From Dehalococcoidia bacterium (GTDB lineage Bacteria > Chloroflexota > Dehalococcoidia > DSTF01 > JACRBR01), in NCBI GenBank assembly GCA_040902535.1, contig JBBDXD010000010.1, positions 1 to 64,000 of the forward strand: a stretch of DNA of 64,000 bases. The letters are read 5' to 3'. The notes beneath the pieces are model-generated. The model was not told where the DNA came from and searched no databases. It worked only from the letters and a program-made list of their open reading frames with translations. Position numbers and translations under genes: made by a program. Shown piece after piece: positions 1-64,000 of the stretch (its first letter is position 1; each line of letters opens with the position of its first letter).

Positions 1-54
1 GCTGGTCGCTGGTCGCTGGTCGCTGGTCGCTGGTCGCTGGTCGCTGGTCGCTGG
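1..54. repeat. Heptanucleotide tandem repeat (GCTGGTC)n
   Basis: Seven perfect copies of the 7-mer GCTGGTC plus a partial eighth. The array runs into the left edge of the window, so its true length is unknown. It lies just downstream of the dipeptide-type permease gene that ends at 103. Because 7 is not a multiple of 3 and no gene crosses it, it looks like an intergenic minisatellite. No function is evident. Confidence 0.9.
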
Positions 55-102
55 GAATATTGTGATCCGCGCGTGGCGCAAACAGCCAGGTGCTTGTTGA
101 CG

Positions 103-1014
103 TTACTGGCTTCCGCGCAGCCGCGGGTCGAGGATGTCGCGCAGCGTGTCGCCCATGAGATTGAACCCGAGCACAACGAGACTGATGGCGAGGCCCGGGA
201 AGATCACGAGGTGCGGATACTCGGTGCCGACCTCGAGCCCTACGCTGAGGTCAATGCCCCATCCGGGCGTGCCCTGCTCGACGCCCAGGCCAAGGAAGCT
301 CAGCGTGGCTTCTGCGAGCACGGCCAACGCGAAGACGCTGCTCGCGCCGACGAGCACGTACGGCATGATGTTGGGTATGACGTGGCGTACGAGCAGGCGC
401 GTTTCGCTAGCGCCTGTCGCGCGTGCCGCAAGTATGTACTCTTTGTTCTTCTCGACGAGCGCTACCGCGCGCATCAAGCGCGATCCGCCAAACAGGGCGC
501 TGATCGCGAGCACGACGATCACCGCCTTGAGCCCCGGCCCGACGGCGGCGATGATCGCCAGCAGCAACGGAAGCTGAGGTATCGATGCCCACGCCTCGCC
601 GGAGCGCTGGATCGCGTAGTCGACCCAGCGGCCGAAATACCCGCCCAGAATGCCGAGCAGCGTGCCCGGTATGAACCCGAAGAACATCACCGCGAAGCCA
701 AACGTCATCGAAAGACGCGTGCCGTCGATGACGCGGCTGAAGACGTCCTGTCCGAAGCGTGTCGTGCCGAAGGGATGCTCGGCGGACGGGCTGAGAAACC
801 GCGACTGCGCGTCGAGGGCTGTCGGATCCTGCGGCGTGACGTAGGGGCCGACAATGCCCAGCACAAAGAACGCCACCACGATCACAAGCCCGAAGAGTCC
901 GACCGGGTTCTTGAGCCACGGCAGCGCCACGCGCGTGATCAGCGGTTTGTCCTGTGGGATCTCCCATGAGTCCGCACCCGTCCGCTTGGTGTAGGGAGAC
1001 GCAAGCGTGGCCAT
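103..1014 (-). CDS. Peptide/nickel-type ABC transporter permease, DppC/OppC family
   Basis: Inner-membrane permease of 303 residues for a peptide-type ABC importer. Residues 37-60 form the first membrane helix, and HPFGTTRFGQDVFSRV (80-95) is the typical OppC segment before the transport core. The EAA loop that docks the ATPase is at about 196-216 (AARATGASETRLLVRHVIPN), and the end reads LRDILDPRLRG as in the family. The ATG at 1014 overlaps the TGA of the upstream permease (TGATG), which favours translational coupling; a longer frame upstream would cover that gene and was rejected. It is the third gene of a binding protein-permease-permease operon. The substrate cannot be read from sequence. 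Confidence 0.93.
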   Translation of the reverse strand: MATLASPYTKRTGADSWEIPQDKPLITRVALPWLKNPVGLFGLVIVVAFFVLGIVGPYVTPQDPTALDAQSRFLSPSAEHPFGTTRFGQDVFSRVIDGTRLSMTFGFAVMFFGFIPGTLLGILGGYFGRWVDYAIQRSGEAWASIPQLPLLLAIIAAVGPGLKAVIVVLAISALFGGSRLMRAVALVEKNKEYILAARATGASETRLLVRHVIPNIMPYVLVGASSVFALAVLAEATLSFLGLGVEQGTPGWGIDLSVGLEVGTEYPHLVIFPGLAISLVVLGFNLMGDTLRDILDPRLRGSQ

Positions 1015-1964
1015 CAGGTGTACCTGATCCGCGGATCGATGTAGGCGTACGACAGATCGACGGCCAGGTTGACCAGCACGACAACGCACGCGGTGTACAC
1101 GGTGAGGAACTGCACGACGGGTAAGTCGCGGATAAACGCCGCCGTGAAGAACCACTCACCGACGCCCTGGATACTGAGGATCCGCTCGACGATCACCGAG
1201 CCGCCGAACACCGCGATGAGCGCCGTGCCCAGGGCCGTCGCGATCGGCGTGCCGGCATTGCGCAGTGCGTGCGTCACGATCACCGTGCGCTGACGCAGTC
1301 CCTTCGCGTGCGCGGTGCGCACATAGTCGCTGCGCAGCACTTCCAGCATCGTTGTGCGCGTCAACCGCATGAGCCCTGCCGATCCGCCGACGCCGAGGAT
1401 CAGCGCGGGCGGCAACATCAGCCGCAGGTTGTGGCTCGGGTCTTCCCAGAGCGGACGATAGCCGCCGACGGGCATCGAGTAGTGCCATAGGATGCTCGGC
1501 ACGATGATCAGCAGTGAGAGGAGGAAGAAGTCCGGGATCGAAGAGCCGGCGACGGCGAACGTCCGCACTCCGTAGTCGAGTCCTGTGTTCCGAAACATCG
1601 CGGAGAGGATGCCGAACGTGATGCCGAAGAGCGCGCTGAAGAACAACGCCATGGTGATGATCTGGAAGCTCGCCGGGAAGCGCCGCATGAACTCGTCGAC
1701 GATCGGCTTATCGCTGCGGAACTCTTCGCCGAAGTCGAGGACGACGGCGTCCTTAACCCACTCGATGTACTGCTCTGCGATCGGCCGGTCGAGGTTGAGA
1801 TCCTGCCGAATTCGCTCGACCTGCTCGGGGGTCGCACCCTGCCCCGCCATCGCCGCTGCGGGGTCTTGCCCCGGCAGTGCCCGCAGCATAACGAACGCGA
1901 TGATCGATACGGCAAAGAGGATGAGGGGCAACCAGGCGAGCCTGCGCAGCGTGTATCGAAGCAT
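1014..1964 (-). CDS. Peptide/nickel-type ABC transporter permease, DppB/OppB family
   Basis: First permease (316 residues) of the same importer. The start MLRYTLRRL with an immediate hydrophobic helix is characteristic of DppB/OppB. A periplasm-facing loop follows (about 35-95), then five further helices and an EAA loop near residues 213-240 (DYVRTAHAKGLRQRTVIVTH). The end, AYIDPRIRYT, is also typical. It starts 44 bp after the binding-protein gene and its stop overlaps the start of the second permease. With that protein it forms the transmembrane heterodimer. No ATPase gene is seen nearby. Confidence 0.93.
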   Translation of the reverse strand: MLRYTLRRLAWLPLILFAVSIIAFVMLRALPGQDPAAAMAGQGATPEQVERIRQDLNLDRPIAEQYIEWVKDAVVLDFGEEFRSDKPIVDEFMRRFPASFQIITMALFFSALFGITFGILSAMFRNTGLDYGVRTFAVAGSSIPDFFLLSLLIIVPSILWHYSMPVGGYRPLWEDPSHNLRLMLPPALILGVGGSAGLMRLTRTTMLEVLRSDYVRTAHAKGLRQRTVIVTHALRNAGTPIATALGTALIAVFGGSVIVERILSIQGVGEWFFTAAFIRDLPVVQFLTVYTACVVVLVNLAVDLSYAYIDPRIRYT

Positions 1965-2008
1965 CAGTCAGGCACCCCGGTGTCGCATCCCACGCCCTGC
2001 CCCGGCCA

Positions 2009-3742
2009 TTATGCCTTGTCGAGCCACGTCGTGCGGTTGAACAGGCCGTACGAGCCGCGGCCCGTGATGGCGCCCTTGACGTAGTTATAGCGCCCGCTGA
2101 AGTTGATGAACGACATGAGGTTCAGCATCGGCGAGTACTCGCTCATGATCAGGCGCTGCGCGTCCTGCACCTTCTTGACGCGCTCTTCTTCATCGAGTTC
2201 GCCGGCGGCGGCGAGCACGGCCTCGGTGACCTTTGGCTCGTCGTAATTCATGAAGTTCGTGATGCCGTTGCCGGTCATGTAGAAGCGCAGGGGCAGGTCG
2301 GGGTCTTCGTAGGCCAGGTGCTGGAAGCAGGTCATCTGGAACTGGCCCTGGTTCAGCGTCTGGCTGAACCACTTCACGAGGTCTTCCTGCACGAGCTTCA
2401 CCTTGACATCGCCGCGCCCGAGCTGTTCCTTGATGATCTGCGCGATGCCCGCGTCGTTCGGGCGGTTGGAGTGCTTCAGCTCGATCTCCTGGTCGAAGTC
2501 GAAGCTTGACGCTTCGAGCAGTTGCTTCGCCTCTGCGACGTCAGTGCGGAAGTACTCCATCAGGTCCGGATCGTCCTCTGCCAGCGCATAGCGCTTGTGT
2601 ACGGGCGGCATCGGTCCGGCCTTTACCACGTCGCCGTCGCGCAGCAGCAGTCCGGCTTCGTCGCGGTCGAGCAGCAGGTTGATCGCCTTACGCACGCGCA
2701 GGTCGGTGAACGGCGGCTCGTACTTGAGCATGAGGTTCAGGTAGTCGCGCGCGAGGTCGAAACTGGTGCCGATCTTGCCGCTCAACTCGGCAGCCGTGTC
2801 CTCCATCTGCTTGCGGCTGCTGAAACTCGTCGTGTCGATCTCGTTGGCGACGAACGCGGCGAGTGCGGCGTTCTCATCGGTGATGAGGATGGAGTTGATG
2901 CCGGCGAGGAAGGGTTGGCCGGTGATGTCTCGCGTGCCCTGGTGCGTCCGGAAGTTCTCGAACCGGCGCAGCTTGATGTTTGCGCCGTTGTCGTGGCTGT
3001 CGAGCACCCAGTGGCTGGAGCCGATGGCGTCGCGCTGCAGCAGGTCGTCGTGGTCCTGGAGGATCTCTCGTGGCAGGATGGAACTGCTGATCGGCGATCC
3101 CGCGTTCGACGAGGTGAACACCCACGCCCACGGCCGTTGCTGCGTGATCTTCACCGTCTTCGTGTCTTCGGCGACGATGTCCTCCATGACGTCGTGCAGC
3201 CAGCTATAGCCGATCGGCGATTCGTCACGATAGCGCTTGAAACTCGCGGCCACGTCTTCCGCTTCGACGGCGCGGCCGGGCGCCGGGCCCTTGTCCTGGA
3301 ACACGGCATCGCCAAGCGTCGCGATGACGGTAAGTTCGTCCGGCTGCTCGACGTTCGTGGCGAGAAACAGCTCGATCTCGCCGGTGTCGGTGGGGACGTA
3401 CCACATGTGGTCGAAGACGGTGAACCCGAGCGTCAGTTGCTGCGCCAGCGCGAAGATGCCGGGGCCGAACGGATTCATGCTGGGAAGTGCGTTCGCGGCG
3501 CGCGTGCGGAGGATGCCATTGCGCTGCTCGGGCGAAGGCGTCCCGTCCTGCGAGCCATCGTTGATGCGAGGCGTGCCGCGGTCGGGGCCGTTACCGTCGT
3601 TTCCGTTGTTGTCATCGCTCGAGCACCCGAAGGCGGCAAGCGCTGCGAGGCCGGCGCTGCCGGCGGCGGCGCCGACGATCATCCTGCGGCGTGTAACGCG
3701 CCGGTCCGTCCAATAACGAAGCCCCAGGTCGCGTCCGCTCAT
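2009..3742 (-). CDS. Peptide-type ABC transporter substrate-binding lipoprotein (SBP_bac_5)
   Basis: Extracytoplasmic solute receptor of 577 residues. The N-terminus has a Tat-like twin-arginine stretch (TRRRMIVG, about 17-24), a hydrophobic core and a lipobox ending at Cys40 (LAAFGC), so the protein is probably exported folded and lipid-anchored. A low-complexity D/N/G-rich linker follows, then the SBP_bac_5 fold. Segments such as VRKAINLLLDRDEAG belong to the family's second lobe. The ATG at 3742 was chosen because AGGAGGGG lies 4 bp upstream and because a farther in-frame ATG lacks a signal context. First gene of the operon. The ligand is unknown (peptide, nickel or sugar oligomer are all possible). 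Confidence 0.93.
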   Translation of the reverse strand: MSGRDLGLRYWTDRRVTRRRMIVGAAAGSAGLAALAAFGCSSDDNNGNDGNGPDRGTPRINDGSQDGTPSPEQRNGILRTRAANALPSMNPFGPGIFALAQQLTLGFTVFDHMWYVPTDTGEIELFLATNVEQPDELTVIATLGDAVFQDKGPAPGRAVEAEDVAASFKRYRDESPIGYSWLHDVMEDIVAEDTKTVKITQQRPWAWVFTSSNAGSPISSSILPREILQDHDDLLQRDAIGSSHWVLDSHDNGANIKLRRFENFRTHQGTRDITGQPFLAGINSILITDENAALAAFVANEIDTTSFSSRKQMEDTAAELSGKIGTSFDLARDYLNLMLKYEPPFTDLRVRKAINLLLDRDEAGLLLRDGDVVKAGPMPPVHKRYALAEDDPDLMEYFRTDVAEAKQLLEASSFDFDQEIELKHSNRPNDAGIAQIIKEQLGRGDVKVKLVQEDLVKWFSQTLNQGQFQMTCFQHLAYEDPDLPLRFYMTGNGITNFMNYDEPKVTEAVLAAAGELDEEERVKKVQDAQRLIMSEYSPMLNLMSFINFSGRYNYVKGAITGRGSYGLFNRTTWLDKA

Positions 3743-3787
3743 GATCCCCTCCTCAGAGCCGGAATAGACCCGGCTAGCCCGCACGAC

Positions 3788-3804
3788 AATGAATGGGGTT
3801 CATT
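3788..3804. promoter_or_regulatory. Perfect inverted repeat AATGAA-N5-TTCATT, candidate operator
   Basis: Two 6-bp arms separated by TGGGG overlap the -10 box of the peptide-transporter promoter. The position is right for a repressor that blocks RNA polymerase. The regulator is unknown and none is encoded next to it. Confidence 0.5.
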
Positions 3805-3830
3805 GTGGAGAGGGCACTCCTCACTGTCAA
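3802..3830 (-). promoter_or_regulatory. Sigma70-type promoter of the peptide ABC operon
   Basis: On the minus strand a consensus -35 TTGACA (3825-3830) is followed by 17 bp and a -10 CACAAT (3802-3807). Transcription would start near 3795 and give a leader of about 50 nt before the ATG at 3742. Seen directly as sequence match; activity is inferred. Confidence 0.6.
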
Positions 3831-3891
3831 CGGTACGTCTGGACCACCGGATACGGCTCTCTGAATTTGTGATGCACCGTAAGGAGCGAAT

Positions 3892-4170
3892 TCAATGGCC
3901 GCCCGCATCGGGCCCGGGTGGCGGCGGCACGAGCCCAAGCCGCTTCCGGAGGACGTAGCCGGCGGCGCCGATGCCCACCACGAACGCCGCCACGCCCAGC
4001 ACCACGAGTTGCACTTCCAGGCGGGTATCGTCGTTGTCATCGACTTCCTGCTGGAAGGCGGCTGCAACCGGCGCGTCATCGATGTCGCCGGCGGCGTGCG
4101 CGACGGATAGCGACTGCATGGTCACAGCCGCGAGCGCCGCGAGCGCGAAGACGATGGTCAATGTGCGCAT
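3892..4170 (-). CDS. Small secreted or membrane-anchored protein of unknown function
   Basis: A 92-residue protein I do not recognise. It has a clear signal peptide (residues 1-26, ending AHAAG), an acidic middle segment rich in D and E (about 30-50), one transmembrane helix (about 53-72), then RKR and a proline-rich tail PPPPGPDAGG. Topology is probably outside-to-inside, with the acidic part outside. The ATG at 4170 follows TGAGGAA at proper spacing; an ATG 48 bp upstream has no such site. Its neighbours are another membrane protein and the peptide transporter, but spacing does not argue for one operon. Confidence 0.6.
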   Translation of the reverse strand: MRTLTIVFALAALAAVTMQSLSVAHAAGDIDDAPVAAAFQQEVDDNDDTRLEVQLVVLGVAAFVVGIGAAGYVLRKRLGLVPPPPGPDAGGH

Positions 4171-4242
4171 GTGTGATTCCTCAGCGGAACTCACGGTCTG
4201 TCGGGCGCATGCTAGCACGGTCCGGCGGCAGCGGCGATGGGT

Positions 4243-4677
4243 TCAGCGCGTCCCCGGCGCCGGCGGTCGTAACTCGTGCACGGAGACGACGTTCAAGGAG
4301 TACGGAAAGTGCACGACCTTGACGTATGACTCCTCGCGCACGTCGATGAAGTACTCGGGCTTGATGCGGAAGACGACGCGCTCGACGCGGATGTAGTAGC
4401 TGTCCCAGGCGATGATCAGGTCGGCGTTCTTCCACTTTCGGGTGACGATGCCTTCGCTCTCGACGAGCGGCGCCCGCAGGTCGCGCACGTGCTGCACGAC
4501 CTGGTACAGGAGCAGCAATCCGACGACAGCCACGATCGACGTGGTGACGTACGCGGGCCCTTCGATCCCGTTCGAGACGACCCAGACTATGACCAGGACG
4601 TCTGCGATGAGGAACGCGCCATAGATCAGCAGGCTGCGAATGAGTGAGGCGCGGGCGATAGATTCGGGGTCTGGCAA
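4243..4677 (-). CDS. Two-helix membrane protein of unknown function
   Basis: A 144-residue protein with two predicted membrane helices (about 13-33 and 41-61) and a soluble C-terminal half of about 80 residues rich in beta-forming and charged residues (ITRKWKNADLIIAWDSYYIRVERVVFRI style), which could be a small PH-like domain facing the cytoplasm. No family is recognised with certainty. It starts 7 bp after the stop of the zinc-finger/LysM gene, so the two are likely co-transcribed. No catalytic motif is visible. Confidence 0.6.
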   Translation of the reverse strand: MPDPESIARASLIRSLLIYGAFLIADVLVIVWVVSNGIEGPAYVTTSIVAVVGLLLLYQVVQHVRDLRAPLVESEGIVTRKWKNADLIIAWDSYYIRVERVVFRIKPEYFIDVREESYVKVVHFPYSLNVVSVHELRPPAPGTR

Positions 4678-4684
4678 CGTTCGT

Positions 4685-5239
4685 CTAGGGCTCTGGCAGA
4701 GGCGGCAGCAGCAGCGTCTCGCCCACGGTCAGCACCGGATCGTCGATGTTGAGTCCGTTCAGATTGGCGATCGCCTCGACATACGCCGTCACGTCGTCGC
4801 CTGCGGGCACATTCGCCTGGGCGATGAGGAACAGGCTGTCGCCGTCCTGTATCACGTATTCGAGGAACGGACTCACCGTCGGCGAAGCTTCGACCGCTGG
4901 CGTGGGCGTGCCGGCTGGCGTGCTCGTCCCGCGCGGCGTCTGCACCGCGGGCGTATCGCCGTCGCCGCCGCTTGCCGTCGGCGTGGGCGAAGACTGTCCG
5001 ACGACGACGGGCACCGCTCCGGTCGTCTCGCCCGGCGGGCGGATGAGCAGAAAGACCGCGAGGGCCGTGCCGACAAGCATCGTCAGGAGCGAACCGCGGT
5101 ACAGGTTGAACGACGGCAGGGCGCTCGCAGGGTGCAGGCATTCAGCGCAGTACTGCTGGTTACCGTGGTCTTCGCAGTACGGCTTGGCGCATCGCTTGCA
5201 CGCGATGACCGCCGGCTGATCGCAGGCGTAGCAGTCCAT
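4685..5239 (-). CDS. Zinc-finger, single-pass membrane protein with extracytoplasmic LysM domain
   Basis: A 184-residue protein with an unusual order of parts. Residues 1-36 hold a B-box-like zinc-binding cluster (C3, C6, C14, C17, C22, H25, C31, C34). A helix at about 49-67 crosses the membrane. A low-complexity linker rich in Pro, Thr and Ser spans about 72-125. A LysM-type module follows (about 127-182: YVIQDGDSLFLIAQ at its start and VLTVGETLLLP at its end). LysM modules bind N-acetylglucosamine polymers such as peptidoglycan. The predicted topology puts the zinc cluster in the cytoplasm and LysM at the wall. Likely first gene of an operon with the gene at 4243. Confidence 0.75.
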   Translation of the reverse strand: MDCYACDQPAVIACKRCAKPYCEDHGNQQYCAECLHPASALPSFNLYRGSLLTMLVGTALAVFLLIRPPGETTGAVPVVVGQSSPTPTASGGDGDTPAVQTPRGTSTPAGTPTPAVEASPTVSPFLEYVIQDGDSLFLIAQANVPAGDDVTAYVEAIANLNGLNIDDPVLTVGETLLLPPLPEP

Positions 5240-5247
5240 TGTCGAGC

Positions 5248-5253
5248 ACTATA
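5248..5253 (-). promoter_or_regulatory. Candidate -10 box (TATAGT) for a near-leaderless transcript
   Basis: On the minus strand TATAGT ends 8 bp before the ATG at 5239, so transcription would begin about at the start codon. No ribosome-binding site is visible for that gene, and no good -35 box was found. Confidence 0.35.
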
Positions 5254-5261
5254 CCAGCACG

Positions 5262-5285
5262 CCTCCGCATCCCGGGACGCGGAGG
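5262..5285 (-). terminator. Hairpin downstream of rplL, possible terminator
   Basis: A 7-bp perfect stem (CCTCCGC / GCGGAGG) with a 10-nt loop lies 20 bp after the rplL stop. There is no clear U-run on the minus strand, so it may be Rho-dependent or serve for mRNA stability. Confidence 0.4.
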
Positions 5286-5305
5286 ACGCGCCGATGTCGC
5301 GCCAG

Positions 5306-5692
5306 CTACTGCAGTTCCGCCGTCGCGCCGGCTTCGGTGAGCTTGGTCTTGATGGCTTCCGCGTCGGCCTTCGCGATGCCTTCCTTCACGTTCACCGGAG
5401 CGCTCTCGACCAGGTCCTTCGCCTCCTTGAGGCCGAGCGTCGTGACTTCCCGGACCGCCTTGATGACGTTGATCTTGTTGGCGCCGGCGTCCTTCAAGAC
5501 GACCGCGAACTCAGTCTGCTCTTCCTCGACGGCGGGAGCTGCGGCGCCACCGCCTCCGGCGCCCGGTGCGGCCATCATCATCGGCGCCGCCGCCGTGATG
5601 CCGAACTCGTCTTCGATCTTCTTGTTGAGGTCACGCAGCTCCAAGATCGTCATGCCCTGGATGATCTCAAACGCTTCTTCCACCTTCGCCAT
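5306..5692 (-). CDS. rplL: Large ribosomal subunit protein bL12 (L7/L12)
   Basis: 128 residues, the normal size. The N-terminal dimerisation region that binds L10 begins [20 protein letters not shown]. An Ala/Gly-rich hinge is at about 38-56, and the C-terminal factor-binding domain has the conserved helix [10 protein letters not shown] and the end [13 protein letters not shown]. The protein forms the multimeric ribosomal stalk that recruits elongation factors. It follows rplJ by 89 bp in the same direction; a GGAGGAAC site precedes the ATG. No rpoB lies downstream, unlike the usual bacterial order. Confidence 0.97.
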
Positions 5693-5781
5693 ACTGTGTT
5701 CCTCCTGTTGCTCGCCCGGCGGGCGAATGATCTCTCCGTTCGTGTCGGTGCGCGAGCGGGCGGCTCGCTGATCGGATGTTG

Positions 5782-6315
5782 TTACGCCGCGCCCTGCTCC
5801 TCGAGCTGGCCTGCACGGGCGTCCATCAGGCGTGCGAACGACTGGATGGAATCGTTGAGCAGATTCGCTAGCTGCTGCACGGGCGATACGAAAGCTCCAG
5901 CGAGCTTGCCGATCAGTTCCTCGCGCGAAGGCAGGCTCGCCAGTTCGGCGACGACCTTGCCATCGACAAGCGCGCCGTCCAAGAACGCCATGCGCGGCGC
6001 AAACGTGTTCCGCGCCGTGCGCTGGTAGTCCGCGATCGCCCTGGACGGCGCAATGATGTCGCCCGCGCCGAAGATGACGAGCGTCGGGCCTTCGACGAGG
6101 CCCGCTGCGCCTTCGATGCCCGCTTGCTGCATCGCAAGCTGGAACAGGCGGTTCTTCACTACGTGCGCTTCGACGCCCGCTTCGCGCAACTGCCGGCGCA
6201 GCGTCGTCATGTCCTTCACGCTGAGGCCGCGGTACTCCGCCCCGACGATGATCGACGCGTTTTGCGCGAGTTCCTTCAGCGCCGCAACAGCCTGGACCTT
6301 CTTCTCCGACGGCAT
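5782..6315 (-). CDS. rplJ: Large ribosomal subunit protein uL10
   Basis: 177 residues, full length. The start [15 protein letters not shown], the segment [24 protein letters not shown] and the later VKNRLFQLA are typical of uL10; the C-terminal helix that carries bL12 dimers ends the protein. The ATG at 6315 has GGAGGAAT 10 bp upstream; the frame is open farther upstream only across the leader, so that extension was rejected. It forms an operon with rplL and is preceded by a structured leader with an attenuator. In most bacteria L10-L12 binds this leader and represses its own operon; here that is inferred. Confidence 0.97.
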
Positions 6316-6460
6316 AGGCTCACATTCCTCCGGCCAACAAAAAACCCCTGTCGGAAGACAGAGGCAACGCGCGAGCCAGCCGCGGCCAGCTTCAAGAGTG
6401 CGTATTGCGCCTCGGCAGGCTGTGATTATGTCCCGAAGGGAGCGCCTGCTGTCTTCAGCG
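6316..6460 (-). promoter_or_regulatory. rplJ (L10) leader with attenuation control
   Basis: A leader of about 145 nt between the predicted transcription start and rplJ. It contains a terminator hairpin (6338-6364). Close to its 5' end is GAAGACAG (6449-6456), the exact complement of the left arm plus loop edge of the terminator (CTGTCTTC, 6354-6361). The 8-bp pairing would prevent the terminator from forming. The general role fits the known L10 leader class of autoregulatory RNAs; the exact fold here is inferred. Confidence 0.6.
6338..6364 (-). terminator. Attenuator in the rplJ leader
   Basis: Minus-strand RNA CCUCUGUC-UUCC-GACAGGGG (8 pairs, one G-U) is followed at once by six U residues, a textbook intrinsic terminator, but it lies upstream of the rplJ ribosome-binding site. 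That position makes it a premature terminator in the leader, not the end of an upstream gene. Confidence 0.8.
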
Positions 6461-6466
6461 AAGGTG

Positions 6467-6495
6467 AGTGTACCGGCGCCGCGAGCGCCAATCAA
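6467..6495 (-). promoter_or_regulatory. Promoter of rplJ-rplL
   Basis: Minus-strand -35 TTGATT (6490-6495), 17-bp spacer and -10 TACACT (6467-6472). It lies just past the 3' end of the gene at 6517 in transcription order and places the start near 6460. Confidence 0.6.
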
Positions 6496-6516
6496 GCGTG
6501 GGCGACCGTCGCTTTT

Positions 6517-6951
6517 TCACTTCGGCTCCAGCTTCTTCTCCATCCCGACATGCGGAATGCCGACCTCGTCGTACACGTCGCCCACAGGCGTGTATCCGAA
6601 CCGATCGTAAAACTCCCGCGCTGTGAGTTGCGCGCTCAGACGGAACACGCCGATGCCCCGCGTGACGCCTTCCCGCTCGAGCGCCTCCAGCACGCGTGCG
6701 CCAAGTCCGGTGCCGCGGTGCGATGCGAGCACCGCCATGCGGCCGATCTTTCCGTAGCCATCCATGATCACGAGCCGCCCCGCCGCGGTCGCCGTCCCAT
6801 CGACGTATCCGACGCAGTGGACCGCCGTGTCGTCGTATTCGTCGAGTTCGTCCTCACGAGAGATACCCTGCTCATCGACGAACACGGCGATCCGCACGCG
6901 GAACGCGTCGGATCGTTCCCGGCCCGTGCGTGCGATGCGGATCTCGGCCAT
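6517..6951 (-). CDS. GNAT family N-acetyltransferase (ElaA/YjcF-like)
   Basis: 144 residues forming one GNAT domain. The start MAEIRIARTGRERSDAFRVR and VFVDEQGI resemble the YjcF/ElaA type. The acetyl-CoA loop is HRGTGLG (about 78-84), preceded by the beta strand GKIGRMAVL, and the end contains AREFYDRFGYTPVG, a typical motif B. The acceptor is unknown. The ATG at 6951 lies 6 bp after the stop of the upstream acetyltransferase gene, so the two probably form a unit; longer upstream extension would overlap that gene out of frame. Confidence 0.88.
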   Translation of the reverse strand: MAEIRIARTGRERSDAFRVRIAVFVDEQGISREDELDEYDDTAVHCVGYVDGTATAAGRLVIMDGYGKIGRMAVLASHRGTGLGARVLEALEREGVTRGIGVFRLSAQLTAREFYDRFGYTPVGDVYDEVGIPHVGMEKKLEPK

Positions 6952-6956
6952 CGAAC

Positions 6957-7904
6957 TCACTTCCAGCTCGCCTCGGATTTCACGTATCCGTGCTCCCGCT
7001 CGATGATCTCGAACCCCGCGGACGCATAGAGCGCCTGCGCCGGCTTGTTCACGGTCGCCCCGCCGACGAGCGCCGTCTGCATGCCCTTTTCCTTGAGCCT
7101 GCGCATGCCCTCGCGGACCACTGCGCGCCCGAACCCGCGACCCGTCGCCGTTGACCGCGTGCCGACTGGCTCGAAGTAGCCGACGCCGTTTGCCGTGTCG
7201 AGCCAGCACACGCAGTAGCTGACGAGTTGGCCCTCGTGCTCGAGGACGATGTCGAGATCCGGATCATACAGCGGCGCGGCGCGTAGACGGCGATACAGCT
7301 CGATGCTGAACTTCGACTCACCCCACACCGACCACGCGTCGCGGTGCAGTTCCGCGCGCGCCTCCGAATCGTCGTCGCCGATGCTTCGGAATCGCGCGCC
7401 GCGCGGCAACACGACGGCCGGCAGCGGCTCATCGAGTGCCCGTGCGAAGCGCACTCCGGACTCGCCGGCGCGTTCGTAACCGTGTTCGGCGAGCAGCGTG
7501 CCGCGTTCGGCGTCGGAGTCGAACACAAACGCCGATAGCGTGCCGGTACCGAGCCAACGATAGGCGAGCGGAATGTCGGCTTCACGCGCGACCAGCGCCC
7601 GCCGTTGTTCGACCCAACGCAGTACGTCGCTCGCCAATCCGCGATCGTCGCGGACCCCAGGACGTACCTCGAACTGGAAATTCAGCGGCGGCTCAAAGAT
7701 CGCGCACGCGACGATCTCGCCCGTCTCGTCGATCGTCCACAGGCGCACGTCGTCGGAGCGATCGAACGCGTAGAGCTGCCAGACGAAATCGCCGGGATGG
7801 TAGTACGTGAGTTGCGGGCGCGCGCGCGTAACCTGCTGCGCGAATTCGATCAGTAAACGGAGATCAGAGGCCCTCTCGTAGGGCCGGGCAGTATAGTCAG
7901 GCAC
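6957..7904 (-). CDS. Double-domain GNAT acetyltransferase
   Basis: 315 residues. The C-terminal half has a clear GNAT core: RGFGRAVVREGMRRLKEKG as the acetyl-CoA loop and helix and NKPAQALYASAGFEIIE as motif B. The N-terminal half (about 1-150) has the size and strand pattern of a second, degenerate GNAT domain (VACAIFEPPLN). This two-domain order recalls mycothiol synthase and related enzymes, but the substrate cannot be assigned. Translation starts at GTG 7904 with GAGGAG at 8-13 bp upstream. Confidence 0.8.
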   Translation of the reverse strand: MPDYTARPYERASDLRLLIEFAQQVTRARPQLTYYHPGDFVWQLYAFDRSDDVRLWTIDETGEIVACAIFEPPLNFQFEVRPGVRDDRGLASDVLRWVEQRRALVAREADIPLAYRWLGTGTLSAFVFDSDAERGTLLAEHGYERAGESGVRFARALDEPLPAVVLPRGARFRSIGDDDSEARAELHRDAWSVWGESKFSIELYRRLRAAPLYDPDLDIVLEHEGQLVSYCVCWLDTANGVGYFEPVGTRSTATGRGFGRAVVREGMRRLKEKGMQTALVGGATVNKPAQALYASAGFEIIEREHGYVKSEASWK

Positions 7905-8046
7905 GATGAACTCCTCGTCACGCGGGTGGCCCCGAAGTGGCCCCCGTCACTGGACGCCGGGCGAGTCGATCATGCCTGAATCATCGGACTCCTCTATCTG
8001 ATGCCGCTCCGAATCGGATCCGGAGTTCTACGTCGCATGATATCAC

Positions 8047-8661
8047 TCACGTCGGCTCCGCCGTGCCGTAGATCACCGGTATGATCGGTGCGAACTCCGT
8101 GTGCTGGAGCGACGTGACGCGGAACGCGGCGTCGGCGAGCGCCTGCCCCGTACGGCGGTTGGGATTGCAGCCGGCGGCGAAGTAGCCCCATGCGGGGCGG
8201 ATGGCGTCTTGCACGCTTCCGGAGAACCCGTCCGCGCGCACGTGCTCGATGAAGACCAGGCGGCCGGCGGGGCGCAACACGCGCCTGATCTCCGCCAGCG
8301 AACGCTGCACGTCGTCGACGGTGCAGAGCACGAGCGTCGAAACGACGGCATCGAACGACGCGTCGCCGAACGGCAGCGACTCCGCGGGAGCCTGCCGCAA
8401 CTCGATGTTGGGTCGAAGCTTCTCTCTCGCGCGTCTCAGCATGTGGGGATCGGGCTCAAGCGCGACGACTCGCGCGTCCGCCGGATAGTGCTCGAAGTTC
8501 AGCCCGGTGCCGGCGCCGATCTCCAGCACGTCGCCGTGCAGATCGCCGAGCAGTTCGCGTCGAAGCCGCGCAACCTGCCTGCGTTCGCTCACGCGCGACA
8601 GCTTGTCGTACATGGCGGCGAACCAACGGTGACCTTTCGTTTCGGTCGCGATCTCACTCAT
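8047..8661 (-). CDS. Class I SAM-dependent methyltransferase (Methyltransf_11)
   Basis: 204 residues. SAM-binding motif I is VLEIGAGTGLNFEHY (about 46-60), the acidic residue after strand 2 is in VALEPDPHML, and later motifs PFGDASFDAVVSTLVL and LRPAGRLVFIEHV match UbiE-like and arsenite-methyltransferase-like small enzymes. Chosen start is ATG at 8661 (MSEIATETKG). An upstream in-frame ATG adds a Gly/Arg-rich stretch without family similarity. The methyl acceptor is unknown. The gene stands between an aldehyde dehydrogenase and an acetyltransferase with 75-140 bp gaps. Confidence 0.88.
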   Translation of the reverse strand: MSEIATETKGHRWFAAMYDKLSRVSERRQVARLRRELLGDLHGDVLEIGAGTGLNFEHYPADARVVALEPDPHMLRRAREKLRPNIELRQAPAESLPFGDASFDAVVSTLVLCTVDDVQRSLAEIRRVLRPAGRLVFIEHVRADGFSGSVQDAIRPAWGYFAAGCNPNRRTGQALADAAFRVTSLQHTEFAPIIPVIYGTAEPT

Positions 8662-8736
8662 ACGTCCACCGTCGCGCCCGCCTCGTTGATGCGGGACGGG
8701 CGCAGAAATCATAGATCGCCATGCGCGGCGACGCAG

Positions 8737-10224
8737 CTAGTTCAGCTTGATCTGGATCGCCTTCGTCTCCATGTACTCTTCCAGGCCTTCGTGGCCAAGC
8801 TCGCGGCCGATGCCGCTTTGCTTGTAACCGCCGTACGGCATGAACGGCATGCCTGCCTGGTGGTACGAGTTCACCCACACGGTGCCTGCCTGGATCCCCT
8901 TCGCCATCTTGAACGCCGTGTCGATGTTCTTCGTCCACACGGCAGACGCCAGCCCGTAGATCGTGTCATTCGCGATGCGCAGCGCGTCTTCGGCGTCCTT
9001 GAACGTGATGACGCTCAGGACGGGCCCGAAAATCTCCTCGCGCGCGATCTGCATGTCGTTGCTGACGCCGTCGAAGATGGTCGGCTGCACGAAGAGGCCA
9101 TCGTCGAAGCCTTCGCCGGTGAGGCGGCCGCCGCCGCACACCATCTCGGCGCCCTCTTCCTGCCCGACGTGGACGTAGCGCACGACTTTCTCGAGCTGGG
9201 CCTCGTTGATCACGGGGCCCATCGTCGTCGAAGGGTCTTCGGGATCGCCGACCTTCACGGTGGCCGTGAACGCCTTCAGCTTCGCGAGAAACTCGTCCTT
9301 GATCGACTCCTGCAGCAGGAGCCGAGAGCCCGCCTGGCAGACCTGGCCGGTGTTCAGGTAGATGCCGAAGAACGAGCCGCCGACGGCCTGGTCGATGTTC
9401 GCGTCGTCGAACACGACGTTCGGCGACTTGCCGCCCAGCTCGAGCGAGATCTTCTTCAGGTTGCCGGACGCCGCCTGCATGATCGTCTTGCCGACCGCCG
9501 TAGAGCCCGTGAACGCGATCTTGTCGACACTGTCGCTCGCGGCAAGTTCGGCGCCGACGACGGCGCCCGGGCCGGTGACGACGTTCATGACGCCGCTCGG
9601 CGCGCCGGCCTCGGTGATGATCCGCGCCAGCTCGAACGTCGTGCCCGCGGTGAACTCCGACGGCTTGGCGACGATCGTGCATCCCGCAGCGAGCGCCGGC
9701 GCCAGCTTCCACGTGATCAGCAGCACCGGGAAGTTCCACGGCGTGATGACGCCGACGACGCCGACGGGCTCGTGTACCGTCAGCCCGACGGCATCCGGCA
9801 CGTAGTTCGTGATCGCATCACCGCGCAGGTCCAGTGCGAGCCCGGCGTAGTAGTCGTAGACATCGGCCGCCATCGCGACCTCGCCGATCGCCATGTTCGT
9901 CGGCTTGCCAACTTCCTTCGACAGAAGTTGGGCGAGTGGCATCAACTCGGCGCGAATCTTCGCGGCGACGTTGCGCAGCACCTGCGCACGTTGCGCCGCG
10001 GGCGCCTTCGACCAGGTGCCGCCATCGAAGGCGGCGCGGGCGGCGGCGATAGCGCGGCGCGCATCTTCCACGTCGCCCCAGGGGATCGTCTCGACGAGCG
10101 CGCCGGTGGCGGGGCTCCTGCGTTCGTATGTTTCGCCGCTGGCGCCGGCGACCCACTCACCGCCGATGAACTGCTGGTAGGTGCGGCTTTCCGCCGTCGT
10201 GGCGTCCTTCGTCTGGGTGACCAT
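8737..10224 (-). CDS. NAD(P)-dependent aldehyde dehydrogenase
   Basis: 495 residues, full-length ALDH superfamily enzyme that oxidises an aldehyde to the carboxylic acid. Seen motifs: TPWNFP (substrate/cofactor loop), GSTAVGKTIM (nucleotide-binding), LELGGKSP with the general-base Glu, and NTGQVCQAGSRL with the nucleophilic Cys near residue 300. The end has PYGGYKQSGIGRELG, as in betaine-aldehyde and related dehydrogenases. The ATG at 10224 has GGAGGTCC just upstream. It is divergent from hpf. The natural aldehyde is not determinable from sequence. Confidence 0.94.
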   Translation of the reverse strand: MVTQTKDATTAESRTYQQFIGGEWVAGASGETYERRSPATGALVETIPWGDVEDARRAIAAARAAFDGGTWSKAPAAQRAQVLRNVAAKIRAELMPLAQLLSKEVGKPTNMAIGEVAMAADVYDYYAGLALDLRGDAITNYVPDAVGLTVHEPVGVVGVITPWNFPVLLITWKLAPALAAGCTIVAKPSEFTAGTTFELARIITEAGAPSGVMNVVTGPGAVVGAELAASDSVDKIAFTGSTAVGKTIMQAASGNLKKISLELGGKSPNVVFDDANIDQAVGGSFFGIYLNTGQVCQAGSRLLLQESIKDEFLAKLKAFTATVKVGDPEDPSTTMGPVINEAQLEKVVRYVHVGQEEGAEMVCGGGRLTGEGFDDGLFVQPTIFDGVSNDMQIAREEIFGPVLSVITFKDAEDALRIANDTIYGLASAVWTKNIDTAFKMAKGIQAGTVWVNSYHQAGMPFMPYGGYKQSGIGRELGHEGLEEYMETKAIQIKLN

Positions 10225-10368
10225 ATGGACCTCCGCTATCAGCGCCGCCCGGGGCGCTCCGTTCGATATGCCTCAGTCAGCATAACCTTAAGCACTCACT
10301 AAGCTACATGCTACGCCCCTGTCCGCCGGAGGTCAACGCGCGCAACCTCGGGCCGCGTGCCGCTGAGC

Positions 10369-10374
10369 TACACT
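10369..10374 (+). promoter_or_regulatory. TANNNT box for leaderless hpf transcript
   Basis: TACACT ends 7 bp before the hpf ATG at 10382, the spacing expected if the mRNA begins at the start codon. No Shine-Dalgarno sequence is visible before this gene. Confidence 0.5.
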
Positions 10375-10381
10375 CGCCCGT

Positions 10382-10963
10382 ATGAACCTGAAGATTCGTT
10401 CGCACAACACCCGAGCCGACGACGATCTGCGCGAACACGCCGAGAAGCGGCTCGCGCGGCTTGAGCGCTACCTCCCCCGCGTCGACGACATCACCATCGA
10501 AGTGGAGTACGAAGAAACGCGTTCGGCGGCGCACCGCTACGCCATCCAGGTGACCGTGCACTCAGCGGGCACGATCTTGCGCGCCGAGGAGCGTGCGTCG
10601 GACCAGCGTACGGCGCTCGACATGGCCGCCGACGTGCTATCGAGGCAGGCGCAACGGCACAAGCGGCGTCTGTACGGGCGGCATCGCACGAACGAAGCGA
10701 AGCAGATCGCCGCCGAACCGGAGCCGGCCGGCCCGATCACGGAGCCGGACGGCGACGAGGAGTACGACGAGTACCTGCTGGGCAAGATCGTGCGCGTGAA
10801 GCACTTCGAAGCGAAGCCGATGTCGCAGGAAGAAGCGCTCGCGCAGATGGACCTGCTCGGCCACGACTTCTTCCTGTTTCTCGACGCGGCGGCGAATGAC
10901 TACGCGTTGCTGTACAAGCGGCGCGACGGGGACTACGGCTTGCTGACGCCGCGGCGTGGGTGA
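10382..10963 (+). CDS. hpf: Ribosome hibernation promoting factor, long form
   Basis: 193 residues with both domains of long HPF. The N-terminal S30AE domain (about 1-100) starts MNLKIRSHNTRADDDLREHAEKRL and binds the decoding centre of the 30S subunit. A linker follows, and the C-terminal dimerisation domain (about 135-193) has the conserved IVRVKHFEAKPMSQEEALAQ. Long HPF dimers join two 70S ribosomes into inactive 100S particles in stationary phase. Transcription appears leaderless. It is convergent with the gene that ends at 10972. Confidence 0.95.
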   Translation: MNLKIRSHNTRADDDLREHAEKRLARLERYLPRVDDITIEVEYEETRSAAHRYAIQVTVHSAGTILRAEERASDQRTALDMAADVLSRQAQRHKRRLYGRHRTNEAKQIAAEPEPAGPITEPDGDEEYDEYLLGKIVRVKHFEAKPMSQEEALAQMDLLGHDFFLFLDAAANDYALLYKRRDGDYGLLTPRRG

Positions 10964-10971
10964 TCAGCCGC

Positions 10972-11256
10972 TCACAATGGGGCGTAGTCGTCACCAAGAA
11001 AGGTTGCGGCGCTGAGCACGCTGCCGCCGACTGCTGCGGTCACGCGAACATTGTTGATGATGATTTGCGCCTCTCGGCCGTCGCTCAGCCGCAGAATGTA
11101 GAGACCCAATTCGATCGCGAGCACGTTTCCGATCGGCTCGATACCGCCGCCCCAGTCCGCGCCCCCATTGAGGTTTCGCTTCCAGAGCGAAACGCGGACG
11201 CGAGCAACCAGGGGCTGATCACGCGATAGAAGGTCAGCCGTCTCGACGTCGTTCAT
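10972..11256 (-). CDS. Hypothetical protein, 94 residues
   Basis: I do not recognise this protein. From the ATG at 11256 (GGGAG lies 6 bp upstream) it encodes 94 residues with alternating hydrophobic residues that suggest a small beta-rich domain (VRVSLWKRNLN, NVLAIELGLYILRL, AQIIINNVRVTA). No signal peptide or cysteine pattern is visible. It ends 8 bp from the convergent hpf stop and lies downstream of cofE with a 66-bp gap on the same strand, so it may be a tail gene of the F420 unit. Confidence 0.5.
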   Translation of the reverse strand: MNDVETADLLSRDQPLVARVRVSLWKRNLNGGADWGGGIEPIGNVLAIELGLYILRLSDGREAQIIINNVRVTAAVGGSVLSAATFLGDDYAPL

Positions 11257-11322
11257 CTCGGCTCCCAGTTGAGCGCTGACGAAGAAGCGCCGAGAACACT
11301 GGCTGACCCGGTGCACTCGCAC

Positions 11323-12072
11323 TCACCGAAACAGATCGCGCTCCGCATCGCGGATGATCTGCGCGATCGCGCCGTCGCCGGGCGCGTACTCGGCGCCGCG
11401 CACGATCGCCACGGGCATGCGCGCGAGCTTCCCGTGTACCAGCTCCGCGGCCGCCGCAAGCTCATCGACCACAGCCATCGCGGTGACGCGCAGCTCGTAG
11501 CCCGCCGGGTCGAACTGGCCCGTGTAGTCGAGCAGAGGCAGCATCCCCGCGCATCCGATCGCGAAGTTGACGATACCTTCGCGCCAGGGCCGGCCGAAGG
11601 AGTCGGAGATGATCACGCCGGCATCGACGCCAAACGCCTCCCGGATGCGGTCATAGAGCTTGCGCGCCGAGGCGTCGGAGTCGACGGGCAGCAGGCATAC
11701 CGTGCCCGTCTTCTCGACGTTCGATGCATCGACGCCGGCGTTTGCGCAGATGAAGCCGTGATGCGTTTCGCAGATCACGACGCCGTGACCCATGCGGACG
11801 ATGCGCTTCGTCTCGCCGAGGACGACTTCGACCTGGCGGGCGTCCTTCTCCCACTGTTCGGCGATCTGCGTGGCGAACGCCGACGGCGTGACGCCATCCA
11901 GGTCGACCACGCGGCCTTCCGCCTTCGAGACGACCTTCTGCGTCACCACGATCACATCGCCGTTTTCGATGCCGCCGTGCGCGCGCGCCGCTTCGACGAT
12001 CATGCCGGCAAGGTCGTCGCCTGCGTGCACCTCGGGGATGCCCGGCAGGCCGAAGATGCGAATCTCGCTCAC
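11323..12072 (-). CDS. cofE: Coenzyme F420-0:L-glutamate ligase
   Basis: 249 residues, a stand-alone CofE without the nitroreductase domain found fused in actinobacterial FbiB. It adds gamma-linked glutamates to F420-0 with GTP. Seen family segments: IFGLPGIPEVHAGDDLAGMI at the start, ENGDVIVVTQKVVSKAEGRV, the region MGHGVVICETHHGFICANAG, and DSFGRPWREGIVNFAIG. The start ATG overlaps the stop of the F420-dependent reductase gene by 4 bp (ATGA), so the two are coupled. The pair argues that the organism makes and uses F420. Confidence 0.95.
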   Translation of the reverse strand: MSEIRIFGLPGIPEVHAGDDLAGMIVEAARAHGGIENGDVIVVTQKVVSKAEGRVVDLDGVTPSAFATQIAEQWEKDARQVEVVLGETKRIVRMGHGVVICETHHGFICANAGVDASNVEKTGTVCLLPVDSDASARKLYDRIREAFGVDAGVIISDSFGRPWREGIVNFAIGCAGMLPLLDYTGQFDPAGYELRVTAMAVVDELAAAAELVHGKLARMPVAIVRGAEYAPGDGAIAQIIRDAERDLFR

Positions 12073-12716
12073 TTCACTCCTGCAATGCGAATGCCGGCGT
12101 TCACCTTGTAGGCGCGATTGACCGCGACGAGCAGCACTGTGATCCCCTCGACGAGCTTTGCATTGGCGAGCGGACCGCCATCGATGCCGCGCGCGCCTTC
12201 GATCTGGTCCGCGAGCTGCATGATCTGCTTCTTCGCGTCATCCATGTCGGCGCAGACGACCACGTCGGCATCCATCGGGCTGCCACGCAACAACTTGCGG
12301 GCGCCGAGATTCTGGAAGGCGCCGACCACCGTCGACGCGGGGAGCAGCGCCTGTTGTTGTTCCGCTGCGGAGCCCTCCGGCACGTCGACCAGCGTCGCCT
12401 TGCCGGCTTCAAACGCCATGGGGACGACCGTACTGACGACGATCTTGCCGGCGGTCGCGGCGGCGAGCGGCGGCAACGTCGCCGCCTGCGCCGAGTATGG
12501 CGTCGTCACTACCACGATGTCCGAGGCAGACGCGGCGTCTTCGTTCGCGGCGGCATGGAGCGGGAGCGCGGCGTCTTTTTCGCGCAACTCCTCGACCGCC
12601 GCCTGCGCTTTTTCGAGCGCGCGCGATCCGATGATGCACGCGTGGCCGGCGAGCGCGAACCGGTAGGCGAGACCCATGCCTTCCTCGCCGGTCCCGCCGA
12701 TGAATGCGATCTTCAT
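12069..12716 (-). CDS. fno: NADPH-dependent F420 reductase
   Basis: 215 residues. The N-terminal Rossmann loop reads IGGTGEEGMGLAYRFALAGH, the form seen in F420-dependent NADP reductases (Fno/NpdG), followed by IIGSRALEKAQ, whose Ser-Arg favours NADPH. Later DIVVVTTPYSA and the end GPLANAKLVEGITVLLV fit the family. It transfers hydride between F420 and NADP. The ATG at 12716 was chosen because the Rossmann strand starts right there; an upstream frame lacks similarity. Its 3' end overlaps cofE. Confidence 0.93.
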   Translation of the reverse strand: MKIAFIGGTGEEGMGLAYRFALAGHACIIGSRALEKAQAAVEELREKDAALPLHAAANEDAASASDIVVVTTPYSAQAATLPPLAAATAGKIVVSTVVPMAFEAGKATLVDVPEGSAAEQQQALLPASTVVGAFQNLGARKLLRGSPMDADVVVCADMDDAKKQIMQLADQIEGARGIDGGPLANAKLVEGITVLLVAVNRAYKVNAGIRIAGVK

Positions 12717-12759
12717 GGACACTCCGATTGCAGCCGGGAAAGCGTACCGCGGGCGGCCG

Positions 12760-13740
12760 TTATGCGGGTGTGACGCCGGCCTCACGTAGCAGCTCTTCGA
12801 CCGGCAGGCTGGCGGCGGCGCGCCGCTCGCGCACCATGCGGTTTGCCACGCGCTGCAGCGTTTCGTTGCAGGGCGTCGGCACGCCGTGCAGCCGGCCGAG
12901 CATGACGATCTCACCGTTCAGGTAATCCGTCTCGATCGTCGGCGAGCCGCGCATGAGGCTCTGCCACGACGACCCGCCGTCACGTCGCGCGCCATCGATG
13001 GCGCCGAACTTCATGCCGGACTCCTGTCGCCGCAACGCGTTCTCGTCCTCAGATGCGCAGTCGATGCCCGCCGCTTCGTAGCAGGCCAGCGCTTCGGACC
13101 GCACCGCCGCGAGAAACTCGGGCGCGCGCGCATCGGTGCCGCACGCGGCCACAAACGCGTTGTTGAGGTTCGAGAGCAGCTTGTTGTACTTCCAGCGCAT
13201 GATCTGCGGCACGGCACGGCTGCTGAAACGCACCGCGTCGAGGTCCGTGGTGATGCGCTCGATCCTGCCGTCGATGCCCGCGGGATAGCGCCCACCATCG
13301 AGCACACCCCAGGCGCCTGTCATGTGGTTCAGGATCACGCCCGGCTCGAGGAACGTGCCCGGCATGTAGACCAGCATGCCGTAGACATTCGCGAACCGGC
13401 GCGCCGCCATGCGTTCGTTGTCGACGCCGTTCTGCGCACAGACGACGGCGATCTGCGGCGGCGCAAACGCCGCCAGATCGTCGAGCGCGGCGGCGGTGTC
13501 CTGCGATTTCATCGCCAGGAAGACGACGTCATCCGGCGAGAACGCGATCTCGCGCGGGTGCGCGACGGCTGGCACGCGCATGTTCGCAGTGTCATCAGGC
13601 GTGCGGAGCGTCAGTCCGTCGCGCTGGATCGCTTCGAGATGCGCACCGCGCGCGATCAGTGTCACATCGTGACCGCGCTCGAACAGGCGGGCGCCGATGA
13701 TGCCGCCGATAGCGCCGGCGCCGTAGACGATGTACCGCAC
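12760..13740 (-). CDS. Ketopantoate reductase (ApbA/PanE family)
   Basis: 326 residues. The N-terminal NADP-binding motif is VYGAGAIGGIIGARL (about 4-18). The mid-part has FLAMKSQDTAAAL and CAQNGVDNE, both typical of ApbA/PanE, and the C-terminal helical domain has the MRWKYNKLLSNLNNA segment with the catalytic Lys region. Family members reduce 2-dehydropantoate to pantoate, but many paralogues act on other keto acids. The GTG start at 13740 lies 1 nt after the stop of the SDR gene, so they are coupled; this context leaves the precise substrate open. Confidence 0.85.
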   Translation of the reverse strand: MRYIVYGAGAIGGIIGARLFERGHDVTLIARGAHLEAIQRDGLTLRTPDDTANMRVPAVAHPREIAFSPDDVVFLAMKSQDTAAALDDLAAFAPPQIAVVCAQNGVDNERMAARRFANVYGMLVYMPGTFLEPGVILNHMTGAWGVLDGGRYPAGIDGRIERITTDLDAVRFSSRAVPQIMRWKYNKLLSNLNNAFVAACGTDARAPEFLAAVRSEALACYEAAGIDCASEDENALRRQESGMKFGAIDGARRDGGSSWQSLMRGSPTIETDYLNGEIVMLGRLHGVPTPCNETLQRVANRMVRERRAAASLPVEELLREAGVTPA

Positions 13741-13741
13741 G

Positions 13742-14524
13742 CTAACCCATCTCCGTGCCGCCGCTGACGCTCATGGCGATGCCGGTGATGTTGTCTGCCT
13801 TGCAGAGAAATACGATCGCCTGGCCCATGTCCTGCGGCGTCTGCTCGCGGCCAAGTGGCACATCGCGCTTGAGCATGCCCTCCCACGCGTCTTCCTTCGA
13901 AGTACCACCGGCCGCGGCGATCGCCGGGATCAGCACGTCGTTCCACATGTACGTCGCCACCTCGCCGGGGCAGATAGCGTTCACGTTGACATTCGCCGGC
14001 GCCAGTTCGTGCGCCATCGATTGCGTGAAGCCGATCACGCCCCACTTCGACGTCGCGTACGCCGACGCGAACGCGCGTCCGCGCTTTCCCGCGATCGATG
14101 AGATGTTGATGATGCGACCGCTGCGCCGCTGCGCCATGTGCCCGGCGATCGCTTTCGTGCACAGAAAGACGCCCTTGAGGTTGACGTCGATGATCAGGTC
14201 CCAGTCCTCTTCCGCAAACGCCACGACCGGACCGATCTTGATCACTCCGGCGTTATTCACAAGGATGTCGACCTGCCCGAAGTGATCGATCGCGCGCTGC
14301 GCCATCGCCTGCACTTGCGACCAGTCGCGCACGTCGACGTCGATGCCGATGGCGTCGCTGCCGAGGCGCTTGATCTCCGCTATCGTCTCGTGGCGGTCGG
14401 TCGCCGTCGCCGGCAGGTCCGCGATGGCGACGCGCGCGCCTTCCTTCGCCAGTTCGTACGCGATGCCGCGCCCGATGCCTCTCGCGCCGCCGGTGACGAT
14501 GGCGGCGGCTCCTTGCAGTTCCAT
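13742..14524 (-). CDS. Short-chain dehydrogenase/reductase
   Basis: 260 residues of classical SDR type. Seen: cofactor motif TGGARGIG (about 11-18), NNAGV, the catalytic Ser in INISSIAG and the Tyr-x3-Lys as YATSK, and the CPGEV segment after strand 6. The Asp in AIADL following strand 2 favours NAD(H) over NADP(H). The end ITGIAMSVSGGTEMG is complete. The ATG at 14524 was preferred because the first beta strand begins 6 residues on. It forms a unit with the ketopantoate reductase-like gene. Substrate unknown. Confidence 0.9.
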   Translation of the reverse strand: MELQGAAAIVTGGARGIGRGIAYELAKEGARVAIADLPATATDRHETIAEIKRLGSDAIGIDVDVRDWSQVQAMAQRAIDHFGQVDILVNNAGVIKIGPVVAFAEEDWDLIIDVNLKGVFLCTKAIAGHMAQRRSGRIINISSIAGKRGRAFASAYATSKWGVIGFTQSMAHELAPANVNVNAICPGEVATYMWNDVLIPAIAAAGGTSKEDAWEGMLKRDVPLGREQTPQDMGQAIVFLCKADNITGIAMSVSGGTEMG

Positions 14525-14712
14525 CGTGGTCCTCTTTCTCGCATGGCGCAGGGTGCGAGCCGAACGTCGCCATCCACCCGCATGGCTTGTAGTACCATTG
14601 CGCCTGAAGGGCAAGCGAAGAAAGCAGACGGGAACCGCCCGTCCGCTTGACGCTGGCAGGATTCCGCCTGCCGACGTGAAGCGGGCGGGTAGTTTGCTTT
14701 CGAGGTGAACCG

Positions 14713-15382
14713 ATGGCCGGTGCGGACGAAATCAAGTGGGCACGCAGGGTACGACCTGAGACGATCCGCCGTCTCTACACGCTCGATGCGAAAGGCATCG
14801 TCGACGACGAGCTGATCGACGAGGTCGGATACGCGTTTTTTTGCACGTTGCCACAGCATCCAGACCGTCACACGCGCGCACGTTGGCCGCGCGATGTGCC
14901 CCCGCTGCCGCAACGCGATCAAACGCGCTGACGACGACTGGCGCCAGTGGCGCAAGGACGAGCCGATGGCGTGCGCGTGCGGCTGGAGCACCACGTGGGG
15001 CGAGTACCAGAGGTCGTACAAGGGCAAACAGTTGGTCGGCGGCAACGCGTACCCCGTGTTCAAGGCGTTCATCAACCGCTGGCCCCTCGCGCGCACGCCA
15101 CGCGACAAGATGCTGGAGCTCGACGGCCTGATCCACGCCTGCCACGAGGACGCGAAGAAGCGCTGGGCGCGACCCGCCGCCTGCAACCTCATCGAAGGCA
15201 GGATGACGGAGATGATCGCGTTTCTCGATGAACTTGCCTACGGGCCGCAGAGCACGATGGGGCTGGAAGAACGGCGCCGCGAGTGGATCGAGAAGCCGCA
15301 GCTGCAAGCGTGGCGGCGGTGGAAGTCCGGCGAGAGCGATCAACCGTGGGGATCGGGCGACGGCGCGGACGGGGAACAATGA
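14713..15382 (+). pseudogene. Zinc-ribbon protein of unknown function, interrupted by a frameshift at a T7 run
   Basis: Two overlapping frames together give one protein. The first frame starts at ATG 14713 (MAGADEIKWARRVRPETIRR) and reads to GYAFF at a run of seven T residues (14836-14842). Removing one T joins it to the second frame: ARCHSIQTV, then MCPRC and CACGW, which look like paired metal ligands, and a long helical region to the stop at 15382. I know such proteins only as uncharacterised bacterial proteins. Either the gene is broken, the sequence has an indel error, or slippage on T7 restores the frame. Without the repair the longest intact part is 14894-15382 (162 residues). Confidence 0.6.
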
Positions 15383-15477
15383 CAACGCCGCATTCGTGCA
15401 GGCGAGTTAGACTTCAATTGCAGACAGCAGTTTGGTGAGCGCAGACGCAGCAACGCCCAGAGGGGTCGGGAGGAGTC

Positions 15478-15782
15478 GTGGTCGCACGCGAACCGCAAGA
15501 CATCGCCTTTTCAAACGATGGCGATGCAAGTCGTTACGAAGTCGTGTTGGATGGAGAGGTCGCGGGGTTCTCCACTACAAGCGGAGCGACAACCGCATCG
15601 TCTTCACGCATACCGAGATCGATCCCCGACTCGAAGGACAGGGCATCGGCAGTAAACTCGCCGCGTACGCACTCGCCGATGCGCGCTCTCTCGGTCTGGA
15701 GATCGTAGTGTGGTGCCCCTTTATCGCCGCGTACATCAAGCGACACCCGGAGTACGCCGATCTCGTGACGCAGGCAGGATAG
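15478..15782 (+). pseudogene. NATD1/YjdJ-type GNAT acetyltransferase, frameshifted
   Basis: A GTG at 15478 with GGGAGGA upstream opens a frame that reads REPQDIAFSNDGDASRYEVV and DGEVAGF. At 15570 the similarity jumps to the next frame: LHYKRSDNRIVFTHTEI, then LEGQGIGSKLAAYALADARS and IAAYIKRHPEYADLV, the hallmark of the small Gcn5-related NATD1 family. One inserted base after TTC at 15568-15570, or a -1 shift, would restore a protein of about 101 residues. It lies 95 bp after another frameshifted gene. Confidence 0.7.
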
Positions 15783-15830
15783 CGTGCGGGCTGACCGCTC
15801 CGAATTCGCGGCGGCAAACCACCCGAAGTG

Positions 15831-15920
<90 letters not shown>

Positions 15921-15938
15921 GCGGCCGGAACGAACGAG

Positions 15939-15961
15939 AACCCGGAACCGGGTCCCGGGTT
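15939..15961. repeat. Short palindromic spacer between the two tRNA genes
   Basis: AACCCGG (15939-15945) and CCGGGTT (15955-15961) form a 7-bp stem with an inner CCGG. It is made of the same GGTTC/GAACC words as the sequences near 40530 and 47700. Confidence 0.45.
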
Positions 15962-15976
15962 CAGGCCAGTCTACGT

Positions 15977-16062
15977 GGCGGAGAGGGTGGGATTCGAACC
16001 CACGAGGCTCATCGCCTACCGCTTTTCGAGAGCGGCACCTTCAACCACTCGGACACCTCTCC
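15977..16062 (-). tRNA. tRNA-Ser (anticodon CGA)
   Basis: Minus strand, same acceptor stem as its neighbour (GGAGAGG/CCTCTCC), anticodon arm CCGCT-CTCGAAA-AGCGG, long variable arm, GGTTCGAATCC and encoded CCA. Anticodon CGA reads UCG. The two tRNA-Ser genes are 56 bp apart in the same direction and may be one transcript. Confidence 0.96.
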
Positions 16063-16069
16063 GAACAAT

Positions 16070-16107
16070 GAGGTGACCTTTGCAGGCCACCTCACGGCGT
16101 CAGTATA
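16070..16107 (-). promoter_or_regulatory. -10 box and leader hairpin before the tRNA-Ser genes
   Basis: Minus-strand TATACT (16102-16107) lies 40 bp before the tRNA-Ser(CGA) 5' end. Between them GAGGTG...CACCTC (16070-16093) forms a stem in the precursor. No strong -35 box is seen. Confidence 0.45.
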
Positions 16108-16131
16108 GCATCCGTCTATGCCGGCGAAGGC

Positions 16132-16746
16132 TTACGCTCCGCCGCCGGTGATCTCTTCGTAGCGGCGCATCTGCTCCCGCTGCGTTTCGCTCGATGCTTT
16201 CTGCCCGGCACGCACACCCTGACGCACGCGCATACGGATCTTCGCGAGTGCGCCTTGTGGCTCGGGCTCCGGCACAGGCTCAGCCCGGAGGTCGTCCGGG
16301 ATGTGGTCAAGCTGATCGGCCGAGCGCGCGAACAGCCACCACGCAACAGCGATGGCGGCGCCGATCAGCCCGACGATCAGCAGGACGATGAGCAGCTTGC
16401 CGCCGCCGCCCTTCTGCCCTTTCGCGGTTTGCGCGGCGAGCTTCTGCTGCGTCTTCGCGGCGGCCTTCGCTGCGTCGCGTGCCACCTTCTCGCGCCTGTC
16501 TTCGTCCTTCTTCTTCTTCTTGGACGTCGGCTCGAACTCCAATTCGATCTTGCCGAACGGCGTCACGAACTCGATTTCTCGCTCGAGCTCGTCGTCTTCG
16601 TCCTTCTTCCTCTTGTTGCGCTTCTTGCCCTCATCCGGCTTCGCCTGGACGACGTCCGATGATGCGGGCGCGAAGACCTCGGGCTTCTCTTCCTCGCGGT
16701 CGAGGACGGCTGCGGTTCCGTTAGTGGTGTGTTCGTCGCTTGCCAC
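16132..16746 (-). CDS. Highly charged single-helix membrane protein, unknown function
   Basis: 204 residues starting at GTG 16746, which has AGGAGGT 7 bp upstream. The first 115 residues are rich in Lys, Glu and Asp, with runs such as KKRNKRKKDEDDELEREIE and KKKKKDEDRR, followed by an Ala/Lys/Gln helical stretch that may be coiled coil. One membrane helix (about 117-144, KLLIVLLIVGLIGAAIAVAWWLFA) is followed by a Pro/Glu linker and a basic tail ending EEITGGGA. The charged part probably lies in the cytoplasm. No family recognised. The next gene downstream is tRNA-Ser. Confidence 0.65.
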   Translation of the reverse strand: MASDEHTTNGTAAVLDREEEKPEVFAPASSDVVQAKPDEGKKRNKRKKDEDDELEREIEFVTPFGKIELEFEPTSKKKKKDEDRREKVARDAAKAAAKTQQKLAAQTAKGQKGGGGKLLIVLLIVGLIGAAIAVAWWLFARSADQLDHIPDDLRAEPVPEPEPQGALAKIRMRVRQGVRAGQKASSETQREQMRRYEEITGGGA

Positions 16747-16789
16747 GTGGCACCTCCTTGTGTGATGGCAATCGAAGACAGCGCGTAAC

Positions 16790-17146
16790 TTAATGTTTTG
16801 GCTTGTCGCCACCTGCGCCGGTCAGCCCGGCGATCACGCTCGCCGCGCGGCGCACGCCGGCGGCGACGCCGTACGCGCGGACAATCGGCGTGACCGCCGC
16901 TTCCGAGACGAAGGTGACGGTGCCGCGCACCTGGTTCGTAGTGCTCCTCGCGGAATCGAGCAGCGGCCGCACATTGTCATCGAGCACGGAGTTCGACTTC
17001 TTGAGCAGCGCGCGGAGCAGCAAGCCGAGCACGATGGTAATGACCATCGCGACGACGAAGAATGCCGCGACGGCGATCCCCATGAAGATGATCACCCAGT
17101 CGCGGAAGGTCTCCACGAACAGCAATGAAGGATCGAACACGGTCAA
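16790..17146 (-). CDS. Small membrane protein of unknown function (DUF948-like layout)
   Basis: 118 residues with one long hydrophobic helix at about 17-45 (VIIFMGIAVAAFFVVAMVI), then a helical region with regularly spaced V/L residues (SVLDDNVRPLLDSARSTTNQV) and a basic C-terminus. This helix-plus-amphipathic layout resembles DUF948 general-stress proteins, but the match is only by pattern. ATG at 17146 with AGGAGCTTG upstream. It lies upstream of the charged membrane protein gene with a 43-bp gap and the same direction, so an operon is likely. Confidence 0.65.
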   Translation of the reverse strand: MTVFDPSLLFVETFRDWVIIFMGIAVAAFFVVAMVITIVLGLLLRALLKKSNSVLDDNVRPLLDSARSTTNQVRGTVTFVSEAAVTPIVRAYGVAAGVRRAASVIAGLTGAGGDKPKH

Positions 17147-17257
17147 GCTCCTTCGTGCGGCGCGCGACGATCATAGCATGAGCGCGGGGGCCGCCAAATG
17201 GCATGGTTTGACACGCCCGCGGACTGCCATGCGCGAGTAAGGCGGAGCCTGCCGCCG

Positions 17258-17869
17258 TCATGATCCGGCAACGGTCATGCGCCGGAACCGCCAGAGCCGC
17301 CAGGCTACCGTCGCGTAGCTGAGCGCGCCCATGACCACCAGGGCCCAGTACGCCTGCCCGAGCACGGCGCCCGCAGCGAGGACGAGCAGCCGCACGTCGC
17401 GTGAAGCCACGCCTAGCAGGTCCGACGCGATGTCCAACCCGCCCTCGCGTTCGAGGCGTGCGCGCGAGTACGAGACCATCAGAAACCCGACGGCCGCCGC
17501 CAGCCCGACGAGCAACGGCTCCGGCCAGTCCTCGTGCTCGAGCGCCCACCACGCCATGCCGCCCGCGATCGCCGCGTCGGCGTACCGGTCCAGCGCCGCG
17601 TCGAACAGGCCGCCGAACTTGCTCGCCATGCCTTTGACGCGCGCGAGGTCGCCATCGACGCCATCGACGATCGACGACAACTGGATCAGCACGCCAGCTT
17701 CGATGTTGCGGCCGATCGCCAGCAGCGCGAGCGCACCGGCGGCGATCGCGAACGCGATCACCGATGCCTGGTTCGGCGTCAGCGGCGTGTGCGCGAGCGC
17801 AGCGGCGATGGGGACGGAAAACCGGCGGTTGATGTAGCGGGAGACCGGCCCTTCAAGCGCCCCGGGCAT
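17258..17869 (-). CDS. CDP-alcohol phosphatidyltransferase family protein
   Basis: 203 residues, several membrane helices. The full active-site signature DG-x2-AR-x8-G-x3-D-x3-D is present: DGDLAR, then G, FD and LD (within residues about 67-90). The enzyme transfers a phosphoalcohol from a CDP-alcohol to an acceptor hydroxyl. The ATG at 17869 overlaps the end of the nucleotidyltransferase gene by 17 bp. The pair mirrors the two halves of archaeal IPCT/DIPPS, which makes CDP-inositol and then di-myo-inositol phosphate phosphate. A role in inositol phospholipid or osmolyte synthesis is therefore inferred. Confidence 0.88.
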   Translation of the reverse strand: MPGALEGPVSRYINRRFSVPIAAALAHTPLTPNQASVIAFAIAAGALALLAIGRNIEAGVLIQLSSIVDGVDGDLARVKGMASKFGGLFDAALDRYADAAIAGGMAWWALEHEDWPEPLLVGLAAAVGFLMVSYSRARLEREGGLDIASDLLGVASRDVRLLVLAAGAVLGQAYWALVVMGALSYATVAWRLWRFRRMTVAGS

Positions 17870-18584
17870 GCTCACGCCAGAGCCCGCCGCCTGCGAGCAT
17901 CTCGTCCGCGCGGCGCAGGTCTTCGGGCGTGTCGATATCGATCCAGCGGTAGCCGCTGACATCGACCGCATCCAGCCCGCCGGAGCGCGCCAGCGTGGCG
18001 AATACGGCGCCGGCCTCGCCGTCGCGCAGGTCGGGCGTCATCGTGTCGAAGATGCCGGGCGTACACCAGAACATTCCGGTATCGAGCGCGTTCCACTCGG
18101 CGATGCCTTTGCCCAGGTCGATGACGAGCCCTTCGCGCACGTGCGCCAGCGTGGCCTCACCGGCGCGCGTGTCGGCGCCGTGCGTGTGCTCGACGGCGAG
18201 CCTGCAGCGTCCATCCGCATTGTCGATCAGGGCGCGCGCCAGATCCGGCTCGACGAGGTGATCCGCCATCGCCAGCACGAAGGAGCCATCGACCACCGTG
18301 CGCGCCGACCAGAGCGAGCGTGCGTTGCCGAGCATGAACTCCTCGTTCTCGACGAAACGGATGCGCATACCGCACGGTGAAAGGTCATCGAGCGCGCGGC
18401 GGATCTGTTCGCCGCGGTAGCCCAGCACGACCACCACGTCGTTCACACCGGCTGTGCGCAATGCATCGAGCACGTGATTTATGATCGGGCGGCCGCGCAG
18501 CTTCAACAGCGGCTTCGGGGTGTCCGATGTGAGCGGGTACAGTCTGCCACCGTCGCCGGCGGCGATGATTACTGCTTGCATCAC
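17853..18584 (-). CDS. Sugar/polyol-phosphate nucleotidyltransferase
   Basis: 243 residues of the NTP_transferase fold. The signature AAGDGGRLYPLTSDTPKPLL (about 8-27) holds the NTP-binding loop and the Pro-Lys-Pro-Leu motif. LAMADHLVEPDL contains the Mg-binding Asp, and DVSGYRWIDIDTPEDLRRAD, near the end, is typical of cytidylyltransferases and sugar nucleotidyltransferases. Coupling to a CDP-alcohol transferase suggests it makes the CDP-activated substrate, for example CDP-inositol. Start may be either of two adjacent ATGs (18584 or 18581). Confidence 0.88.
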   Translation of the reverse strand: MMQAVIIAAGDGGRLYPLTSDTPKPLLKLRGRPIINHVLDALRTAGVNDVVVVLGYRGEQIRRALDDLSPCGMRIRFVENEEFMLGNARSLWSARTVVDGSFVLAMADHLVEPDLARALIDNADGRCRLAVEHTHGADTRAGEATLAHVREGLVIDLGKGIAEWNALDTGMFWCTPGIFDTMTPDLRDGEAGAVFATLARSGGLDAVDVSGYRWIDIDTPEDLRRADEMLAGGGLWREHARGA

Positions 18585-18767
18585 TCAACGCTTCTGGGCG
18601 TACCTGACGAGTACGCGAATGGCGCCCGCAACGTGCGGACGCCTCCCATCCACCTTGACCTTACGTCGAGTGTCGCGCAGTTGTCAAAGGTGCTTGCCAC
18701 ATCGGGTATGGCGAATTTATATCGAATCCACTCGAACCAGGCTCATGTCAACCGTTTCTTGTGCGCG

Positions 18768-19262
18768 TTAGAACGGCAGACCTTTGAGCCCCTGCATGCC
18801 CTTCACAGCGGCAATGTCGCCGCCGTGACCGACTGAGTGCACGCCCGCCAGTTGCATCAGCCACGCCGCGGTCTTCGTGCCGAAGAACTGTGTCTCGATC
18901 TCACGGTCGAGGTCAGCGTCCTTCATCGTCGCGACGTGGTCGAGCGCCGCCTTCTGGACGTTCTTGCCGTAGTCCATGATCGCGTCCATCGAGATCTGTC
19001 CGTCGTAGTTCCACACTTCGAGCGGGCTGGCGGGCAACCCGTTCGCCTGCGCGACCTGCGCCCATGATGGCTGTCCGCCCTTGATCAGCGTGATCACGAA
19101 GAAGTCGATCGATGAGAGCGCGTGCACGTGCGACTTCGCGATCGAGTTGCAGGTGCCCTCGGGCTTCCAGTTGTACTGCGCCTCGTCCATACCGCCGGCG
19201 CACGTGTTGAACAGCCCAAACGCGGTCTCCAGGTCGGTCTTGGCGTAGGTAACGGCGTCCAT
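18768..19262 (-). CDS. DinB-like superfamily protein
   Basis: 164 residues. The helical pattern and the conserved His positions fit the DinB/YfiT-like four-helix bundle: SHVHALSSIDFFVITLIKGG early, KNVQKAALDHV in the middle and LMQLAGVHSVGHGGDIAAVKG at the end. These proteins often bind a metal through three His residues and include thiol-dependent transferases, but the substrate is unknown here. GGAGGACC precedes the ATG at 19262. Single gene, divergent from the small gene at 19472. Confidence 0.78.
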   Translation of the reverse strand: MDAVTYAKTDLETAFGLFNTCAGGMDEAQYNWKPEGTCNSIAKSHVHALSSIDFFVITLIKGGQPSWAQVAQANGLPASPLEVWNYDGQISMDAIMDYGKNVQKAALDHVATMKDADLDREIETQFFGTKTAAWLMQLAGVHSVGHGGDIAAVKGMQGLKGLPF

Positions 19263-19321
19263 CTGGTCCTCCTGGTTCGTCGCCCGACGTTCGACAAGCG
19301 ACTATTGTTATGCAAGCCACG

Positions 19322-19338
19322 GCAGAATGCCATTCTGC
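19322..19338. promoter_or_regulatory. Perfect 17-bp palindrome GCAGAATG-C-CATTCTGC, candidate operator
   Basis: The palindrome lies between the divergent genes starting at 19262 (minus) and 19472 (plus), 60 bp before the DinB-like ATG. The symmetry and position suit a dimeric regulator. No regulator is identified. Confidence 0.4.
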
Positions 19339-19471
19339 GCGCTCAACGTCAAGAGGCCGCCCGTGCGGTCTCGCGGCGGCATTGCAGATTGAACGCAGCC
19401 GCCATCGTGGCGTTCCGTGCGCCGGCCGCGAGGCGTAGGCTGAATAGGCAAGCTCTTACCGGAGGGACACG

Positions 19472-19717
19472 ATGGCCAACCTCGAGAAGATGCACGGGTA
19501 TGACCGGCGCGACGTCCAGATGCTGTTCCAGCAGACAAACGCCGGCGATTGGAACGCGGCGATTGCCTGGCTGCGCTCCGAGGGCTATCGCCAGCTAGCG
19601 CCGGGCCACGCCGAAAGCATGCTGCTCGACCTGGAGCGCCTCCAGCACGATCACGAGCCTTTCGTCCGCGACCCGTTGCAGGTGTACGGGCTTGCGATGC
19701 AAAAGCACCAGGCATGA
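19472..19717 (+). CDS. Small acidic/aromatic protein, 81 residues, unknown function
   Basis: I do not recognise this gene. It starts at ATG 19472 with CCGGAGGGAC upstream and encodes 81 residues with no signal peptide or membrane helix. The sequence is predicted helical (YDRRDVQMLFQQTNAGDWNA, LLDLERLQHDH). The N-terminal half has a helix-turn-helix-like spacing that recalls UBA-type or similar three-helix folds, a weak inference. It is convergent with the phosphoesterase gene ending at 19730. Confidence 0.6.
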   Translation: MANLEKMHGYDRRDVQMLFQQTNAGDWNAAIAWLRSEGYRQLAPGHAESMLLDLERLQHDHEPFVRDPLQVYGLAMQKHQA

Positions 19718-19729
19718 GGCGAACGACAC

Positions 19730-20581
19730 TCAGGTGCTTGCGCGCGCAGCGTCGTGACGTGTCTTAAACGTCGAGAGCCAATCTCCGGTAACAGGGCTGA
19801 GTTCGCCACGGTCGGTGTCGAGGATCGCCATACAGCCTTGCATGAGTCCGCGCGCTTCGGGCGCCCAACGGCGGGACGGCACGAGCGCGCTGAGCAGCAG
19901 GCAGACCGTACCGGAATGTAGCGCTGGGCCAACGAGCGTATGCGCGTGTCCCGCGACATGCCATCGCGGCGCAATTTGATCGACTAGTGCGGTGATGAGC
20001 ATGGATCCCTGAACGTCGCCGCGGAAGCCCGTGCTGCTTCCATACGGCCCCTGGTGGGTGATGAGCAAGTCGAGTGAACCCGGGGTGGAGGACAATAGCC
20101 GTTCGTACGCCGCCCGAGAGATGACGTCGGCGCCACGCCCTTCCTCGACGCCGCCGAGAAACGCGATGCGGAGGGTCGCAAGCCCGATAACGGTGTCGTC
20201 CGGGACGTAGCGAAGCAGATCGTACGCATCGACGGCAGCGGTGCCGGTGCCGTCGACCGGAAGTGCATCGAGCCACGCGAAATCTTCGTGATTGCCCCGC
20301 AGAAAGTAGATGGGAGCGACGAGTTGCCGGCGGAGGCTGCGAAACTCTGTGGATTCCGCAGCGCCCGGGTTAAGAAGCCGCGCGAAATCACCCTCGGACG
20401 GGTCGAGCGCGGAGTGGATGAACGTGGCGCCATCGGCCTGCGCCATATCGGGAAACGCGCCCATGTCTCCGACCTGGATGACGAGGTCGAACCGCCGCGC
20501 GATTCGATGCTGTAGCGCCACGATGGCGCGGAACGCGTCGAGTACGCGACCGTGTACATCGCCAAGCAGTCCGATGAGCAC
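19730..20581 (-). CDS. Calcineurin-like metallophosphoesterase
   Basis: 283 residues with the complete metallophosphoesterase motif set: GDVHG, GDMG, GNHE and GHAH, with the extra His in LLITHQGPYG. The domain binds two metals and cleaves phosphate esters; the substrate is unknown. The GTG at 20581 begins right after the mnmA stop (1 nt between), so it is co-translated with mnmA. A much longer upstream frame would run inside mnmA and was rejected. Confidence 0.85.
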   Translation of the reverse strand: MLIGLLGDVHGRVLDAFRAIVALQHRIARRFDLVIQVGDMGAFPDMAQADGATFIHSALDPSEGDFARLLNPGAAESTEFRSLRRQLVAPIYFLRGNHEDFAWLDALPVDGTGTAAVDAYDLLRYVPDDTVIGLATLRIAFLGGVEEGRGADVISRAAYERLLSSTPGSLDLLITHQGPYGSSTGFRGDVQGSMLITALVDQIAPRWHVAGHAHTLVGPALHSGTVCLLLSALVPSRRWAPEARGLMQGCMAILDTDRGELSPVTGDWLSTFKTRHDAARAST

Positions 20582-20582
20582 A

Positions 20583-21668
20583 CTAATCGCGGGCGGCGCG
20601 CAGGATGGGCCCGCCGCCGAGCACTTCATCGCCCTGGTAGAACACGGCGGCCTGGCCCGGCGTGATCGCGCGTTGCGGACGGTCGAAGACGACGCGCGCT
20701 GATCGTTCATCGAGCGGGGTCACCGTGGCGGGCGCCGCCGGTGTGCGATAACGGATCTTCGCATCGACGCGTATGTCGCCGGACGGCGGCGCGCCGCTCA
20801 GCCAGTTCACGCGTTCGACGATCGCCTCACGTGACATCAGGTCCTGTTCGGAACCAACCGTCACGACGTTCAGCTCGGGATCGATCGCCGTCACGAAGCG
20901 CTTCGCACCGACGGCGACGCCGATACCGCGACGCTGCCCGACGGTGAAGCCGGCGATGCCATCGTGCTCGCCGAGCAGATCGCCGCGCGCGTCGCGGATG
21001 TCGCCGGGGCGCGCTTCGCTGCGTTCGCGCACGAATCGCTTGTAATCGCCGTCCGGCACGAAGCAAATATCGGCGCTGTCTGGCTTCTCGGCCAACTCGA
21101 GCCGCAAGTCGCGCGCCATATCCCGGATCTGCGGCTTGGCGTACGCCCCGACGGGGAACATCGTCTTCGCGAGTTCCACCTGGCCCATCGTGTACAGCAC
21201 GTACGACTGGTCTTTGTCCGGGTCCACCGCTCGCCGCAGCCGGTAGCGCGCGCCGTCGCGGTCGATCCGTGCGTAATGGCCGGTGGCGAGGAAGTCGGCA
21301 TCGAAGGCGACGGCGCGGTCGAGCAGCGCACGAAACTTCACGTGCTCGTTGCAGGCGAGGCACGGGTTGGGCGTGCGGCCGCGGCCGTATTCTGCGACGA
21401 AGTAGTGGATGACGCGGTCGTGGAACTCGCGTTCCATGTTCAGCACGTAGTGCGGGATGCCGATCGCGTCGGCGGCCTGGCGTGCGTCGTCGGTGTCTTC
21501 GACCGAGCAGCAGCGGCGCTTGCCGGCGGGCGCCTCCTTATCATCGAGCGTCCAGAGGCGCATCGTGATGCCGATGACGTCGTAACCTTCGCGCGCCAGG
21601 ATGCCCGCTGCGACGGCCGAATCGACGCCGCCGCTCATGGCTACGACTGCGCGCTGCTTCCGCGACAT
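20583..21668 (-). CDS. mnmA: tRNA 2-thiouridine(34) synthase MnmA
   Basis: 361 residues. It thiolates U34 in tRNA-Lys, -Glu and -Gln. The PP-loop is AMSGGVDSAVAAGIL (about 10-24). The two catalytic cysteines are in TPNPCLACNEHVKF and in ADICFVPDGDY. The regions KPDSADICF and GFTVGQRRG are family hallmarks, and the C-terminal beta barrel ends with GQAAVFYQGDEVLGGG. ATG at 21668 is chosen since the first strand and PP-loop follow directly. The next gene starts 1 nt past its stop. Confidence 0.96.
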   Translation of the reverse strand: MSRKQRAVVAMSGGVDSAVAAGILAREGYDVIGITMRLWTLDDKEAPAGKRRCCSVEDTDDARQAADAIGIPHYVLNMEREFHDRVIHYFVAEYGRGRTPNPCLACNEHVKFRALLDRAVAFDADFLATGHYARIDRDGARYRLRRAVDPDKDQSYVLYTMGQVELAKTMFPVGAYAKPQIRDMARDLRLELAEKPDSADICFVPDGDYKRFVRERSEARPGDIRDARGDLLGEHDGIAGFTVGQRRGIGVAVGAKRFVTAIDPELNVVTVGSEQDLMSREAIVERVNWLSGAPPSGDIRVDAKIRYRTPAAPATVTPLDERSARVVFDRPQRAITPGQAAVFYQGDEVLGGGPILRAARD

Positions 21669-21756
21669 GGAATCGCCATCCTCCCGCACCGATCGTAGCA
21701 AACGGCGCCGGCGCGCACGGTTGTATACTTCGAATGCCCGCTGCCGAGTCTGGGGC

Positions 21757-22122
21757 ATGGAAGCACGGAGCCGCCTACTGGAGTCCGCAGATCTCGCCCA
21801 GCGCATCGCCGATGTCCTGTCCGAACGACAGGCCGACGACATCGTGCTGATGGACATCAGCAAAGTCTCGTCGTTCACCGACTACTTCGTGCTCGCCACC
21901 GCCGGTAACCGGCGGCAGATGAGCGCCATCATCGAATCGCTTGACCGCGATCTGCGTGACGACGGCATCCGTCCGAGTCGCACGGAGGGGCAACCGGACT
22001 CCGGCTGGGTGCTGATCGACTTCGGCGACGCGATCGTCCACCTCTTCGCCCCGGAGGAGCGCACCTACTACAACCTCGAAGGGCTGTGGTCTAAGGGCGT
22101 GTCCGTCGTCCACATGCAATAG
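21757..22122 (+). CDS. rsfS: Ribosomal silencing factor RsfS
   Basis: 121 residues. The family core VSSFTDYFVLATAGNRRQMSA and GWVLIDFGDAIVHLFAPEER and the end YYNLEGLW are all present. RsfS binds uL14 and keeps the ribosomal subunits apart when nutrients are short. The ATG at 21757 was taken; a TATACT -10 box at 21724-21729 would start transcription about 20 bp upstream of it. It is divergent from mnmA. It stands without the usual nadD neighbour. Confidence 0.95.
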   Translation: MEARSRLLESADLAQRIADVLSERQADDIVLMDISKVSSFTDYFVLATAGNRRQMSAIIESLDRDLRDDGIRPSRTEGQPDSGWVLIDFGDAIVHLFAPEERTYYNLEGLWSKGVSVVHMQ

Positions 22123-22131
22123 CCGGCCCGG

Positions 22132-22758
22132 CTAAGCGCCATCGTCGTCGCCGTAGAGAACATCCTCGAACACCTGGCGGCCACGCGCGACGGCCTGCTC
22201 GAACGTCAGTTGTTCACCCGATTTCCCCGGATGCCGCGATCGCCATGCGACGAGGTGATCGCCGGAACAGAAGAAATTGAGATCCGGACACAGATCGGTG
22301 GCCGCCACGCAGCCATCTTGCATCTCCCCCAGCCATACGGCCGTGCCAACCGGCGCGTGCGCAAGGACGTGGCCGTCGCGCACCTCAACCTCGATCGCGC
22401 TGCCGCAGTTCGCACATTCGGACGCGATGCGAGCGTCGCGGCGGAGCATGAACGGCATGCCCAACGCGTCGATGGCGCACATCGAGTACACATGCGTGCC
22501 GCCCGCGAGCAGCACGCGATGAGGGGTCGGATCGTTCGAAAAGGGATACGCGTGCGTAATCGTCGAATCGTTGGGATTGCGATGAATCGCGCCACGCTGT
22601 TCCAATGCAATCACCATCCTGTTCGCTTCCGCGACGCTCTCAAGCGAAAAGCGCACCTGAATCTCATCTAGCGTTGGCGAGCGCCCGCAGTCCGCGAAGG
22701 TTTCCAGGACGAATCGATGCAGCGGATCGCGACGTGGCAGTTGGATCGGCATACGCAT
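22132..22758 (-). CDS. Organomercurial (alkylmercury) lyase-like protein
   Basis: 208 residues with the MerB layout. An N-terminal winged-helix-like part (GRSPTLDEIQVRFSLESVAEA) is followed by the catalytic region. MCAIDALG contains Cys94 and Asp97, the C-x-x-D pair that protonates the C-Hg bond in MerB, and NFFCSGDHL contains Cys164, the third essential residue. Two extra Cys (SECANCGS) could bind metal. No merR, merA or merT is nearby; the gene sits 8 bp downstream of tsaE. Function on mercury is inferred from conserved residues, and other roles remain possible. Confidence 0.8.
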   Translation of the reverse strand: MRMPIQLPRRDPLHRFVLETFADCGRSPTLDEIQVRFSLESVAEANRMVIALEQRGAIHRNPNDSTITHAYPFSNDPTPHRVLLAGGTHVYSMCAIDALGMPFMLRRDARIASECANCGSAIEVEVRDGHVLAHAPVGTAVWLGEMQDGCVAATDLCPDLNFFCSGDHLVAWRSRHPGKSGEQLTFEQAVARGRQVFEDVLYGDDDGA

Positions 22759-22766
22759 GGATCGTA

Positions 22767-23237
22767 CTAACGCCTGGCCCCCGGCGCGACCTTGCGCGCG
22801 ATCTCGATATAGCGATCGCCGTGGGCCTCGATGCGGATCAGGCGTCCCTTCGCGCCCTCGTACCCCAGTTCGACGCGCAGGTGCTCCGGCGGCAACTCGC
22901 CCGGCGCCCGCTCCGGCCACTCGACGATCAGCACGCCGGCGGCCGCCAGTTCGTCCAGCGCCAACTCGGCGACCTGCTCAGGGTCTTCCAGCCGGTAGAG
23001 GTCGGCGTGGTACATGCGCAGGCGCGGACCCTGGTACTCGTTCATGATCACGAACGACGAAGACTTGATCGGGTCATCGATGCCCATCCCGCGGCCGATG
23101 CCCTGCGCCAGCACCGTCTTCCCCGTGCCGAGTTCGCCCGATAGCAGCACGACGTCTCCGGCGTCCAGCATGCGGCCGATGCGCTCGCCGATGCGACGCG
23201 TCGCCGCGGGCGTCGACGTGTGCCGTTCGACGCTCAT
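22767..23237 (-). CDS. tsaE: tRNA threonylcarbamoyladenosine biosynthesis ATPase TsaE
   Basis: 156 residues. Walker A is GELGTGKTVLAQGI (about 36-49). DPIKSSSFVIMNEY and MYHADLYRLEDPE are family motifs with the Asp of Walker B, and VEWPERAP near residue 104 is also typical. TsaE works with TsaB and TsaD to make t6A37 in ANN-decoding tRNAs. Its start overlaps the stop of thiL by 4 bp, giving a thiL-tsaE unit. TsaB is encoded separately at 49936. Confidence 0.95.
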   Translation of the reverse strand: MSVERHTSTPAATRRIGERIGRMLDAGDVVLLSGELGTGKTVLAQGIGRGMGIDDPIKSSSFVIMNEYQGPRLRMYHADLYRLEDPEQVAELALDELAAAGVLIVEWPERAPGELPPEHLRVELGYEGAKGRLIRIEAHGDRYIEIARKVAPGARR

Positions 23238-24250
23238 CCGCGTTTCAGGTGATCGAAGCCCGCATGGTCGAGCGCCACTTCCTTGCCGGCGGCATCGAGC
23301 ACGCGGACGCGTGCGTCGCCTTCGACGATCTGGCCGACAATCGTCAGAGGCGCGTTAAGACCTGTGCTGACGTTGGCGAGCACGTCATCGCGCGCGACCA
23401 ACAGCAGTTCGTAGTCCTCGCCTGCCGTCGCGGCGATCGCGCGCGCAGCGTCGGGATACGCGGCGACCAGTGATGGATCGATCGGGACGCGGTCGATCGC
23501 CAGGTCCGCCCCGGCGTTCGATGCCTTGCAGATGTGCCCCAGGTCCTGCACGAGCCCGTCGCTGATGTCCATGCCGCAGTGCACGCCCGCCGTGACCGCC
23601 GCTCGGCCGGCATCGACGCGCGGCCGCGGCCGCATGTGCCGCCGTACGAGTGCGGCGTGAACGTCGCTGCGCCTGCCGCCGCCTTCGAGCAGGGCGCGCA
23701 GGCCGCCGCCCGAGCCGCCGAGCGGACCCGTGACCGCGACGCCATCGCCAGGGAGGGCGGCGCTGCGACGCAGCAACAGCGGCGAGCCGTCGGCGGCGCA
23801 CATGGCCTCACCCATAAGCGCGATCGTGACGGTGAAGACCGGCGACGCCACGACATCGCCGCCGGCGACGGTCACGTTGTACGCGGAGGCGCATTCGCCG
23901 ATGCCGGCGTACAACTCGTCGAGCGCATCGAGGTGCGTTTCCGCCGGGACGCAGAGGGTGACGAGCGCGAACGACGGCGCGCCACCCATCGCGGCGATAT
24001 CGCTGACGTTAGAGGCCAGCGCCTTCCAGCCTATGTCGCGCCAGGCGGCCTGGTCGGGCAGGAAGTGCCCGCCGGCGACCATGGTGTCCGTCGTGGCGAT
24101 GACGAAGGCATCGCCGCAACGCCAGACCGCCGCGTCGTCGCCGATGCCGGCGATCAAGCGCTCATCGCTCGGCAAGCCCAGCATGCGCGTAAGCCGCTCG
24201 ATCAGGCCGAATTCGCCGAGGTCGCCGGCCGTCAGACCATCGCGTTCCAT
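23234..24250 (-). CDS. thiL: Thiamine-monophosphate kinase
   Basis: 338 residues. ThiL phosphorylates thiamine monophosphate to the active diphosphate cofactor. Seen: LGEFGLIERL start, GIGDDAAVW with the Mg-binding Asp residues, TTDTMVAGGHFL, KALASNVSDIAAMGGAP and GGDVVAS, then MDISDGLVQDLGHICKAS and GEDYELLLV. The ATG at 24250 is chosen as the family start is GEFGLI a few residues later; a longer frame runs upstream over a divergent gene. Confidence 0.95.
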   Translation of the reverse strand: MERDGLTAGDLGEFGLIERLTRMLGLPSDERLIAGIGDDAAVWRCGDAFVIATTDTMVAGGHFLPDQAAWRDIGWKALASNVSDIAAMGGAPSFALVTLCVPAETHLDALDELYAGIGECASAYNVTVAGGDVVASPVFTVTIALMGEAMCAADGSPLLLRRSAALPGDGVAVTGPLGGSGGGLRALLEGGGRRSDVHAALVRRHMRPRPRVDAGRAAVTAGVHCGMDISDGLVQDLGHICKASNAGADLAIDRVPIDPSLVAAYPDAARAIAATAGEDYELLLVARDDVLANVSTGLNAPLTIVGQIVEGDARVRVLDAAGKEVALDHAGFDHLKRG

Positions 24251-24298
24251 TGCGGCAGTATGACCGCTGTGGGGGCATCGCACAGATGCTGCGCGGGG

Positions 24299-24304
24299 TA
24301 GGAT
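24299..24304 (+). promoter_or_regulatory. TANNNT box (TAGGAT) for leaderless transcript
   Basis: TAGGAT ends 6 bp before the ATG at 24311. There is no ribosome-binding site. This repeats the arrangement seen at hpf and at the gene starting at 35142. Confidence 0.4.
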
Positions 24305-24310
24305 CGCCGC

Positions 24311-25039
24311 ATGAGCATCGCCATCATCTCCGACGTCCACGCCAACCTCGAAGCGCTCACCGCCGTCCTGCGCGATGCCGAAGGCCGCGGCGAAACCCAG
24401 GTCTGGTGCGCCGGCGATACGGTGGGCTACGGCCCTGATCCCGCGGCCGTGCTCGATGCGTTGGTCCAGCGCGACGCCATGATGGTCGCCGGCAACCACG
24501 ACCTGGCGGCGTGCGGAAAGATGGGCGTCGAAGAGTTCAACCCCGTCGCTGCGGAAGCTGCGCTGTGGACGCGGCGGACGCTCTCGGAGAGCGAGTGCGC
24601 GTTGCTCGCTTCGCTGCCCCTGACGCGCACCTCCGGCGACTTCACGATGGTGCATGGCACCCTGCGGCAGCCGGAGTGGGAGTACCTGCTGACGCCAGAG
24701 CAGGCCATCGCGCAGTTCGAACTGCAAGCGACGCCGTACAGCATCGTCGGCCATACGCACCTGCCGATGGTCGTGCGCGAGGACGGAGGCCGCCCTGCCA
24801 TGCTCCGGCTGCTGCCGGACACGACGATCGAGTTAGGAGGCGAGCGGCTCATCCTCAATCCGGGCGGCCTCGGGCAGCCGCGCGACGGCGATCCCCGGGC
24901 GCCGTACTTGCTGTACGATGAGGAATCCGCAACCGTCTCGTTTCATCGCGTGCCGTACGACATTGGCGGAACGCGTCGGAAGATCCGCGATGCGGGGCTG
25001 CCGGAGTGGCTGGGAGCGCGCCTCGAACGAGGCCAGTAG
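24311..25039 (+). CDS. YfcE/MJ0936-type metallophosphoesterase
   Basis: 242 residues with motifs SDVHANLEAL, GDTVGYGPDPAAV, GNHD and GHTH, and MVHG. This subfamily (MPP_superfamily, DUF1905/YfcE-like) hydrolyses phosphodiesters in vitro; the physiological substrate is unknown. It precedes holB with 11 bp spacing and the same direction, so they form a unit that also may include ricT. It is not close in sequence to the phosphoesterase at 19730. Confidence 0.85.
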   Translation: MSIAIISDVHANLEALTAVLRDAEGRGETQVWCAGDTVGYGPDPAAVLDALVQRDAMMVAGNHDLAACGKMGVEEFNPVAAEAALWTRRTLSESECALLASLPLTRTSGDFTMVHGTLRQPEWEYLLTPEQAIAQFELQATPYSIVGHTHLPMVVREDGGRPAMLRLLPDTTIELGGERLILNPGGLGQPRDGDPRAPYLLYDEESATVSFHRVPYDIGGTRRKIRDAGLPEWLGARLERGQ

Positions 25040-25050
25040 GAGGACCTTGC

Positions 25051-26124
25051 ATGGGCTGGACGGTCGTCGGGCAGGATGACGCGATTCGCGTGCTCAGCGC
25101 CGCCGCGCGAGGCGAGCGCCTGGCGCACGCCTACCTGTTCACCGGCCCGGCGCACGTCGGCAAGACGATGACGGCGATGCAGTTCGCGCAGGCGCTCAAC
25201 TGCACCGCCGGCGATCCGCCCTGCGGCCGCTGCCGCCAGTGCGAGCGCGTCGCCTCCGGCATGCACGCCGACGTGGAGATCATCGACCGCACCGCCATGT
25301 GCGAAGACAAGGACCATAAGCCCGGCGAGCACAAGTCGGACAACTCCCGCGACATTCGCATCTGCCAGATCCTCCGCGTCGGGCGGCTGAGCCACAATCC
25401 GCCGTTCGAGGGAGCGTACCGCGTCTGGATCATCGATCCCGCTGACGCGATGAATGAACCGTCGTCCAACGCGCTGCTCAAGACGCTCGAAGAGCCGCCG
25501 CCGAACGTCGTCTTCGTGCTGGTCACCGACCGCGAGGAGATGTTGCTGCCGACGATCCGCTCTCGCACGCGCCGCATCGAGTTCCAGGGCGTGCCGAAGA
25601 GCGTCATCGAACAGACCCTGCGCACGCGCTGGGACGCGGAGCCGCCGCGGGCCGCCGAGCTGGCGGGCCTCTCCGGCGGGCGGCTGGGGTGGGCGCTGAT
25701 CGCGCTTCGCGACGCGGAGATGCTGACACAGCACCGGGAATTGCTCGACCGCGCGGAGGCGATGGCGGGCGCGCCGCTGGCGGAGCGCTTCGCCTTCGGG
25801 GGGCAGCTTGGCGGCAAATACACGAAGGACCGCGCCGGCGTCCAGGCGACGCTGGCCGCCTGGCAGGAATGGTGGCGCGATGTCCTCCTCATCGCCGGCG
25901 GGCGCGAGCAGCAGGCCATGCACCGCGACAGATTGGACAGGCTGCGGCCGCTGGCGGCACAATGCGGCGTTGGCCCGGCGGTCCGGGCGCTCCGCGCCAT
26001 CACGGACGCCCGCCAGCAACTCGAGGAGAACGCGAGCCCGGTGCTCGCCCTCGAAGCGATGATGCTGGCCTTGCCGGCGCTGCGGCTGAACGCCGTAGCC
26101 GGGCGGCTCGCCGCGCAGGATTAG
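25051..26124 (+). CDS. holB: DNA polymerase III subunit delta'
   Basis: 357 residues, clamp-loader AAA+ subunit. The start MGWTVVGQDDAIRVL is typical. P-loop GPAHVGKTMTAMQFA (about 32-46) is close to a normal Walker A, followed by four Cys of the structural zinc site (CTAGDPPCGRCRQCERV) and by the Walker B-like IIDPADAMNEPSSNALLKTL, sensor region RSRTRRIEF. AGTAGGAGGAC lies upstream of the ATG at 25051. The neighbour ricT (PSP1) is next to holB in many bacteria, including Firmicutes. Confidence 0.93.
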   Translation: MGWTVVGQDDAIRVLSAAARGERLAHAYLFTGPAHVGKTMTAMQFAQALNCTAGDPPCGRCRQCERVASGMHADVEIIDRTAMCEDKDHKPGEHKSDNSRDIRICQILRVGRLSHNPPFEGAYRVWIIDPADAMNEPSSNALLKTLEEPPPNVVFVLVTDREEMLLPTIRSRTRRIEFQGVPKSVIEQTLRTRWDAEPPRAAELAGLSGGRLGWALIALRDAEMLTQHRELLDRAEAMAGAPLAERFAFGGQLGGKYTKDRAGVQATLAAWQEWWRDVLLIAGGREQQAMHRDRLDRLRPLAAQCGVGPAVRALRAITDARQQLEENASPVLALEAMMLALPALRLNAVAGRLAAQD

Positions 26125-26162
26125 ACGAAAGGATAGCCGCGCCATGGCGTGGCCGGTGACGA

Positions 26163-27218
26163 ATGAGCGAACACCAGCGCGTGCCTATTGGAGTGCGCTT
26201 CAAAGAAGCCGGCAAGGTCTATTACTTCGATGCCGGCGATCTCGATCTCGACGTCGGTAACTACGTCGTCGTCGAGACGTCGCATGGGCTCGAGATCGGG
26301 CGCGTCGTCATCTCCGCCGAGCAGGTCATCGCCAGCGAGATCAAAGATTCGCTGAAGCCGATCCTTCGCGTCGCCAGCCCGGACGATGTGCGCAACTGGA
26401 ACGAACTCAAGGAAAAGGCCCGCGAGCACCTGCGCGCAGCGAAGCGCCAGGTCGCCGAGGACGGGCTGGACATGCAGATCGTCTCCGGCGAGTACAACCT
26501 GGAGGGATCGCAGATCACGTTCTACTTCACGGCGGCGGACCGCGTCGATTTCCGGCCGCTCGTGCGCGACCTCGCGACGCGGCTCGGTTCGAAGGTGCAG
26601 ATGCTGCAGGTCGGCGAACGCGATCGCGCCAAGATGCTCGATGGCTACGACGTCTGCGGGCAGCGCCTGTGCTGCGCATCGTGGCAGACGTCGTTTCCGT
26701 CTGTATCGATCAAGATGGCGAAAGAGCAGGACCTGCCGCTCAATCCGCAAAAGATCTCCGGCGTCTGCGGCCGCCTCTACTGCTGCCTGACGTTCGAGTA
26801 CGAGGGCTACCGCGAGCTGCGCGGTCAGATGCCGAAAGTGGGCTCGATGGTCTCGACGCCGGTCGGCGAGGCGAAAGTGAACAGCGTCAACGTGCTCAAG
26901 AAGACCGTGACGCTATGGCTGCCCGAACAAAAGCAGGTGCTGGAGATGCCGGCGATCGACCTGCAGATGCAGTACGGCCTGACGGTGCGCCCCGTCGAAC
27001 TGGTCGAGGAGATCGAGGCGCCGCTCAAAGCGCAGACGCCCGAATCCCGCCCCCCTGGCCCTCCCCGCCCCGGCGCGCCTGCTGCCGACGCGGCCCCCGG
27101 CGCCGCTACTGACGATGGCGAGCCTAAGCGCCGCAGGCGGGGCCGTCGCGGCGGCCGCAACCGCCGCCGTGAGGGCGGTGGGCCGGGCGATGGCGGCGGC
27201 ACGCCCCCGACCGGCTAG
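26163..27218 (+). CDS. ricT: PSP1 domain protein (RicT/YaaT) with Arg/Gly-rich tail
   Basis: 351 residues. Residues about 1-260 match the PSP1 domain. The conserved cysteines are in CGQRLCCASW and GVCGRLYCCLTFEYEGYREL, which in RicT hold iron-sulfur or metal sites. RicT belongs to the complex that guides RNase Y and mRNA processing. The last 70 residues are unusual: a Pro/Ala-rich stretch then KRRRRGRRGGRNRRREGGG, which may bind RNA. It follows holB by 38 bp, the order found in other phyla. Confidence 0.9.
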   Translation: MSEHQRVPIGVRFKEAGKVYYFDAGDLDLDVGNYVVVETSHGLEIGRVVISAEQVIASEIKDSLKPILRVASPDDVRNWNELKEKAREHLRAAKRQVAEDGLDMQIVSGEYNLEGSQITFYFTAADRVDFRPLVRDLATRLGSKVQMLQVGERDRAKMLDGYDVCGQRLCCASWQTSFPSVSIKMAKEQDLPLNPQKISGVCGRLYCCLTFEYEGYRELRGQMPKVGSMVSTPVGEAKVNSVNVLKKTVTLWLPEQKQVLEMPAIDLQMQYGLTVRPVELVEEIEAPLKAQTPESRPPGPPRPGAPAADAAPGAATDDGEPKRRRRGRRGGRNRRREGGGPGDGGGTPPTG

Positions 27219-27263
27219 CTCGTCTCGCCGCCGTGTGCCGTCCGACGCTTGCCGCCGCGCCGG

Positions 27264-28103
27264 CTACAGCGCCTGTACCGCCAGCACCGCGAATACCAAC
27301 AGCCCCAGCGCGACCCGGTAATACACGAACGGAATCAACGAGTTCGTCACCAGGAACCGCAGCAGGAACGCGATCGACGCGTAGCCGACGATTGCCGCGC
27401 ACGTTAGTCCGACGATGAAGAACGCTGCATCGCTCCAACCGAGCGCGCCATCGGCGAAGTCCATGACGACGCCGGGGATCTGCGATATCACCGCACCGAG
27501 GATGATCGGCGCCGACATCAGGAACGCGAACGTCGCCGCTTCGCCGCGGTCGATGTCGCGCAAGAGGCCCGCCGAGATCGTCGCGCCCGAGCGGGACACA
27601 CCGGGGACCAGCGCCACGGCCTGCGCAACGCCGATCACCAGCGCATCGCGCCACGTCAGCGCGTCGATGCGACGTGTGCGCTTGCCGAACGCCTCTGCCA
27701 CGACGAACACAGCGCTGAACGCGATGAGCATCGTCGCGACGAGCGCGGGCGAGCGAAACGCGTCTTCGATCTGGTCTTCGAACAGCAGCCCGGTGACCGC
27801 CGCGGGGATCGTGCCCAGCACGATCAGCCAGGCGAGGCGCGCGTCGTCATCGGCAAGCGAGCGCGTCGACAACGAACGCAGGCCCGCTTCGATGAGCGGC
27901 CGCCAGCGGCCACCGAAGTACGCCAGCAAGGCGATCAGCGTCCCGAGGTGGAGCGCGACGTCGAACGACAGGCCGTAACGCTCCTCATCGATGCCCAGGG
28001 CCTTCTGCGAGAGGATCAGGTGGCCGGTCGACGAGACGGGGAGAAACTCCGTCAGACCCTGCACGATGCCGAGGAGTGCCGCCTTGAGCAGGTCCTCGAT
28101 CAT
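27264..28103 (-). CDS. uppP: Undecaprenyl-diphosphate phosphatase UppP
   Basis: 279 residues, polytopic membrane enzyme of the BacA/UppP family. It dephosphorylates undecaprenyl diphosphate for wall-polymer synthesis and gives bacitracin resistance. The conserved motifs GLTEFLPVSSTGHLIL (about 16-31) and PGVSRSGATISAGL (about 162-175) are both seen. The distal end has the usual multiple helices. It is convergent with ricT. Together with lysA and uppP it implies peptidoglycan or a related polymer. Confidence 0.95.
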   Translation of the reverse strand: MIEDLLKAALLGIVQGLTEFLPVSSTGHLILSQKALGIDEERYGLSFDVALHLGTLIALLAYFGGRWRPLIEAGLRSLSTRSLADDDARLAWLIVLGTIPAAVTGLLFEDQIEDAFRSPALVATMLIAFSAVFVVAEAFGKRTRRIDALTWRDALVIGVAQAVALVPGVSRSGATISAGLLRDIDRGEAATFAFLMSAPIILGAVISQIPGVVMDFADGALGWSDAAFFIVGLTCAAIVGYASIAFLLRFLVTNSLIPFVYYRVALGLLVFAVLAVQAL

Positions 28104-28218
28104 GCCGGCGACAGCGTCCGCACGACGACGACGCGGCAGTTCTTAGAGCGTGTGATGCGCACCGCCGCAATCGTACCGTACGCGCCAGCCACGGACGGCG
28201 TCCCAGTATGAACGTTGA

Positions 28219-29151
28219 TTAGCGGGAGCGGGGATCGAGCGCGTCGCGCAGGCCATCGCCCAGGAACGTGAAGCAGAGCATCAGCAGGGCGACGCCTCCG
28301 GCCGGGAAGATCAGGTTCCAGATGTTGCGCTGGATGACGTTGTAGCCGTTCGACACAAGCGTCCCCAGGCTGACCGCCGGCGCAGGGATGCCCAGGCCGA
28401 TGAAACTGAGCGCGACCTCCGCGAAGATCGCCGTCGGGATGCCGAACGTGATCGCCACGATCACAGGGCCGAGCGTATTCGGAAGCATGTGCTGTATGAC
28501 GATGCGCGACTGGGAGGCGCCGAGCGCGCGCGCCGCGACGACGAAGTCACGCTCGGCAAGCGACAACATCTGTCCGCGCACGAGGCGTGCGACGGTGGTC
28601 CACGCCACCATGCCGATCGCGAGCATCATGACGACCGTGGTCGAGACGAACGGAAGATCGCGTCTGATCAGGATCTCGCGTAACAGCAAGATGAATAACA
28701 GATCCGGGAACGAAAACATGATGTCGGTGAACCGCATGACGATGTTGTCCGTGAAGCGCCCCCCGAACGCCGCGAGCGCGCCGAACGTCAAGCCAAGCGC
28801 GAGCACGATTACCTGCGTGCCGAGCCCGATCTGGATCGAGATACGCAGCCCCTCGAGCGTGCGCGACCAGATATCGCGGCCGAGTTGATCCGTGCCGAAC
28901 CAGTGCTCGCCCGTCGGGCCGAGTTGCTTATCGGTCGTGATATTCGACGGTTCGTGGCGCTCCAGCGCCGAGACATATGGCGCCGCGAACGCCACCACCG
29001 TGACCAGAACTAAGATTGCCAGGCCGGCCATCGCCAGGCGGTTGCGAAGCAGGCGGCGCCACGCATCCGCCCAGAGCCCGCGGTGGTCGCGCGTAAGTGC
29101 CTCCCGCTCGTCGCGGAAGAGTGGAGAGATCGCGGTCTCTTGCGTCGCCAT
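28219..29151 (-). CDS. Peptide-type ABC transporter permease, DppC/OppC family (second system)
   Basis: 310 residues. Residues 1-45 are cytoplasmic, the first helix at about 38-58, HWFGTDQLGRDIWSRTLEG fits the OppC core, and the EAA loop is ARALGASQSRIVIQHMLPN. The end is FLGDGLRDALDPRSR. ATG overlaps the stop of the DppB-like gene (TGATG). Last gene in a second binding protein-permease-permease operon. As in the first operon there is no ATPase gene: the next gene downstream is uppP. Confidence 0.93.
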   Translation of the reverse strand: MATQETAISPLFRDEREALTRDHRGLWADAWRRLLRNRLAMAGLAILVLVTVVAFAAPYVSALERHEPSNITTDKQLGPTGEHWFGTDQLGRDIWSRTLEGLRISIQIGLGTQVIVLALGLTFGALAAFGGRFTDNIVMRFTDIMFSFPDLLFILLLREILIRRDLPFVSTTVVMMLAIGMVAWTTVARLVRGQMLSLAERDFVVAARALGASQSRIVIQHMLPNTLGPVIVAITFGIPTAIFAEVALSFIGLGIPAPAVSLGTLVSNGYNVIQRNIWNLIFPAGGVALLMLCFTFLGDGLRDALDPRSR

Positions 29152-30107
29152 CAGCGATACCTGATCCGTGGATCAACCACGGCGTACATCAAGTCCACGA
29201 CCAGGTTGATGACGGCCACCGTGAACGCATACAGAAGGATCGTCCCCATGATCAACCCGTAGTCACGACGCTGCACCGCGACGATGAACTCGCGGCCGAT
29301 GCCATTGATGTTGAACATGCTCTCGATGATGAAGGAGCCCGAAAGCAGCAGCGCCGCGATCGGCCCGATGACCGTCAGCACCGGGATCAGCGCGTTCTTC
29401 ACGGTGTGCCGCGAAACCACGCGAAACTCACGAAGACCCTTCGCGCGCGCCGTGCGTATGTAGTCCTGGTTCAACACCTCCAGCATGCTCGCGCGCGTCA
29501 CGCGGGCGATGTATGCAGCCGGAAGCGCGGCCAGCGCGATGACGGGCAGGATCATCTTCTTGTATTCGTACGCCGAAGGATTCAACAGGTCGCGCGCCCG
29601 CTCGGGGCCGCCCCATTCGAACTGGTCGAACCATCCAAGATTGACGGAAAAGATGATCACCATGAACGCGGCGAGGATGAAGTGCGGAATGCTCGCCCCG
29701 ATCGTGGCGAAGAGCACGCTGAGATAGTCGATGACGCCGTTATGGTTCAGTGCGGCGAGCGTACCCAGCACCAACCCGACGCTCACCGCGAGCACCAGCG
29801 CCATTACAGCGATCTGCGCCGAGATGAAACCCGTCGTCTTGAGCGTGTCGGAGACCGGACGCCGGTCCTGGAACGAAATGCCCAGGTCGCCCTGCGCCAG
29901 GTTCTTCATGTAGATCCCGTATTGCTGATAGACCGGCTTATCGAGCCCGTACTCGCGTTGGAGCGCCGCCTCGATGGCGGGCGGCCGCTGCTTCTCCGAG
30001 GTGAACGGCCCGCCGGGTACGGCGTACATCAGGAAAAACGTGATCGTGGCGATCACCCACAGGACGGGGACGATCCAGAAGATGCGCCTGATCGTGTATC
30101 CCAGCAT
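29151..30107 (-). CDS. Peptide-type ABC transporter permease, DppB/OppB family (second system)
   Basis: 318 residues. MLGYTIRRIFWIVPVLWVIA is the DppB start. The periplasmic loop and EAA loop (TARAKGLREFRVVSRHTVKN) are complete, and the end is DVRIRYR-like (VVDPRIRYR). Same order as in the operon at 103-3742 but the proteins are clearly different in sequence, so this is not a recent duplication. It starts 60 bp after the binding-protein gene. Confidence 0.93.
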   Translation of the reverse strand: MLGYTIRRIFWIVPVLWVIATITFFLMYAVPGGPFTSEKQRPPAIEAALQREYGLDKPVYQQYGIYMKNLAQGDLGISFQDRRPVSDTLKTTGFISAQIAVMALVLAVSVGLVLGTLAALNHNGVIDYLSVLFATIGASIPHFILAAFMVIIFSVNLGWFDQFEWGGPERARDLLNPSAYEYKKMILPVIALAALPAAYIARVTRASMLEVLNQDYIRTARAKGLREFRVVSRHTVKNALIPVLTVIGPIAALLLSGSFIIESMFNINGIGREFIVAVQRRDYGLIMGTILLYAFTVAVINLVVDLMYAVVDPRIRYR

Positions 30108-30167
30108 CGGAAGATTCGCGGGGGCTGCCGCAATAGCGACAACCCCCGCGCCATACCTGTACTGTGC

Positions 30168-31898
30168 CTACTCGGCCTTCACGAACCAGCACTCGGCGCA
30201 GTAGTTGCCGGGCTGGCCCGCATCGATCGTACCGTTCGGCACGACGCCGCCAACACGCGACGCGACAAGGAACGGCAGCGAGCTTTGATACATAGGCGCG
30301 ACGCCGCACAGGTTGGTGACGATCGCCGTCTCCATGTCCTGGTACGCCGCGATCCTCGCTTCATCATCGGTCGCCGCGAGCGCCGCCTCCAGCGCAGCAT
30401 CGACGTCCGGGTGCGAGCAGTTGTACTTGTTGTTGCCGCCCGTCGTCTCGAAGAGGCCGAAGAGCGGGTTCTCGATGTCCGGGTAGTCCAGTTGCCAGCC
30501 GCCGACGAACAGGTCGAAGTCCTCGGCGTTGAAGCGCGCGGACCTCGTCTGGCCATCGACCTGTTCGATCCGGATATCGATGCCAAGGATCTCACTGAAC
30601 TGCTGCTGCAGGAACTCCGCCACGGCGATGCGCTCCGGCGTGTTCACGATGATCCCCAGCTCGGGGAAGCCATCGCCACCCGGGTATCCGGCCTCGGCGA
30701 GCGCCGCCTTCGCCGCCTCCTCATCGAAGCCGATGATGTCGGTGAACGGCTCGTTGCCCTGGTGGCCGGTGATGCCCTCGACGACCCAATAGAGGGCCGG
30801 CTGGTTCGTGCCGTCGAACACGGCCTCGTTCAGCGCTTCGCGGTCGATCGCGCGCGAGAGCGCGAGCCGCACGTTGAAGTCCGCGAGGGTCTCATCCTCC
30901 ATCTGCATCTCGAGCGACTCGATGCGGCCCGAGGGGACTTGGAGCAGTTCGCTTGAGAGGCCGCTATCACCCTCAACGACGACGATATCCGTCGCGCTGA
31001 TGCGCGTCATCTGCAACTCGTCGTTCTGGTAACCACGGAATGCTGCGGCCAGGTCGTCGATGAACCGGACCGTGATCTCCTGCAGCGCCGGCGCCTGGCC
31101 GGCCCAGTTCGGGTTCGGCACGAGTTTCAGGCTCTCGCCCGGCGTCAGCTCCGACAACACGAACGGACCGTTGTTGACGATGTTCTCTGGCTGCGTCCAC
31201 GCATCGCCATTCGCGTCGATCACGTCCTGGCGCGCCGGGAATGTCACCCAGAGAGCCATGATGGTTGTGAATCGGTCGTTCGGCTGCTTGAGCGTGTACT
31301 CGACCGTGCGCTCATCGACAGCCCGCACCTGCATAGCGTCGAGGAGCGTTTGCTTCTGCGCGGCATCCGTATTCGCCTGCACTTCCGCGCAGCCCACGAG
31401 GTCGAGATAGCCGGCGCCCCACAGGTAGCCGTATGTCTCGGCGACCGTGGGGTCGCAACCGCGCTTTGCGCCATCGACGAAATTCTGCGCGGTGATCGGC
31501 TCGCCGTCGGACCACAGCAGTCCTTCCTTGAGCGTGACGGTGTACACGTTGCCTTCTACGACCGGGTCGCCTTCGGCCATGCCGGGGACGACTTCGACGC
31601 CGCCGCCTCCGTCGTCCGTCAGGTTGTACAGGCCGCGGAACATCATGCGGATGACGCCGATGTCCTGCTCGAAGTTCGACCGGTGCGGGTCGAGGAACTG
31701 TGGTTCCCCGGATTGGATCGTGATGTTCTGCTGGTCGGCCGGGGCCGTCTCCCCGTTGCCGCCCGCGGGCTGGGTCGCCGAAGGCGTCTGGTCGCCTCCA
31801 TCGCCGTCGTCGTCATCGCCACCGCACGCGGCCGCAAAGACGAGCACGCTCGCCAGTAGCCCGGCGAGGATCAGAAACCAGCGGTTTCTTACGTTCAT
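30168..31898 (-). CDS. Peptide-type ABC transporter substrate-binding lipoprotein (second system)
   Basis: 576 residues. The N-terminus MNVRNRWFLILAGLLASVLV with the lipobox FAAAC (Cys25) marks a Sec-type lipoprotein, unlike the Tat-type receptor of the other operon. An acidic linker (DDDDGDGGD) and a SBP_bac_5 domain follow (FLDPHRSNFEQDIGVIRMMF, VRLALSRAIDREALNE). ATG at 31898 has GGAGGAAGA upstream. The ligand is unknown. Confidence 0.93.
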   Translation of the reverse strand: MNVRNRWFLILAGLLASVLVFAAACGGDDDDGDGGDQTPSATQPAGGNGETAPADQQNITIQSGEPQFLDPHRSNFEQDIGVIRMMFRGLYNLTDDGGGGVEVVPGMAEGDPVVEGNVYTVTLKEGLLWSDGEPITAQNFVDGAKRGCDPTVAETYGYLWGAGYLDLVGCAEVQANTDAAQKQTLLDAMQVRAVDERTVEYTLKQPNDRFTTIMALWVTFPARQDVIDANGDAWTQPENIVNNGPFVLSELTPGESLKLVPNPNWAGQAPALQEITVRFIDDLAAAFRGYQNDELQMTRISATDIVVVEGDSGLSSELLQVPSGRIESLEMQMEDETLADFNVRLALSRAIDREALNEAVFDGTNQPALYWVVEGITGHQGNEPFTDIIGFDEEAAKAALAEAGYPGGDGFPELGIIVNTPERIAVAEFLQQQFSEILGIDIRIEQVDGQTRSARFNAEDFDLFVGGWQLDYPDIENPLFGLFETTGGNNKYNCSHPDVDAALEAALAATDDEARIAAYQDMETAIVTNLCGVAPMYQSSLPFLVASRVGGVVPNGTIDAGQPGNYCAECWFVKAE

Positions 31899-32301
31899 TC
31901 TTCCTCCCTGATGGGCGGTTCCTCCGCCACTCCAACTTCGGAACAGGGCGCTGCCCCGGGCGGGGTAAGTCTCGCAGGCACCTCCTTGAACGATCGGCCG
32001 CGAAGCCAAGCTGCCGCAATCGTACAGCCAAATGTCAAGGTCCAGATAGTTGTATCAGATTCAACATGCAAGGAGCCGCCGCGCGTTGCACATTTGTTCT
32101 GATCGCAAACGCATTCGTCTTCCCACGCAGCTATTTGAGATACGCCGGTCTTCTCCTCGCGGATGATCCGCAGGCGGGCGCCGCCGCGTCGGGCATCCAC
32201 ATGCACGAGCGAAACCGCGACGTTATCCTGCTGTCGCGGCGCTCGACATGCTTCGAGCGCTGAGCATCGCCACATCTCGGATCGAGGCAATGGAGGCCGC
32301 C
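31899..32301. promoter_or_regulatory. Divergent control region without a gene
   Basis: This 403-bp region separates the divergent ABC receptor and crotonyl-CoA reductase-like genes. A near-palindrome GTTGTA-N5-TTCAAC (32049-32065, 5 of 6 arm bases paired) could be an operator. A lone TTGACA on the minus strand (32033-32038) has no well-placed -10 partner. Open frames here have no coding signature. Confidence 0.4.
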
Positions 32302-33555
32302 ATGAGCACCGTCACGAAGGACCTGTACGAGATCGGCGAGGCGCCGCCCGCCGGCCACGTGCCGCCAAAGATGTACGCGATGACCGTGCGCCGTGAAAAC
32401 TTCGGAGAGCCGAAAGCCGCCTTCAAAAAGGAGATCGTCGAGACGCCGGAGATCGGTCCGCGCGAGCTGCTCGTCTACGTGATGGCCGCCGGCATCAACT
32501 ACAACAACGTCTGGGCGGCGCTCGGCGTCCCCGTCGACGTCATCAAGGTGCACGCGCAGGCCGGCGACGATACCAACTTCCACATCGGCGGCAGCGATGC
32601 ATCGGGCATCGTCTACGCGGTCGGCGATGAAGTGACCGACTGGCAGATCGGCGATGAGGTCGTCGTGCATTGCGGCGCCTGGGACCCGCAAGCGCCGGAC
32701 GTCAAGGCCGTCGACGATCCGATGTTCGCGCCGTCATTCAAGATCTGGGGCTATGAGACGAATTGGGGCAGTTTCGCGCAGTTCACGAAGGTGTGGGCGC
32801 ACCAGTGCATGCCGAAGGCGAAGCACCTGACGTGGGAAGAAGCCGCCGCGCCGACACTCGTCGGTTCGACGGCGTACCGCATGTTGACGAACTGGAGCCC
32901 GCACAACGTGCGCGAGAACGACATCGTCCTGATCTGGGGCGGCGCCGGCGGCCTCGGCACGATGGCGACGCAGATCACGAAGATTCTCGGCGGTATTCCG
33001 GTCGTCGTCGTGTCGAGCGACGCGAAGGGCGAGTATTGCATGAAACTCGGTGCCAAGGGCTACATCAATCGCAAGGACTTCGACCACTGGGGCATGCTCC
33101 CGCACTGGACCGACGACGAGAAGTTCAACGACTGGACGAAGGGCGCGCGCGCGTTCGGCAAGAAGCTCTGGGACGTGCTCGGCGAGCGGCGCAATCCGCG
33201 CATCGTCTTCGAGCACCCCGGCGAAGACACCGTGCCGACATCGATCTTCGTCGCGGATAACGGCGGCATGGTCGTGATCTGCGCCGGCACGAGCGGCTTC
33301 AACGCCACGGTCGACCTGCGGTATCTCTGGATGCGCCAGAAACGCTTCCAGGGTTCGCACTTCGCGAACGATAGCCAGGCGTACGCGTTCAACCAGCTCG
33401 TCGTCGATGGCAAGATCGACCCCTGCCTGTCGCGCACCTTCCCGTTCGATGGCATCGGCGAGTGTCATCAGCTCATGTACGAAGGCAAGAACCCCGACGG
33501 GAACATGGCCGCGCTCGTCGGCGCCCCCCGTGAGGGCATGAAGGAGCTGCCGTAG
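32302..33555 (+). CDS. ccrA: Crotonyl-CoA carboxylase/reductase-type medium-chain dehydrogenase
   Basis: 417 residues of the MDR superfamily. The sequence has the long loop typical of Ccr: [72 protein letters not shown], and the nucleotide-binding [10 protein letters not shown]. Ccr reduces crotonyl-CoA and can carboxylate it to ethylmalonyl-CoA in the EMC pathway; which reaction applies here is inferred. ATG at 32302 has GGAGG 7 bp upstream. Single gene; no mutase or ligase of the pathway is near. Confidence 0.88.
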
Positions 33556-33617
33556 TCGGCGCGACCTCGTCGTCAAACCGAGCGCGGGAGGCTCGATGCT
33601 GGCGCAGTCGGTACGTG

Positions 33618-33767
33618 GCGCGGGCTTTCAGCCCGCGAAGAGGCACTTCGATAACTCACCGCAACGGGGCGCGGGCTTTCAGCTTGCGACAAACGCATGT
33701 CGATAGCTCACCCGTACAGCGCGTCCACGCTCACCGGAGACCGGCACATGCGCTTTCAGCCCGCGAA
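33618..33767. repeat. Three degenerate palindromic units (CGCGGGC-TTTCA-GCCCGCG)
   Basis: Three repeats in 150 bp. The first (33619-33637) is a perfect 7-bp stem with loop TTTCA; the second (33670-33688) and third (33750-33767) are imperfect. Each is followed 13-16 bp on by CGATA(A/G)C. The region lies between ccrA and the kinase gene. Possible REP-like element or terminator of ccrA. Confidence 0.7.
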
Positions 33768-33797
33768 CGCAGCGCCCGATAGCGCAACAATGTCCCG

Positions 33798-34730
33798 ATG
33801 ACCACAGCCCTCCTCATCCGCAACCCGATCGCGCGGCGTCGCTTGTCCGAAGCGCATCTCGCTGCGATTCGCGTTATCGCCGAGAAAGCCGGATGGACGA
33901 TTGACGTCGTCGCGACGGACTGCGCAGGAGCGGCGACCCGGATCGCGCGCGAGGCGGCCGCCGCCGGCGTCGACGTCGTCGTCGTGCACGGTGGCGACGG
34001 CACGCTCAACGAAGCGATCAACGGTCTGGCCGGCAGCAGCACGGCGGTCGCGGTGCTGCGCGGCGGCACGGCGAACATCTGGGCGAAGGAAACGCACGGC
34101 GCGAAGGATCCCGTGCGCTCCATGCGCGCCATCGTCACCGGCGTGCGCCGTCGCGTCGACCTCGGCCGCGCGGGCGACCGCTACTTCCTGCTGATGTGCG
34201 GCGTCGGACTCGACGCCCGCATCGTCGAAGCAGTCGGGCCGCGCATGAAACGATGGCTCGGCGCGGCCGCGTACGTCGTCGCCGGCGTCGTGCAGGCGTT
34301 GCGCACGCGAGCGTGGCCCGCAGACGTCACGATCGACGGCGATGCGTCCGAACGAGCGCTGTATTTCATGCTGGTGAGCAACACGCGGCTTTACGGCGGC
34401 GTCACGCAGATCTCGTATCGCGCCGTCGCCGATGACGCCGAACTCGACGTCGCACTGATGCGCCGCGGCGGCGTAATGAACCTGGTCCGCGACGGCGCGC
34501 GTATGGTCTTCAAACGCCACGACCGGTCGCCGAACGTCCGCTTCGGCCGCGCGCGCGCGATCGAGATTGCGACGCCGGGCATCCCCGTGCAGGTCGATGG
34601 CGAGGCGGCCGGTGAAACGCCGATCCGCATCGAGGTGGCGCCGCTCGCCTTGCATGTGATCGTGCCGTCGGACCTGCGCTCGCCGTTGTTCGGACGGGCG
34701 CCAGAGGCGAGCCCGGTCGCAGGGAGCTAA
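33798..34730 (+). CDS. Diacylglycerol/sphingosine kinase-like lipid kinase
   Basis: 310 residues of the DAGK_cat (YegS/DgkB) family. VVVHGGDGTLNEAINGL (about 65-81) is the GGDGT nucleotide-binding motif. Start TALLIRNPIARRR and TANIWAKETH, LRGGTAN, are typical, and the C-terminal beta-sandwich ends with VDGEAAGETPIRIEVAP. It probably phosphorylates diacylglycerol or a related lipid on the inner membrane face. No strong Shine-Dalgarno site is seen before the ATG at 33798. Confidence 0.9.
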   Translation: MTTALLIRNPIARRRLSEAHLAAIRVIAEKAGWTIDVVATDCAGAATRIAREAAAAGVDVVVVHGGDGTLNEAINGLAGSSTAVAVLRGGTANIWAKETHGAKDPVRSMRAIVTGVRRRVDLGRAGDRYFLLMCGVGLDARIVEAVGPRMKRWLGAAAYVVAGVVQALRTRAWPADVTIDGDASERALYFMLVSNTRLYGGVTQISYRAVADDAELDVALMRRGGVMNLVRDGARMVFKRHDRSPNVRFGRARAIEIATPGIPVQVDGEAAGETPIRIEVAPLALHVIVPSDLRSPLFGRAPEASPVAGS

Positions 34731-34820
34731 CGCCACTCAGCGACGGGCCGGGCGAAAAGACGTTCGCCGGCGCCCGAGTCCGTTCGGCGCGCCGGCAATG
34801 CGGGGAGCGTTCTTCTGTGC

Positions 34821-34952
34821 TTAGATCTGCGGCTGCGGCTGCGGCTCGTACGGCGCATCGACGTCGAACGAGTTCTCGTCCTTGCTGCGCAGCATCTTCA
34901 TGGCGCCGAACACCGCGGCGGCGATCCCCGCGAGAAATACGAACTTCTTCAT
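34821..34952 (-). CDS. Small single-helix membrane protein, 43 residues
   Basis: ATG at 34952 with AGGAGGCAC at 5-13 bp upstream. The peptide starts MKKFVFLAGIAAAVFGAMKM (one hydrophobic helix), then RSKDENSFDVDAPYEPQPQP and ends QI. Strong ribosome site, a plausible membrane helix and a hydrophilic tail argue for a real gene. The layout recalls the actinobacterial DLW-39 small proteins but the C-terminal DLW is absent. It is convergent with the kinase gene. Confidence 0.7.
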   Translation of the reverse strand: MKKFVFLAGIAAAVFGAMKMLRSKDENSFDVDAPYEPQPQPQI

Positions 34953-35128
34953 GCCGTGCCTCCTGTCAATTCGATGGCTCTCCCCACTGTATGGGCGCCA
35001 CCAGTTCCATCCTACAGGGCAATCCCTGATTGGGGCGTGAAGGAACCGTTAAACCTCTTACCGCAATGCTCGCGGAGAGGCGCTGAAGGCAGAGCGCCAG
35101 CCTGCTAGCCCACCCCGCCGCCCGGGCG

Positions 35129-35134
35129 TACCAT
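35129..35134 (+). promoter_or_regulatory. TANNNT box (TACCAT) for leaderless transcript
   Basis: TACCAT ends 7 bp before the ATG at 35142, the same geometry as at hpf. No Shine-Dalgarno sequence is present. Confidence 0.45.
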
Positions 35135-35141
35135 CGATGCC

Positions 35142-36443
35142 ATGGCGGACGTGGTGACGCTGCCCGAGCGCAAGGTGCCGGTGATCGCCGAGTGCGACGT
35201 GCTGGTCGTCGGTGGCGGCGCGGCCGGCATGTCGGCGGCGATCGCGGCGGCGCGGCAGGGCGCGGATACCGTGCTCGTCGAACGCTACGGCTACATGGGC
35301 GGGCTCGCTTCCGGCGGACTGATCGTGCTGCTGCTGACGCTCGACGACGGCGACGGCAAGCAGGTGATCGCCGGGCAGTGCCAGGAATTGGTCGAGCGGC
35401 TGGAGGCGCGCGGAGGCTGCTATTACCCGCCGCAGACCGAATGGGGCAACTACGACGAGGCGCTCGTCGAGCAGTACCGGCGGCGCGGCCTCGTGTGGGG
35501 CGCCGGGCCGCATCGCGTGCGCTATTCCGTCGCCTACGACCCGGAGGAGTACAAGCACGTCGCCAACACGTGGGTCGCGGAGGCCGGCGTGCGGCTCATG
35601 TATCACCGCTGGGCGAGCGACGTGGTGTACGAAGTCGATCGTCCGCACGGACGGCCGGCAGGCCACATCTCGCACGTCGTCTTCACGTCGAAGGCGGGAG
35701 CGCAGGCGATACGCGCGCGCTACGTCATCGACGCGACCGGCGACGGCGACGTGTTCGCGATGGCCGGCGAGGCGTTCGACCTGGAGAAGGTGCACCCGTG
35801 GCTCTGGTTCCGCATGGCCGGCGTCCGCGAGGCCGATGCGGCGCAATCCGCGCGCGGCGGCTTCTTCTTTCAGACCGTCATGCCGGGACAGGCGCTGATG
35901 CCGTGGGGCGCCGCCGAACGCATCGATCGGCGCATCGACGCCACTGACCCAGACGACCTGACGTTCGCCGAGGTCGAGTGCAGGCGCATGGTGATGGACG
36001 AAGTAGAGCGCCTGCGCGCGCAGGTGCCCGGCTTCGAACAGGCGTACTTGACCGACGTCGCGCTGACGCTCGGCATCACGGAGTCGCGGCGCCTCGAAGG
36101 CGCCTACACGCTCGCGCGCGACGACATGGGCACGGTGTTCGACGACACGGTCGCCACGACGGGCCACTGGACCAAGTACGGCGCGATCTATCACATTCCG
36201 TATCGCAGCCTGCTGCCGAAGCGCTCCTCGAACCTGCTGGTCGTCGGGCGGTGCATCAGCGTCGACCATCGCGTGCATCACGCGACGAAGGAGATCCCGC
36301 CGGCGTTCGCAACGGGCGAGGCGGCGGGCATCGCCGCGGTGCAAGCGCTGCGCGCCACCTCTGCGGTGCAAGACGTCGACGTCGGAACGCTACAGCGGGC
36401 GCTGCGAGACGCAGGCGCGATCCTCCCCGCTACGTCACCTTGA
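35142..36443 (+). CDS. FAD-dependent oxidoreductase (FAD_oxidored family)
   Basis: 433 residues. The FAD-binding motif is DVLVVGGGAAGMSAAIAAARQ (about 18-37), followed by VERYGYMGGLASGGLIVL, which is characteristic of FAD_oxidored proteins related to fumarate-reductase flavoproteins. The second FAD contact YVIDATGDGDVFAMAG and the C-terminal LLVVGRCISVDHRVH, then ATGEAAGIAAV, are complete. Substrate unknown. The transcript appears leaderless. Confidence 0.85.
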   Translation: MADVVTLPERKVPVIAECDVLVVGGGAAGMSAAIAAARQGADTVLVERYGYMGGLASGGLIVLLLTLDDGDGKQVIAGQCQELVERLEARGGCYYPPQTEWGNYDEALVEQYRRRGLVWGAGPHRVRYSVAYDPEEYKHVANTWVAEAGVRLMYHRWASDVVYEVDRPHGRPAGHISHVVFTSKAGAQAIRARYVIDATGDGDVFAMAGEAFDLEKVHPWLWFRMAGVREADAAQSARGGFFFQTVMPGQALMPWGAAERIDRRIDATDPDDLTFAEVECRRMVMDEVERLRAQVPGFEQAYLTDVALTLGITESRRLEGAYTLARDDMGTVFDDTVATTGHWTKYGAIYHIPYRSLLPKRSSNLLVVGRCISVDHRVHHATKEIPPAFATGEAAGIAAVQALRATSAVQDVDVGTLQRALRDAGAILPATSP

Positions 36444-36879
36444 GCGCCGCCGCACCGCTCACTTAACCGGCCGAGCACTCTTGATTCACAACGCCCGCCG
36501 CATAACGTCAACCGAACGCACGTCGCATTAACCGGCAGCACAGCCGTGATCCGCACCGCGCGTCGCATAACGTCATCCTGAGCGAATGCGAAGGATCTCC
36601 TGGCGCGACAATCAGAAATTCCGCCGACAGCCACCGCCCGCGCACCCGGACAACCCCTCGCGGAGACGTTCTCCGCATAACGTCATCCTGAGCGAATGCG
36701 AAGGACCCCCTGGCGCGACAATCGTCACTCCGCCGACTGTCGGTTGTTCGCGCGCACCGGCCCCGCGCGGAGACGCTCTCCGCATAACGTCATCCTGAGC
36801 GAATGCGAAGGATCTCCTGGCGCGACAATCGTCACTCCAAGGCGGAAGAGCGTTCGCGCGCAACGGCGACCGCCGTCAG
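36444..36879. repeat. Repeat-rich intergenic region: three GTCATCCTGAGCGAATGCGA units
   Basis: No gene in this 436 bp. A near-identical unit occurs at about 36563-36611, 36673-36721 and 36780-36828 (spacing 110 and 107 bp): CATAACGTCATCCTGAGCGA followed by ATGCGAAGGA and CTGGCGCGACAATC. A decayed fragment is at about 36490. Minus-strand frames through the units translate as the familiar artefact SFAFAQDD and are not genes. Related units are scattered in many bacterial genomes as non-coding repeats. Confidence 0.85.
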
Positions 36880-37530
36880 TCACAACACCGGCGACGTCAT
36901 CATCTCCTTCGACTGCGCGTACGCCCGCTCGGCGCGTTCCTTCACGCCGAGCATCATCTTGCGCTCCATGATGAAGTGCGCCGGCTCAAAGATGCCGCGC
37001 CAGTACAGGAAGTTCAGCGGGTCGAGCTTCAGGTCGGGCATCGTGTACGTGCCGCGCGAACGCACGATCAGCCGCGACGTCTGCGAATCGACCGGTTCGA
37101 TGTGGAACGACCAGTCATCGCCGAGCACGATCGAACGCCCCGGCACCACCTCTACGACCTTCAACGGCGGCGCCTTCGGGTGCAGCCATACTTCGTCGCC
37201 GACGGCGATGTTCTGCCACTCCGGCACGATGCGGTCGGCGTTGTGCATGTCGCAACCGACGGCGTTCTCGAGCCACGCGTAACTGTAGAAGCCGGCGCGC
37301 CGCTGGCCCATCTGGACCAGCCACGGCCACACCTGCTCCGCCGGCGCCTCGATGGTGATCGCGCGCGTGGCGTCGAGCAGCGGTTCCGGGACGTTCTCGT
37401 CGCCGGGGAGCCTGCGCTCGACCTCGTCGTCGGTGGCGCCCCAGCGCAGGTGCCACGGGCGCACGAAGCGGGCATAACCGGCGACCGCGGAGCCGGCTGC
37501 CGCGAGCAGGAGGAGTTTCTTCTTCATCAT
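36880..37530 (-). CDS. SRPBCC (START/Bet v1-like) family protein
   Basis: 216 residues. The start [22 protein letters not shown] is a membrane helix or signal-like anchor. A polyketide cyclase/SRPBCC fold follows: [18 protein letters not shown] is the common first segment, then [21 protein letters not shown]. This fold binds small hydrophobic ligands; function is not known. GGAGACAA precedes the first of two ATGs (37530, 37527). Divergent from the LPSTG protein gene. Confidence 0.8.
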
Positions 37531-37653
37531 TTGTCTCCTTCGTTCCATGATAGGCCGCGCGCGACGGTCCGGCGAAGGGGTCCGCGGCCTTCGTCAGTGT
37601 GACAAACGGCGGGTCGAGGTTAACCCGCCGTGGCACTCACGCGTTACTCCGCT

Positions 37654-38268
37654 ATGGCGCTTCGCTTCATCGCCGGGCTTGCATTGACATGCGTGATGCT
37701 GATCGCTGGTCCGACTGTAGCTTCGGCGCAAGAGCCGTCGCCGACCAGCGGCGCGCCCCAGACGCCCGCCCCCGGCGCTCCGTCGCCGCCTACCGAACTG
37801 GCGATCGCTTTCGGCGAGTCCATCTCGTGGAGCGACAACTCCGCCGACGAGGCTGGATTTCGCCTTCGATATCGACTCTCCGGCGAAGGTGGAGCATCGG
37901 TAGAGTTCGTGTACGAAGTCCCGGCGGATACCACGACGTTCATGCTGCCGCCCGGCGCCCCGCGCATCTGCGACGACGGGTATTACGCGCTGATGCTGTC
38001 CATCGTGGCGTTCAACGAACGGGGCGAATCGGCGTTCTCCGACACGGGGCGTACCGTCGTCATCGCCGAGTGCGCGCCACCGGCCCCGAGCGCAACGGCG
38101 CCCGCGCCTGAAACAACGCCTGCCCTGCAGACGACGCTGCCATCGACGGGGCTCCGCGCCGCGACAAGCTCGTGGCGTTCGACGTATCTCCAGGCGATGA
38201 TCGCATCGTTCGTCGCGGCGGCGCTGGTGCTGGGGCTGGCGCTGCGAGCGGGTAGCAGGCGGCGGTGA
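37654..38268 (+). CDS. Secreted fibronectin III-like protein with LPSTG sorting motif
   Basis: 204 residues from ATG 37654. Signal peptide about 1-26 (ending ASAQ), a Pro/Ser-rich linker, then a single FN3-like domain (about 47-145; ISWSDNSADEAGFRLRYRL and IVAFNERGESAFSD are typical strands). Near the end TTLPSTG is followed by 17 polar residues, a hydrophobic helix (AMIASFVAAALVLGLAL) and RAGSRRR. This resembles a sortase cell-wall signal with a longer than normal spacer. An alternative GTG at 37630 adds 8 residues. Confidence 0.7.
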   Translation: MALRFIAGLALTCVMLIAGPTVASAQEPSPTSGAPQTPAPGAPSPPTELAIAFGESISWSDNSADEAGFRLRYRLSGEGGASVEFVYEVPADTTTFMLPPGAPRICDDGYYALMLSIVAFNERGESAFSDTGRTVVIAECAPPAPSATAPAPETTPALQTTLPSTGLRAATSSWRSTYLQAMIASFVAAALVLGLALRAGSRRR

Positions 38269-38277
38269 GCCGCCAGA

Positions 38278-39135
38278 TCACGCGATGATCGACGCCATGG
38301 TCAAAGCGACCGCGCCAAGAGTCACATCGCCGTCGATGGTGGCGCGTTCTCGCGCGGCTTCCGGGGTGATGCCCTTCGTAAACAGCCGCCACGCCGTCTC
38401 CTGATCCAGCATCACCTTCGACGCTGCAGCCGCATCGATGCCCGCGACGAGCGCCCACGCGCCGTCGTGACGGAGCAGCGACCACGCGCCGCCCGCCTCG
38501 CCTTCTACGATCAGCCGGACGTGCGTACCGTCGGCCGCGACGACGTCTCGATAGGTGAACGGCAGCGCCCGCACGAACGTGTCGAGCACAGGCCCGAACA
38601 TCGAGCGGTTCTTCAACCCCGGCCGGCCGACGGCGTCGCGGATCTGCTGCTGGTGCAGCCATCGCTCCGTGTACTCGCGTGCGACGTCGAGCCTAACGGG
38701 CGCCGGCTCGGGCCCCGCCCACGACACCGGGTCGCCGATCGCATCGAGGTCGCGCGCGCGCATCGTCGCGACGAAGCGCTCGCCGCTGAACCGCAGCAGC
38801 TCGCGGATCAGGCGCGGGCTGACGCGACGCATCGCGTCCACCCAGGCTTCGTTCTGGCGGTTGATGTAGTCGAGCAGCGCCTCCCACGACGGCGCGTCGA
38901 ACCAGCTAACGCGATAGCCGTCCCGCCCGCGCGCGATGTTGCCGAAGTCATCGGCGAGTATGTGCGCGGCGATGTCTTTCACCGACCAGCCGGCGCAGAC
39001 GGTCGGCGCGTCCCACTCATCGGGCGCTAGCGACTCGAGCAGCGCGATCAGCGCGTCGCGTTCGGGCGCGAACAGGTCGATCGTGTGCACGGGTGGGAGT
39101 GGGTGCATGGGGTGGGTTATAGCATGGAGCGGCAT
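38278..39135 (-). CDS. Maleylpyruvate isomerase-like mycothiol-dependent/DinB family protein
   Basis: 285 residues. The first 160 residues fit the MDMPI_N DinB-like helical bundle: LLESLAPDEWDAPTVCAGWS is the classic start with the WxxPT and CxGW motifs, followed by VKDIAAHILADD with the metal-binding His. The C-terminal part is a small alpha/beta region (LIVEGEAGGAWSLLRHDG, SCP2-like). Thiol-dependent isomerase or transferase function is inferred. The ATG at 39135 overlaps the TAA of the upstream lipoprotein (TAATG); an internal ATG at 39108 is an alternative. Confidence 0.78.
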   Translation of the reverse strand: MPLHAITHPMHPLPPVHTIDLFAPERDALIALLESLAPDEWDAPTVCAGWSVKDIAAHILADDFGNIARGRDGYRVSWFDAPSWEALLDYINRQNEAWVDAMRRVSPRLIRELLRFSGERFVATMRARDLDAIGDPVSWAGPEPAPVRLDVAREYTERWLHQQQIRDAVGRPGLKNRSMFGPVLDTFVRALPFTYRDVVAADGTHVRLIVEGEAGGAWSLLRHDGAWALVAGIDAAAASKVMLDQETAWRLFTKGITPEAARERATIDGDVTLGAVALTMASIIA

Positions 39136-40487
39136 TAGTTGAGCTGTGCCTGCACCGCCTCAAGCTTGCGGCGAGCGGTTTCAATGAGCGGCGTGAGTTC
39201 GTCGATCTGCGTCTGCGAGAGAGGTACTGATCCCGTTATCGGAGCTGGACGATACGTGCTTGCCTGGACGTCCTCAATGGCGATCGAGACAATGGCCGCA
39301 TCCATCGCGAACGCAACGGCAACATAGTTCCCCTGGCTCTGGTACTGCTCACCCTGCTTGTAGCGTATGACTCCCACGTCCGGTCCAAACGGCTCGCCCG
39401 GCACCGGCAGATAGCGCGTGAGAATCACCGTGCCGTCGCTCAACGAGTGGCGACACTCGAGTTCTTGCGACGCTGCTTGAACCAAGCGAGACAAAACCTC
39501 CTCCGACTCGCCCCGCGGAAACACGTCGATCGAATGACTAACGCCTCCGAAGCGTTTCTCCAGATGGATTCCAATCGACGCGAGCGCCTTCGGGGAATGG
39601 CAGCCGCTCTCCTCCGCGACCACGCCGCAAGGTTCCAATGGATCTGACACGTATCCCGGCGCAACATCGTCGATGGTAAGCAGCGCCGCAGACACCCGCT
39701 GGACGAACTCGGAAGTCTCGCTCGCAGGTCCGAGCCGGCATGCATCTTGAGTAAGGACCGCAGCATCGCTGGGGTAGGGACCTATCGACGCGGATTCCTT
39801 CAGGACCTTGTTTGTGAGCGCCCCGAGGTCGAGCGAGGTGTTCGCTAACGCGGAAAACGCCAGAATCGTGTCGCCAGTGCGGATGAAGATGCGACGCGCC
39901 GACCACTCGCTGTCCTCGCCAGTTCGGTGCGTGAACGCTAGCATCCCCTCCCCCTTGGTCGCGTCGAAGGCCACCTCACTGTATTGGCCACGCTGATCAT
40001 GTTGAGCCATACACAGGCGTCGAGCGGCCTCCAGCGCACGGGCCGCGTAACCCGGCTTGAAGCCGTATACCGCCTGCTCGAGAAAGTCGAAGTCGGCCAG
40101 CGGCGCATCGCCGTCCTCGGTGAAACCGACCGCCACGGAGGCAATGAGCGCAGGCGTTGAAACCAGGCCACAAGCGGGAAGCTGACCGAACCGATCGAGG
40201 GAAGACGAGTTCTGGCGCTCCCAGCCCTCGGGAAGATCGGCAATGGTCAGCAGTGCACGGCGGGCGCGGCATGTCGCCTCGTCATCGTTTGCCCTGGGAT
40301 CGAAGCGCTCAAACGCGTGATCGGTGATCCTCGTCGCGTCTAAAGCTCGCATGGCCTCACGAGTCGTGTCATTCGTGCACTCATCATCAGCGCGTACCTG
40401 ACCATCACCATCGCCGTCGCAGCCGGTCGCGAGCGCGACGAGCGTGAGCGTACAGAGCACGAATGCGTACCGAAGAAGCGCCACCAT
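39135..40487 (-). CDS. Lipoprotein with two related domains, unknown function
   Basis: 450 residues. Signal peptide with lipobox LATGC (Cys23), an acidic linker and two homologous halves. ALLTIADLPEGWERQ (about 78-92) matches ALLTIDDVAPGYVSD later on, and each half has a SELPACG/LEPCG cysteine and a long amphipathic region. The halves recall the extracellular PknH-like sensor fold, a weak inference. ATG at 40487, downstream gene overlaps by 1 nt. No catalytic motif is seen. Confidence 0.65.
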   Translation of the reverse strand: MVALLRYAFVLCTLTLVALATGCDGDGDGQVRADDECTNDTTREAMRALDATRITDHAFERFDPRANDDEATCRARRALLTIADLPEGWERQNSSSLDRFGQLPACGLVSTPALIASVAVGFTEDGDAPLADFDFLEQAVYGFKPGYAARALEAARRLCMAQHDQRGQYSEVAFDATKGEGMLAFTHRTGEDSEWSARRIFIRTGDTILAFSALANTSLDLGALTNKVLKESASIGPYPSDAAVLTQDACRLGPASETSEFVQRVSAALLTIDDVAPGYVSDPLEPCGVVAEESGCHSPKALASIGIHLEKRFGGVSHSIDVFPRGESEEVLSRLVQAASQELECRHSLSDGTVILTRYLPVPGEPFGPDVGVIRYKQGEQYQSQGNYVAVAFAMDAAIVSIAIEDVQASTYRPAPITGSVPLSQTQIDELTPLIETARRKLEAVQAQLN

Positions 40488-40573
40488 CTCGACGCGATCC
40501 TATCACGACGGCAAACGCCTCAGACGCAAACAGGTTCCAGGTTCTGGGTTCCCCGCCCGGGATGTCCCGCCGC

Positions 40574-41698
40574 TTAGGCCCGAACCTCGATCGGCACGTA
40601 CCGCAGGTGCCGCGGGCCGGTGTACTCGAGCAGCGGCCGGATCAGCACGTTGTCCTCGAACTGCTCCAGCACGTGCGCCACCCAGCCCGGCATGCGGCCG
40701 ACGGCGAACATCGGGATGAACTGCTCGTCGGGGATGCCGAGGAGCGAGTAGACGGCGCCGGCGTAGAAGTCGACGTTCGGGTAGATCCCCTTCGACCGGT
40801 ACGGCTCCATGGCCTTCTCGATCTCCTGCAGGATCTGGAACCACTTGTCGTTGCCCTTCTTGTGCCCCAGGTCGCGCGCGACGCCGCGCAACTCGTGCGC
40901 GCGCGGGTCGTTTGTCTTGTAGACGCGGTGCCCGAAGCCCATGACCTTCTCGCCCGCCTCGATCTTCTCCTTCACGTAGTCGATCGCGCGGTCGGGGTCG
41001 CCGATCTCCTCGACGGTCTTCTGCACCGCTTCGGCCGCGCCGCCGTGGAACGGGCCCTTGAGCGTCGCGATGGCGGCGACGATCGCCGAGCCGATGTCGG
41101 CGCCAGTGCCGGCCGCGACGCGCGCCGCAAACGTCGATGCGTTCGAGCTGTGCTCGGCGTGCAGCACGAGATCGAGGTCGATGATCTTCGCGTCTTCGGG
41201 CGCGGGCTCCTGCCCGAACATCATGTACAGGAAGTTCGCGGCGTGGCTGAGGTCTTCGCGCGGCGCGACGGGGTCGAGGCCGTTGCGCAGCCGGTGCATC
41301 GTCGCGACGATCGTCGCGACCTGCGAGATCAGCCGCTTGCCGACGGGCAGCGCCACATCGACGCGCGCGTCGTGGCTCGACTCGTCGAGCGCAACGACGG
41401 CCGAGACCGCGGTCCGCAGGATGTCCATCGGGTGCGCCGCCTTCACGTCGTCGATGATGCGCACGACGGACTCGGGGATCGTGCGCGCGGCGCGCAGGTC
41501 GCGGTCGAAGGCCTGCAGTTGTTCCCGCGTCGGCAGAACGCCGTAGAGCAGCAGGTAGCTCGTCTCCTCGAACGTGGCGCGGGTCGCCAGATCGTGAATG
41601 TTGTAGCCGCGATAGACGAGTTTGCCCTCGTCGCCGTCGATGAACGCGATGCGCGTCTCGTCGAGTACGACGCCCTTGAGGCCGGATCCCATGGTCAT
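40574..41698 (-). CDS. gltA: Citrate synthase / 2-methylcitrate synthase
   Basis: 374 residues, the short type-II citrate synthase. The catalytic triad is present: first His in VLHAEHSSNAST, second His in GFGHRVYKTND and Asp in NVDFYAGAVY; GPFHGGAAEAV is another hallmark. It condenses acyl-CoA with oxaloacetate; methylcitrate synthase activity is possible, as the types cannot be told apart here. The start at 41698 (MTMGSG) has AAGGAG upstream at 11 bp. An ATG at 41758 would add 20 residues without family similarity. Confidence 0.93.
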   Translation of the reverse strand: MTMGSGLKGVVLDETRIAFIDGDEGKLVYRGYNIHDLATRATFEETSYLLLYGVLPTREQLQAFDRDLRAARTIPESVVRIIDDVKAAHPMDILRTAVSAVVALDESSHDARVDVALPVGKRLISQVATIVATMHRLRNGLDPVAPREDLSHAANFLYMMFGQEPAPEDAKIIDLDLVLHAEHSSNASTFAARVAAGTGADIGSAIVAAIATLKGPFHGGAAEAVQKTVEEIGDPDRAIDYVKEKIEAGEKVMGFGHRVYKTNDPRAHELRGVARDLGHKKGNDKWFQILQEIEKAMEPYRSKGIYPNVDFYAGAVYSLLGIPDEQFIPMFAVGRMPGWVAHVLEQFEDNVLIRPLLEYTGPRHLRYVPIEVRA

Positions 41699-41758
41699 GG
41701 CAGGGTGTGCTCCTTCGCTCAGCGCAGGCGTCCCCCGTGGCGGAGCGCCCTCAGTCAT

Positions 41759-41986
41759 ATTCGGCGGTCCAATCCGCGTAATAGAGCACCTTTATGGTAG
41801 CAGTCGTCGGGATCCTGCGGCTCTCGGCGTGGCTTCGCCGGGCACTGGAGGCTGGAAGCCGGAGAGTGGAGCCTCGTCGCTGCACCCCGCATAGATGCTC
41901 GACGCTCGAAGCTGTGCCGAACGCCACCGCCGACGGTTACCGCAGTCTAGCCTCCAGCCTCCAGCCTCCAGTGCTCGAACGCGAGC
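41759..41986. repeat. Non-coding region with CTGGAGG/CCTCCAG heptads
   Basis: Three tandem CCTCCAG heptads (41951-41971) and an inverted CTGGAGG at 41845-41851 followed by CTGGAAG. No gene is evident. The 7-bp period matches the repeat at the left edge of the window, although the word differs. Confidence 0.6.
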
Positions 41987-42016
41987 TTGTCTCTCTAACC
42001 GCCTCGCTGTTACTAT
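41987..42016 (+). promoter_or_regulatory. Promoter of the speD leader
   Basis: -35 TTGTCT (41987-41992), 18-bp spacer, -10 TACTAT (42011-42016). Transcription would start near 42023, 227 nt before speD. Confidence 0.5.
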
Positions 42017-42155
42017 GATTGTCGCGTGTCCGATGGGATCGCGAAGACAACACGTAGGCTACAGCGCTCGATAGCGAGACGACCAAGGGCCTGGCTGGCA
42101 GCTTTCGCCGTGGTGCGGGAGTGCCGGGGGCCTTTTGCGTTGCACGGAGGACATC

Positions 42156-42188
42156 ATGGACGCAGACAAACCGCGAGAGTTTACCTAG
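42156..42188 (+). CDS. Candidate speD leader peptide, 10 residues
   Basis: ATG at 42156 with GGAGGACATC directly upstream, codons for MDADKPREFT and a TAG at 42186-42188. The stop lies 3 bp before the 8-bp hairpin at 42192-42210. Translation of the peptide could thus affect hairpin formation. Small upstream ORFs control S-adenosylmethionine decarboxylase in eukaryotes; a bacterial parallel is an inference. Confidence 0.4.
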   Translation: MDADKPREFT

Positions 42189-42191
42189 CGT

Positions 42192-42210
42192 CCCGGACGG
42201 ATCGTCCGGG
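42192..42210 (+). promoter_or_regulatory. Perfect hairpin CCCGGACG-GAT-CGTCCGGG in the speD leader
   Basis: An 8-bp perfect stem with a 3-nt loop, 39 bp upstream of the speD ATG. No U-run follows, so it is not an intrinsic terminator; it could be a translational switch or a pause site. Confidence 0.6.
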
Positions 42211-42249
42211 CATTCTGTCCGCCTTAGCGGATGAGAAGGGATTGGAAGA

Positions 42250-42663
42250 ATGCACATTACGATCGACGGGTTCGGAGGCAACTCCGCTCAGCTCAGTGAC
42301 CAGGAGCTGGTCCGCAACCTACTCGACCGCTATCCGGACGAAATCGGAATGACCAAGATCTCGGAGCCGCACGTCTTCGAGTACCACGGCGTGAAGGAAG
42401 ATGACTGGGGCGTCTCAGGCTTCGTCCTCATCGCAGAAAGCCACATCGCGGTCCACACGTTCCCGGAGCACGGTCAGGTCTGGGTGGACATTTTCTCCTG
42501 CAAGGGTTTTGAAGAGACGCCGGCGATCGACAGGATCGTCGAGGCGTTCGGGCTGCGTTCGACGCGGATCAACAGGCTGGAGCGCGGCCTGGAGTACCCG
42601 CACGATGTCGATGCGAGCATCCCGCTGAACCGGCAGGAACGCAGGGAGGTGACGCCGGTCTAG
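42250..42663 (+). CDS. speD: S-adenosylmethionine decarboxylase proenzyme
   Basis: 137 residues, the short prokaryotic class 1B enzyme. Self-cleavage between Glu63 and Ser64 ([14 protein letters not shown]) makes the pyruvoyl cofactor from the serine. His69 and Cys84 (IFSCKGF) are the other known catalytic residues. The product, decarboxylated SAM, feeds spermidine synthesis. A strong terminator follows. No speE lies nearby. The long leader with a short ORF suggests control by polyamines or SAM. Confidence 0.95.
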
Positions 42664-42688
42664 CGGCGTCTGTATGGGCACAATCTGA

Positions 42689-42722
42689 GGGGCACGACAT
42701 GCGTCGTGCCCCTTGTGTTTCT
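42689..42722 (+). terminator. Intrinsic terminator of speD
   Basis: GGGGCACGAC-ATGC-GTCGTGCCCC, a perfect 10-bp stem with 4-nt loop, followed by TTGTGTTTCTT. It lies 25 bp after the speD stop. An ATG in the loop (42699) opens a frame into the next gene but cannot be its start in practice. Confidence 0.9.
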
Positions 42723-42777
42723 TATGCCGATCCCATCGTACAATCATCGAACCTTGAGGACAGGCGGGATGACTTGA

Positions 42778-42826
42778 ACCACAGAGACACAGAGGCACAG
42801 AGGCACAGAGGCACAGAGGCACAGAG
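42778..42826. repeat. Left CACAGAG array flanking the GxxExxY gene
   Basis: Tandem CACAGAGG-type 8-mers preceded by ACCACAGAGACACAG. The first 26 bp (42778-42803) are the perfect inverted copy of 43383-43408. Between the two copies lies exactly one gene, so the array pair looks like terminal inverted repeats. Confidence 0.85.
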
Positions 42827-42830
42827 CGTT

Positions 42831-43256
42831 GTGGGTGGGGGAGGCAATGAGCTCGACGCGGTTGCCGTCGCTCATCGCCAACTCACGCAGCAGATCATTG
42901 GCGCCGCGATCGAAGTGCACAAAATCCTCGGCCCTGGGCTCCTGGAGTCCGCGTACGAAGAGTGCCTGTGTCACGAGCTGAGTTTGTCCGGGCTGAGATT
43001 CGAGCGTCAGAAGCAGTTGCCGGTTGCGTACAAGAGCGTTCTGTTGGACTGCGGTTACCGGATCGACATCTTCGTCGAAGATCGCGTTCTTGTCGAGTTG
43101 AAGACGGTAGAGCGTCTGCTGCCAATCCATGAGGCGCAGCTACTGACCTACCTCAAGTTGATGAATCGGCGTGTCGGACTATTAATCAATTTCAACGTGC
43201 CTGTGCTCAAGCAAGGAATCAAGCGCATCACCAACGGATTCTCTCCGATCCCATAG
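42831..43256 (+). CDS. GxxExxY protein (PD-(D/E)XK-like, GxxExxY family)
   Basis: 141 residues from GTG 42831. The name-giving motif is [13 protein letters not shown] (Gly-x-x-Glu-x-x-Tyr) after [16 protein letters not shown] nuclease-like core follows: [18 protein letters not shown], with Asp, Glu and Lys in PD-(D/E)XK spacing. Family members have no proven function, but the fold suggests a nuclease or Vsr-like protein. An in-frame ATG at 42699 lies in the speD terminator loop and would translate the flanking repeat as [12 protein letters not shown]; it is unlikely. Inverted CACAGAG repeats on both sides suggest a mobile cassette. Confidence 0.9.
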
Positions 43257-43365
43257 ATTGTGTTGCCGCGCTGCTCATTCTCCATGCCCGAGTGCTGCCT
43301 GTAATGATCGCGACGTAGGGGAACGGACTCTCTCCTACTCCAGATTTGTCTCCGCACCATGAGCT

Positions 43366-43450
43366 CCCCCAAACCCATCCTCCCTCTGTGCCTCTGTGTC
43401 TCTGTGGTGATCGGCCCCCAAACCCATCCTCCCTCTGTGCCTCTGTGGTG
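43366..43450. repeat. Right CTCTGTG array, inverted copy of the left one, tandemly duplicated
   Basis: The unit CCCCCAAACCCATCC + CTCTGTGCCTCTGTG + GTGATCG occurs twice in tandem (about 43367-43413 and 43416-43454). The first copy contains the 26-bp perfect inverted repeat of the left array. The duplication suggests a past replication slip or a second insertion end. Confidence 0.85.
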
Positions 43451-43512
43451 ATCGCCCTCCGAGAAGGGCCTACAATACCCCGTAGGATCCTCGACGAGAG
43501 GAGGCAGTCCCG

Positions 43513-44220
43513 ATGCCAGTCATTACCGTCTCCGGCAAGCTTGGCAGCGGCGCCCGGGAGATCGCGCAGGCCGTCGCGGCGACGCTCGAGCTGGACTACG
43601 TCGACCAGGAGATCATGGTCGAAGCGGCGCGTGAGCTCGGCGTCAGCATCTCCGACATCGCCAGCCGCGATGAGCGGCCAAGCAGCATGGGTGAGCGCCT
43701 CGCCGGCATCATGCGGACGCTGATGGAGCGCTCCGCGGCGGCAGGCGCGCCCGATCCGATGAGCGGCGGCGGCCTGGAGATGGTCCTGGCGCGCACCTAC
43801 GGCGAAGCCGCGGAACTGCCCGAGGCGGGACAGGGCCAGTTCACCGATGACAACTACCTGCGCACGCTGACGTCGGTGATCCGCGGCGTCGCGTCACGCG
43901 GCAACGTCGTCATCCTGGGCCGCGGCAGCCAGGCGATCCTCCGCGACGAGCCCGAGGCGCTGCACGTCTACGTCATCGCGCCGAAGAGCGCGCGCATCGC
44001 CTCGTTCGTCGAGCGCGAAGGCATGACGCCCGGCGACGCCGAGAAGCGCATCAAGCAGAGCGACCACAACCGCGAGATGTTTCACCGCCGGTACTTCAAG
44101 GTCGAAGCAGGCGACCCCGCGCTGTACGATCTGGTGATCAACGCCGGACGCATCGCCACGCCGATTGCGGCGCGATTGATCGCAGCGGCGGTGCACGAAC
44201 GAGAGCCGCGGCCGGGCTAG
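43513..44220 (+). CDS. Cytidylate kinase-like family protein
   Basis: 235 residues of the cytidylate kinase-like (PF13189-type) family. Start MPVITVSGKLGSGAREIAQA is a P-loop in which the usual GKS/T is replaced by SGAR. VILGRGSQAILRDEPEALHV and the REGMTPGDAEKRIKQSDHNR lid region, then RYFKVEAGDPALYDLVIN, are typical. GAGAGGAGGCAG precedes the ATG at 43513. The true nucleotide substrate is uncertain given the altered P-loop. Followed by a small DinB-like gene and plsY in one direction. Confidence 0.85.
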   Translation: MPVITVSGKLGSGAREIAQAVAATLELDYVDQEIMVEAARELGVSISDIASRDERPSSMGERLAGIMRTLMERSAAAGAPDPMSGGGLEMVLARTYGEAAELPEAGQGQFTDDNYLRTLTSVIRGVASRGNVVILGRGSQAILRDEPEALHVYVIAPKSARIASFVEREGMTPGDAEKRIKQSDHNREMFHRRYFKVEAGDPALYDLVINAGRIATPIAARLIAAAVHEREPRPG

Positions 44221-44228
44221 GAGAGCAT

Positions 44229-44588
44229 ATGTACATCAGCCCGGAGGCGGAACGCCTGCTGCACGACATCGAGCACGCCCACCGGCAGTTGCTGCAGCAC
44301 TTCCACGGCGACGAGTCGCACTTACGGGGCTTCCGCGCCGTGTACGAAGCGCTCGAGTCGGCCGTCGGCGACATGGACGAAGCGCACCTCGAAGCTGCGG
44401 CGGCGGACGGCGGCTGGTCGCCGGCGCGCATCCTGCTGCACATCGCGACGCACGACCAGCAGATCGAAGAAGCGACGCGCCGCGGGCTCGAGCACATGGT
44501 CGAGCATGCCCTGGAACACGCGTCCAGCCTCTGGCGCGCACGGATGTCCGCAGAGCAGCGCGCCGCGACGGGCAGCGCCGACGAGTGA
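44229..44588 (+). CDS. Small helical protein, DinB-like, unknown function
   Basis: 119 residues, almost wholly helical, with many His (HAHRQLLQHFHGDESH; GWSPARILLHIATHDQQ). The GGWSPARILLHIATHD stretch resembles the metal-binding helix pair of DinB-like bundles, but the length is short for the family. It starts 9 bp after the kinase-like gene and overlaps plsY (TGATG), so it belongs to a three-gene unit. No catalytic role can be read. Confidence 0.6.
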   Translation: MYISPEAERLLHDIEHAHRQLLQHFHGDESHLRGFRAVYEALESAVGDMDEAHLEAAAADGGWSPARILLHIATHDQQIEEATRRGLEHMVEHALEHASSLWRARMSAEQRAATGSADE

Positions 44589-45262
44589 TGCTTGCGGTTG
44601 CCATCATCGGCGGGTCGTATCTCATCGGCTCGATACCCGTCGCGTACGCGGCGGGGCGCCTGGCGCGCGGCATCGATATACGGGAGTACGGCAGCGGCAA
44701 CGCCGGCGCCTCGAACATCTGGCAGAGCGTGTCGAAGACGCTCGTCGTGCCGGTGGGATTGGCGCAGATCGCACAGGGGTGCATCGGACCCGGCGCGGCG
44801 TGGCTGCTTGACGAGGGCCAGGGCGTGCAGGTGGCGGCGGCCGTCGCGGCGGTGCTGGCGAACGACTGGAATCCCTGGCTTGGTTTCGGCGGCGGACGCG
44901 GCGTCGGCACGACGATCGGCGCGCTGATCGTACTCTCGCCGGCGGCGCTCGTGAGCTTCATCGTGATCGCCGTCGCGGGCGTGGGCGTGCGCGCGATCCC
45001 GCAGGGCGTCGCCCTCGGCCTGCTCGCGACGCCGTTCGCGGCGCTCGTCGCCGGTCAGTCGCCGGCGATCGTCCTGGGCTGCGCGCTTCTCGCCGCGATC
45101 GCGTTCACGAAGCGCCTGCTGGCGAACGGCACCCCCGCGCAAGACGAGGACCGTCTCGGCGTATACGTCAACCGGCTGTTGTATGACCGCGACATCCGTG
45201 ACCGCGAGGCGTGGGTGCGCCGTGAACTGGAGAGCGGACCACAACGGTCGAGGGGCGCGTGA
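44588..45262 (+). CDS. plsY: Glycerol-3-phosphate acyltransferase PlsY
   Basis: 224 residues, polytopic membrane enzyme that acylates glycerol-3-phosphate from acyl-phosphate. Motifs: SYLIGSIPVAYA, then EYGSGNAGASNIWQSV (the acyltransferase motif) and GFGGGRGVGTTIG. The C-terminal 55 residues (TPAQDEDRLGVYVNRLLYDR...) extend beyond the usual end into a charged cytoplasmic tail. The ATG at 44588 overlaps the stop of the upstream gene; a GTG one codon earlier is an alternative. Confidence 0.93.
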   Translation: MLAVAIIGGSYLIGSIPVAYAAGRLARGIDIREYGSGNAGASNIWQSVSKTLVVPVGLAQIAQGCIGPGAAWLLDEGQGVQVAAAVAAVLANDWNPWLGFGGGRGVGTTIGALIVLSPAALVSFIVIAVAGVGVRAIPQGVALGLLATPFAALVAGQSPAIVLGCALLAAIAFTKRLLANGTPAQDEDRLGVYVNRLLYDRDIRDREAWVRRELESGPQRSRGA

Positions 45263-46315
45263 TCAGTAGCCGCGCGCCGGATCGACGACGTTGTGCAGAG
45301 GCTCGCCGTCCAGGTACCGGCGCAGGTTGGCGGTGAAGATCTCCACCGCGCGCTGATTGTAGATCTCGGTGCCGCCTGAGATGTGCGGCGTCACGACGAC
45401 GTTCTCCATCGACCAGAACGCGTGACCGGCGGGCAGCGGTTCCTGGTCGAACACGTCGAGCGCGGCGCCGGCGATCCAGCCTTCGCTCAACGCGCGTATC
45501 AGGTCCGCCTCCACCGTGACCGGCCCGCGCGCGATGTTCACGAGCACTGCGCCCTCCTTCATCGCGCGCAGCTCTCGCTCGCCGATGAGGCCCCGGGTCT
45601 CCGGCGTGAGAGGCACGCAGAGCACGACGTAGTCGCTCGCGCCGAGGAGCCGGGGCAGCTCCGACGCCGGCATCAGCTCGTCGCAGCACTCGGTGCTCGA
45701 TTGTTCGGTGACGGAGCGGCGCGTGGCGATGATGCGACAGCCGAACGCCTTCGCGAGCCGCGCCACTTCCTCGCCGATATGGCCCATGCCGACGATGCCG
45801 ACGGTCTTGCCGCGCAGCTCCGTCGGCGCGAATCGTGACCATTCGCCGCGTACCTGAGCGCGCATCGTGCGCGGCATGCCCTTCGCGAACATCAGGATCG
45901 CGGCGAGCACGTACTCGCCGATCGGCGTCGCGTGCAGGCCGCTCACCGTCGTCACGGTGATCCCCTCTTCGATGAAGCCGCTGCTGAGCAGGCGATCGGC
46001 GCCGGCGCTCGTCAGTTGTATCCACTTGAGGCGCGGCGCGACTTCGCGGATGGAGCCTTCGAGGCGGATCGCGTTGTGCAGCTCGGCGCCCCAGAAGCCG
46101 AACACGACGTCGGTCGTCGCGAAGGCACCCTGCAGCCCCTCCGCCACCGCCGCTCGCTCGCGCTCGCTGGGATATTTGAAGCCGCGCAGCAACTGGCGTT
46201 GGTCGCGCCCGAGCACGTCGATCTCGATGCGCGACGGGTCGACGGCGCGGATCTGCTCGATCAACTCTGGTTCGAGCGCAAACGTCACGAGGATCCGCAG
46301 CTTGTCTCCGGTCAT
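45263..46315 (-). CDS. D-2-hydroxyacid dehydrogenase (NAD-binding)
   Basis: 350 residues. NAD-binding motif GIVGMGHIGEEVARLAKAFG, catalytic Arg in VNIARGPVTVEADL, Glu in LDVFDQEPLPAGHAFW and His in VVVTPHISGGTEIYNQRAV. The length is slightly above family average because of N- and C-terminal extensions. Reduces a 2-keto acid to the D-hydroxy acid or the reverse; exact substrate unknown. Starts 3 bp after the lysA stop, same direction. Confidence 0.9.
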   Translation of the reverse strand: MTGDKLRILVTFALEPELIEQIRAVDPSRIEIDVLGRDQRQLLRGFKYPSERERAAVAEGLQGAFATTDVVFGFWGAELHNAIRLEGSIREVAPRLKWIQLTSAGADRLLSSGFIEEGITVTTVSGLHATPIGEYVLAAILMFAKGMPRTMRAQVRGEWSRFAPTELRGKTVGIVGMGHIGEEVARLAKAFGCRIIATRRSVTEQSSTECCDELMPASELPRLLGASDYVVLCVPLTPETRGLIGERELRAMKEGAVLVNIARGPVTVEADLIRALSEGWIAGAALDVFDQEPLPAGHAFWSMENVVVTPHISGGTEIYNQRAVEIFTANLRRYLDGEPLHNVVDPARGY

Positions 46316-46318
46316 GCG

Positions 46319-47644
46319 TTACCCCGCGAAAACATCGGTGGCCAGCAGGTCGGCGTACGTCTCGCGCCGCCGGATCACGCGCGCCCGCCGGTCTTGCACC
46401 ACGACGACGGCCGGCCGGAGCGCCATGTTGTAGTTACTGGCCATCGTCAGACAGTACGCGCCAGACGCCGGCAGCGCGATGACGTCGCCGGGGCGCGTCG
46501 GCGGCAGGTGCGCGTCCTTCACCAGGATGTCGCCGGACTCGCAGTATTTGCCGGCGATCGTCACGGTCTCCGTCGCGGGATCGTCGGCGCGGTTGGCGAC
46601 GACCGCCTCGTACCTCGCGTCGTAGATCGCGGGGCGAATGTTGTCGGCCATGCCGCCATCGACGGAAACCCAGGTACGCAGCCCCTCGACGTGCTTGCTG
46701 GAACCGACGGTGTACAGCGCAACACCCGCTCGCGCGACGAGCGACCGTCCCGGCTCGACGAACAGATGGGGCGGCGGCAGGCCGTTCTCCGCGCAACGGC
46801 GCTTGAACGACGAGACGATGGCTTCCGCATAGTCGTCGACGGGCGGCGCGGGCTTTTCGCGCAGGTATTGCGACGCGAAGCCGCCGCCGGGACTGTACTC
46901 GCGCAGATCCAGGCCGTGCTTCGCGCGCATCTCCGCCGCGAAGCCGAGCATGATGGCGTTCGCCTCGTCGTACGGCTCGACGCTGAACAGCGGCGAACCC
47001 AGGTGACAGTGCAGACCGACCAGGTCGACGCCCGCGAGGCGCTGCGCGTCTACGACAGCCTGCTCGGCGTGGCCCGTGCTGAGCGGCAGCCCGAACTTGT
47101 TGTCGAGCGTGCCGGTCGTCGTTTTCGCGTGCGTGTGCGGATCGACGCCGGGCGACAGTCGAAGGATGATGCGCTGGACCTTGCCGAGCGCCCGCGCGAC
47201 CGTATCGACCAGTTCCAGCTCGTGGAAGTTATCGACGATGACCCGCCCGATGCCCGCATCGATCGTTTCTCGCAGCTCCTGCTCGCCCTTGTTGTTCCCG
47301 TGAAAGTGGCAGCGTTCGGCGGGAAAGCCGGCCGCCCGCGCGACGGCGAACTCGCCGCCCGATACGATGTCGAGCCCGATGCCTTCCTCGCGCGCAAGGT
47401 TCGCCATCCACCGGCTGAGGTACGCCTTCGATGCGTACGTGATCTCGGTGTCGGCATGACGGGACGTGAATGCGTCGACGTACTCGCGGCACGTCTCGCG
47501 GACTTCCACTTCATCGAAGACGTAGAGCGGCGAGCCAAACTCGCGCGTCAGCTCCTGCGCGTCACAGCCGGCGATGCTCAGGCGGCCGTCGACGACCGCC
47601 GTCGTGCGGGGAAAGATCGATGCGAACGCCGGATCGAAAGGCAT
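46319..47644 (-). CDS. lysA: Diaminopimelate decarboxylase
   Basis: 441 residues, PLP enzyme of the alanine-racemase-fold type III. The PLP-binding Lys is in ITYASKAYLS, GLHCHLGSPL and PGGGFASQY provide phosphate contacts, and YCESGDIL contains the catalytic Cys-Glu region. It makes lysine from meso-diaminopimelate. The ATG at 47644 was chosen since the preceding frame is repeat-derived (NLEPRTS). It lies downstream of a phosphatase gene and upstream of a hydroxyacid dehydrogenase. Confidence 0.94.
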   Translation of the reverse strand: MPFDPAFASIFPRTTAVVDGRLSIAGCDAQELTREFGSPLYVFDEVEVRETCREYVDAFTSRHADTEITYASKAYLSRWMANLAREEGIGLDIVSGGEFAVARAAGFPAERCHFHGNNKGEQELRETIDAGIGRVIVDNFHELELVDTVARALGKVQRIILRLSPGVDPHTHAKTTTGTLDNKFGLPLSTGHAEQAVVDAQRLAGVDLVGLHCHLGSPLFSVEPYDEANAIMLGFAAEMRAKHGLDLREYSPGGGFASQYLREKPAPPVDDYAEAIVSSFKRRCAENGLPPPHLFVEPGRSLVARAGVALYTVGSSKHVEGLRTWVSVDGGMADNIRPAIYDARYEAVVANRADDPATETVTIAGKYCESGDILVKDAHLPPTRPGDVIALPASGAYCLTMASNYNMALRPAVVVVQDRRARVIRRRETYADLLATDVFAG

Positions 47645-47676
47645 AGTGGGATCGAGTATAGGAGGTGGGACGCGCA

Positions 47677-47738
47677 ACCTCGAACCCTGGACCGAGAACT
47701 TATTCGCAGAGGTTCTCGGTTCGAGGTTCTGGGTTCCT
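47677..47738. repeat. GGTTC/GAACC palindromic word repeat
   Basis: ACCGAGAAC (47691-47699) and GTTCTCGGT (47712-47720) form a perfect 9-bp stem; the flanks AACCTCGAACC and GGTTCGAGGTTC also pair. The phosphatase gene reads into it (NPEPRTENL), so its last residues are repeat-coded. The same words occur at 40526-40552 and between the tRNA genes. Confidence 0.65.
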
Positions 47739-48365
47739 CGCGCCACCTGCGGGAGGACCGTCGGCTGAACGCGCCCGGCTCACGTCTAGCGGCTCCACCA
47801 CCACCGTCCGCAGCGCGCAGTTGTCAAAGCGCTGCCACTCGTGGGCGTCGACGGGCACGCCGGCCAGCCACGCCACTGCCATGTTCATGGTCCCGCCGTG
47901 CGTGACGAGGATGATCTCGTCGGCTGGCGGCTCTGCGACCAGACGCTCCAGGCAGCGCGCGACGCGATCGTACATCTCGCGGTTGCTCTCGCCGCCTTCG
48001 ACGCGGTGGTCCGGCGTCTGCCACCAGCCGTCGACCAACTTCGCGACGTCCGCATACAGCTGCCCCTCGACGATGCCAAAGTGCCGCTCGCGCAGCGCCG
48101 GCTCAGGCGTCACCGGCAGCGCCAGGCGGCCGGCGATGATCTGCGCCGTCTGCATCGTCCGGTCAAGGTCGCTGGCGATGATCAGCGTCGCCGACGCCGA
48201 CGCAAGCTCTTCCGCGATGGCGCGCGCCTGCTCGCGTCCGTTCGCACTCAGCGCCACGTCCTTGAGCTGGCCCTGGATCCGGCGCTCCGCGTTCCAGTCG
48301 GTCTCGGCGTGCCGCACCAGGTGCAACACCAACCGCCGCTCCCCCACGATCGCTCCTTCCGTCAT
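47700..48365 (-). CDS. Histidine phosphatase family (phosphoglycerate mutase-like) protein
   Basis: 221 residues. The catalytic RHG-type motif is LVRHAETDWNAERRIQGQ (about 16-33). The second His is in ILVTHGGTMNMAV, and RERHFGIVEGQLY is the branch-point segment with the catalytic Glu. Possible roles: cofactor phosphatase such as alpha-ribazole phosphatase or a phosphoglycerate mutase. The last 20 residues come from an intergenic repeat, a recent C-terminal change. Confidence 0.88.
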   Translation of the reverse strand: MTEGAIVGERRLVLHLVRHAETDWNAERRIQGQLKDVALSANGREQARAIAEELASASATLIIASDLDRTMQTAQIIAGRLALPVTPEPALRERHFGIVEGQLYADVAKLVDGWWQTPDHRVEGGESNREMYDRVARCLERLVAEPPADEIILVTHGGTMNMAVAWLAGVPVDAHEWQRFDNCALRTVVVEPLDVSRARSADGPPAGGARNPEPRTENLCE

Positions 48366-48374
48366 CTTTGCCCC

Positions 48375-49772
48375 TCATCGCGCAAGATACGCCACCGCCG
48401 CATCGAGTTGCGGGTCGCGCGCGTTGGCGATGTCATCCTGCGTGCGCGCGACGACCTCGTCAGGCACGACGCCGGCGCCGTTGAGCACGGTATCGGACAC
48501 TGGTCCCAGGTTCACGTGCGTCGTCACCGCCAGCGACGAGCCATCGCCGAAGAACTGCACGTTGGTGTATCCGACGCAGCCGTTGGTACTCGCGCCGATG
48601 ACGTATGCGATGTCGTACTCCTGGAGCGCGGCCGCAAAGACCTCGGAGACGGAGCCGGTCTGATTGTTGGTGAGCAATACCGTGGGCCGCAGCGTGGCGA
48701 GCACACCGCCGGACGCGCGATTCTCCTCGATGGCGCCATCACGCCCGCGCGCCTTCACCACCGCGCCCTCCTTCACGAACAGGCTGATCGCTTCCACATC
48801 GAGCCGCCCGCCCGGGTTGCCGCGCAGGTCGATGATCCAGCCGCCGATCCCGCGCCGCTCGAAGTCCTCGAGCACCGCGCGCAGGTCTCCGTTCACGCCG
48901 CCATCGACGAAGTTGCGGATGCGCACGTAGCCGATCGCTTCGTTGATCGTGCGAAAGTCGACGTTCGGAGGGTTGACGCGCCGCCGCGTCAGCGTCAGAT
49001 CGATCAGCTCGGCGCCGCGGCGCATCTGCAACTGCACCGTCGTGTCCTCGTCCCCGTTGATGAGGTCGTACGCCGCCGCCGGCCCGAACCCCGACGCGTC
49101 GGCGCCGCCGATCGACGCGATCCGGTCCCCGACGCGGATGCCGGCGAGCGCGGCGGGCCCGCCCGTGATCACTTCCGTCACGAGCGGCGGCACGCTTGCC
49201 AGTTCGACGCCGATGCCGACGCTGCCCTTGCCGGCGCGCGTGTCGTTGAGCGTGTCACTGAGCACCGGACTGAGGAAGAACGTGTGACAGTCGGCGAGCG
49301 ACTGCGACATGCCGCGAATGACGGCGTGACGCAGCTTCGTCGGATCGCCGGTGCTGTTTGCCATCGGCACGTACGCCGATCGAAACGCCTCGAACGCCGC
49401 CGTCCGGTCGCCGTCGAACGCCGGCGGCGCTGGCGGCTGAACCCCGAGCGTCTGCGCCTCCTGCGTCATCGCCACCCAGCCGTCGTCGAGCAACCGCCGC
49501 GGCTCGAGCGGCGTGATGTACTCGTCGAGCAGGCGATCGTAGGCCGTCTCGATGATCGCGATGCCGCCGTCCTTGAGCAGCACCGCCAGGTCGGGCGTCG
49601 GCGTCGCGGTCGGCCCCCACGGCGTCGGCGTAGCGGCGGCCGCAGGCGGCGTGACGGTGGCGGTTGGCGTCGCGTCGCCGGCCGAGACGCCGCAGCCCGC
49701 CAGCATCAGCGCCAACAGAGGTAGCCCGGCGAGCGGGCGTAGCAGCTTCGAGCGGAGGTGCGGAATTGTCAT
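48375..49772 (-). CDS. S41 family C-terminal processing peptidase lipoprotein
   Basis: 465 residues. Lipobox LMLAGC (Cys27) after a signal helix, a Thr/Pro/Ala linker (about 31-62), then helical N-part, a PDZ domain (GIGVELASVPPLVTEVITGG to VGDRIASIGG) and the S41 core. The catalytic Ser is in NNQTGSVSEVFAAALQ (TGSVSE) and DLRGNPGGRLD is the conserved domain strand. The Lys of the Ser-Lys dyad expected about 25 residues on is not obvious (a Cys in GASTNGCVGYT lies there), so activity is uncertain. Outer-face anchored. Confidence 0.9.
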   Translation of the reverse strand: MTIPHLRSKLLRPLAGLPLLALMLAGCGVSAGDATPTATVTPPAAAATPTPWGPTATPTPDLAVLLKDGGIAIIETAYDRLLDEYITPLEPRRLLDDGWVAMTQEAQTLGVQPPAPPAFDGDRTAAFEAFRSAYVPMANSTGDPTKLRHAVIRGMSQSLADCHTFFLSPVLSDTLNDTRAGKGSVGIGVELASVPPLVTEVITGGPAALAGIRVGDRIASIGGADASGFGPAAAYDLINGDEDTTVQLQMRRGAELIDLTLTRRRVNPPNVDFRTINEAIGYVRIRNFVDGGVNGDLRAVLEDFERRGIGGWIIDLRGNPGGRLDVEAISLFVKEGAVVKARGRDGAIEENRASGGVLATLRPTVLLTNNQTGSVSEVFAAALQEYDIAYVIGASTNGCVGYTNVQFFGDGSSLAVTTHVNLGPVSDTVLNGAGVVPDEVVARTQDDIANARDPQLDAAVAYLAR

Positions 49773-49873
49773 GCGGATGCAATCGAGGGACCGGCGCCAG
49801 TGTAACGGATCAGTAGTCGGCCTTCGGGTCATCGATGCCAGCGGCCGTCCCCGCGCCATCCGTCCTCACACTC

Positions 49874-49923
49874 GCGCTTCCCGCTCCCCGCCTGCCGCCT
49901 CCCGCTTCCCGCCTCCCACTTCC
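49874..49923. repeat. Pyrimidine-rich CCCGC(C/T)TCCC word repeat
   Basis: Direct repeats of CGCTTCCCG/CGCCTCCCG words in 50 bp between the protease gene and tsaB. No gene or hairpin. Possibly slippage-derived DNA. Confidence 0.55.
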
Positions 49924-49935
49924 ATACTGTGCGCG

Positions 49936-50595
49936 ATGCATATTTCCATCGAGGCGGCTTCCGACGAACCGGGGCTCGTGCTGGGCAGTGGCGGCGCGGT
50001 CGGCGTCAGCCTGACGTGGCAGACGCGGCAGAACCACTCGAAGGAACTGCTGCCGAACATCGACCGCATACTCAAAGAGTCCGGCGCGACAAAAACCGAC
50101 CTCAGTGCCGTCTTCGTCGACATCGGCCCCGGCGGCTATGCGGCGCTGCGGGTCGGCGTTAGCACGGCGAAGGCGCTCGCGCACGCCCTCGCCGTGCCGA
50201 TCGCCGGCATCGGACGGCTCGAGCTGGATGCGCACCTCGTGCGTAACGACGCCGGCGACCGGCGGATCGTCGCGGTGCACCGCGCCGGGCGTGGCGACGT
50301 CGCGTGGGCGGCGTATCGAAGTGGCATCGAAGATGCGGCGCCGCGGATGAGCCCACCGGACGCTCTGCACGCCGCACTGCAAGCCGACGACATCGTCACC
50401 GGCGACATCGACGACGAACTGCACCTGCGCATCCGCGAAGCAGGCGCCGCGGTCGCGACGCCAAGCGAGCACCGCGTGACCGCGCTCGCCATGCTCGGGC
50501 ACCTTCGCCTCGAAGCGGGGCGCGCCGATGATCCTACGTCCATCGTGCCCCTATACTTGCGAGCGCCGGCGATCGGCCCACAGAAGTCCGCCTGA
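49936..50595 (+). CDS. tsaB: tRNA threonylcarbamoyladenosine biosynthesis protein TsaB
   Basis: 219 residues. The ASKHA fold is recognised by HSKELLPNIDRILKESG, FVDIGPGGYAALRVGVSTAKALA (the family hallmark) and IAGIGRLELDAHL. The usual N-terminal DTS phosphate loop is replaced by a divergent EAASDEPG segment. TsaB dimerises with TsaD and, with TsaE (encoded at 22767), makes t6A37. An in-frame extension upstream runs into repeat and the divergent gene and was rejected. Confidence 0.85.
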   Translation: MHISIEAASDEPGLVLGSGGAVGVSLTWQTRQNHSKELLPNIDRILKESGATKTDLSAVFVDIGPGGYAALRVGVSTAKALAHALAVPIAGIGRLELDAHLVRNDAGDRRIVAVHRAGRGDVAWAAYRSGIEDAAPRMSPPDALHAALQADDIVTGDIDDELHLRIREAGAAVATPSEHRVTALAMLGHLRLEAGRADDPTSIVPLYLRAPAIGPQKSA

Positions 50596-50653
50596 GGCGC
50601 GCCTTCGACGCAAGTGAACGTTGCGGCAGCAACAGCTACCAGAGGAGCACGAT

Positions 50654-51103
50654 TTGGAGCGCACGCTCGTCCTGATCAAGCCAGACGCCATGCAGCGCGG
50701 CCTCGCCGGCGAGATCATCTCGCGGCTGGAGCGCCGCGGCCTCAAGATCGTCGCCGTCCGCATGCTCAAGGTCGGCAAGCCGCTCGCCAAGAAACACTAC
50801 GCCGAGCACGAGGGCAAGCCGTTCTTCGCGGGCCTCGTCGAGTACATCACGTCATCGCCGATCGTCGCGGCGGTGTTCGAAGGCGCCAACGCGATCGTCG
50901 CGACGCGCCAGACGATGGGCAAGACGAACCCGATCGAGGCGGAGACGGGCAGCATTCGCGGCGACTTCGGGCTGGAGAAGGGCCGCAACCTCACCCACGC
51001 CTCCGACTCGCCCGCGAGCGCAAAACGCGAGATCGCACTGTTCTTCGGCGACATGGCCCCGACGCCGTGGTCGCGGGATACGGACCGCTGGGTGTTCGAG
51101 TAG
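50654..51103 (+). CDS. ndk: Nucleoside-diphosphate kinase
   Basis: 149 residues from TTG 50654 (GAGGAGC upstream at 7 bp). Start [20 protein letters not shown]. The phosphorylated His is in [11 protein letters not shown]-type context (NLTHASDS), [17 protein letters not shown] and GSIRGDFG are typical; the end has [10 protein letters not shown]. It equilibrates NTP pools with ATP. The next gene is a convergent acetyltransferase that ends adjacent. Confidence 0.96.
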
Positions 51104-51601
51104 CTACTCTTCGAGCACGAGACGCATGCCTTCATGCGTTTTCCGGAACCCCAACCGCTCGTAGAAGCGGTGCGCATCGGTGCGCGACTTGTTGCTCGTG
51201 AGGTGCACCATATCGCATCCCCGGCGCCGCGCCTCGTCGATCGCCCAGCGCATCATCGCTTCGCCGACGCGTTGGCCGCGCACCCGCTCGTCGACGACGA
51301 CAGCTTCGACCATCGCGCTGCGGATGCCGCCTCGGCGCATGCTCGGGACGATCGTGAGCTGGAAGGTGCCGACGACTTCGCCTTGCAGCAGGGCGACGAG
51401 CACGTCGTTGTTCGGGTCGGCGTCGATGACGGCGAACATGTCGAGGTAGCGCTGCGGCAGCGGCGGGCCAGGATCCTCGCGCTGCGCTCCGTCCATCGAT
51501 AACTGTTGCAGCAGTTCGACCACGCGCGGCAGATCGTCGACCATCGCGCGGCGCACGGCGACGCTCGACAGCACGTCTTCGGTCACCACCCAGGATGGCA
51601 T
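51104..51601 (-). CDS. GNAT family N-acetyltransferase
   Basis: 165 residues. VRRAMVDDLPRVVELLQQLS is the first strand and helix, VGTFQLTIVPSMRRGGIR the central part, and VRGQRVGEAMMRWAIDEARR holds the acetyl-CoA loop (RGQRVG). Motif B is SRTDAHRFYERLGFRKTHEGM. Acceptor unknown. It stops directly at the ndk stop (51103/51104), convergent. Confidence 0.87.
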   Translation of the reverse strand: MPSWVVTEDVLSSVAVRRAMVDDLPRVVELLQQLSMDGAQREDPGPPLPQRYLDMFAVIDADPNNDVLVALLQGEVVGTFQLTIVPSMRRGGIRSAMVEAVVVDERVRGQRVGEAMMRWAIDEARRRGCDMVHLTSNKSRTDAHRFYERLGFRKTHEGMRLVLEE

Positions 51602-51635
51602 GGGCGGAGTCTAGCGCACGTACTCGAATCACGCG

Positions 51636-51663
51636 GTAGGGGCGCACAGCTGTGCGCCCCTAC
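51636..51663. repeat. 28-bp perfect palindrome downstream of gyrA
   Basis: GTAGGGGCGCACAG joined to its exact reverse complement, with no loop. It lies 22 bp after the gyrA stop on the minus strand, 34 bp before the acetyltransferase start. It may terminate gyrA transcripts or be a scattered REP-type element. Confidence 0.85.
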
Positions 51664-51685
51664 GTTAGCATTCGCTTGATGCTTC

Positions 51686-54433
51686 CTACCGCCGCGGCTT
51701 CTTGCCCTTCGGCCCCTTCGATGGTTTCGGAGCGGGCTTCGGCTTCTGCGCCTTCGCGGTGCGCATGGTCATCGACTTTCCACCGGACTTCTTCGGCCGG
51801 ATCGGCGTTGGCTTCTTCGCCGGCGCCTTCGTCGCCTTCGCGGCGGGCTTCTTGCCACCCTTCGCGGGCTCCTCGTCGAGGCCGGCGAGCGGCGCCTGCT
51901 CGGCTTCCTCCGCTTCCGCGCCCTTCGACCCGCCGTTGCCGTTGATGACACCCATGTCGATCGTCGCCAACGACGCCACCGAGTCGCCCGGCGCGACATT
52001 GATCACGGACACGCCCTGGGCGGAGCGCCCCGTCATGCGGATGCTGTCCATGCGCGTGCGAATGACGATGCCATCGCGGCTGATCACGATCAACTCCTGC
52101 GACGCGTCGACGGTGCGCGCGGCGATGATCTTGCCGGTCTTCTGTGTGATGTCGTAGTTGCGGACGCCCATGCCGCCGCGGTGCTTGCGCGGGTAATCCG
52201 GGTACGGCGTGCGCTTGCCGTAGCCCTTCTCCGTGATCGTGAACAGCTCGTGGTTCGGCTGCACCACCTCCATCGCGACGACCTTGCCGCCCTTCGCGAG
52301 GCTGATGCCGCGCACGCCGCCCGACGTGCGAGAAGCAGAGCGCAGTTCCTTCACCTGGAAGCGGATCGCCTGCCCGTTCGACGTGACCAGCACGACCTCG
52401 TCGCTCTCGTGGACCAGCTTCGCCGCGACGAACACATCGCCCTTGTCGAGGTTCATGGCAATCTTGCCGTTCTTGCGGACTTCCTTGAAGTCCTTGAGCG
52501 GCGTCTTCTTCACTTCGCCATCCGCGGTCGCCATGACCATGAAGTCCTTGTCGTAGTCGCGGATCGTGACGATCGCCGTGACGGTCTCACCCGGGTCGCA
52601 GTCGATGACGTTGACGGCGGGGATACCCTTGGCCTGGCGCTTGGCGTCCGGCAGGTCGTACGCGCGCGCCATGAACACGCGCCCGCGCTCCGTGAAGAAC
52701 AGCACGTTGTCATGCGTGTCGCACACCGCGAGACGGCTGACGGCGTCTTCCTCGCGCGTCACCATGCCGGTGATGCCACGGCCGCCGCGCCGCTGCAAGC
52801 GGTACGTCTCGAGCGGCAAGCGCTTCACGTAGCCGCGGTTCGACAGCGTGACGACGACCTCCTGGTGCGGCACCAGGTCTTCCTCGGCGATGTCGTCGGC
52901 GCCGCCGTCGATGATCTTCGTGCGGCGATCGTCGCCGTACTTGTCCTTGATCTCGGTCATGTCATCGCGGATCAGGTAGTCGATCTTCCGCGGATTCGCG
53001 AGCAAGTCTTCCAGGTAGCTGATGCGCTTGATCAGCTCCTTGTACTCGTCCTCGATCTTGTCGCGCTCCAGCTTGGCGAGCCGGCGCAACTGCATGTCCA
53101 GGACGGCCTGCGCCTGGCGGTCGCTCATGTTCCACGGCTTCGTCATCATCTTGTTCTTGGCGTCTTCCGCCGAAGCGGCGCCGCGGATCAGCGCGACGAT
53201 CTTGTCGATGTCCTTCAGCGCGATCAGGTAGCCGAGCACGATGTGCTCGCGGTCGCGCGCGCGCTCGAGCTCGAACTCCGTCCGGCGCCGCAGGACGATC
53301 CGCCGGTGGTCGATGTATGCCTCGAGCATCTTCTTGAGGCCCATCGTCTTCGGCTGGCCCTGGTCAAGCGAGACCATGTTCACCGCGAACGACGACTGCA
53401 TGGCCGTGTGCTTGTAAAGCTGGTTGAGCACGCTCGCCGCCTGCCCATCGCGGCTCAGCTCGATGACGATGCGCATGCCGTGGCGGTCCGACTCGTCGCG
53501 CAAATCGCTGATACCGACGATCTTCCGATCCTTCACCAACTCGGCGATCTTCTCGACGAGCGTCGCCTTGTTCACCTGGTACGGCAGCTCCGACACGATG
53601 ATCTGTTCGCGGTTGCCGCGCGCCATCTCCTCGATCGACGCGCGCGCCTGCATGATGATGCGGCCGCGGCCATCGGCGTAGGCTTCGCGGATCGCGTCGC
53701 GCATGACGTCGTGACGCTTACCGTCGTCGTCCATCGCGGAGTCTTTGCGCATGCGGTAGATGATGGCGCCCGTCGGAAAGTCCGGCCCCTTGACGATGTT
53801 CGCCAGCTCTTCCGTCGTCGTGTCGGCGTTTTCGATCAACGCCGCGACAGCATCGGCGATCTCGCGGATGTTGTGCGGCGGGATGTTCGTCGCCATCCCG
53901 ACGGCGATGCCGGTCGAGCCGTTGACCAGCAGGTTCGGGATGCGCGCGGGCAGGTACACCGGCTCGTTGCGCAAATCGTCGTAGGTGGCGGTCGTATCGA
54001 CGGTGTTGCTGTCGATATCCGCCAGCAACTCTTCGGTGATCGGCGACATCTTCGCTTCGGTGTAGCGCATGGCGGCCGGCGGGTCGCCGTCGACGCTGCC
54101 GAAGTTACCCTGCCCGTGAACCAGCGGGTACCGCATCGAGAAGTCCTGTGCGAGCCGCGCCATCGCCTCGTAGACGGGGCTGTCGCCGTGCGGGTGGTAC
54201 TTCCCGAGCACCTCACCGACGATCCCCGCGCTCTTGCGGAACGAAGCGTTCGGCCGCAGGTTCATCTCGTGCATGGCGTAGAGGATGCGGCGCTGGACCG
54301 GCTTCAAGCCGTCGCGGACGTCCGGAAGCGCCCGCGCCACGATCACGCTCATCGCGTAGTCGAGATACGACGCGCGCATCTCGTCCTCGATGCCCCTGTT
54401 GCGGATATTGCCGAAGCCGGAGTCAGTCGTCAT
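51686..54433 (-). CDS. gyrA: DNA gyrase subunit A
   Basis: 915 residues. DNA cleavage Tyr in [12 protein letters not shown]. The quinolone-resistance region [20 protein letters not shown] keeps the Ser. The coiled-coil and the six-bladed C-terminal wrapping domain contain the GyrA box QRRGGRG in [12 protein letters not shown], so it is GyrA, not ParC. An additional C-terminal tail of about 75 residues is very rich in Lys, Pro and Ala ([20 protein letters not shown]), which may bind DNA. gyrB is not adjacent. Confidence 0.96.
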
Positions 54434-54498
54434 GTGGTGTGTTTTTGCCCGTCGAGCTCATGCGCGTAGATTCAGCGCAGCCTCTATCTGATGTAGCA

Positions 54499-54507
54499 AT
54501 TTTAGCA
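54499..54507 (-). promoter_or_regulatory. Extended -10 box upstream of gyrA
   Basis: Minus-strand TGCTAAAAT fits an extended -10 (TGNTAAAAT), 66 bp before the gyrA ATG. No good -35 is visible. The rest of the 276-bp gap to 54709 shows no gene. Confidence 0.45.
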
Positions 54508-54709
54508 CTTCCGGGCGTTCGTGGCACCGTTTCGCATGCCCACCATGACCACCTCCCGGGGGCGCTGTACGCCACCGCTCGGTGTAACGCAGGTATCTGA
54601 ACTTCTTCAGCCCCAGAAGGCCCCAGGGCGTCTTCTAGGAGGCTCGAATGGGCCCTGCGGTCTGGCTCTGAGCGCCGACGGCCGGCTGCGGGCATCCAGG
54701 ACGCCCGGG

Positions 54710-55384
54710 CTACGTCGTCGGAGGCGTCTCCGACACCCGCTCCGCTCGTATCACGAGGCGCTTGTCGTACTGGCTCGTACTGCTGCTGAACGTGCCGCTG
54801 CACGTGATCAGCGTCAGCGTCTCGCGCGGCGTCGGCCCGACGATCTCCTCAACCGGCGCCGTCGCGGCGTCGTACTGCTGTTTGAAGTTCACCGCATAGC
54901 GATACACGGTGCCGTCTTCCAAGCGGACCTGGATTTCATCGCCGGCAGTCAGGTCCTTGAGGTCCCAGAACACCGCCTCGCCGACGTTGATGTAGTCGAC
55001 GTGGCCCGAGAACACGGCGTTACCGCCGTAACCTGGCTTCGCGCTGAAGTCGTACCACGCCGTATCGAAGGCATTGTCCGGCGCCTGCATGACGCCCGCC
55101 GCATCGACACCCTTCACCACCACCGGCGCGTCGATCCCGACGATCGGGATCTGCAGCCTCACCATCGGCGCCTCGGAGGCCGGCGGGTAATTGGCAGCCG
55201 GCGTCGGCGACGGCCCCGGCGTCGGCGTCTGGATCGGTTCGCCGAAGCCGACCACCGTCTCCAGATCGCTGTTGCCCTGTGCGTCGCTATAGGCCTGCCA
55301 CCACACGACGAACATCACGAGCGAGGCGACGATCAGCGCGGCGCCGATGGAAATGAGCGCGATCGACAGCTTGTTCGAATTCAT
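54710..55384 (-). CDS. Class F-like sortase (1 of 3)
   Basis: 224 residues. N-terminal membrane helix (about 8-29), Pro/Thr-rich linker (50-70), then a sortase barrel. Active site: His128 in FSGHVDYINVG, Cys195 in LTLITCSGTF, Arg209 in YDKRLVI. The strand IVGIDAPVVV and GVDAAGVMQAPDNAFDTAWY are class F-type. Sortases cleave a sorting motif and join the protein to a wall polymer or pilin. Last of three adjacent sortase genes; upstream neighbours on the same strand encode likely substrates. The genes differ clearly (not recent copies). Confidence 0.9.
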   Translation of the reverse strand: MNSNKLSIALISIGAALIVASLVMFVVWWQAYSDAQGNSDLETVVGFGEPIQTPTPGPSPTPAANYPPASEAPMVRLQIPIVGIDAPVVVKGVDAAGVMQAPDNAFDTAWYDFSAKPGYGGNAVFSGHVDYINVGEAVFWDLKDLTAGDEIQVRLEDGTVYRYAVNFKQQYDAATAPVEEIVGPTPRETLTLITCSGTFSSSTSQYDKRLVIRAERVSETPPTT

Positions 55385-55434
55385 CTACCCAACGTGTTCC
55401 TCACCACCCGGTCGAACATCGTCGCCGAAGGCCG

Positions 55435-56247
55435 TCAGATGCGCACGCCGTGGATTACGAGGCGGCTCGAGTAATGGCCGGAGCTGAACGCGCCGATGCA
55501 TGTCACAAGCGTAACCGTGTCGTGCGCGTACTTTTGTACGTACTGTGTGAAATCCTGAGAGGGTGAAACCATCCGGCTCCAATGTACCGAATACGACACC
55601 GGCCCGTTGGCGCCAGACACAGTAATCACGTCGCCCGGCGCCAGGCTCTGCAGCCCGTAGAACACCGCCGGCCCGACGTTGATGTAGTCGACATGTCCCG
55701 CCATGACGACGTTCGCGCCCGGTTCGCCGGGATACCCGCCCACGTGCCCGCCGAACGAGCGGAAGTCATACCAGACCACCATCCAGGGGCCGCTGGGATC
55801 GCCCATCTGGCCGTTTGTGCCGACGGCGCGCGAATGCACCCCCGTGTTCATACCGATCTTCGGGATTTGCAGGCGGATGTCCGATGTCACGATCGGCCCG
55901 GGGCCCGTGAGCCCCGCGCGTGGCGCCGATGGTCGTCCACCGCCACCGCCTCCTCCGCCGCCACCGCCGACGAACTCGGGCGTGGCCGTGGCTGTCGGCA
56001 GGACTGCGGCAAAGTAGCGCAGCACGTCGCCGACGCTGGGCGTCGGTGTGATAGGCGTCGGTGAGGGGCCGGGCGTATTCGCCACGACGGCGCTAGCCTC
56101 GCCGCCATCATCGCTGATGCTGATGGCACCGAACGTGATACCCGCGACGGCTAACGCCGCGATGACCGCCGGCACGGCGACCGCGGCCGCGCGCTTGAAC
56201 GGTGATGCGCTCTTCCAGAACGTGCTGATGCGCTCACTGCCCGGCAT
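55435..56247 (-). CDS. Class F-like sortase (2 of 3)
   Basis: 270 residues. Cytoplasmic basic start, one membrane helix (about 19-43), a long Pro/Thr linker and a run of 11 glycines (94-104), which makes a flexible stalk. Active site: His185 in VMAGHVDYINV, Cys250 in VTLVTCIGAF, Arg262 in YSSRLVI. Between these, GPAVFYGLQSLAPGDVITV is family-like. It differs from the other two in a long insert before the domain. Sortase activity is inferred from the triad. Confidence 0.9.
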   Translation of the reverse strand: MPGSERISTFWKSASPFKRAAAVAVPAVIAALAVAGITFGAISISDDGGEASAVVANTPGPSPTPITPTPSVGDVLRYFAAVLPTATATPEFVGGGGGGGGGGGRPSAPRAGLTGPGPIVTSDIRLQIPKIGMNTGVHSRAVGTNGQMGDPSGPWMVVWYDFRSFGGHVGGYPGEPGANVVMAGHVDYINVGPAVFYGLQSLAPGDVITVSGANGPVSYSVHWSRMVSPSQDFTQYVQKYAHDTVTLVTCIGAFSSGHYSSRLVIHGVRI

Positions 56248-56332
56248 CCGTTCCCCCTCCGCACGTTATACGGCTAGCGGCGCGCTGTCGGCAATCGGCG
56301 AGGCGCCTAATGTAAAGCCCTACGTTACAGGC

Positions 56333-57139
56333 CTATACGACGCGACGGCCCCAAACGATCTGCCGCTTGTCGTAGTGACCCGCGGAGAATTCGCCCGTGC
56401 ACGTGATCAACGTGATCGACTCGTCGCCCGTGCCTGCCACGATCTCCGTCCAATCAGAATTGCCGGGATCGACCCACTTGTTGAACTCGACGGCGTACTC
56501 AACCATCGTGCCGTCCTGCATGCGCACCTGGATGATGTCGCCGGGCGCCAGCGTGTCGACGTCCCAGAACACCGCCGGTCCGACATTGATGTAGTCGACG
56601 TGTCCGGCGAGGATGACGTTACCGCCCGCGTTCGGCAGCCCGCCAAGACCCGGCCACTGACCGAAGTCGTAGTAAGCGACGTCGCTCGGGCCGTTGGGGT
56701 TGGGCATCTGTCCGTCCGGGCCGACGGCCTTGTACGTGAAGGGCGCATCGACGCCGAGCTTCGGAATGATCAACCGGTCGCCCGTGAAATCGCCGCGCGC
56801 CGGCTCACCCGCGCCGCGCAGCGCCAGGTCCGCCGGCGTCAGCTCCGAGCCCTCGCTAAAGGCGATCGGCGTCTTTGAGCCGCCGCTGACGCCAGTGGCC
56901 GTCGAGCGCGCCGTGGCGGACGCTCCCGAGGTCGCCGTTCCGCGCACCTGCTCGTCGTCGGCGTTGCCGTCCCCGCTCATCGTGACCAGCGCGATCACCA
57001 CGACCGCGATCACCGCCAGCACGGCGATCGGCGCGCCGAAGATGATCAGGTCAGGCCGGCCTCGGCTCAGCTTCTGTATCGTCTCGTTCTGGCGCAGGCG
57101 CGCCAAGAACCCCCCCGCTCCATCCATGCGTCCGCTCAT
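56333..57139 (-). CDS. Class F-like sortase (3 of 3)
   Basis: 268 residues. Cytoplasmic basic N-terminus, helix at about 30-54, Ser/Thr/Gly linker, sortase barrel with His180 in LAGHVDYINVG, Cys247 in ITLITCTGEF and Arg259 in YDKRQIV. The ATG at 57139 has GAGGAG 1 bp and GGAGGAGGACG just upstream; an earlier frame begins 26 codons upstream without similarity. It lies nearest to the surface-protein genes. Confidence 0.9.
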   Translation of the reverse strand: MSGRMDGAGGFLARLRQNETIQKLSRGRPDLIIFGAPIAVLAVIAVVVIALVTMSGDGNADDEQVRGTATSGASATARSTATGVSGGSKTPIAFSEGSELTPADLALRGAGEPARGDFTGDRLIIPKLGVDAPFTYKAVGPDGQMPNPNGPSDVAYYDFGQWPGLGGLPNAGGNVILAGHVDYINVGPAVFWDVDTLAPGDIIQVRMQDGTMVEYAVEFNKWVDPGNSDWTEIVAGTGDESITLITCTGEFSAGHYDKRQIVWGRRVV

Positions 57140-57217
57140 CTCCTCACGTCCTCCTCCCGCGTGGCGCCTGTATGCGACCGTCGCTGCTTCCGCCCCGCCC
57201 ATATTGCCAGATTTCAC

Positions 57218-57346
57218 GAACGAAGCCCCCGCCGGCGCTCCGGCGAGGGCTCCCTTTCGGGGCGCTTCGTATCTGCGAAGCGCGCCGGATGCTGTTCGGG
57301 GGGCCCTCTTTCGAGAGCCCCCCGATGCGTTACCGATTACGCCTGA
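57218..57346 (-). terminator. Hairpin cluster between the surface-protein gene and the sortases
   Basis: Two clear stems: GCGCTTCG-N6-CGAAGCGC (57262-57283) and CGGGGGG...CCCCCCG (57297-57324; inner CTCT/AGAG stem, TTCG loop, 2-nt bulge). They lie just after the stop of the surface protein at 57347 and probably end its transcript or limit read-through into the sortase genes. No U-run is present. Confidence 0.6.
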
Positions 57347-58846
57347 TTACCGGCCTGCGCGGCGAGTAACCATGCCACCGGCGACCAGGGCGAAGCTGCC
57401 CAGGGCCAGCGCGACGAGCGTCCACAGCGGGAAGCCGGCCGAGCTGTCCTGACCAAGGTAGCCACCGGTACCCGTGTCCGGAGGCGTCACGCCAACGTCA
57501 CTCGTCGGCGTTGCGCCCGGCGCTACCACGGTCGGGATCGGCAGCGAGCAGTCCACGCGGGTCGAGGCCGAGGCGTCGCCCGCCGAGACGATGACGGTGA
57601 CGCCAGCCGCTGCGCCGGAGAGCGGCGTGATCGTGCTGCTGGCCGTGCCGTCCGTCGTCGTGGTGTTGATCGGGTTCGCCGTGCCCAGCGCAACGACGCT
57701 GAACGTCACATCCGTGCCGTTCGCGACGTTGTTGCCGGCCGAGTCAACGATCGTCGCCGTCACGGTCGAAGTCTGGCTGCCGTCGCACGCAATCTGCGCG
57801 GGAGCCGCCGTCAGCGTGATCGTCGCCGGCGGCCCGACGACTGTGATCTCTGCGGAGTCGTCGTCCGCACCGATGTCGGCCGTGATGTTGGCCGTGCCCG
57901 AGTCGTCGCCACCGCAGATAACCGCGAAGGCGGCAATGCCCGAGTCGCCAGCATCCACCGTTGCACCGGTCTGGTCGCCTACTTCGGCGACGTCAGTCTC
58001 GTCCGACGTGATCGGCGAGGTGATGCGCGTCAGCGCCCGGTCGTCGTTGTCCGTGACCACCGCGATCGCGATGGTGGACTCGGCGTCAGAAAGCGCACCG
58101 TCGTCGGTGACCTCCGGGTCGGTGCCGGCCGCACACGTGGTGGCGGCGTCCGACTGGATGGTCGTCTCGACGAGCGTCACTTCCACGCTGAACGCAACGC
58201 CGACGATGTCCAGCGTCTGCGAGTCGCCGACGCTTTCCTGGTCAACGTCAACGACGACCGCCGCGCCATCCGTGGCGGTCGTCGCCGTGATCAGAGCCAC
58301 GACCACGCCGTCGCCGTTGGTGGGGTCCGTCGTGCCGCAGTCCTCGTCGTTGTCGCCTGTGCACGTCTCGGGGTCGGCATCCGCGGCCGGTGCCGCTTCG
58401 TCCACGCCGCCATCTTCGCTGACCACGACCGAAACGCCGCTCTGGGCGTCGAACGTGGTCAGGCCGTCGTCATCGACGAAGGCGATGATGTAAATCGTGC
58501 TGTGGTTAGTAGCAGGATTGTTCGGAGCGATCGTGACCTGGTTCGCGTCCAGGTCCAGGTCGTCCAGTTCACCGGCCTCGAGGACCCCGTCCTCGTCGCC
58601 GATGTCCGTGTTCGCGCCCGAAATGAGCGCGATCTCGGCCTCGGTCAGGCCGTCGCAAGCGGCGCCAAAGTCACCGGCCGTCGTTGCGTCAGCCGGGTCG
58701 CCATCGATCCTGCTCGCGAGGAAGCCGCACCAGATCGCAACGCTGGAGTCGACTTCGGCGTGAGCCGTGGGCGTGCTCGAGCTGGCGCTGAAGCTCAATA
58801 CCAGAGCCGCAACGACTGCCAGAGCCGCAAGTCCAAATTTAGCCAC
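57347..58846 (-). CDS. PPDTG-anchored surface protein with bacterial Ig-like domain
   Basis: 499 residues from GTG 58846 (AGGAGGAA upstream). Signal peptide about 1-30. Acidic, Thr/Ala/Val-rich region with a calcium-loop-like DIGDEDGVLEAGELDDL, then an invasin-type Ig-like domain (GPPATITLTAAPAQIACDGS to AGDASASTRVDC). The end holds PPDTGTGG (455-462), 10 polar residues, a hydrophobic helix and TRRAGR. That is the shape of a sortase signal with PPDTG in place of LPxTG. Paralogue of the protein at 59346. Probably wall-attached by the neighbouring sortases. Confidence 0.85.
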   Translation of the reverse strand: MAKFGLAALAVVAALVLSFSASSSTPTAHAEVDSSVAIWCGFLASRIDGDPADATTAGDFGAACDGLTEAEIALISGANTDIGDEDGVLEAGELDDLDLDANQVTIAPNNPATNHSTIYIIAFVDDDGLTTFDAQSGVSVVVSEDGGVDEAAPAADADPETCTGDNDEDCGTTDPTNGDGVVVALITATTATDGAAVVVDVDQESVGDSQTLDIVGVAFSVEVTLVETTIQSDAATTCAAGTDPEVTDDGALSDAESTIAIAVVTDNDDRALTRITSPITSDETDVAEVGDQTGATVDAGDSGIAAFAVICGGDDSGTANITADIGADDDSAEITVVGPPATITLTAAPAQIACDGSQTSTVTATIVDSAGNNVANGTDVTFSVVALGTANPINTTTTDGTASSTITPLSGAAAGVTVIVSAGDASASTRVDCSLPIPTVVAPGATPTSDVGVTPPDTGTGGYLGQDSSAGFPLWTLVALALGSFALVAGGMVTRRAGR

Positions 58847-58936
58847 TTAGGGTTCCTCCTGTTTCGGTACGTGTGCCGCTTTCCTCAAGTCAGCCACGTA
58901 TTCCGGCCGATATGCGATTGTGTTGTTTGGCTTCAT
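58847..58936 (-). CDS. Possible 29-residue upstream ORF abutting the surface-protein start
   Basis: ATG at 58936, peptide MKPNNTIAYRPEYVADLRKA then AHVPKQEEP, with TAA directly before the GTG start at 58846. Its last codons contain the ribosome site of the surface-protein gene. Its own ribosome site is weak. It could couple translation, or be chance. Confidence 0.3.
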   Translation of the reverse strand: MKPNNTIAYRPEYVADLRKAAHVPKQEEP

Positions 58937-59345
58937 GCCTCAAAGCGAAGGTGTCTGCACCGCGCGGGTCCGCGTCGCCCTCGGCCGAGTTCCGCGACGC
59001 GGGGGGCGCTGGCCCTTCTAGCTTCGTCGAGGCCTCCTGCCCTCCTTTCCTCCTCCAACCGGGCGAGGTCGCTCGTCCGCTTCCCTGCGGGGCCCTTCAT
59101 CAGAAGCGGCCGCCCTCCCGTGGGGGGCTGCCATGCCGTAGAACGTCCTCCGGCGGCAAAAGGTTAACCGCGTCGATCGGGAAATTTCATCAGGGTTTAC
59201 CCCTAAAGCCGTGCTTGGTAAGCCATCGGTGTCTACTGCTGACGTTATGTCGCGCCTTGCGCCCGCGAACGCGCCCGGACGCCGAAGAGGGGCTCTCACG
59301 AGCCCCTCTTTTCTTTATTTCATGTCCCATGGGATGCCTTGCCGG
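58937..59345. promoter_or_regulatory. Long untranslated region upstream of the PPDTG protein, with a hairpin
   Basis: No gene in about 400 bp. AAGAGGGGCTC-TCAC-GAGCCCCTCTT (59285-59310) is a perfect 11-bp stem, probably the terminator of the surface gene at 59346. Upstream of the protein at 58846 the remaining 340 nt contain several C/G-rich inverted stretches and AGGGGTAAACCCT (small hairpin). An unrecognised regulatory RNA is possible. Confidence 0.5.
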
Positions 59346-61076
59346 CTATGCCCGCCTCAGCGGCAGCCGCGCCCCCACGAGCCCCATGGCCCCTGCGAAC
59401 AGCGCCACCGCCATCCACACATTCAACGCCCCGCGGCCATCAAGGTCGCCGCCCGAACCGGTGTCCGGAGGCCGAATCGTGCCTATCGGGGCGCCGCCGG
59501 GTGCGGCGCCGCCGTCTGGCGGCGTGCCTGGAGCCGCCCCGCCCGGCGTGCAGCCGACCAGGATCGAACCGATCGCGTCTCCTGCCGTCACCACCACGGG
59601 CACACCCTCGGTCGCCGCGAGCGGCGTGATGGTCGATGTGGCGACGCCGGCCGCCGTATCGACAATGATCGGGTTGGCAGTACCGAGCACCTGCACGCTG
59701 AACTGCACTTCGACGCCATCCACGACGGGATTCCCTTCGGCGTCCGACACCGTCGCCGTCACCGACGCCGTGTTCGTCCCGTTGCAGTCGATCGTCGCCG
59801 GAGCGGCAGCCAGCGTCAGCGACGCCGGCGGACCAAGCACCGTGAATTCCAGTTCCGTCACGTCGCCGCCGCTCGCGCCATCGATGATCGTCCCGGCTTC
59901 CTCCGCCTGGCCCGGTCCATCGAGCAGCGTTGCGGTGATCGTCACCGTCCCCGGGTCGTCCGTGCCGCACAGAATGTTCGGCGCTCCAATCCCGAAGCCG
60001 CCCAGGTCAATCGTCGGCGTCAGCGGCGCCGCGACGATCGCAATGTCAGGATCGTCCGTTTCCCACTTCACCAGTGCGCCCGTGACGTCGCGGTCGTCCG
60101 AATCCGCCACGCGCGCCACCAGGATCGTCTTCTCCGGCTTGCCAAGCTCGGCGATGAATTCATCCGCCGTTCCCGGCAGCGGGCAGTCAGTGGCGTCCAG
60201 GCCCGTCTGGATCGCCGGCTCAATCGTCGCCTCTGTCAGCACCCGGAACGTCACTTCGCCCGGCTCGCCGACGCCGATAATCGGCGCGTGGAGGATCACC
60301 AGCTCTTGCTCCGCGCTCACCGTCCCCGGCCCTTCGTCGATCCCTGCAGGTCCGGCGATAATCTGGGCCACGGCGACACCGTTACCGGCTTCACCGATGC
60401 CGTCACAGTCTGTGTCGACGACCGTGTTCGGACCGGCGACGCCGGCGCAAAACAGGTCCTGCGAGTCCCCCACGTCGAAGATCGCGCCGTCGAGGTCCAA
60501 CTCCCAGAAGACCGGCGAGTCGTCATTCACAAAGGCCACGGCGACGGTCCCGCCGTCGACTTCGTGAATCATGTTCGCTTCCAGGTCGATGCCTGCGAAG
60601 TCCGCCGGACGGAGCGTGAACTTCGCGTCGATCGTGCCGTCTCGCGCATCCAGCGAACAAAGAAGTTCGCCGAGGTCGTCCTCGTTCGTGTCGTCGGTTC
60701 CGTCCGTCACCTGGTTGCACTGACCGAAGTTCGGGTCAGGGATCGCGAACTTGTCGTCACGGTCGTTTCGTTGTGAAGCCACAGCGGCGACGATCACGAT
60801 GTTCTCAGGAAAGATGCCGGCGTACGTGTATCCGGCCCCCAGCCCGCCAGCGGCGTGCGGAAAGTTGCACCCGGCCGCGAAGTGAGGGACATCCTGTGCC
60901 GCACCTTCACCGGCAGTACCCGCGAGCAGGATCGTGCAGACGTCGGGCGAGTACGTCACGACCTGCGTCGGCACCGCGCTCGCCCTGGGCGCGCCTCCCA
61001 GCGAAGCGACGCTCAGCGCTACGGCTGCAACCAGTCCAACGGCGCTAATCTTTGTCAGCGTTCGCCAGGTCATCAT
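59346..61076 (-). CDS. PPDTG-anchored surface protein (paralogue of 57347)
   Basis: 576 residues. Signal peptide about 1-35, a large extracellular region with acidic and Cys-containing segments (CTILLAGTAGEG, CNQVTDGTDDTNEDD), then an Ig-like domain (GPPASLTLAAAPATIDCNGT to GDAIGSILVGC) like that of the neighbour. Pro/Gly linker and IRPPDTGSGG (PPDTG at 536-540), a hydrophobic helix and LPLRRA. GGAGGGAGC precedes the ATG at 61076. Starts 42 bp after the next upstream surface gene, so they are likely co-transcribed. Confidence 0.87.
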   Translation of the reverse strand: MMTWRTLTKISAVGLVAAVALSVASLGGAPRASAVPTQVVTYSPDVCTILLAGTAGEGAAQDVPHFAAGCNFPHAAGGLGAGYTYAGIFPENIVIVAAVASQRNDRDDKFAIPDPNFGQCNQVTDGTDDTNEDDLGELLCSLDARDGTIDAKFTLRPADFAGIDLEANMIHEVDGGTVAVAFVNDDSPVFWELDLDGAIFDVGDSQDLFCAGVAGPNTVVDTDCDGIGEAGNGVAVAQIIAGPAGIDEGPGTVSAEQELVILHAPIIGVGEPGEVTFRVLTEATIEPAIQTGLDATDCPLPGTADEFIAELGKPEKTILVARVADSDDRDVTGALVKWETDDPDIAIVAAPLTPTIDLGGFGIGAPNILCGTDDPGTVTITATLLDGPGQAEEAGTIIDGASGGDVTELEFTVLGPPASLTLAAAPATIDCNGTNTASVTATVSDAEGNPVVDGVEVQFSVQVLGTANPIIVDTAAGVATSTITPLAATEGVPVVVTAGDAIGSILVGCTPGGAAPGTPPDGGAAPGGAPIGTIRPPDTGSGGDLDGRGALNVWMAVALFAGAMGLVGARLPLRRA

Positions 61077-61118
61077 GGGCTCCCTCCTGTACCGTCCAAT
61101 ACGTGTCGCCTCGGCGCG

Positions 61119-62123
61119 TTACTGCCGCTTGCCGCGTCGCATGCGCCAGCCCGCGCCCGTCACCGCCGCTCCGCCTACGACCGCCATCAGCGCGATCAGC
61201 AGGCCCTGCGTGCTCACCATCGATGACTCGCCGCCCGAACCTGTCGAGGGAGGCCGTACGCCGCCGGCGCCCGTCCCTCCGCCCGTCGTCGTGGGCGCTG
61301 TACCGCCTCCGGGCGGCGGTGGCGGCGGCGGCTCCGTCGTCCCCGAAGGTGGCGGCGTCTCCCCGCCCGCGCCAGGAGGCGTCGGCGTCGGCGTTGCCGT
61401 GCCGCCCGGACCCTTCGTATTCGTTGGCGTCACCGAACCCGGCGTCGATGTCGAAGTCGCCGTCGGAGCGGTACCGCCCGCGCCCTTCGTGATCGTCGCG
61501 CCTGTGCAGGTCAGGTCCACCGTGCCGCAGTCAAACGCGTAGATGTTCGTGCCCGCAAGGAAACTCAAAATGTCCGTGCCGCTCGTGCTCGTTGATTGGA
61601 AGTCGATCGTCGCAAGCAAACCGGGCTCCGCGGTCAACTCTAACGTGGCACCGTTGCAGAAGATGGTGGCATCGAGGACACCCGCCGTGTTCGGGTTGTC
61701 GCCCTTCGGGAATGACTGCCCGAAGGCCGTGCAGTCCCAACCCGGACCCAGGCTGTTCGGCCCTGCGCCATCGTTCGCGTTCGGGTTGTCGTTCAACGCC
61801 GGCGCGACATCCGGGGCCTCGGGTGCGATGTTGATCGCGCTGTACTGAACGCGTGCGTCGAATGCGTTCGGCGAGCCCTGCGTTTGAAGATAGTTGTCCA
61901 GGCAGACGGCCACCGAGTGGCTCGTGCTGAGTGCCACCGACGAAGTCGGGTCGATCGGATCGCACGGCCGCGTGCCGTTCCCCGGGTTCGCGTCGATGCT
62001 CAAGATGACCCCGGTTGGCAGGCCGGCGGATGCCGGCTCTCTCGACCCGGGAATCCCCGCAAGCACGGCTGTCATCACTATCGATACGACCGCCGCCGCT
62101 GTGACAACGCACAGTTTGCGCAT
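61119..62123 (-). CDS. PPSTG-anchored surface protein with possible cohesin-like region
   Basis: 334 residues from ATG 62123 (AAGGAGGAGAG upstream). Signal peptide about 1-32. Residues about 34-190 carry strands such as VILSIDANPGNG, HSVAVCLDNYLQ, FDARVQYSAINIAPEA and LLATIDFQSTSTSGTDILSF; their order (strand, LxYD-like, growing-in-time DF strand) resembles a cohesin domain, weakly. A long Pro/Thr/Gly region follows and VRPPSTGSGG (PPSTG at 291-295), helix and WRMRRGKRQ end it. Likely anchored by the local sortases. Confidence 0.8.
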   Translation of the reverse strand: MRKLCVVTAAAVVSIVMTAVLAGIPGSREPASAGLPTGVILSIDANPGNGTRPCDPIDPTSSVALSTSHSVAVCLDNYLQTQGSPNAFDARVQYSAINIAPEAPDVAPALNDNPNANDGAGPNSLGPGWDCTAFGQSFPKGDNPNTAGVLDATIFCNGATLELTAEPGLLATIDFQSTSTSGTDILSFLAGTNIYAFDCGTVDLTCTGATITKGAGGTAPTATSTSTPGSVTPTNTKGPGGTATPTPTPPGAGGETPPPSGTTEPPPPPPPGGGTAPTTTGGGTGAGGVRPPSTGSGGESSMVSTQGLLIALMAVVGGAAVTGAGWRMRRGKRQ

Positions 62124-62213
62124 GGCTCTCCTCCTTGACCCGATGCCTGCTGCCATCAATGTGTTCGTGAAGGCGTGGATAAATGACCCGCCACCGGGTC
62201 AAACTGCCGGACT

Positions 62214-62243
62214 TGTATACAGGAGGTACTCTCCTTAAGTCAA
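62214..62243 (-). promoter_or_regulatory. Near-consensus promoter of the two upstream surface genes
   Basis: Minus-strand -35 TTGACT (62238-62243), 18-bp spacer and -10 TATACA (62214-62219). The spacer contains the inverted repeat AGGAG-AGTAC-CTCCT, a possible operator. A hairpin GACCCG-N4-CGGGTC (62185-62200) lies in the leader. Confidence 0.6.
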
Positions 62244-62299
62244 CAGATTGTCACAGCGGCTTCCTGCCGCAATGCCTTGTCAAGTTCACGTTCGCCGCG

Positions 62300-64000
62300 T
62301 CACCACGACCCCAGCGGAGCGCACCGAATGGGCTGCGGCGCGCTCACGAAGATAATCCAGGCTGCCGAGATCAAGTCTCCCGTTGAGTTCAGCGTGCCGT
62401 TCAAATCCATGTCGTGCTGAGGCAGCGCCGTCTGCCCCTTGAACAACACGTTCGCCAGGCTCAGGAAGTCCCCCGTCGAGTTCACGTTGCCGTTGCCGTC
62501 GAAATCGGGACAGCGCACCGGCCGCACGATCCCGTTCGTCGCAGTGAGCGGGATCGATGTCCCCGTAACATCCGTTAACGTCACGCCCGAGAGTGTCGCC
62601 GGCCGCGCCCCCACGCGTGGCATCATCTCAGACACCGAAATGCGCGTGTTCGCGAGGACGCCCGCACCCGCCGGACCAAGTGCCGTTCCGGTCGTTGTGC
62701 AGCTCACATTGATCGAGTCGAGCGCGGGAGCCTTCGTGCGTACACAGGACGACGTGCGCCCCGTCGAACCCAGCCACCCGCCATCGGTCGCCCATGGCAT
62801 CTCCAGGATCACCGGACCCACCGTGTCGCTGGCGCTGTGCGCGATCGCAGGCGTACCGTAACCGCGTTGCACTTCCAGCACGTCCTGTGCGCCGCCCGGG
62901 CCGTCGCCGGTTGCGGACACGAGCCGCACGTATTCGCGTAAACCACCGCTGGTGATCACCAGCGTCCAACCCGTTTCGAACGCCGGATCCTCATCCTTCA
63001 ACAGATCCAGGTCGTTATCAATCAGGTCGGGCAGGTCTTCGTTCACAAGGCCGTCGTTGTCGTTGTCGACGATCGCCTTGATGTCGCTCACCGGCAGTGT
63101 CGTCACAACGCCGTCCACCGCCGAAGAAAGCACCGTCGGCGGCGCCTGGCTCCCCCCGAATTGTCCCGTCGCCGGGAACGTGCTTCCCACCGTGTAGGCG
63201 AACGCGCCGAGCCCGTCCGCGTCATACACCAGGTCGTTCGTGGCATGGGCCGCCGCCGTTGTGCCGTACGCCGCGCGCGCCACGCGCACGCTGTTCGCTT
63301 CCGGCCCTATCACGCCGATGACGGCGCCCGGCGAATGCGAAACCGCGCTCGAACCCCAAAACCCGCGCACAAGCGTCGCGGAACTGCCGCTCTTGGCCGT
63401 GACCGCCATCAGTTCGTGATCCACTCTCATCACGCTGCCCACCGTCACCGCACTCGGCACGGTCGCCGACGTCGCCGACGCATTCATCCCCGTCGATAGC
63501 GTGCCCACGTTCGACCGGTACGTCCGCGCGAGATTCTGCGCCGGTTTGAGTTGTTCCGTGCCGATCTTCAACGAGTTCTGACCCGCGAGCGGCGCCGCAT
63601 TCGACACGCGGATGACGCGGTTTGGCGCCACAAGCTCCGCCAGCGCCGTGTGCGGCACCGCGGCGCCGATCGTGCGCGTCACAAACACGCGCTCCGGCCC
63701 TGCATATACGGGGATCCCATTGGCGTGGCTCGCCGCGCTCGTCCCGCGGTACCCGCGCACGACGGTGATATTCGGCGCCGCAACGCTCGCGATCAGCATC
63801 TCTTCGTTATCTGCCATCGCCGTCCAGCCCGGCTGCAGCGCGCTCGCATTCGCAACCCCCATGGACGTCTGCGTGTCATCGATCGCGCCCGAGAGCGTTA
63901 CGCCGCGATCCCACGGTGCCCCGGCGTCCGTGAGGTATCCCCGTCGCATGCCTGTCGTCGTCAACGTTTCAGGCGCCGGGTCCCACTTGAGCTTGAACTG
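62300..64000 (-). CDS. Large secreted/surface protein with dockerin-like end (5'-truncated by the window)
   Basis: At least 566 residues; the frame is open to position 64000 (QFKLKWDPAPETLTTTGM...), so the start lies outside. Four repeats of the kind [VL]xRG-GT-AxxHa occur (VVRGYRGTSAASHA, LVRGFWGSSAVSHS, VARAAYGTTAAAHA, VQRGYGTPAIAHSA). An Asp-rich DNDNDGLVNEDLPDLIDND stretch suits calcium binding. The last 70 residues hold two dockerin-type loops (DFDGNGNVNSTGDFLSLA and DMDLNGTLNSTGDLISAA) with one extra residue against the classic pattern. Nothing like a PPxTG signal is at its C-terminus. It may bind a cohesin-like partner. Confidence 0.8.
   Translation of the reverse strand, partial: QFKLKWDPAPETLTTTGMRRGYLTDAGAPWDRGVTLSGAIDDTQTSMGVANASALQPGWTAMADNEEMLIASVAAPNITVVRGYRGTSAASHANGIPVYAGPERVFVTRTIGAAVPHTALAELVAPNRVIRVSNAAPLAGQNSLKIGTEQLKPAQNLARTYRSNVGTLSTGMNASATSATVPSAVTVGSVMRVDHELMAVTAKSGSSATLVRGFWGSSAVSHSPGAVIGVIGPEANSVRVARAAYGTTAAAHATNDLVYDADGLGAFAYTVGSTFPATGQFGGSQAPPTVLSSAVDGVVTTLPVSDIKAIVDNDNDGLVNEDLPDLIDNDLDLLKDEDPAFETGWTLVITSGGLREYVRLVSATGDGPGGAQDVLEVQRGYGTPAIAHSASDTVGPVILEMPWATDGGWLGSTGRTSSCVRTKAPALDSINVSCTTTGTALGPAGAGVLANTRISVSEMMPRVGARPATLSGVTLTDVTGTSIPLTATNGIVRPVRCPDFDGNGNVNSTGDFLSLANVLFKGQTALPQHDMDLNGTLNSTGDLISAAWIIFVSAPQPIRCAPLGSW

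Follow-up and report, generated by a model that had tools for sequence, protein, structure and literature searches.

In eukaryotes, the upstream ORF of the AdoMet decarboxylase gene AMD1 encodes the peptide MAGDIS and acts through a scanning mechanism. In bacteria, short ORFs are known in the leaders of polyamine genes, including SpeFL and MdtU (PMC7815308) and the odc1 motif (PMC8632094), and the speF leader of Salmonella with its short ORF (PMC6386406). Polyamine genes, speD among them, may also be preceded by the spermidine riboswitch, which is a variant of SAM-I (PMC10853860). Our literature search found no description of a short-ORF leader for speD in Chloroflexota.

Here, we analyzed the leader of a speD-type gene in a 64,000-nt stretch of DNA from a Dehalococcoidia bacterium (GenBank assembly GCA_040902535.1, contig JBBDXD010000010.1, positions 1 to 64,000 of the forward strand; hereafter the window). 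The speD leader of this Dehalococcoidia (Chloroflexota) family is a conserved and previously undescribed RNA control region, which contains a tiny ORF and a helix hiding the start codon of speD. It sits between the promoter and speD and is kept in all eight genomes of the family, and its parts follow each other in the order promoter, H1-H2, H3, short ORF, H4, H6/H5 and speD (Table 1). A sequence-only reading of the window had described the 10-codon ORF MDADKPREFT 61 nt ahead of speD, a perfect 8-bp hairpin 3 nt after its stop codon and a terminator-like fold with a U-run in front of it, and all three are present in the sequence as described.

Table 1. Features of the speD locus, in positions of the window.
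Feature	Position	Strand	Description
Sigma-70-like promoter	41987..42016	+	TTGTCT, 18-nt spacer, TACTAT; read from aligned leaders
H1, 5′ hairpin	42023..42043	+	CGCG-U-GUCC/GGAU-CGCG; conserved; at the expected transcript start
H2, small hairpin	42067..42078	+	CUC(G)/(C)GAG, followed by conserved GAGACGACC; alignment A1
Basal extension of H3	42078..42143	+	GACGAC with GUUGUC; RNAalifold on A1; partly broken in the window (GUUGCAC)
H3, terminator-like hairpin	42086..42136	+	ends in GGGGGCCUUUU; all family leaders; hairpin 42086-42132, UUUU 42133-42136
Short ORF, MDADKPREFT*	42156..42188	+	ATG at 42156 to TAG at 42188; GGAGG at 42146-42150
H4, perfect 8-bp GC hairpin	42192..42210	+	CCCGGACG-GAT-CGTCCGGG; RNAalifold on A2, 8/8
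H6, start-hiding helix	42210..42253	+	GCAUUCU (42210-42216) with AGAAUGC (42247-42253); RNAalifold on A2; contains the speD AUG
H5, hairpin inside H6	42218..42231	+	UCCGC-CUUA-GCGGA; leader sequences
speD-type pyruvoyl decarboxylase	42250..42663	+	Pfam AdoMet_dc; ATG at 42250

The sample consisted of eight metagenome-assembled genomes of a single family, two of which (L003 and L005) are nearly identical. After reorientation of the minus-strand loci, the eight leaders aligned from the −10 box through to speD. Their mean pairwise identity was 0.18–0.35 upstream of about position 41980, where the sequences do not align, 0.57–0.83 over positions 42010–42219, and 0.42 over positions 42220–42249, with the highest value (0.83, positions 42070–42099) in the H2-H3 region and not in the ORF. 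The sequence-only reading had staked its case on conservation of the short ORF or the stems in close relatives, and both were found, the ORF being at the same place in 8/8 genomes and some of the stems carrying compensatory changes. The promoter was not called by a consensus promoter scan of the window, and its assignment is therefore deduced from conservation; five other leaders have TTGCGG, TTGCGA or TTGCAG at the corresponding place, followed after 17 nt by TACCAT, TACAAT or TATGAT. Just 5′ of the promoter (41842–41974) lies an inverted repeat (GCACTGGAGGCTGGA...) whose arms measure about 24 bp. It is marked by a weak, probably spurious microRNA match and may be a REP-like or small mobile element.

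When the 393 class genomes were scanned with a covariance model of the leader's 5′ half, each of the eight family genomes gave one strong copy, only at speD, and the rest gave no comparable match, which indicates that the element belongs to this family and to speD alone. Among the weak matches of this model, the one inspected (L054) had no speD in the 651 bases read. Likewise, no unit of ORF plus hairpin was found outside the family. In L022, weak R1 and R2 matches adjoin speD; they were not taken up as homologues.

That the ORF and the hairpins arose by chance in an intergenic region rich in GC is very unlikely. As chance would allow, the folding of the whole 239-nt leader was not exceptional (z = −1.08), and short ORFs led by a Shine-Dalgarno sequence were not in excess when 48 SpeD leaders from the class were scanned (16 against 13.8 in shuffles), so that about 14 in 48 are expected by chance. 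However, chance accounts neither for conservation in 8/8 genomes next to unalignable sequence upstream nor for the covariation of H6 and the coding signal of the ORF (see below). We regard this explanation as refuted for the leader and as possible only for the ORF itself. Since the folding z-score is only −1.08, the case for the leader rests on comparison across genomes.

In the 5′ half, H1 shows one compensatory change, in which a U-A pair is replaced by C-G on both sides in two sequences. H3 is nearly invariant in sequence, with a stability of −28 to −35 kcal/mol across the family leaders. As a stable hairpin followed by a U-run (UUUU), it has the form of an intrinsic terminator, and it was not listed by a stricter terminator scan that requires five T in eight. 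Its short UUUU, together with conserved bases after the U-run that pair back (GACGAC/GUUGUC), is odd for a plain terminator. Terminator-like hairpins upstream of speD are enriched class-wide, being present in 22 of 49 class leaders as against 3–6 in shuffles, and by eye H3-like hairpins ending in GGGGGCCUUUU are also present in L010 and L015. A different recurring terminator-like hairpin, e.g. CCAGUCUCC...GGGGGGUGG and then a U-rich stretch, was seen in leaders of other families (L030, L061, L063, L070 and L077; similar in L027, L029 and L062), in most of them about 25–40 nt before speD. The hexamer UGCGUU, which follows directly on the U-run of H3 (42136–42141), could pair with the speD start (42249–42254, AAUGCA) in all eight leaders; this possible second partner of the start was seen by eye, and the 6-bp match was judged to be within chance and rejected.

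The short ORF has 9, 10 or 14 codons in the family, and the encoded peptides are MDADKPREFT in the window and MDCGKQTGFT (twice), MDSCKQTGFT, MDSNKPGFT, MEADRTGTQVRPFT, MDDCRQTGFT and MEAATSVQAQTGFT in the other genomes. All of them begin with MD or ME and end with FT, and the stop codon is always TAG. The differences in length are multiples of three, by which the frame is retained, and the third codon positions vary whereas the FT-TAG end is fixed. Over the last five codons, substitutions favor synonymous codons or similar residues in the frame of the ORF (z = 2.95, P = 0.0012; P = 0.0011 with the second codon added), and the same test gave no signal at 0.05 in the other five frames. We infer from the sequence that the ORF is translated. 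The strong ribosome site noted in the sequence-only reading does exist in the window as GGAGG, but it is nearly specific to this genome and is not conserved in the family: a Shine-Dalgarno match of at least 4 nt precedes the ORF in only two of the seven distinct leaders, namely the window (5 nt) and L004 (4 nt), and translation of the ORF is therefore not assured. The scan left out L003 and the near-identical L005, neither of which has such a match by eye.

These results bear on the possibility of a structured RNA switch, either a riboswitch or a protein-binding leader, that works via H3 and H6 and in which the short ORF is incidental or minor. We consider this possible but somewhat unlikely. 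It would agree with a peak of conservation that lies over H2-H3 instead of the ORF, with the lack of a Shine-Dalgarno sequence before most of the ORFs, and with the class-wide occurrence of terminator-like hairpins upstream of speD without a conserved ORF. It does not explain why the frame of the ORF survives changes in length and why codon-like substitutions appear in one frame only. Moreover, a search of the window with the Rfam 15 covariance models (E up to 1) returned nothing relevant, no known riboswitch family was matched at the Rfam gathering score in the speD loci of the family, and the 3′ half of the leader has no conserved unpaired core of the kind typical of an aptamer. A c-di-GMP-II-GAG riboswitch above the Rfam gathering score was observed in the speD locus of L020 (642–731, minus strand), which belongs to a different family of the order.

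In the 3′ half, both H4 and H6 were recovered by RNAalifold unaided from the 3′ alignment A2. H4 begins 2–5 nt past the stop codon of the ORF across the family and shows one compensatory change (G-C to A-U), and the two outer pairs of H6 covary, with both sides changed in two and three sequences, respectively. The hairpin H5 occupies the same place in the relatives with a different sequence, and its support in a per-leader shuffle test was modest. The predicted probability that the speD AUG is unpaired averages 0.05 in the family, as compared with 0.52 in 42 SpeD leaders of other class families and 0.40 at 12 other starts of the window. A ribosome modeled on the stop codon of the ORF left H6 in place in 6/8 leaders, and H6 weakened only in L002 (from 0.90 to 0.59) and L009 (from 0.71 to 0.07). 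Ribosome-driven switching, which the sequence-only reading implied, is thus not clearly supported by the predicted folds, which give no clean switch, and coupling of the ORF to speD would have to be deduced from the arrangement of the parts.

One form of such coupling would be a simple boost with no sensing, in which ribosomes brought in by the ORF, having terminated, either melt H4/H6 or reinitiate at speD. In all members of the family the AUG of speD is hidden, and the ORF ends 61–69 nt upstream of it, so that help with opening may be needed. However, this gap is long for reinitiation, and the fixed C-terminal FT and TAG would be unnecessary for mere coupling, and we consider this explanation quite unlikely.

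The gene under this control is present in all eight genomes, and the SpeD of the window is 82–87% identical to those of the other seven. It scored 72.8 bits against TIGR03330, below the equivalog cut-off of 75.65. When the class genomes were split by SpeD type and the presence of spermidine synthase was defined as a strong match (E below 1e-59), the synthase was found in 0/21 genomes with only the SpeD type of the window, 26/27 with both types and 12/12 with only the other, classical type (38/39 for the latter two groups together); none was found in the genome of the window. SpeD homologues without SpeE have been reported to decarboxylate arginine (SpeDA) or ornithine (SpeDC, for which four diagnostic residues were described), and one of them is from Chloroflexota (Li et al., PMC10407285). 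The genome of the window fits this SpeDA/SpeDC pattern of a SpeD homologue without SpeE and with agmatinase and/or a SpeY-type enzyme, as it encodes a homologue of deoxyhypusine synthase as well as two agmatinases that score above the model cut-off, while no agmatine deiminase was found in it. Because of the score below the family cut-off and the occurrence of this SpeD type without spermidine synthase, the gene is probably not an AdoMet decarboxylase but an arginine or ornithine decarboxylase. The route that fits the genome best is predicted to run from arginine to agmatine, putrescine and homospermidine, with ornithine as the alternative. More generally, a whole group of the Dehalococcoidia genes annotated as AdoMet decarboxylase probably has another function.

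Several other observations were made at speD loci. In a Microcystis phage record, three genes adjoin one another: one for a classical SpeD (143.9 bits), one for a SpeD of the window type (65.3 bits), and speE. In several families (L018, L023, L026, L027, L029, L030 and L075), a small gene stops a short distance ahead of speD; its product resembles an excisionase-type helix-turn-helix protein, with RIRKEDLDRWYEGKL or a like sequence towards the end, and is possibly a transcriptional regulator. In the window, the intergenic regions 3′ of speD contain tandem simple repeats of the CACAGAGG type (42777–42826 and from 43379 onward).

Regarding the mechanism, the sequence-only reading had likened the locus to attenuation by a leader peptide, but the ORF lies downstream of the terminator and its ribosome cannot affect termination there. 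For the same reason, an amino-acid attenuator of the classical type, where a ribosome stalled on regulatory codons by starvation alters a downstream terminator, is extremely improbable: a short ORF beside hairpins in a biosynthetic leader is what it would look like at first sight, yet H3 precedes the ORF and no stretch of regulatory codons, for arginine or otherwise, is conserved, and we rejected it on both counts. With H3 out of reach of the ORF's translation, control probably involves two separate steps, and the start-hiding H6 makes translational control of speD a natural second step. The only simple role for the ORF would be to affect the translation of speD. Because H4 follows the stop codon after 2–5 nt, a ribosome at the last codons must open H4, and control of speD by the ribosome is plausible.

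We tentatively favor, with slightly more doubt than confidence, a family-specific cis-regulatory mRNA leader of about 225 nt that exerts two-stage control of a SpeD-type polyamine decarboxylase, with the short ORF between the two stages. At the first stage, RNA polymerase would encounter H3, where putative termination would let only some transcripts continue. At the second stage, in the full-length mRNA, H6 would keep translation low by pairing GCAUUC with the start codon of speD. Ribosomes translating the ORF to its FT-stop would run into H4, which is predicted to stack on H6. Arrest or slow termination at this stop, with a polyamine, arginine or ornithine as the putative signal, would probably alter speD translation in one direction or the other, whether because H4/H6 is loosened, because a ribosome is retained close to the start or because the RNA is protected. 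A bolder proposal, which we regard as unlikely, is that the nascent peptide, with Phe-Thr-stop at its end, halts the terminating ribosome when a polyamine or its precursor is sensed and so switches translation of a neofunctionalized SpeD, as an independently evolved bacterial counterpart of the eukaryotic AdoMet decarboxylase uORF. If the leader works as we propose, Chloroflexota and the SpeD fold would be added to the cases in which a short ORF controls polyamine synthesis, here with a peptide and a leader unlike those of SpeFL, MdtU and odc1, and this would support the view that polyamine enzymes of unrelated lineages have repeatedly come under ribosome-sensing leaders.

We regard the speD leader as a new form of the kind of control known from the polyamine short-ORF leaders. 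The sequence-only reading had drawn a parallel to the eukaryotic AdoMet decarboxylase uORF. Both are very short ORFs upstream of a gene of the AdoMet decarboxylase superfamily, but the peptides and the gene classes differ, and the parallel weakens since the gene here, of a SpeD type found without spermidine synthase, probably encodes an arginine or ornithine decarboxylase. The SpeFL peptide is longer than the peptides of this family, which have 9–14 residues and the form MD/ME...FT. Like the ORF described here, SpeFL (orf34) of E. coli and Salmonella speF is a short ORF upstream of a polyamine amino-acid decarboxylase (PMC7815308, PMC6386406), and a stall near the stop codon with RNA structure downstream may be counted as a further likeness, the arrest being conjectural in our leader. 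It is unrelated in sequence, however, and regulates an ornithine decarboxylase of the PLP type, with ornithine as its signal and by way of Rho. The odc1 motif (uORF-25-1) of alpha-proteobacteria shares an ORF of about ten codons, a conserved peptide and a decarboxylase initiation region held in a helix, whereas its ORF, with a fixed length of 11 aa, begins at a distance of 2 nt from the main start (PMC8632094); here, an ORF of 9–14 codons ends 61–69 nt upstream of a gene for a SpeD homologue. The MdtU uORF of E. coli mdtJI is also a short ORF in a polyamine-related leader with its C-terminus most conserved, but it has 34 codons and controls an exporter, and the involvement of spermidine and Rho has been demonstrated for it (PMC7815308). 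With the spermidine riboswitch, our leader shares the position of a cis-regulatory RNA before polyamine genes, while it has no match of the SAM-I type. As odc1 differs in geometry and SpeFL in peptide, the leader is assigned to neither, and these two systems are closer parallels to it than the eukaryotic AdoMet decarboxylase uORF.
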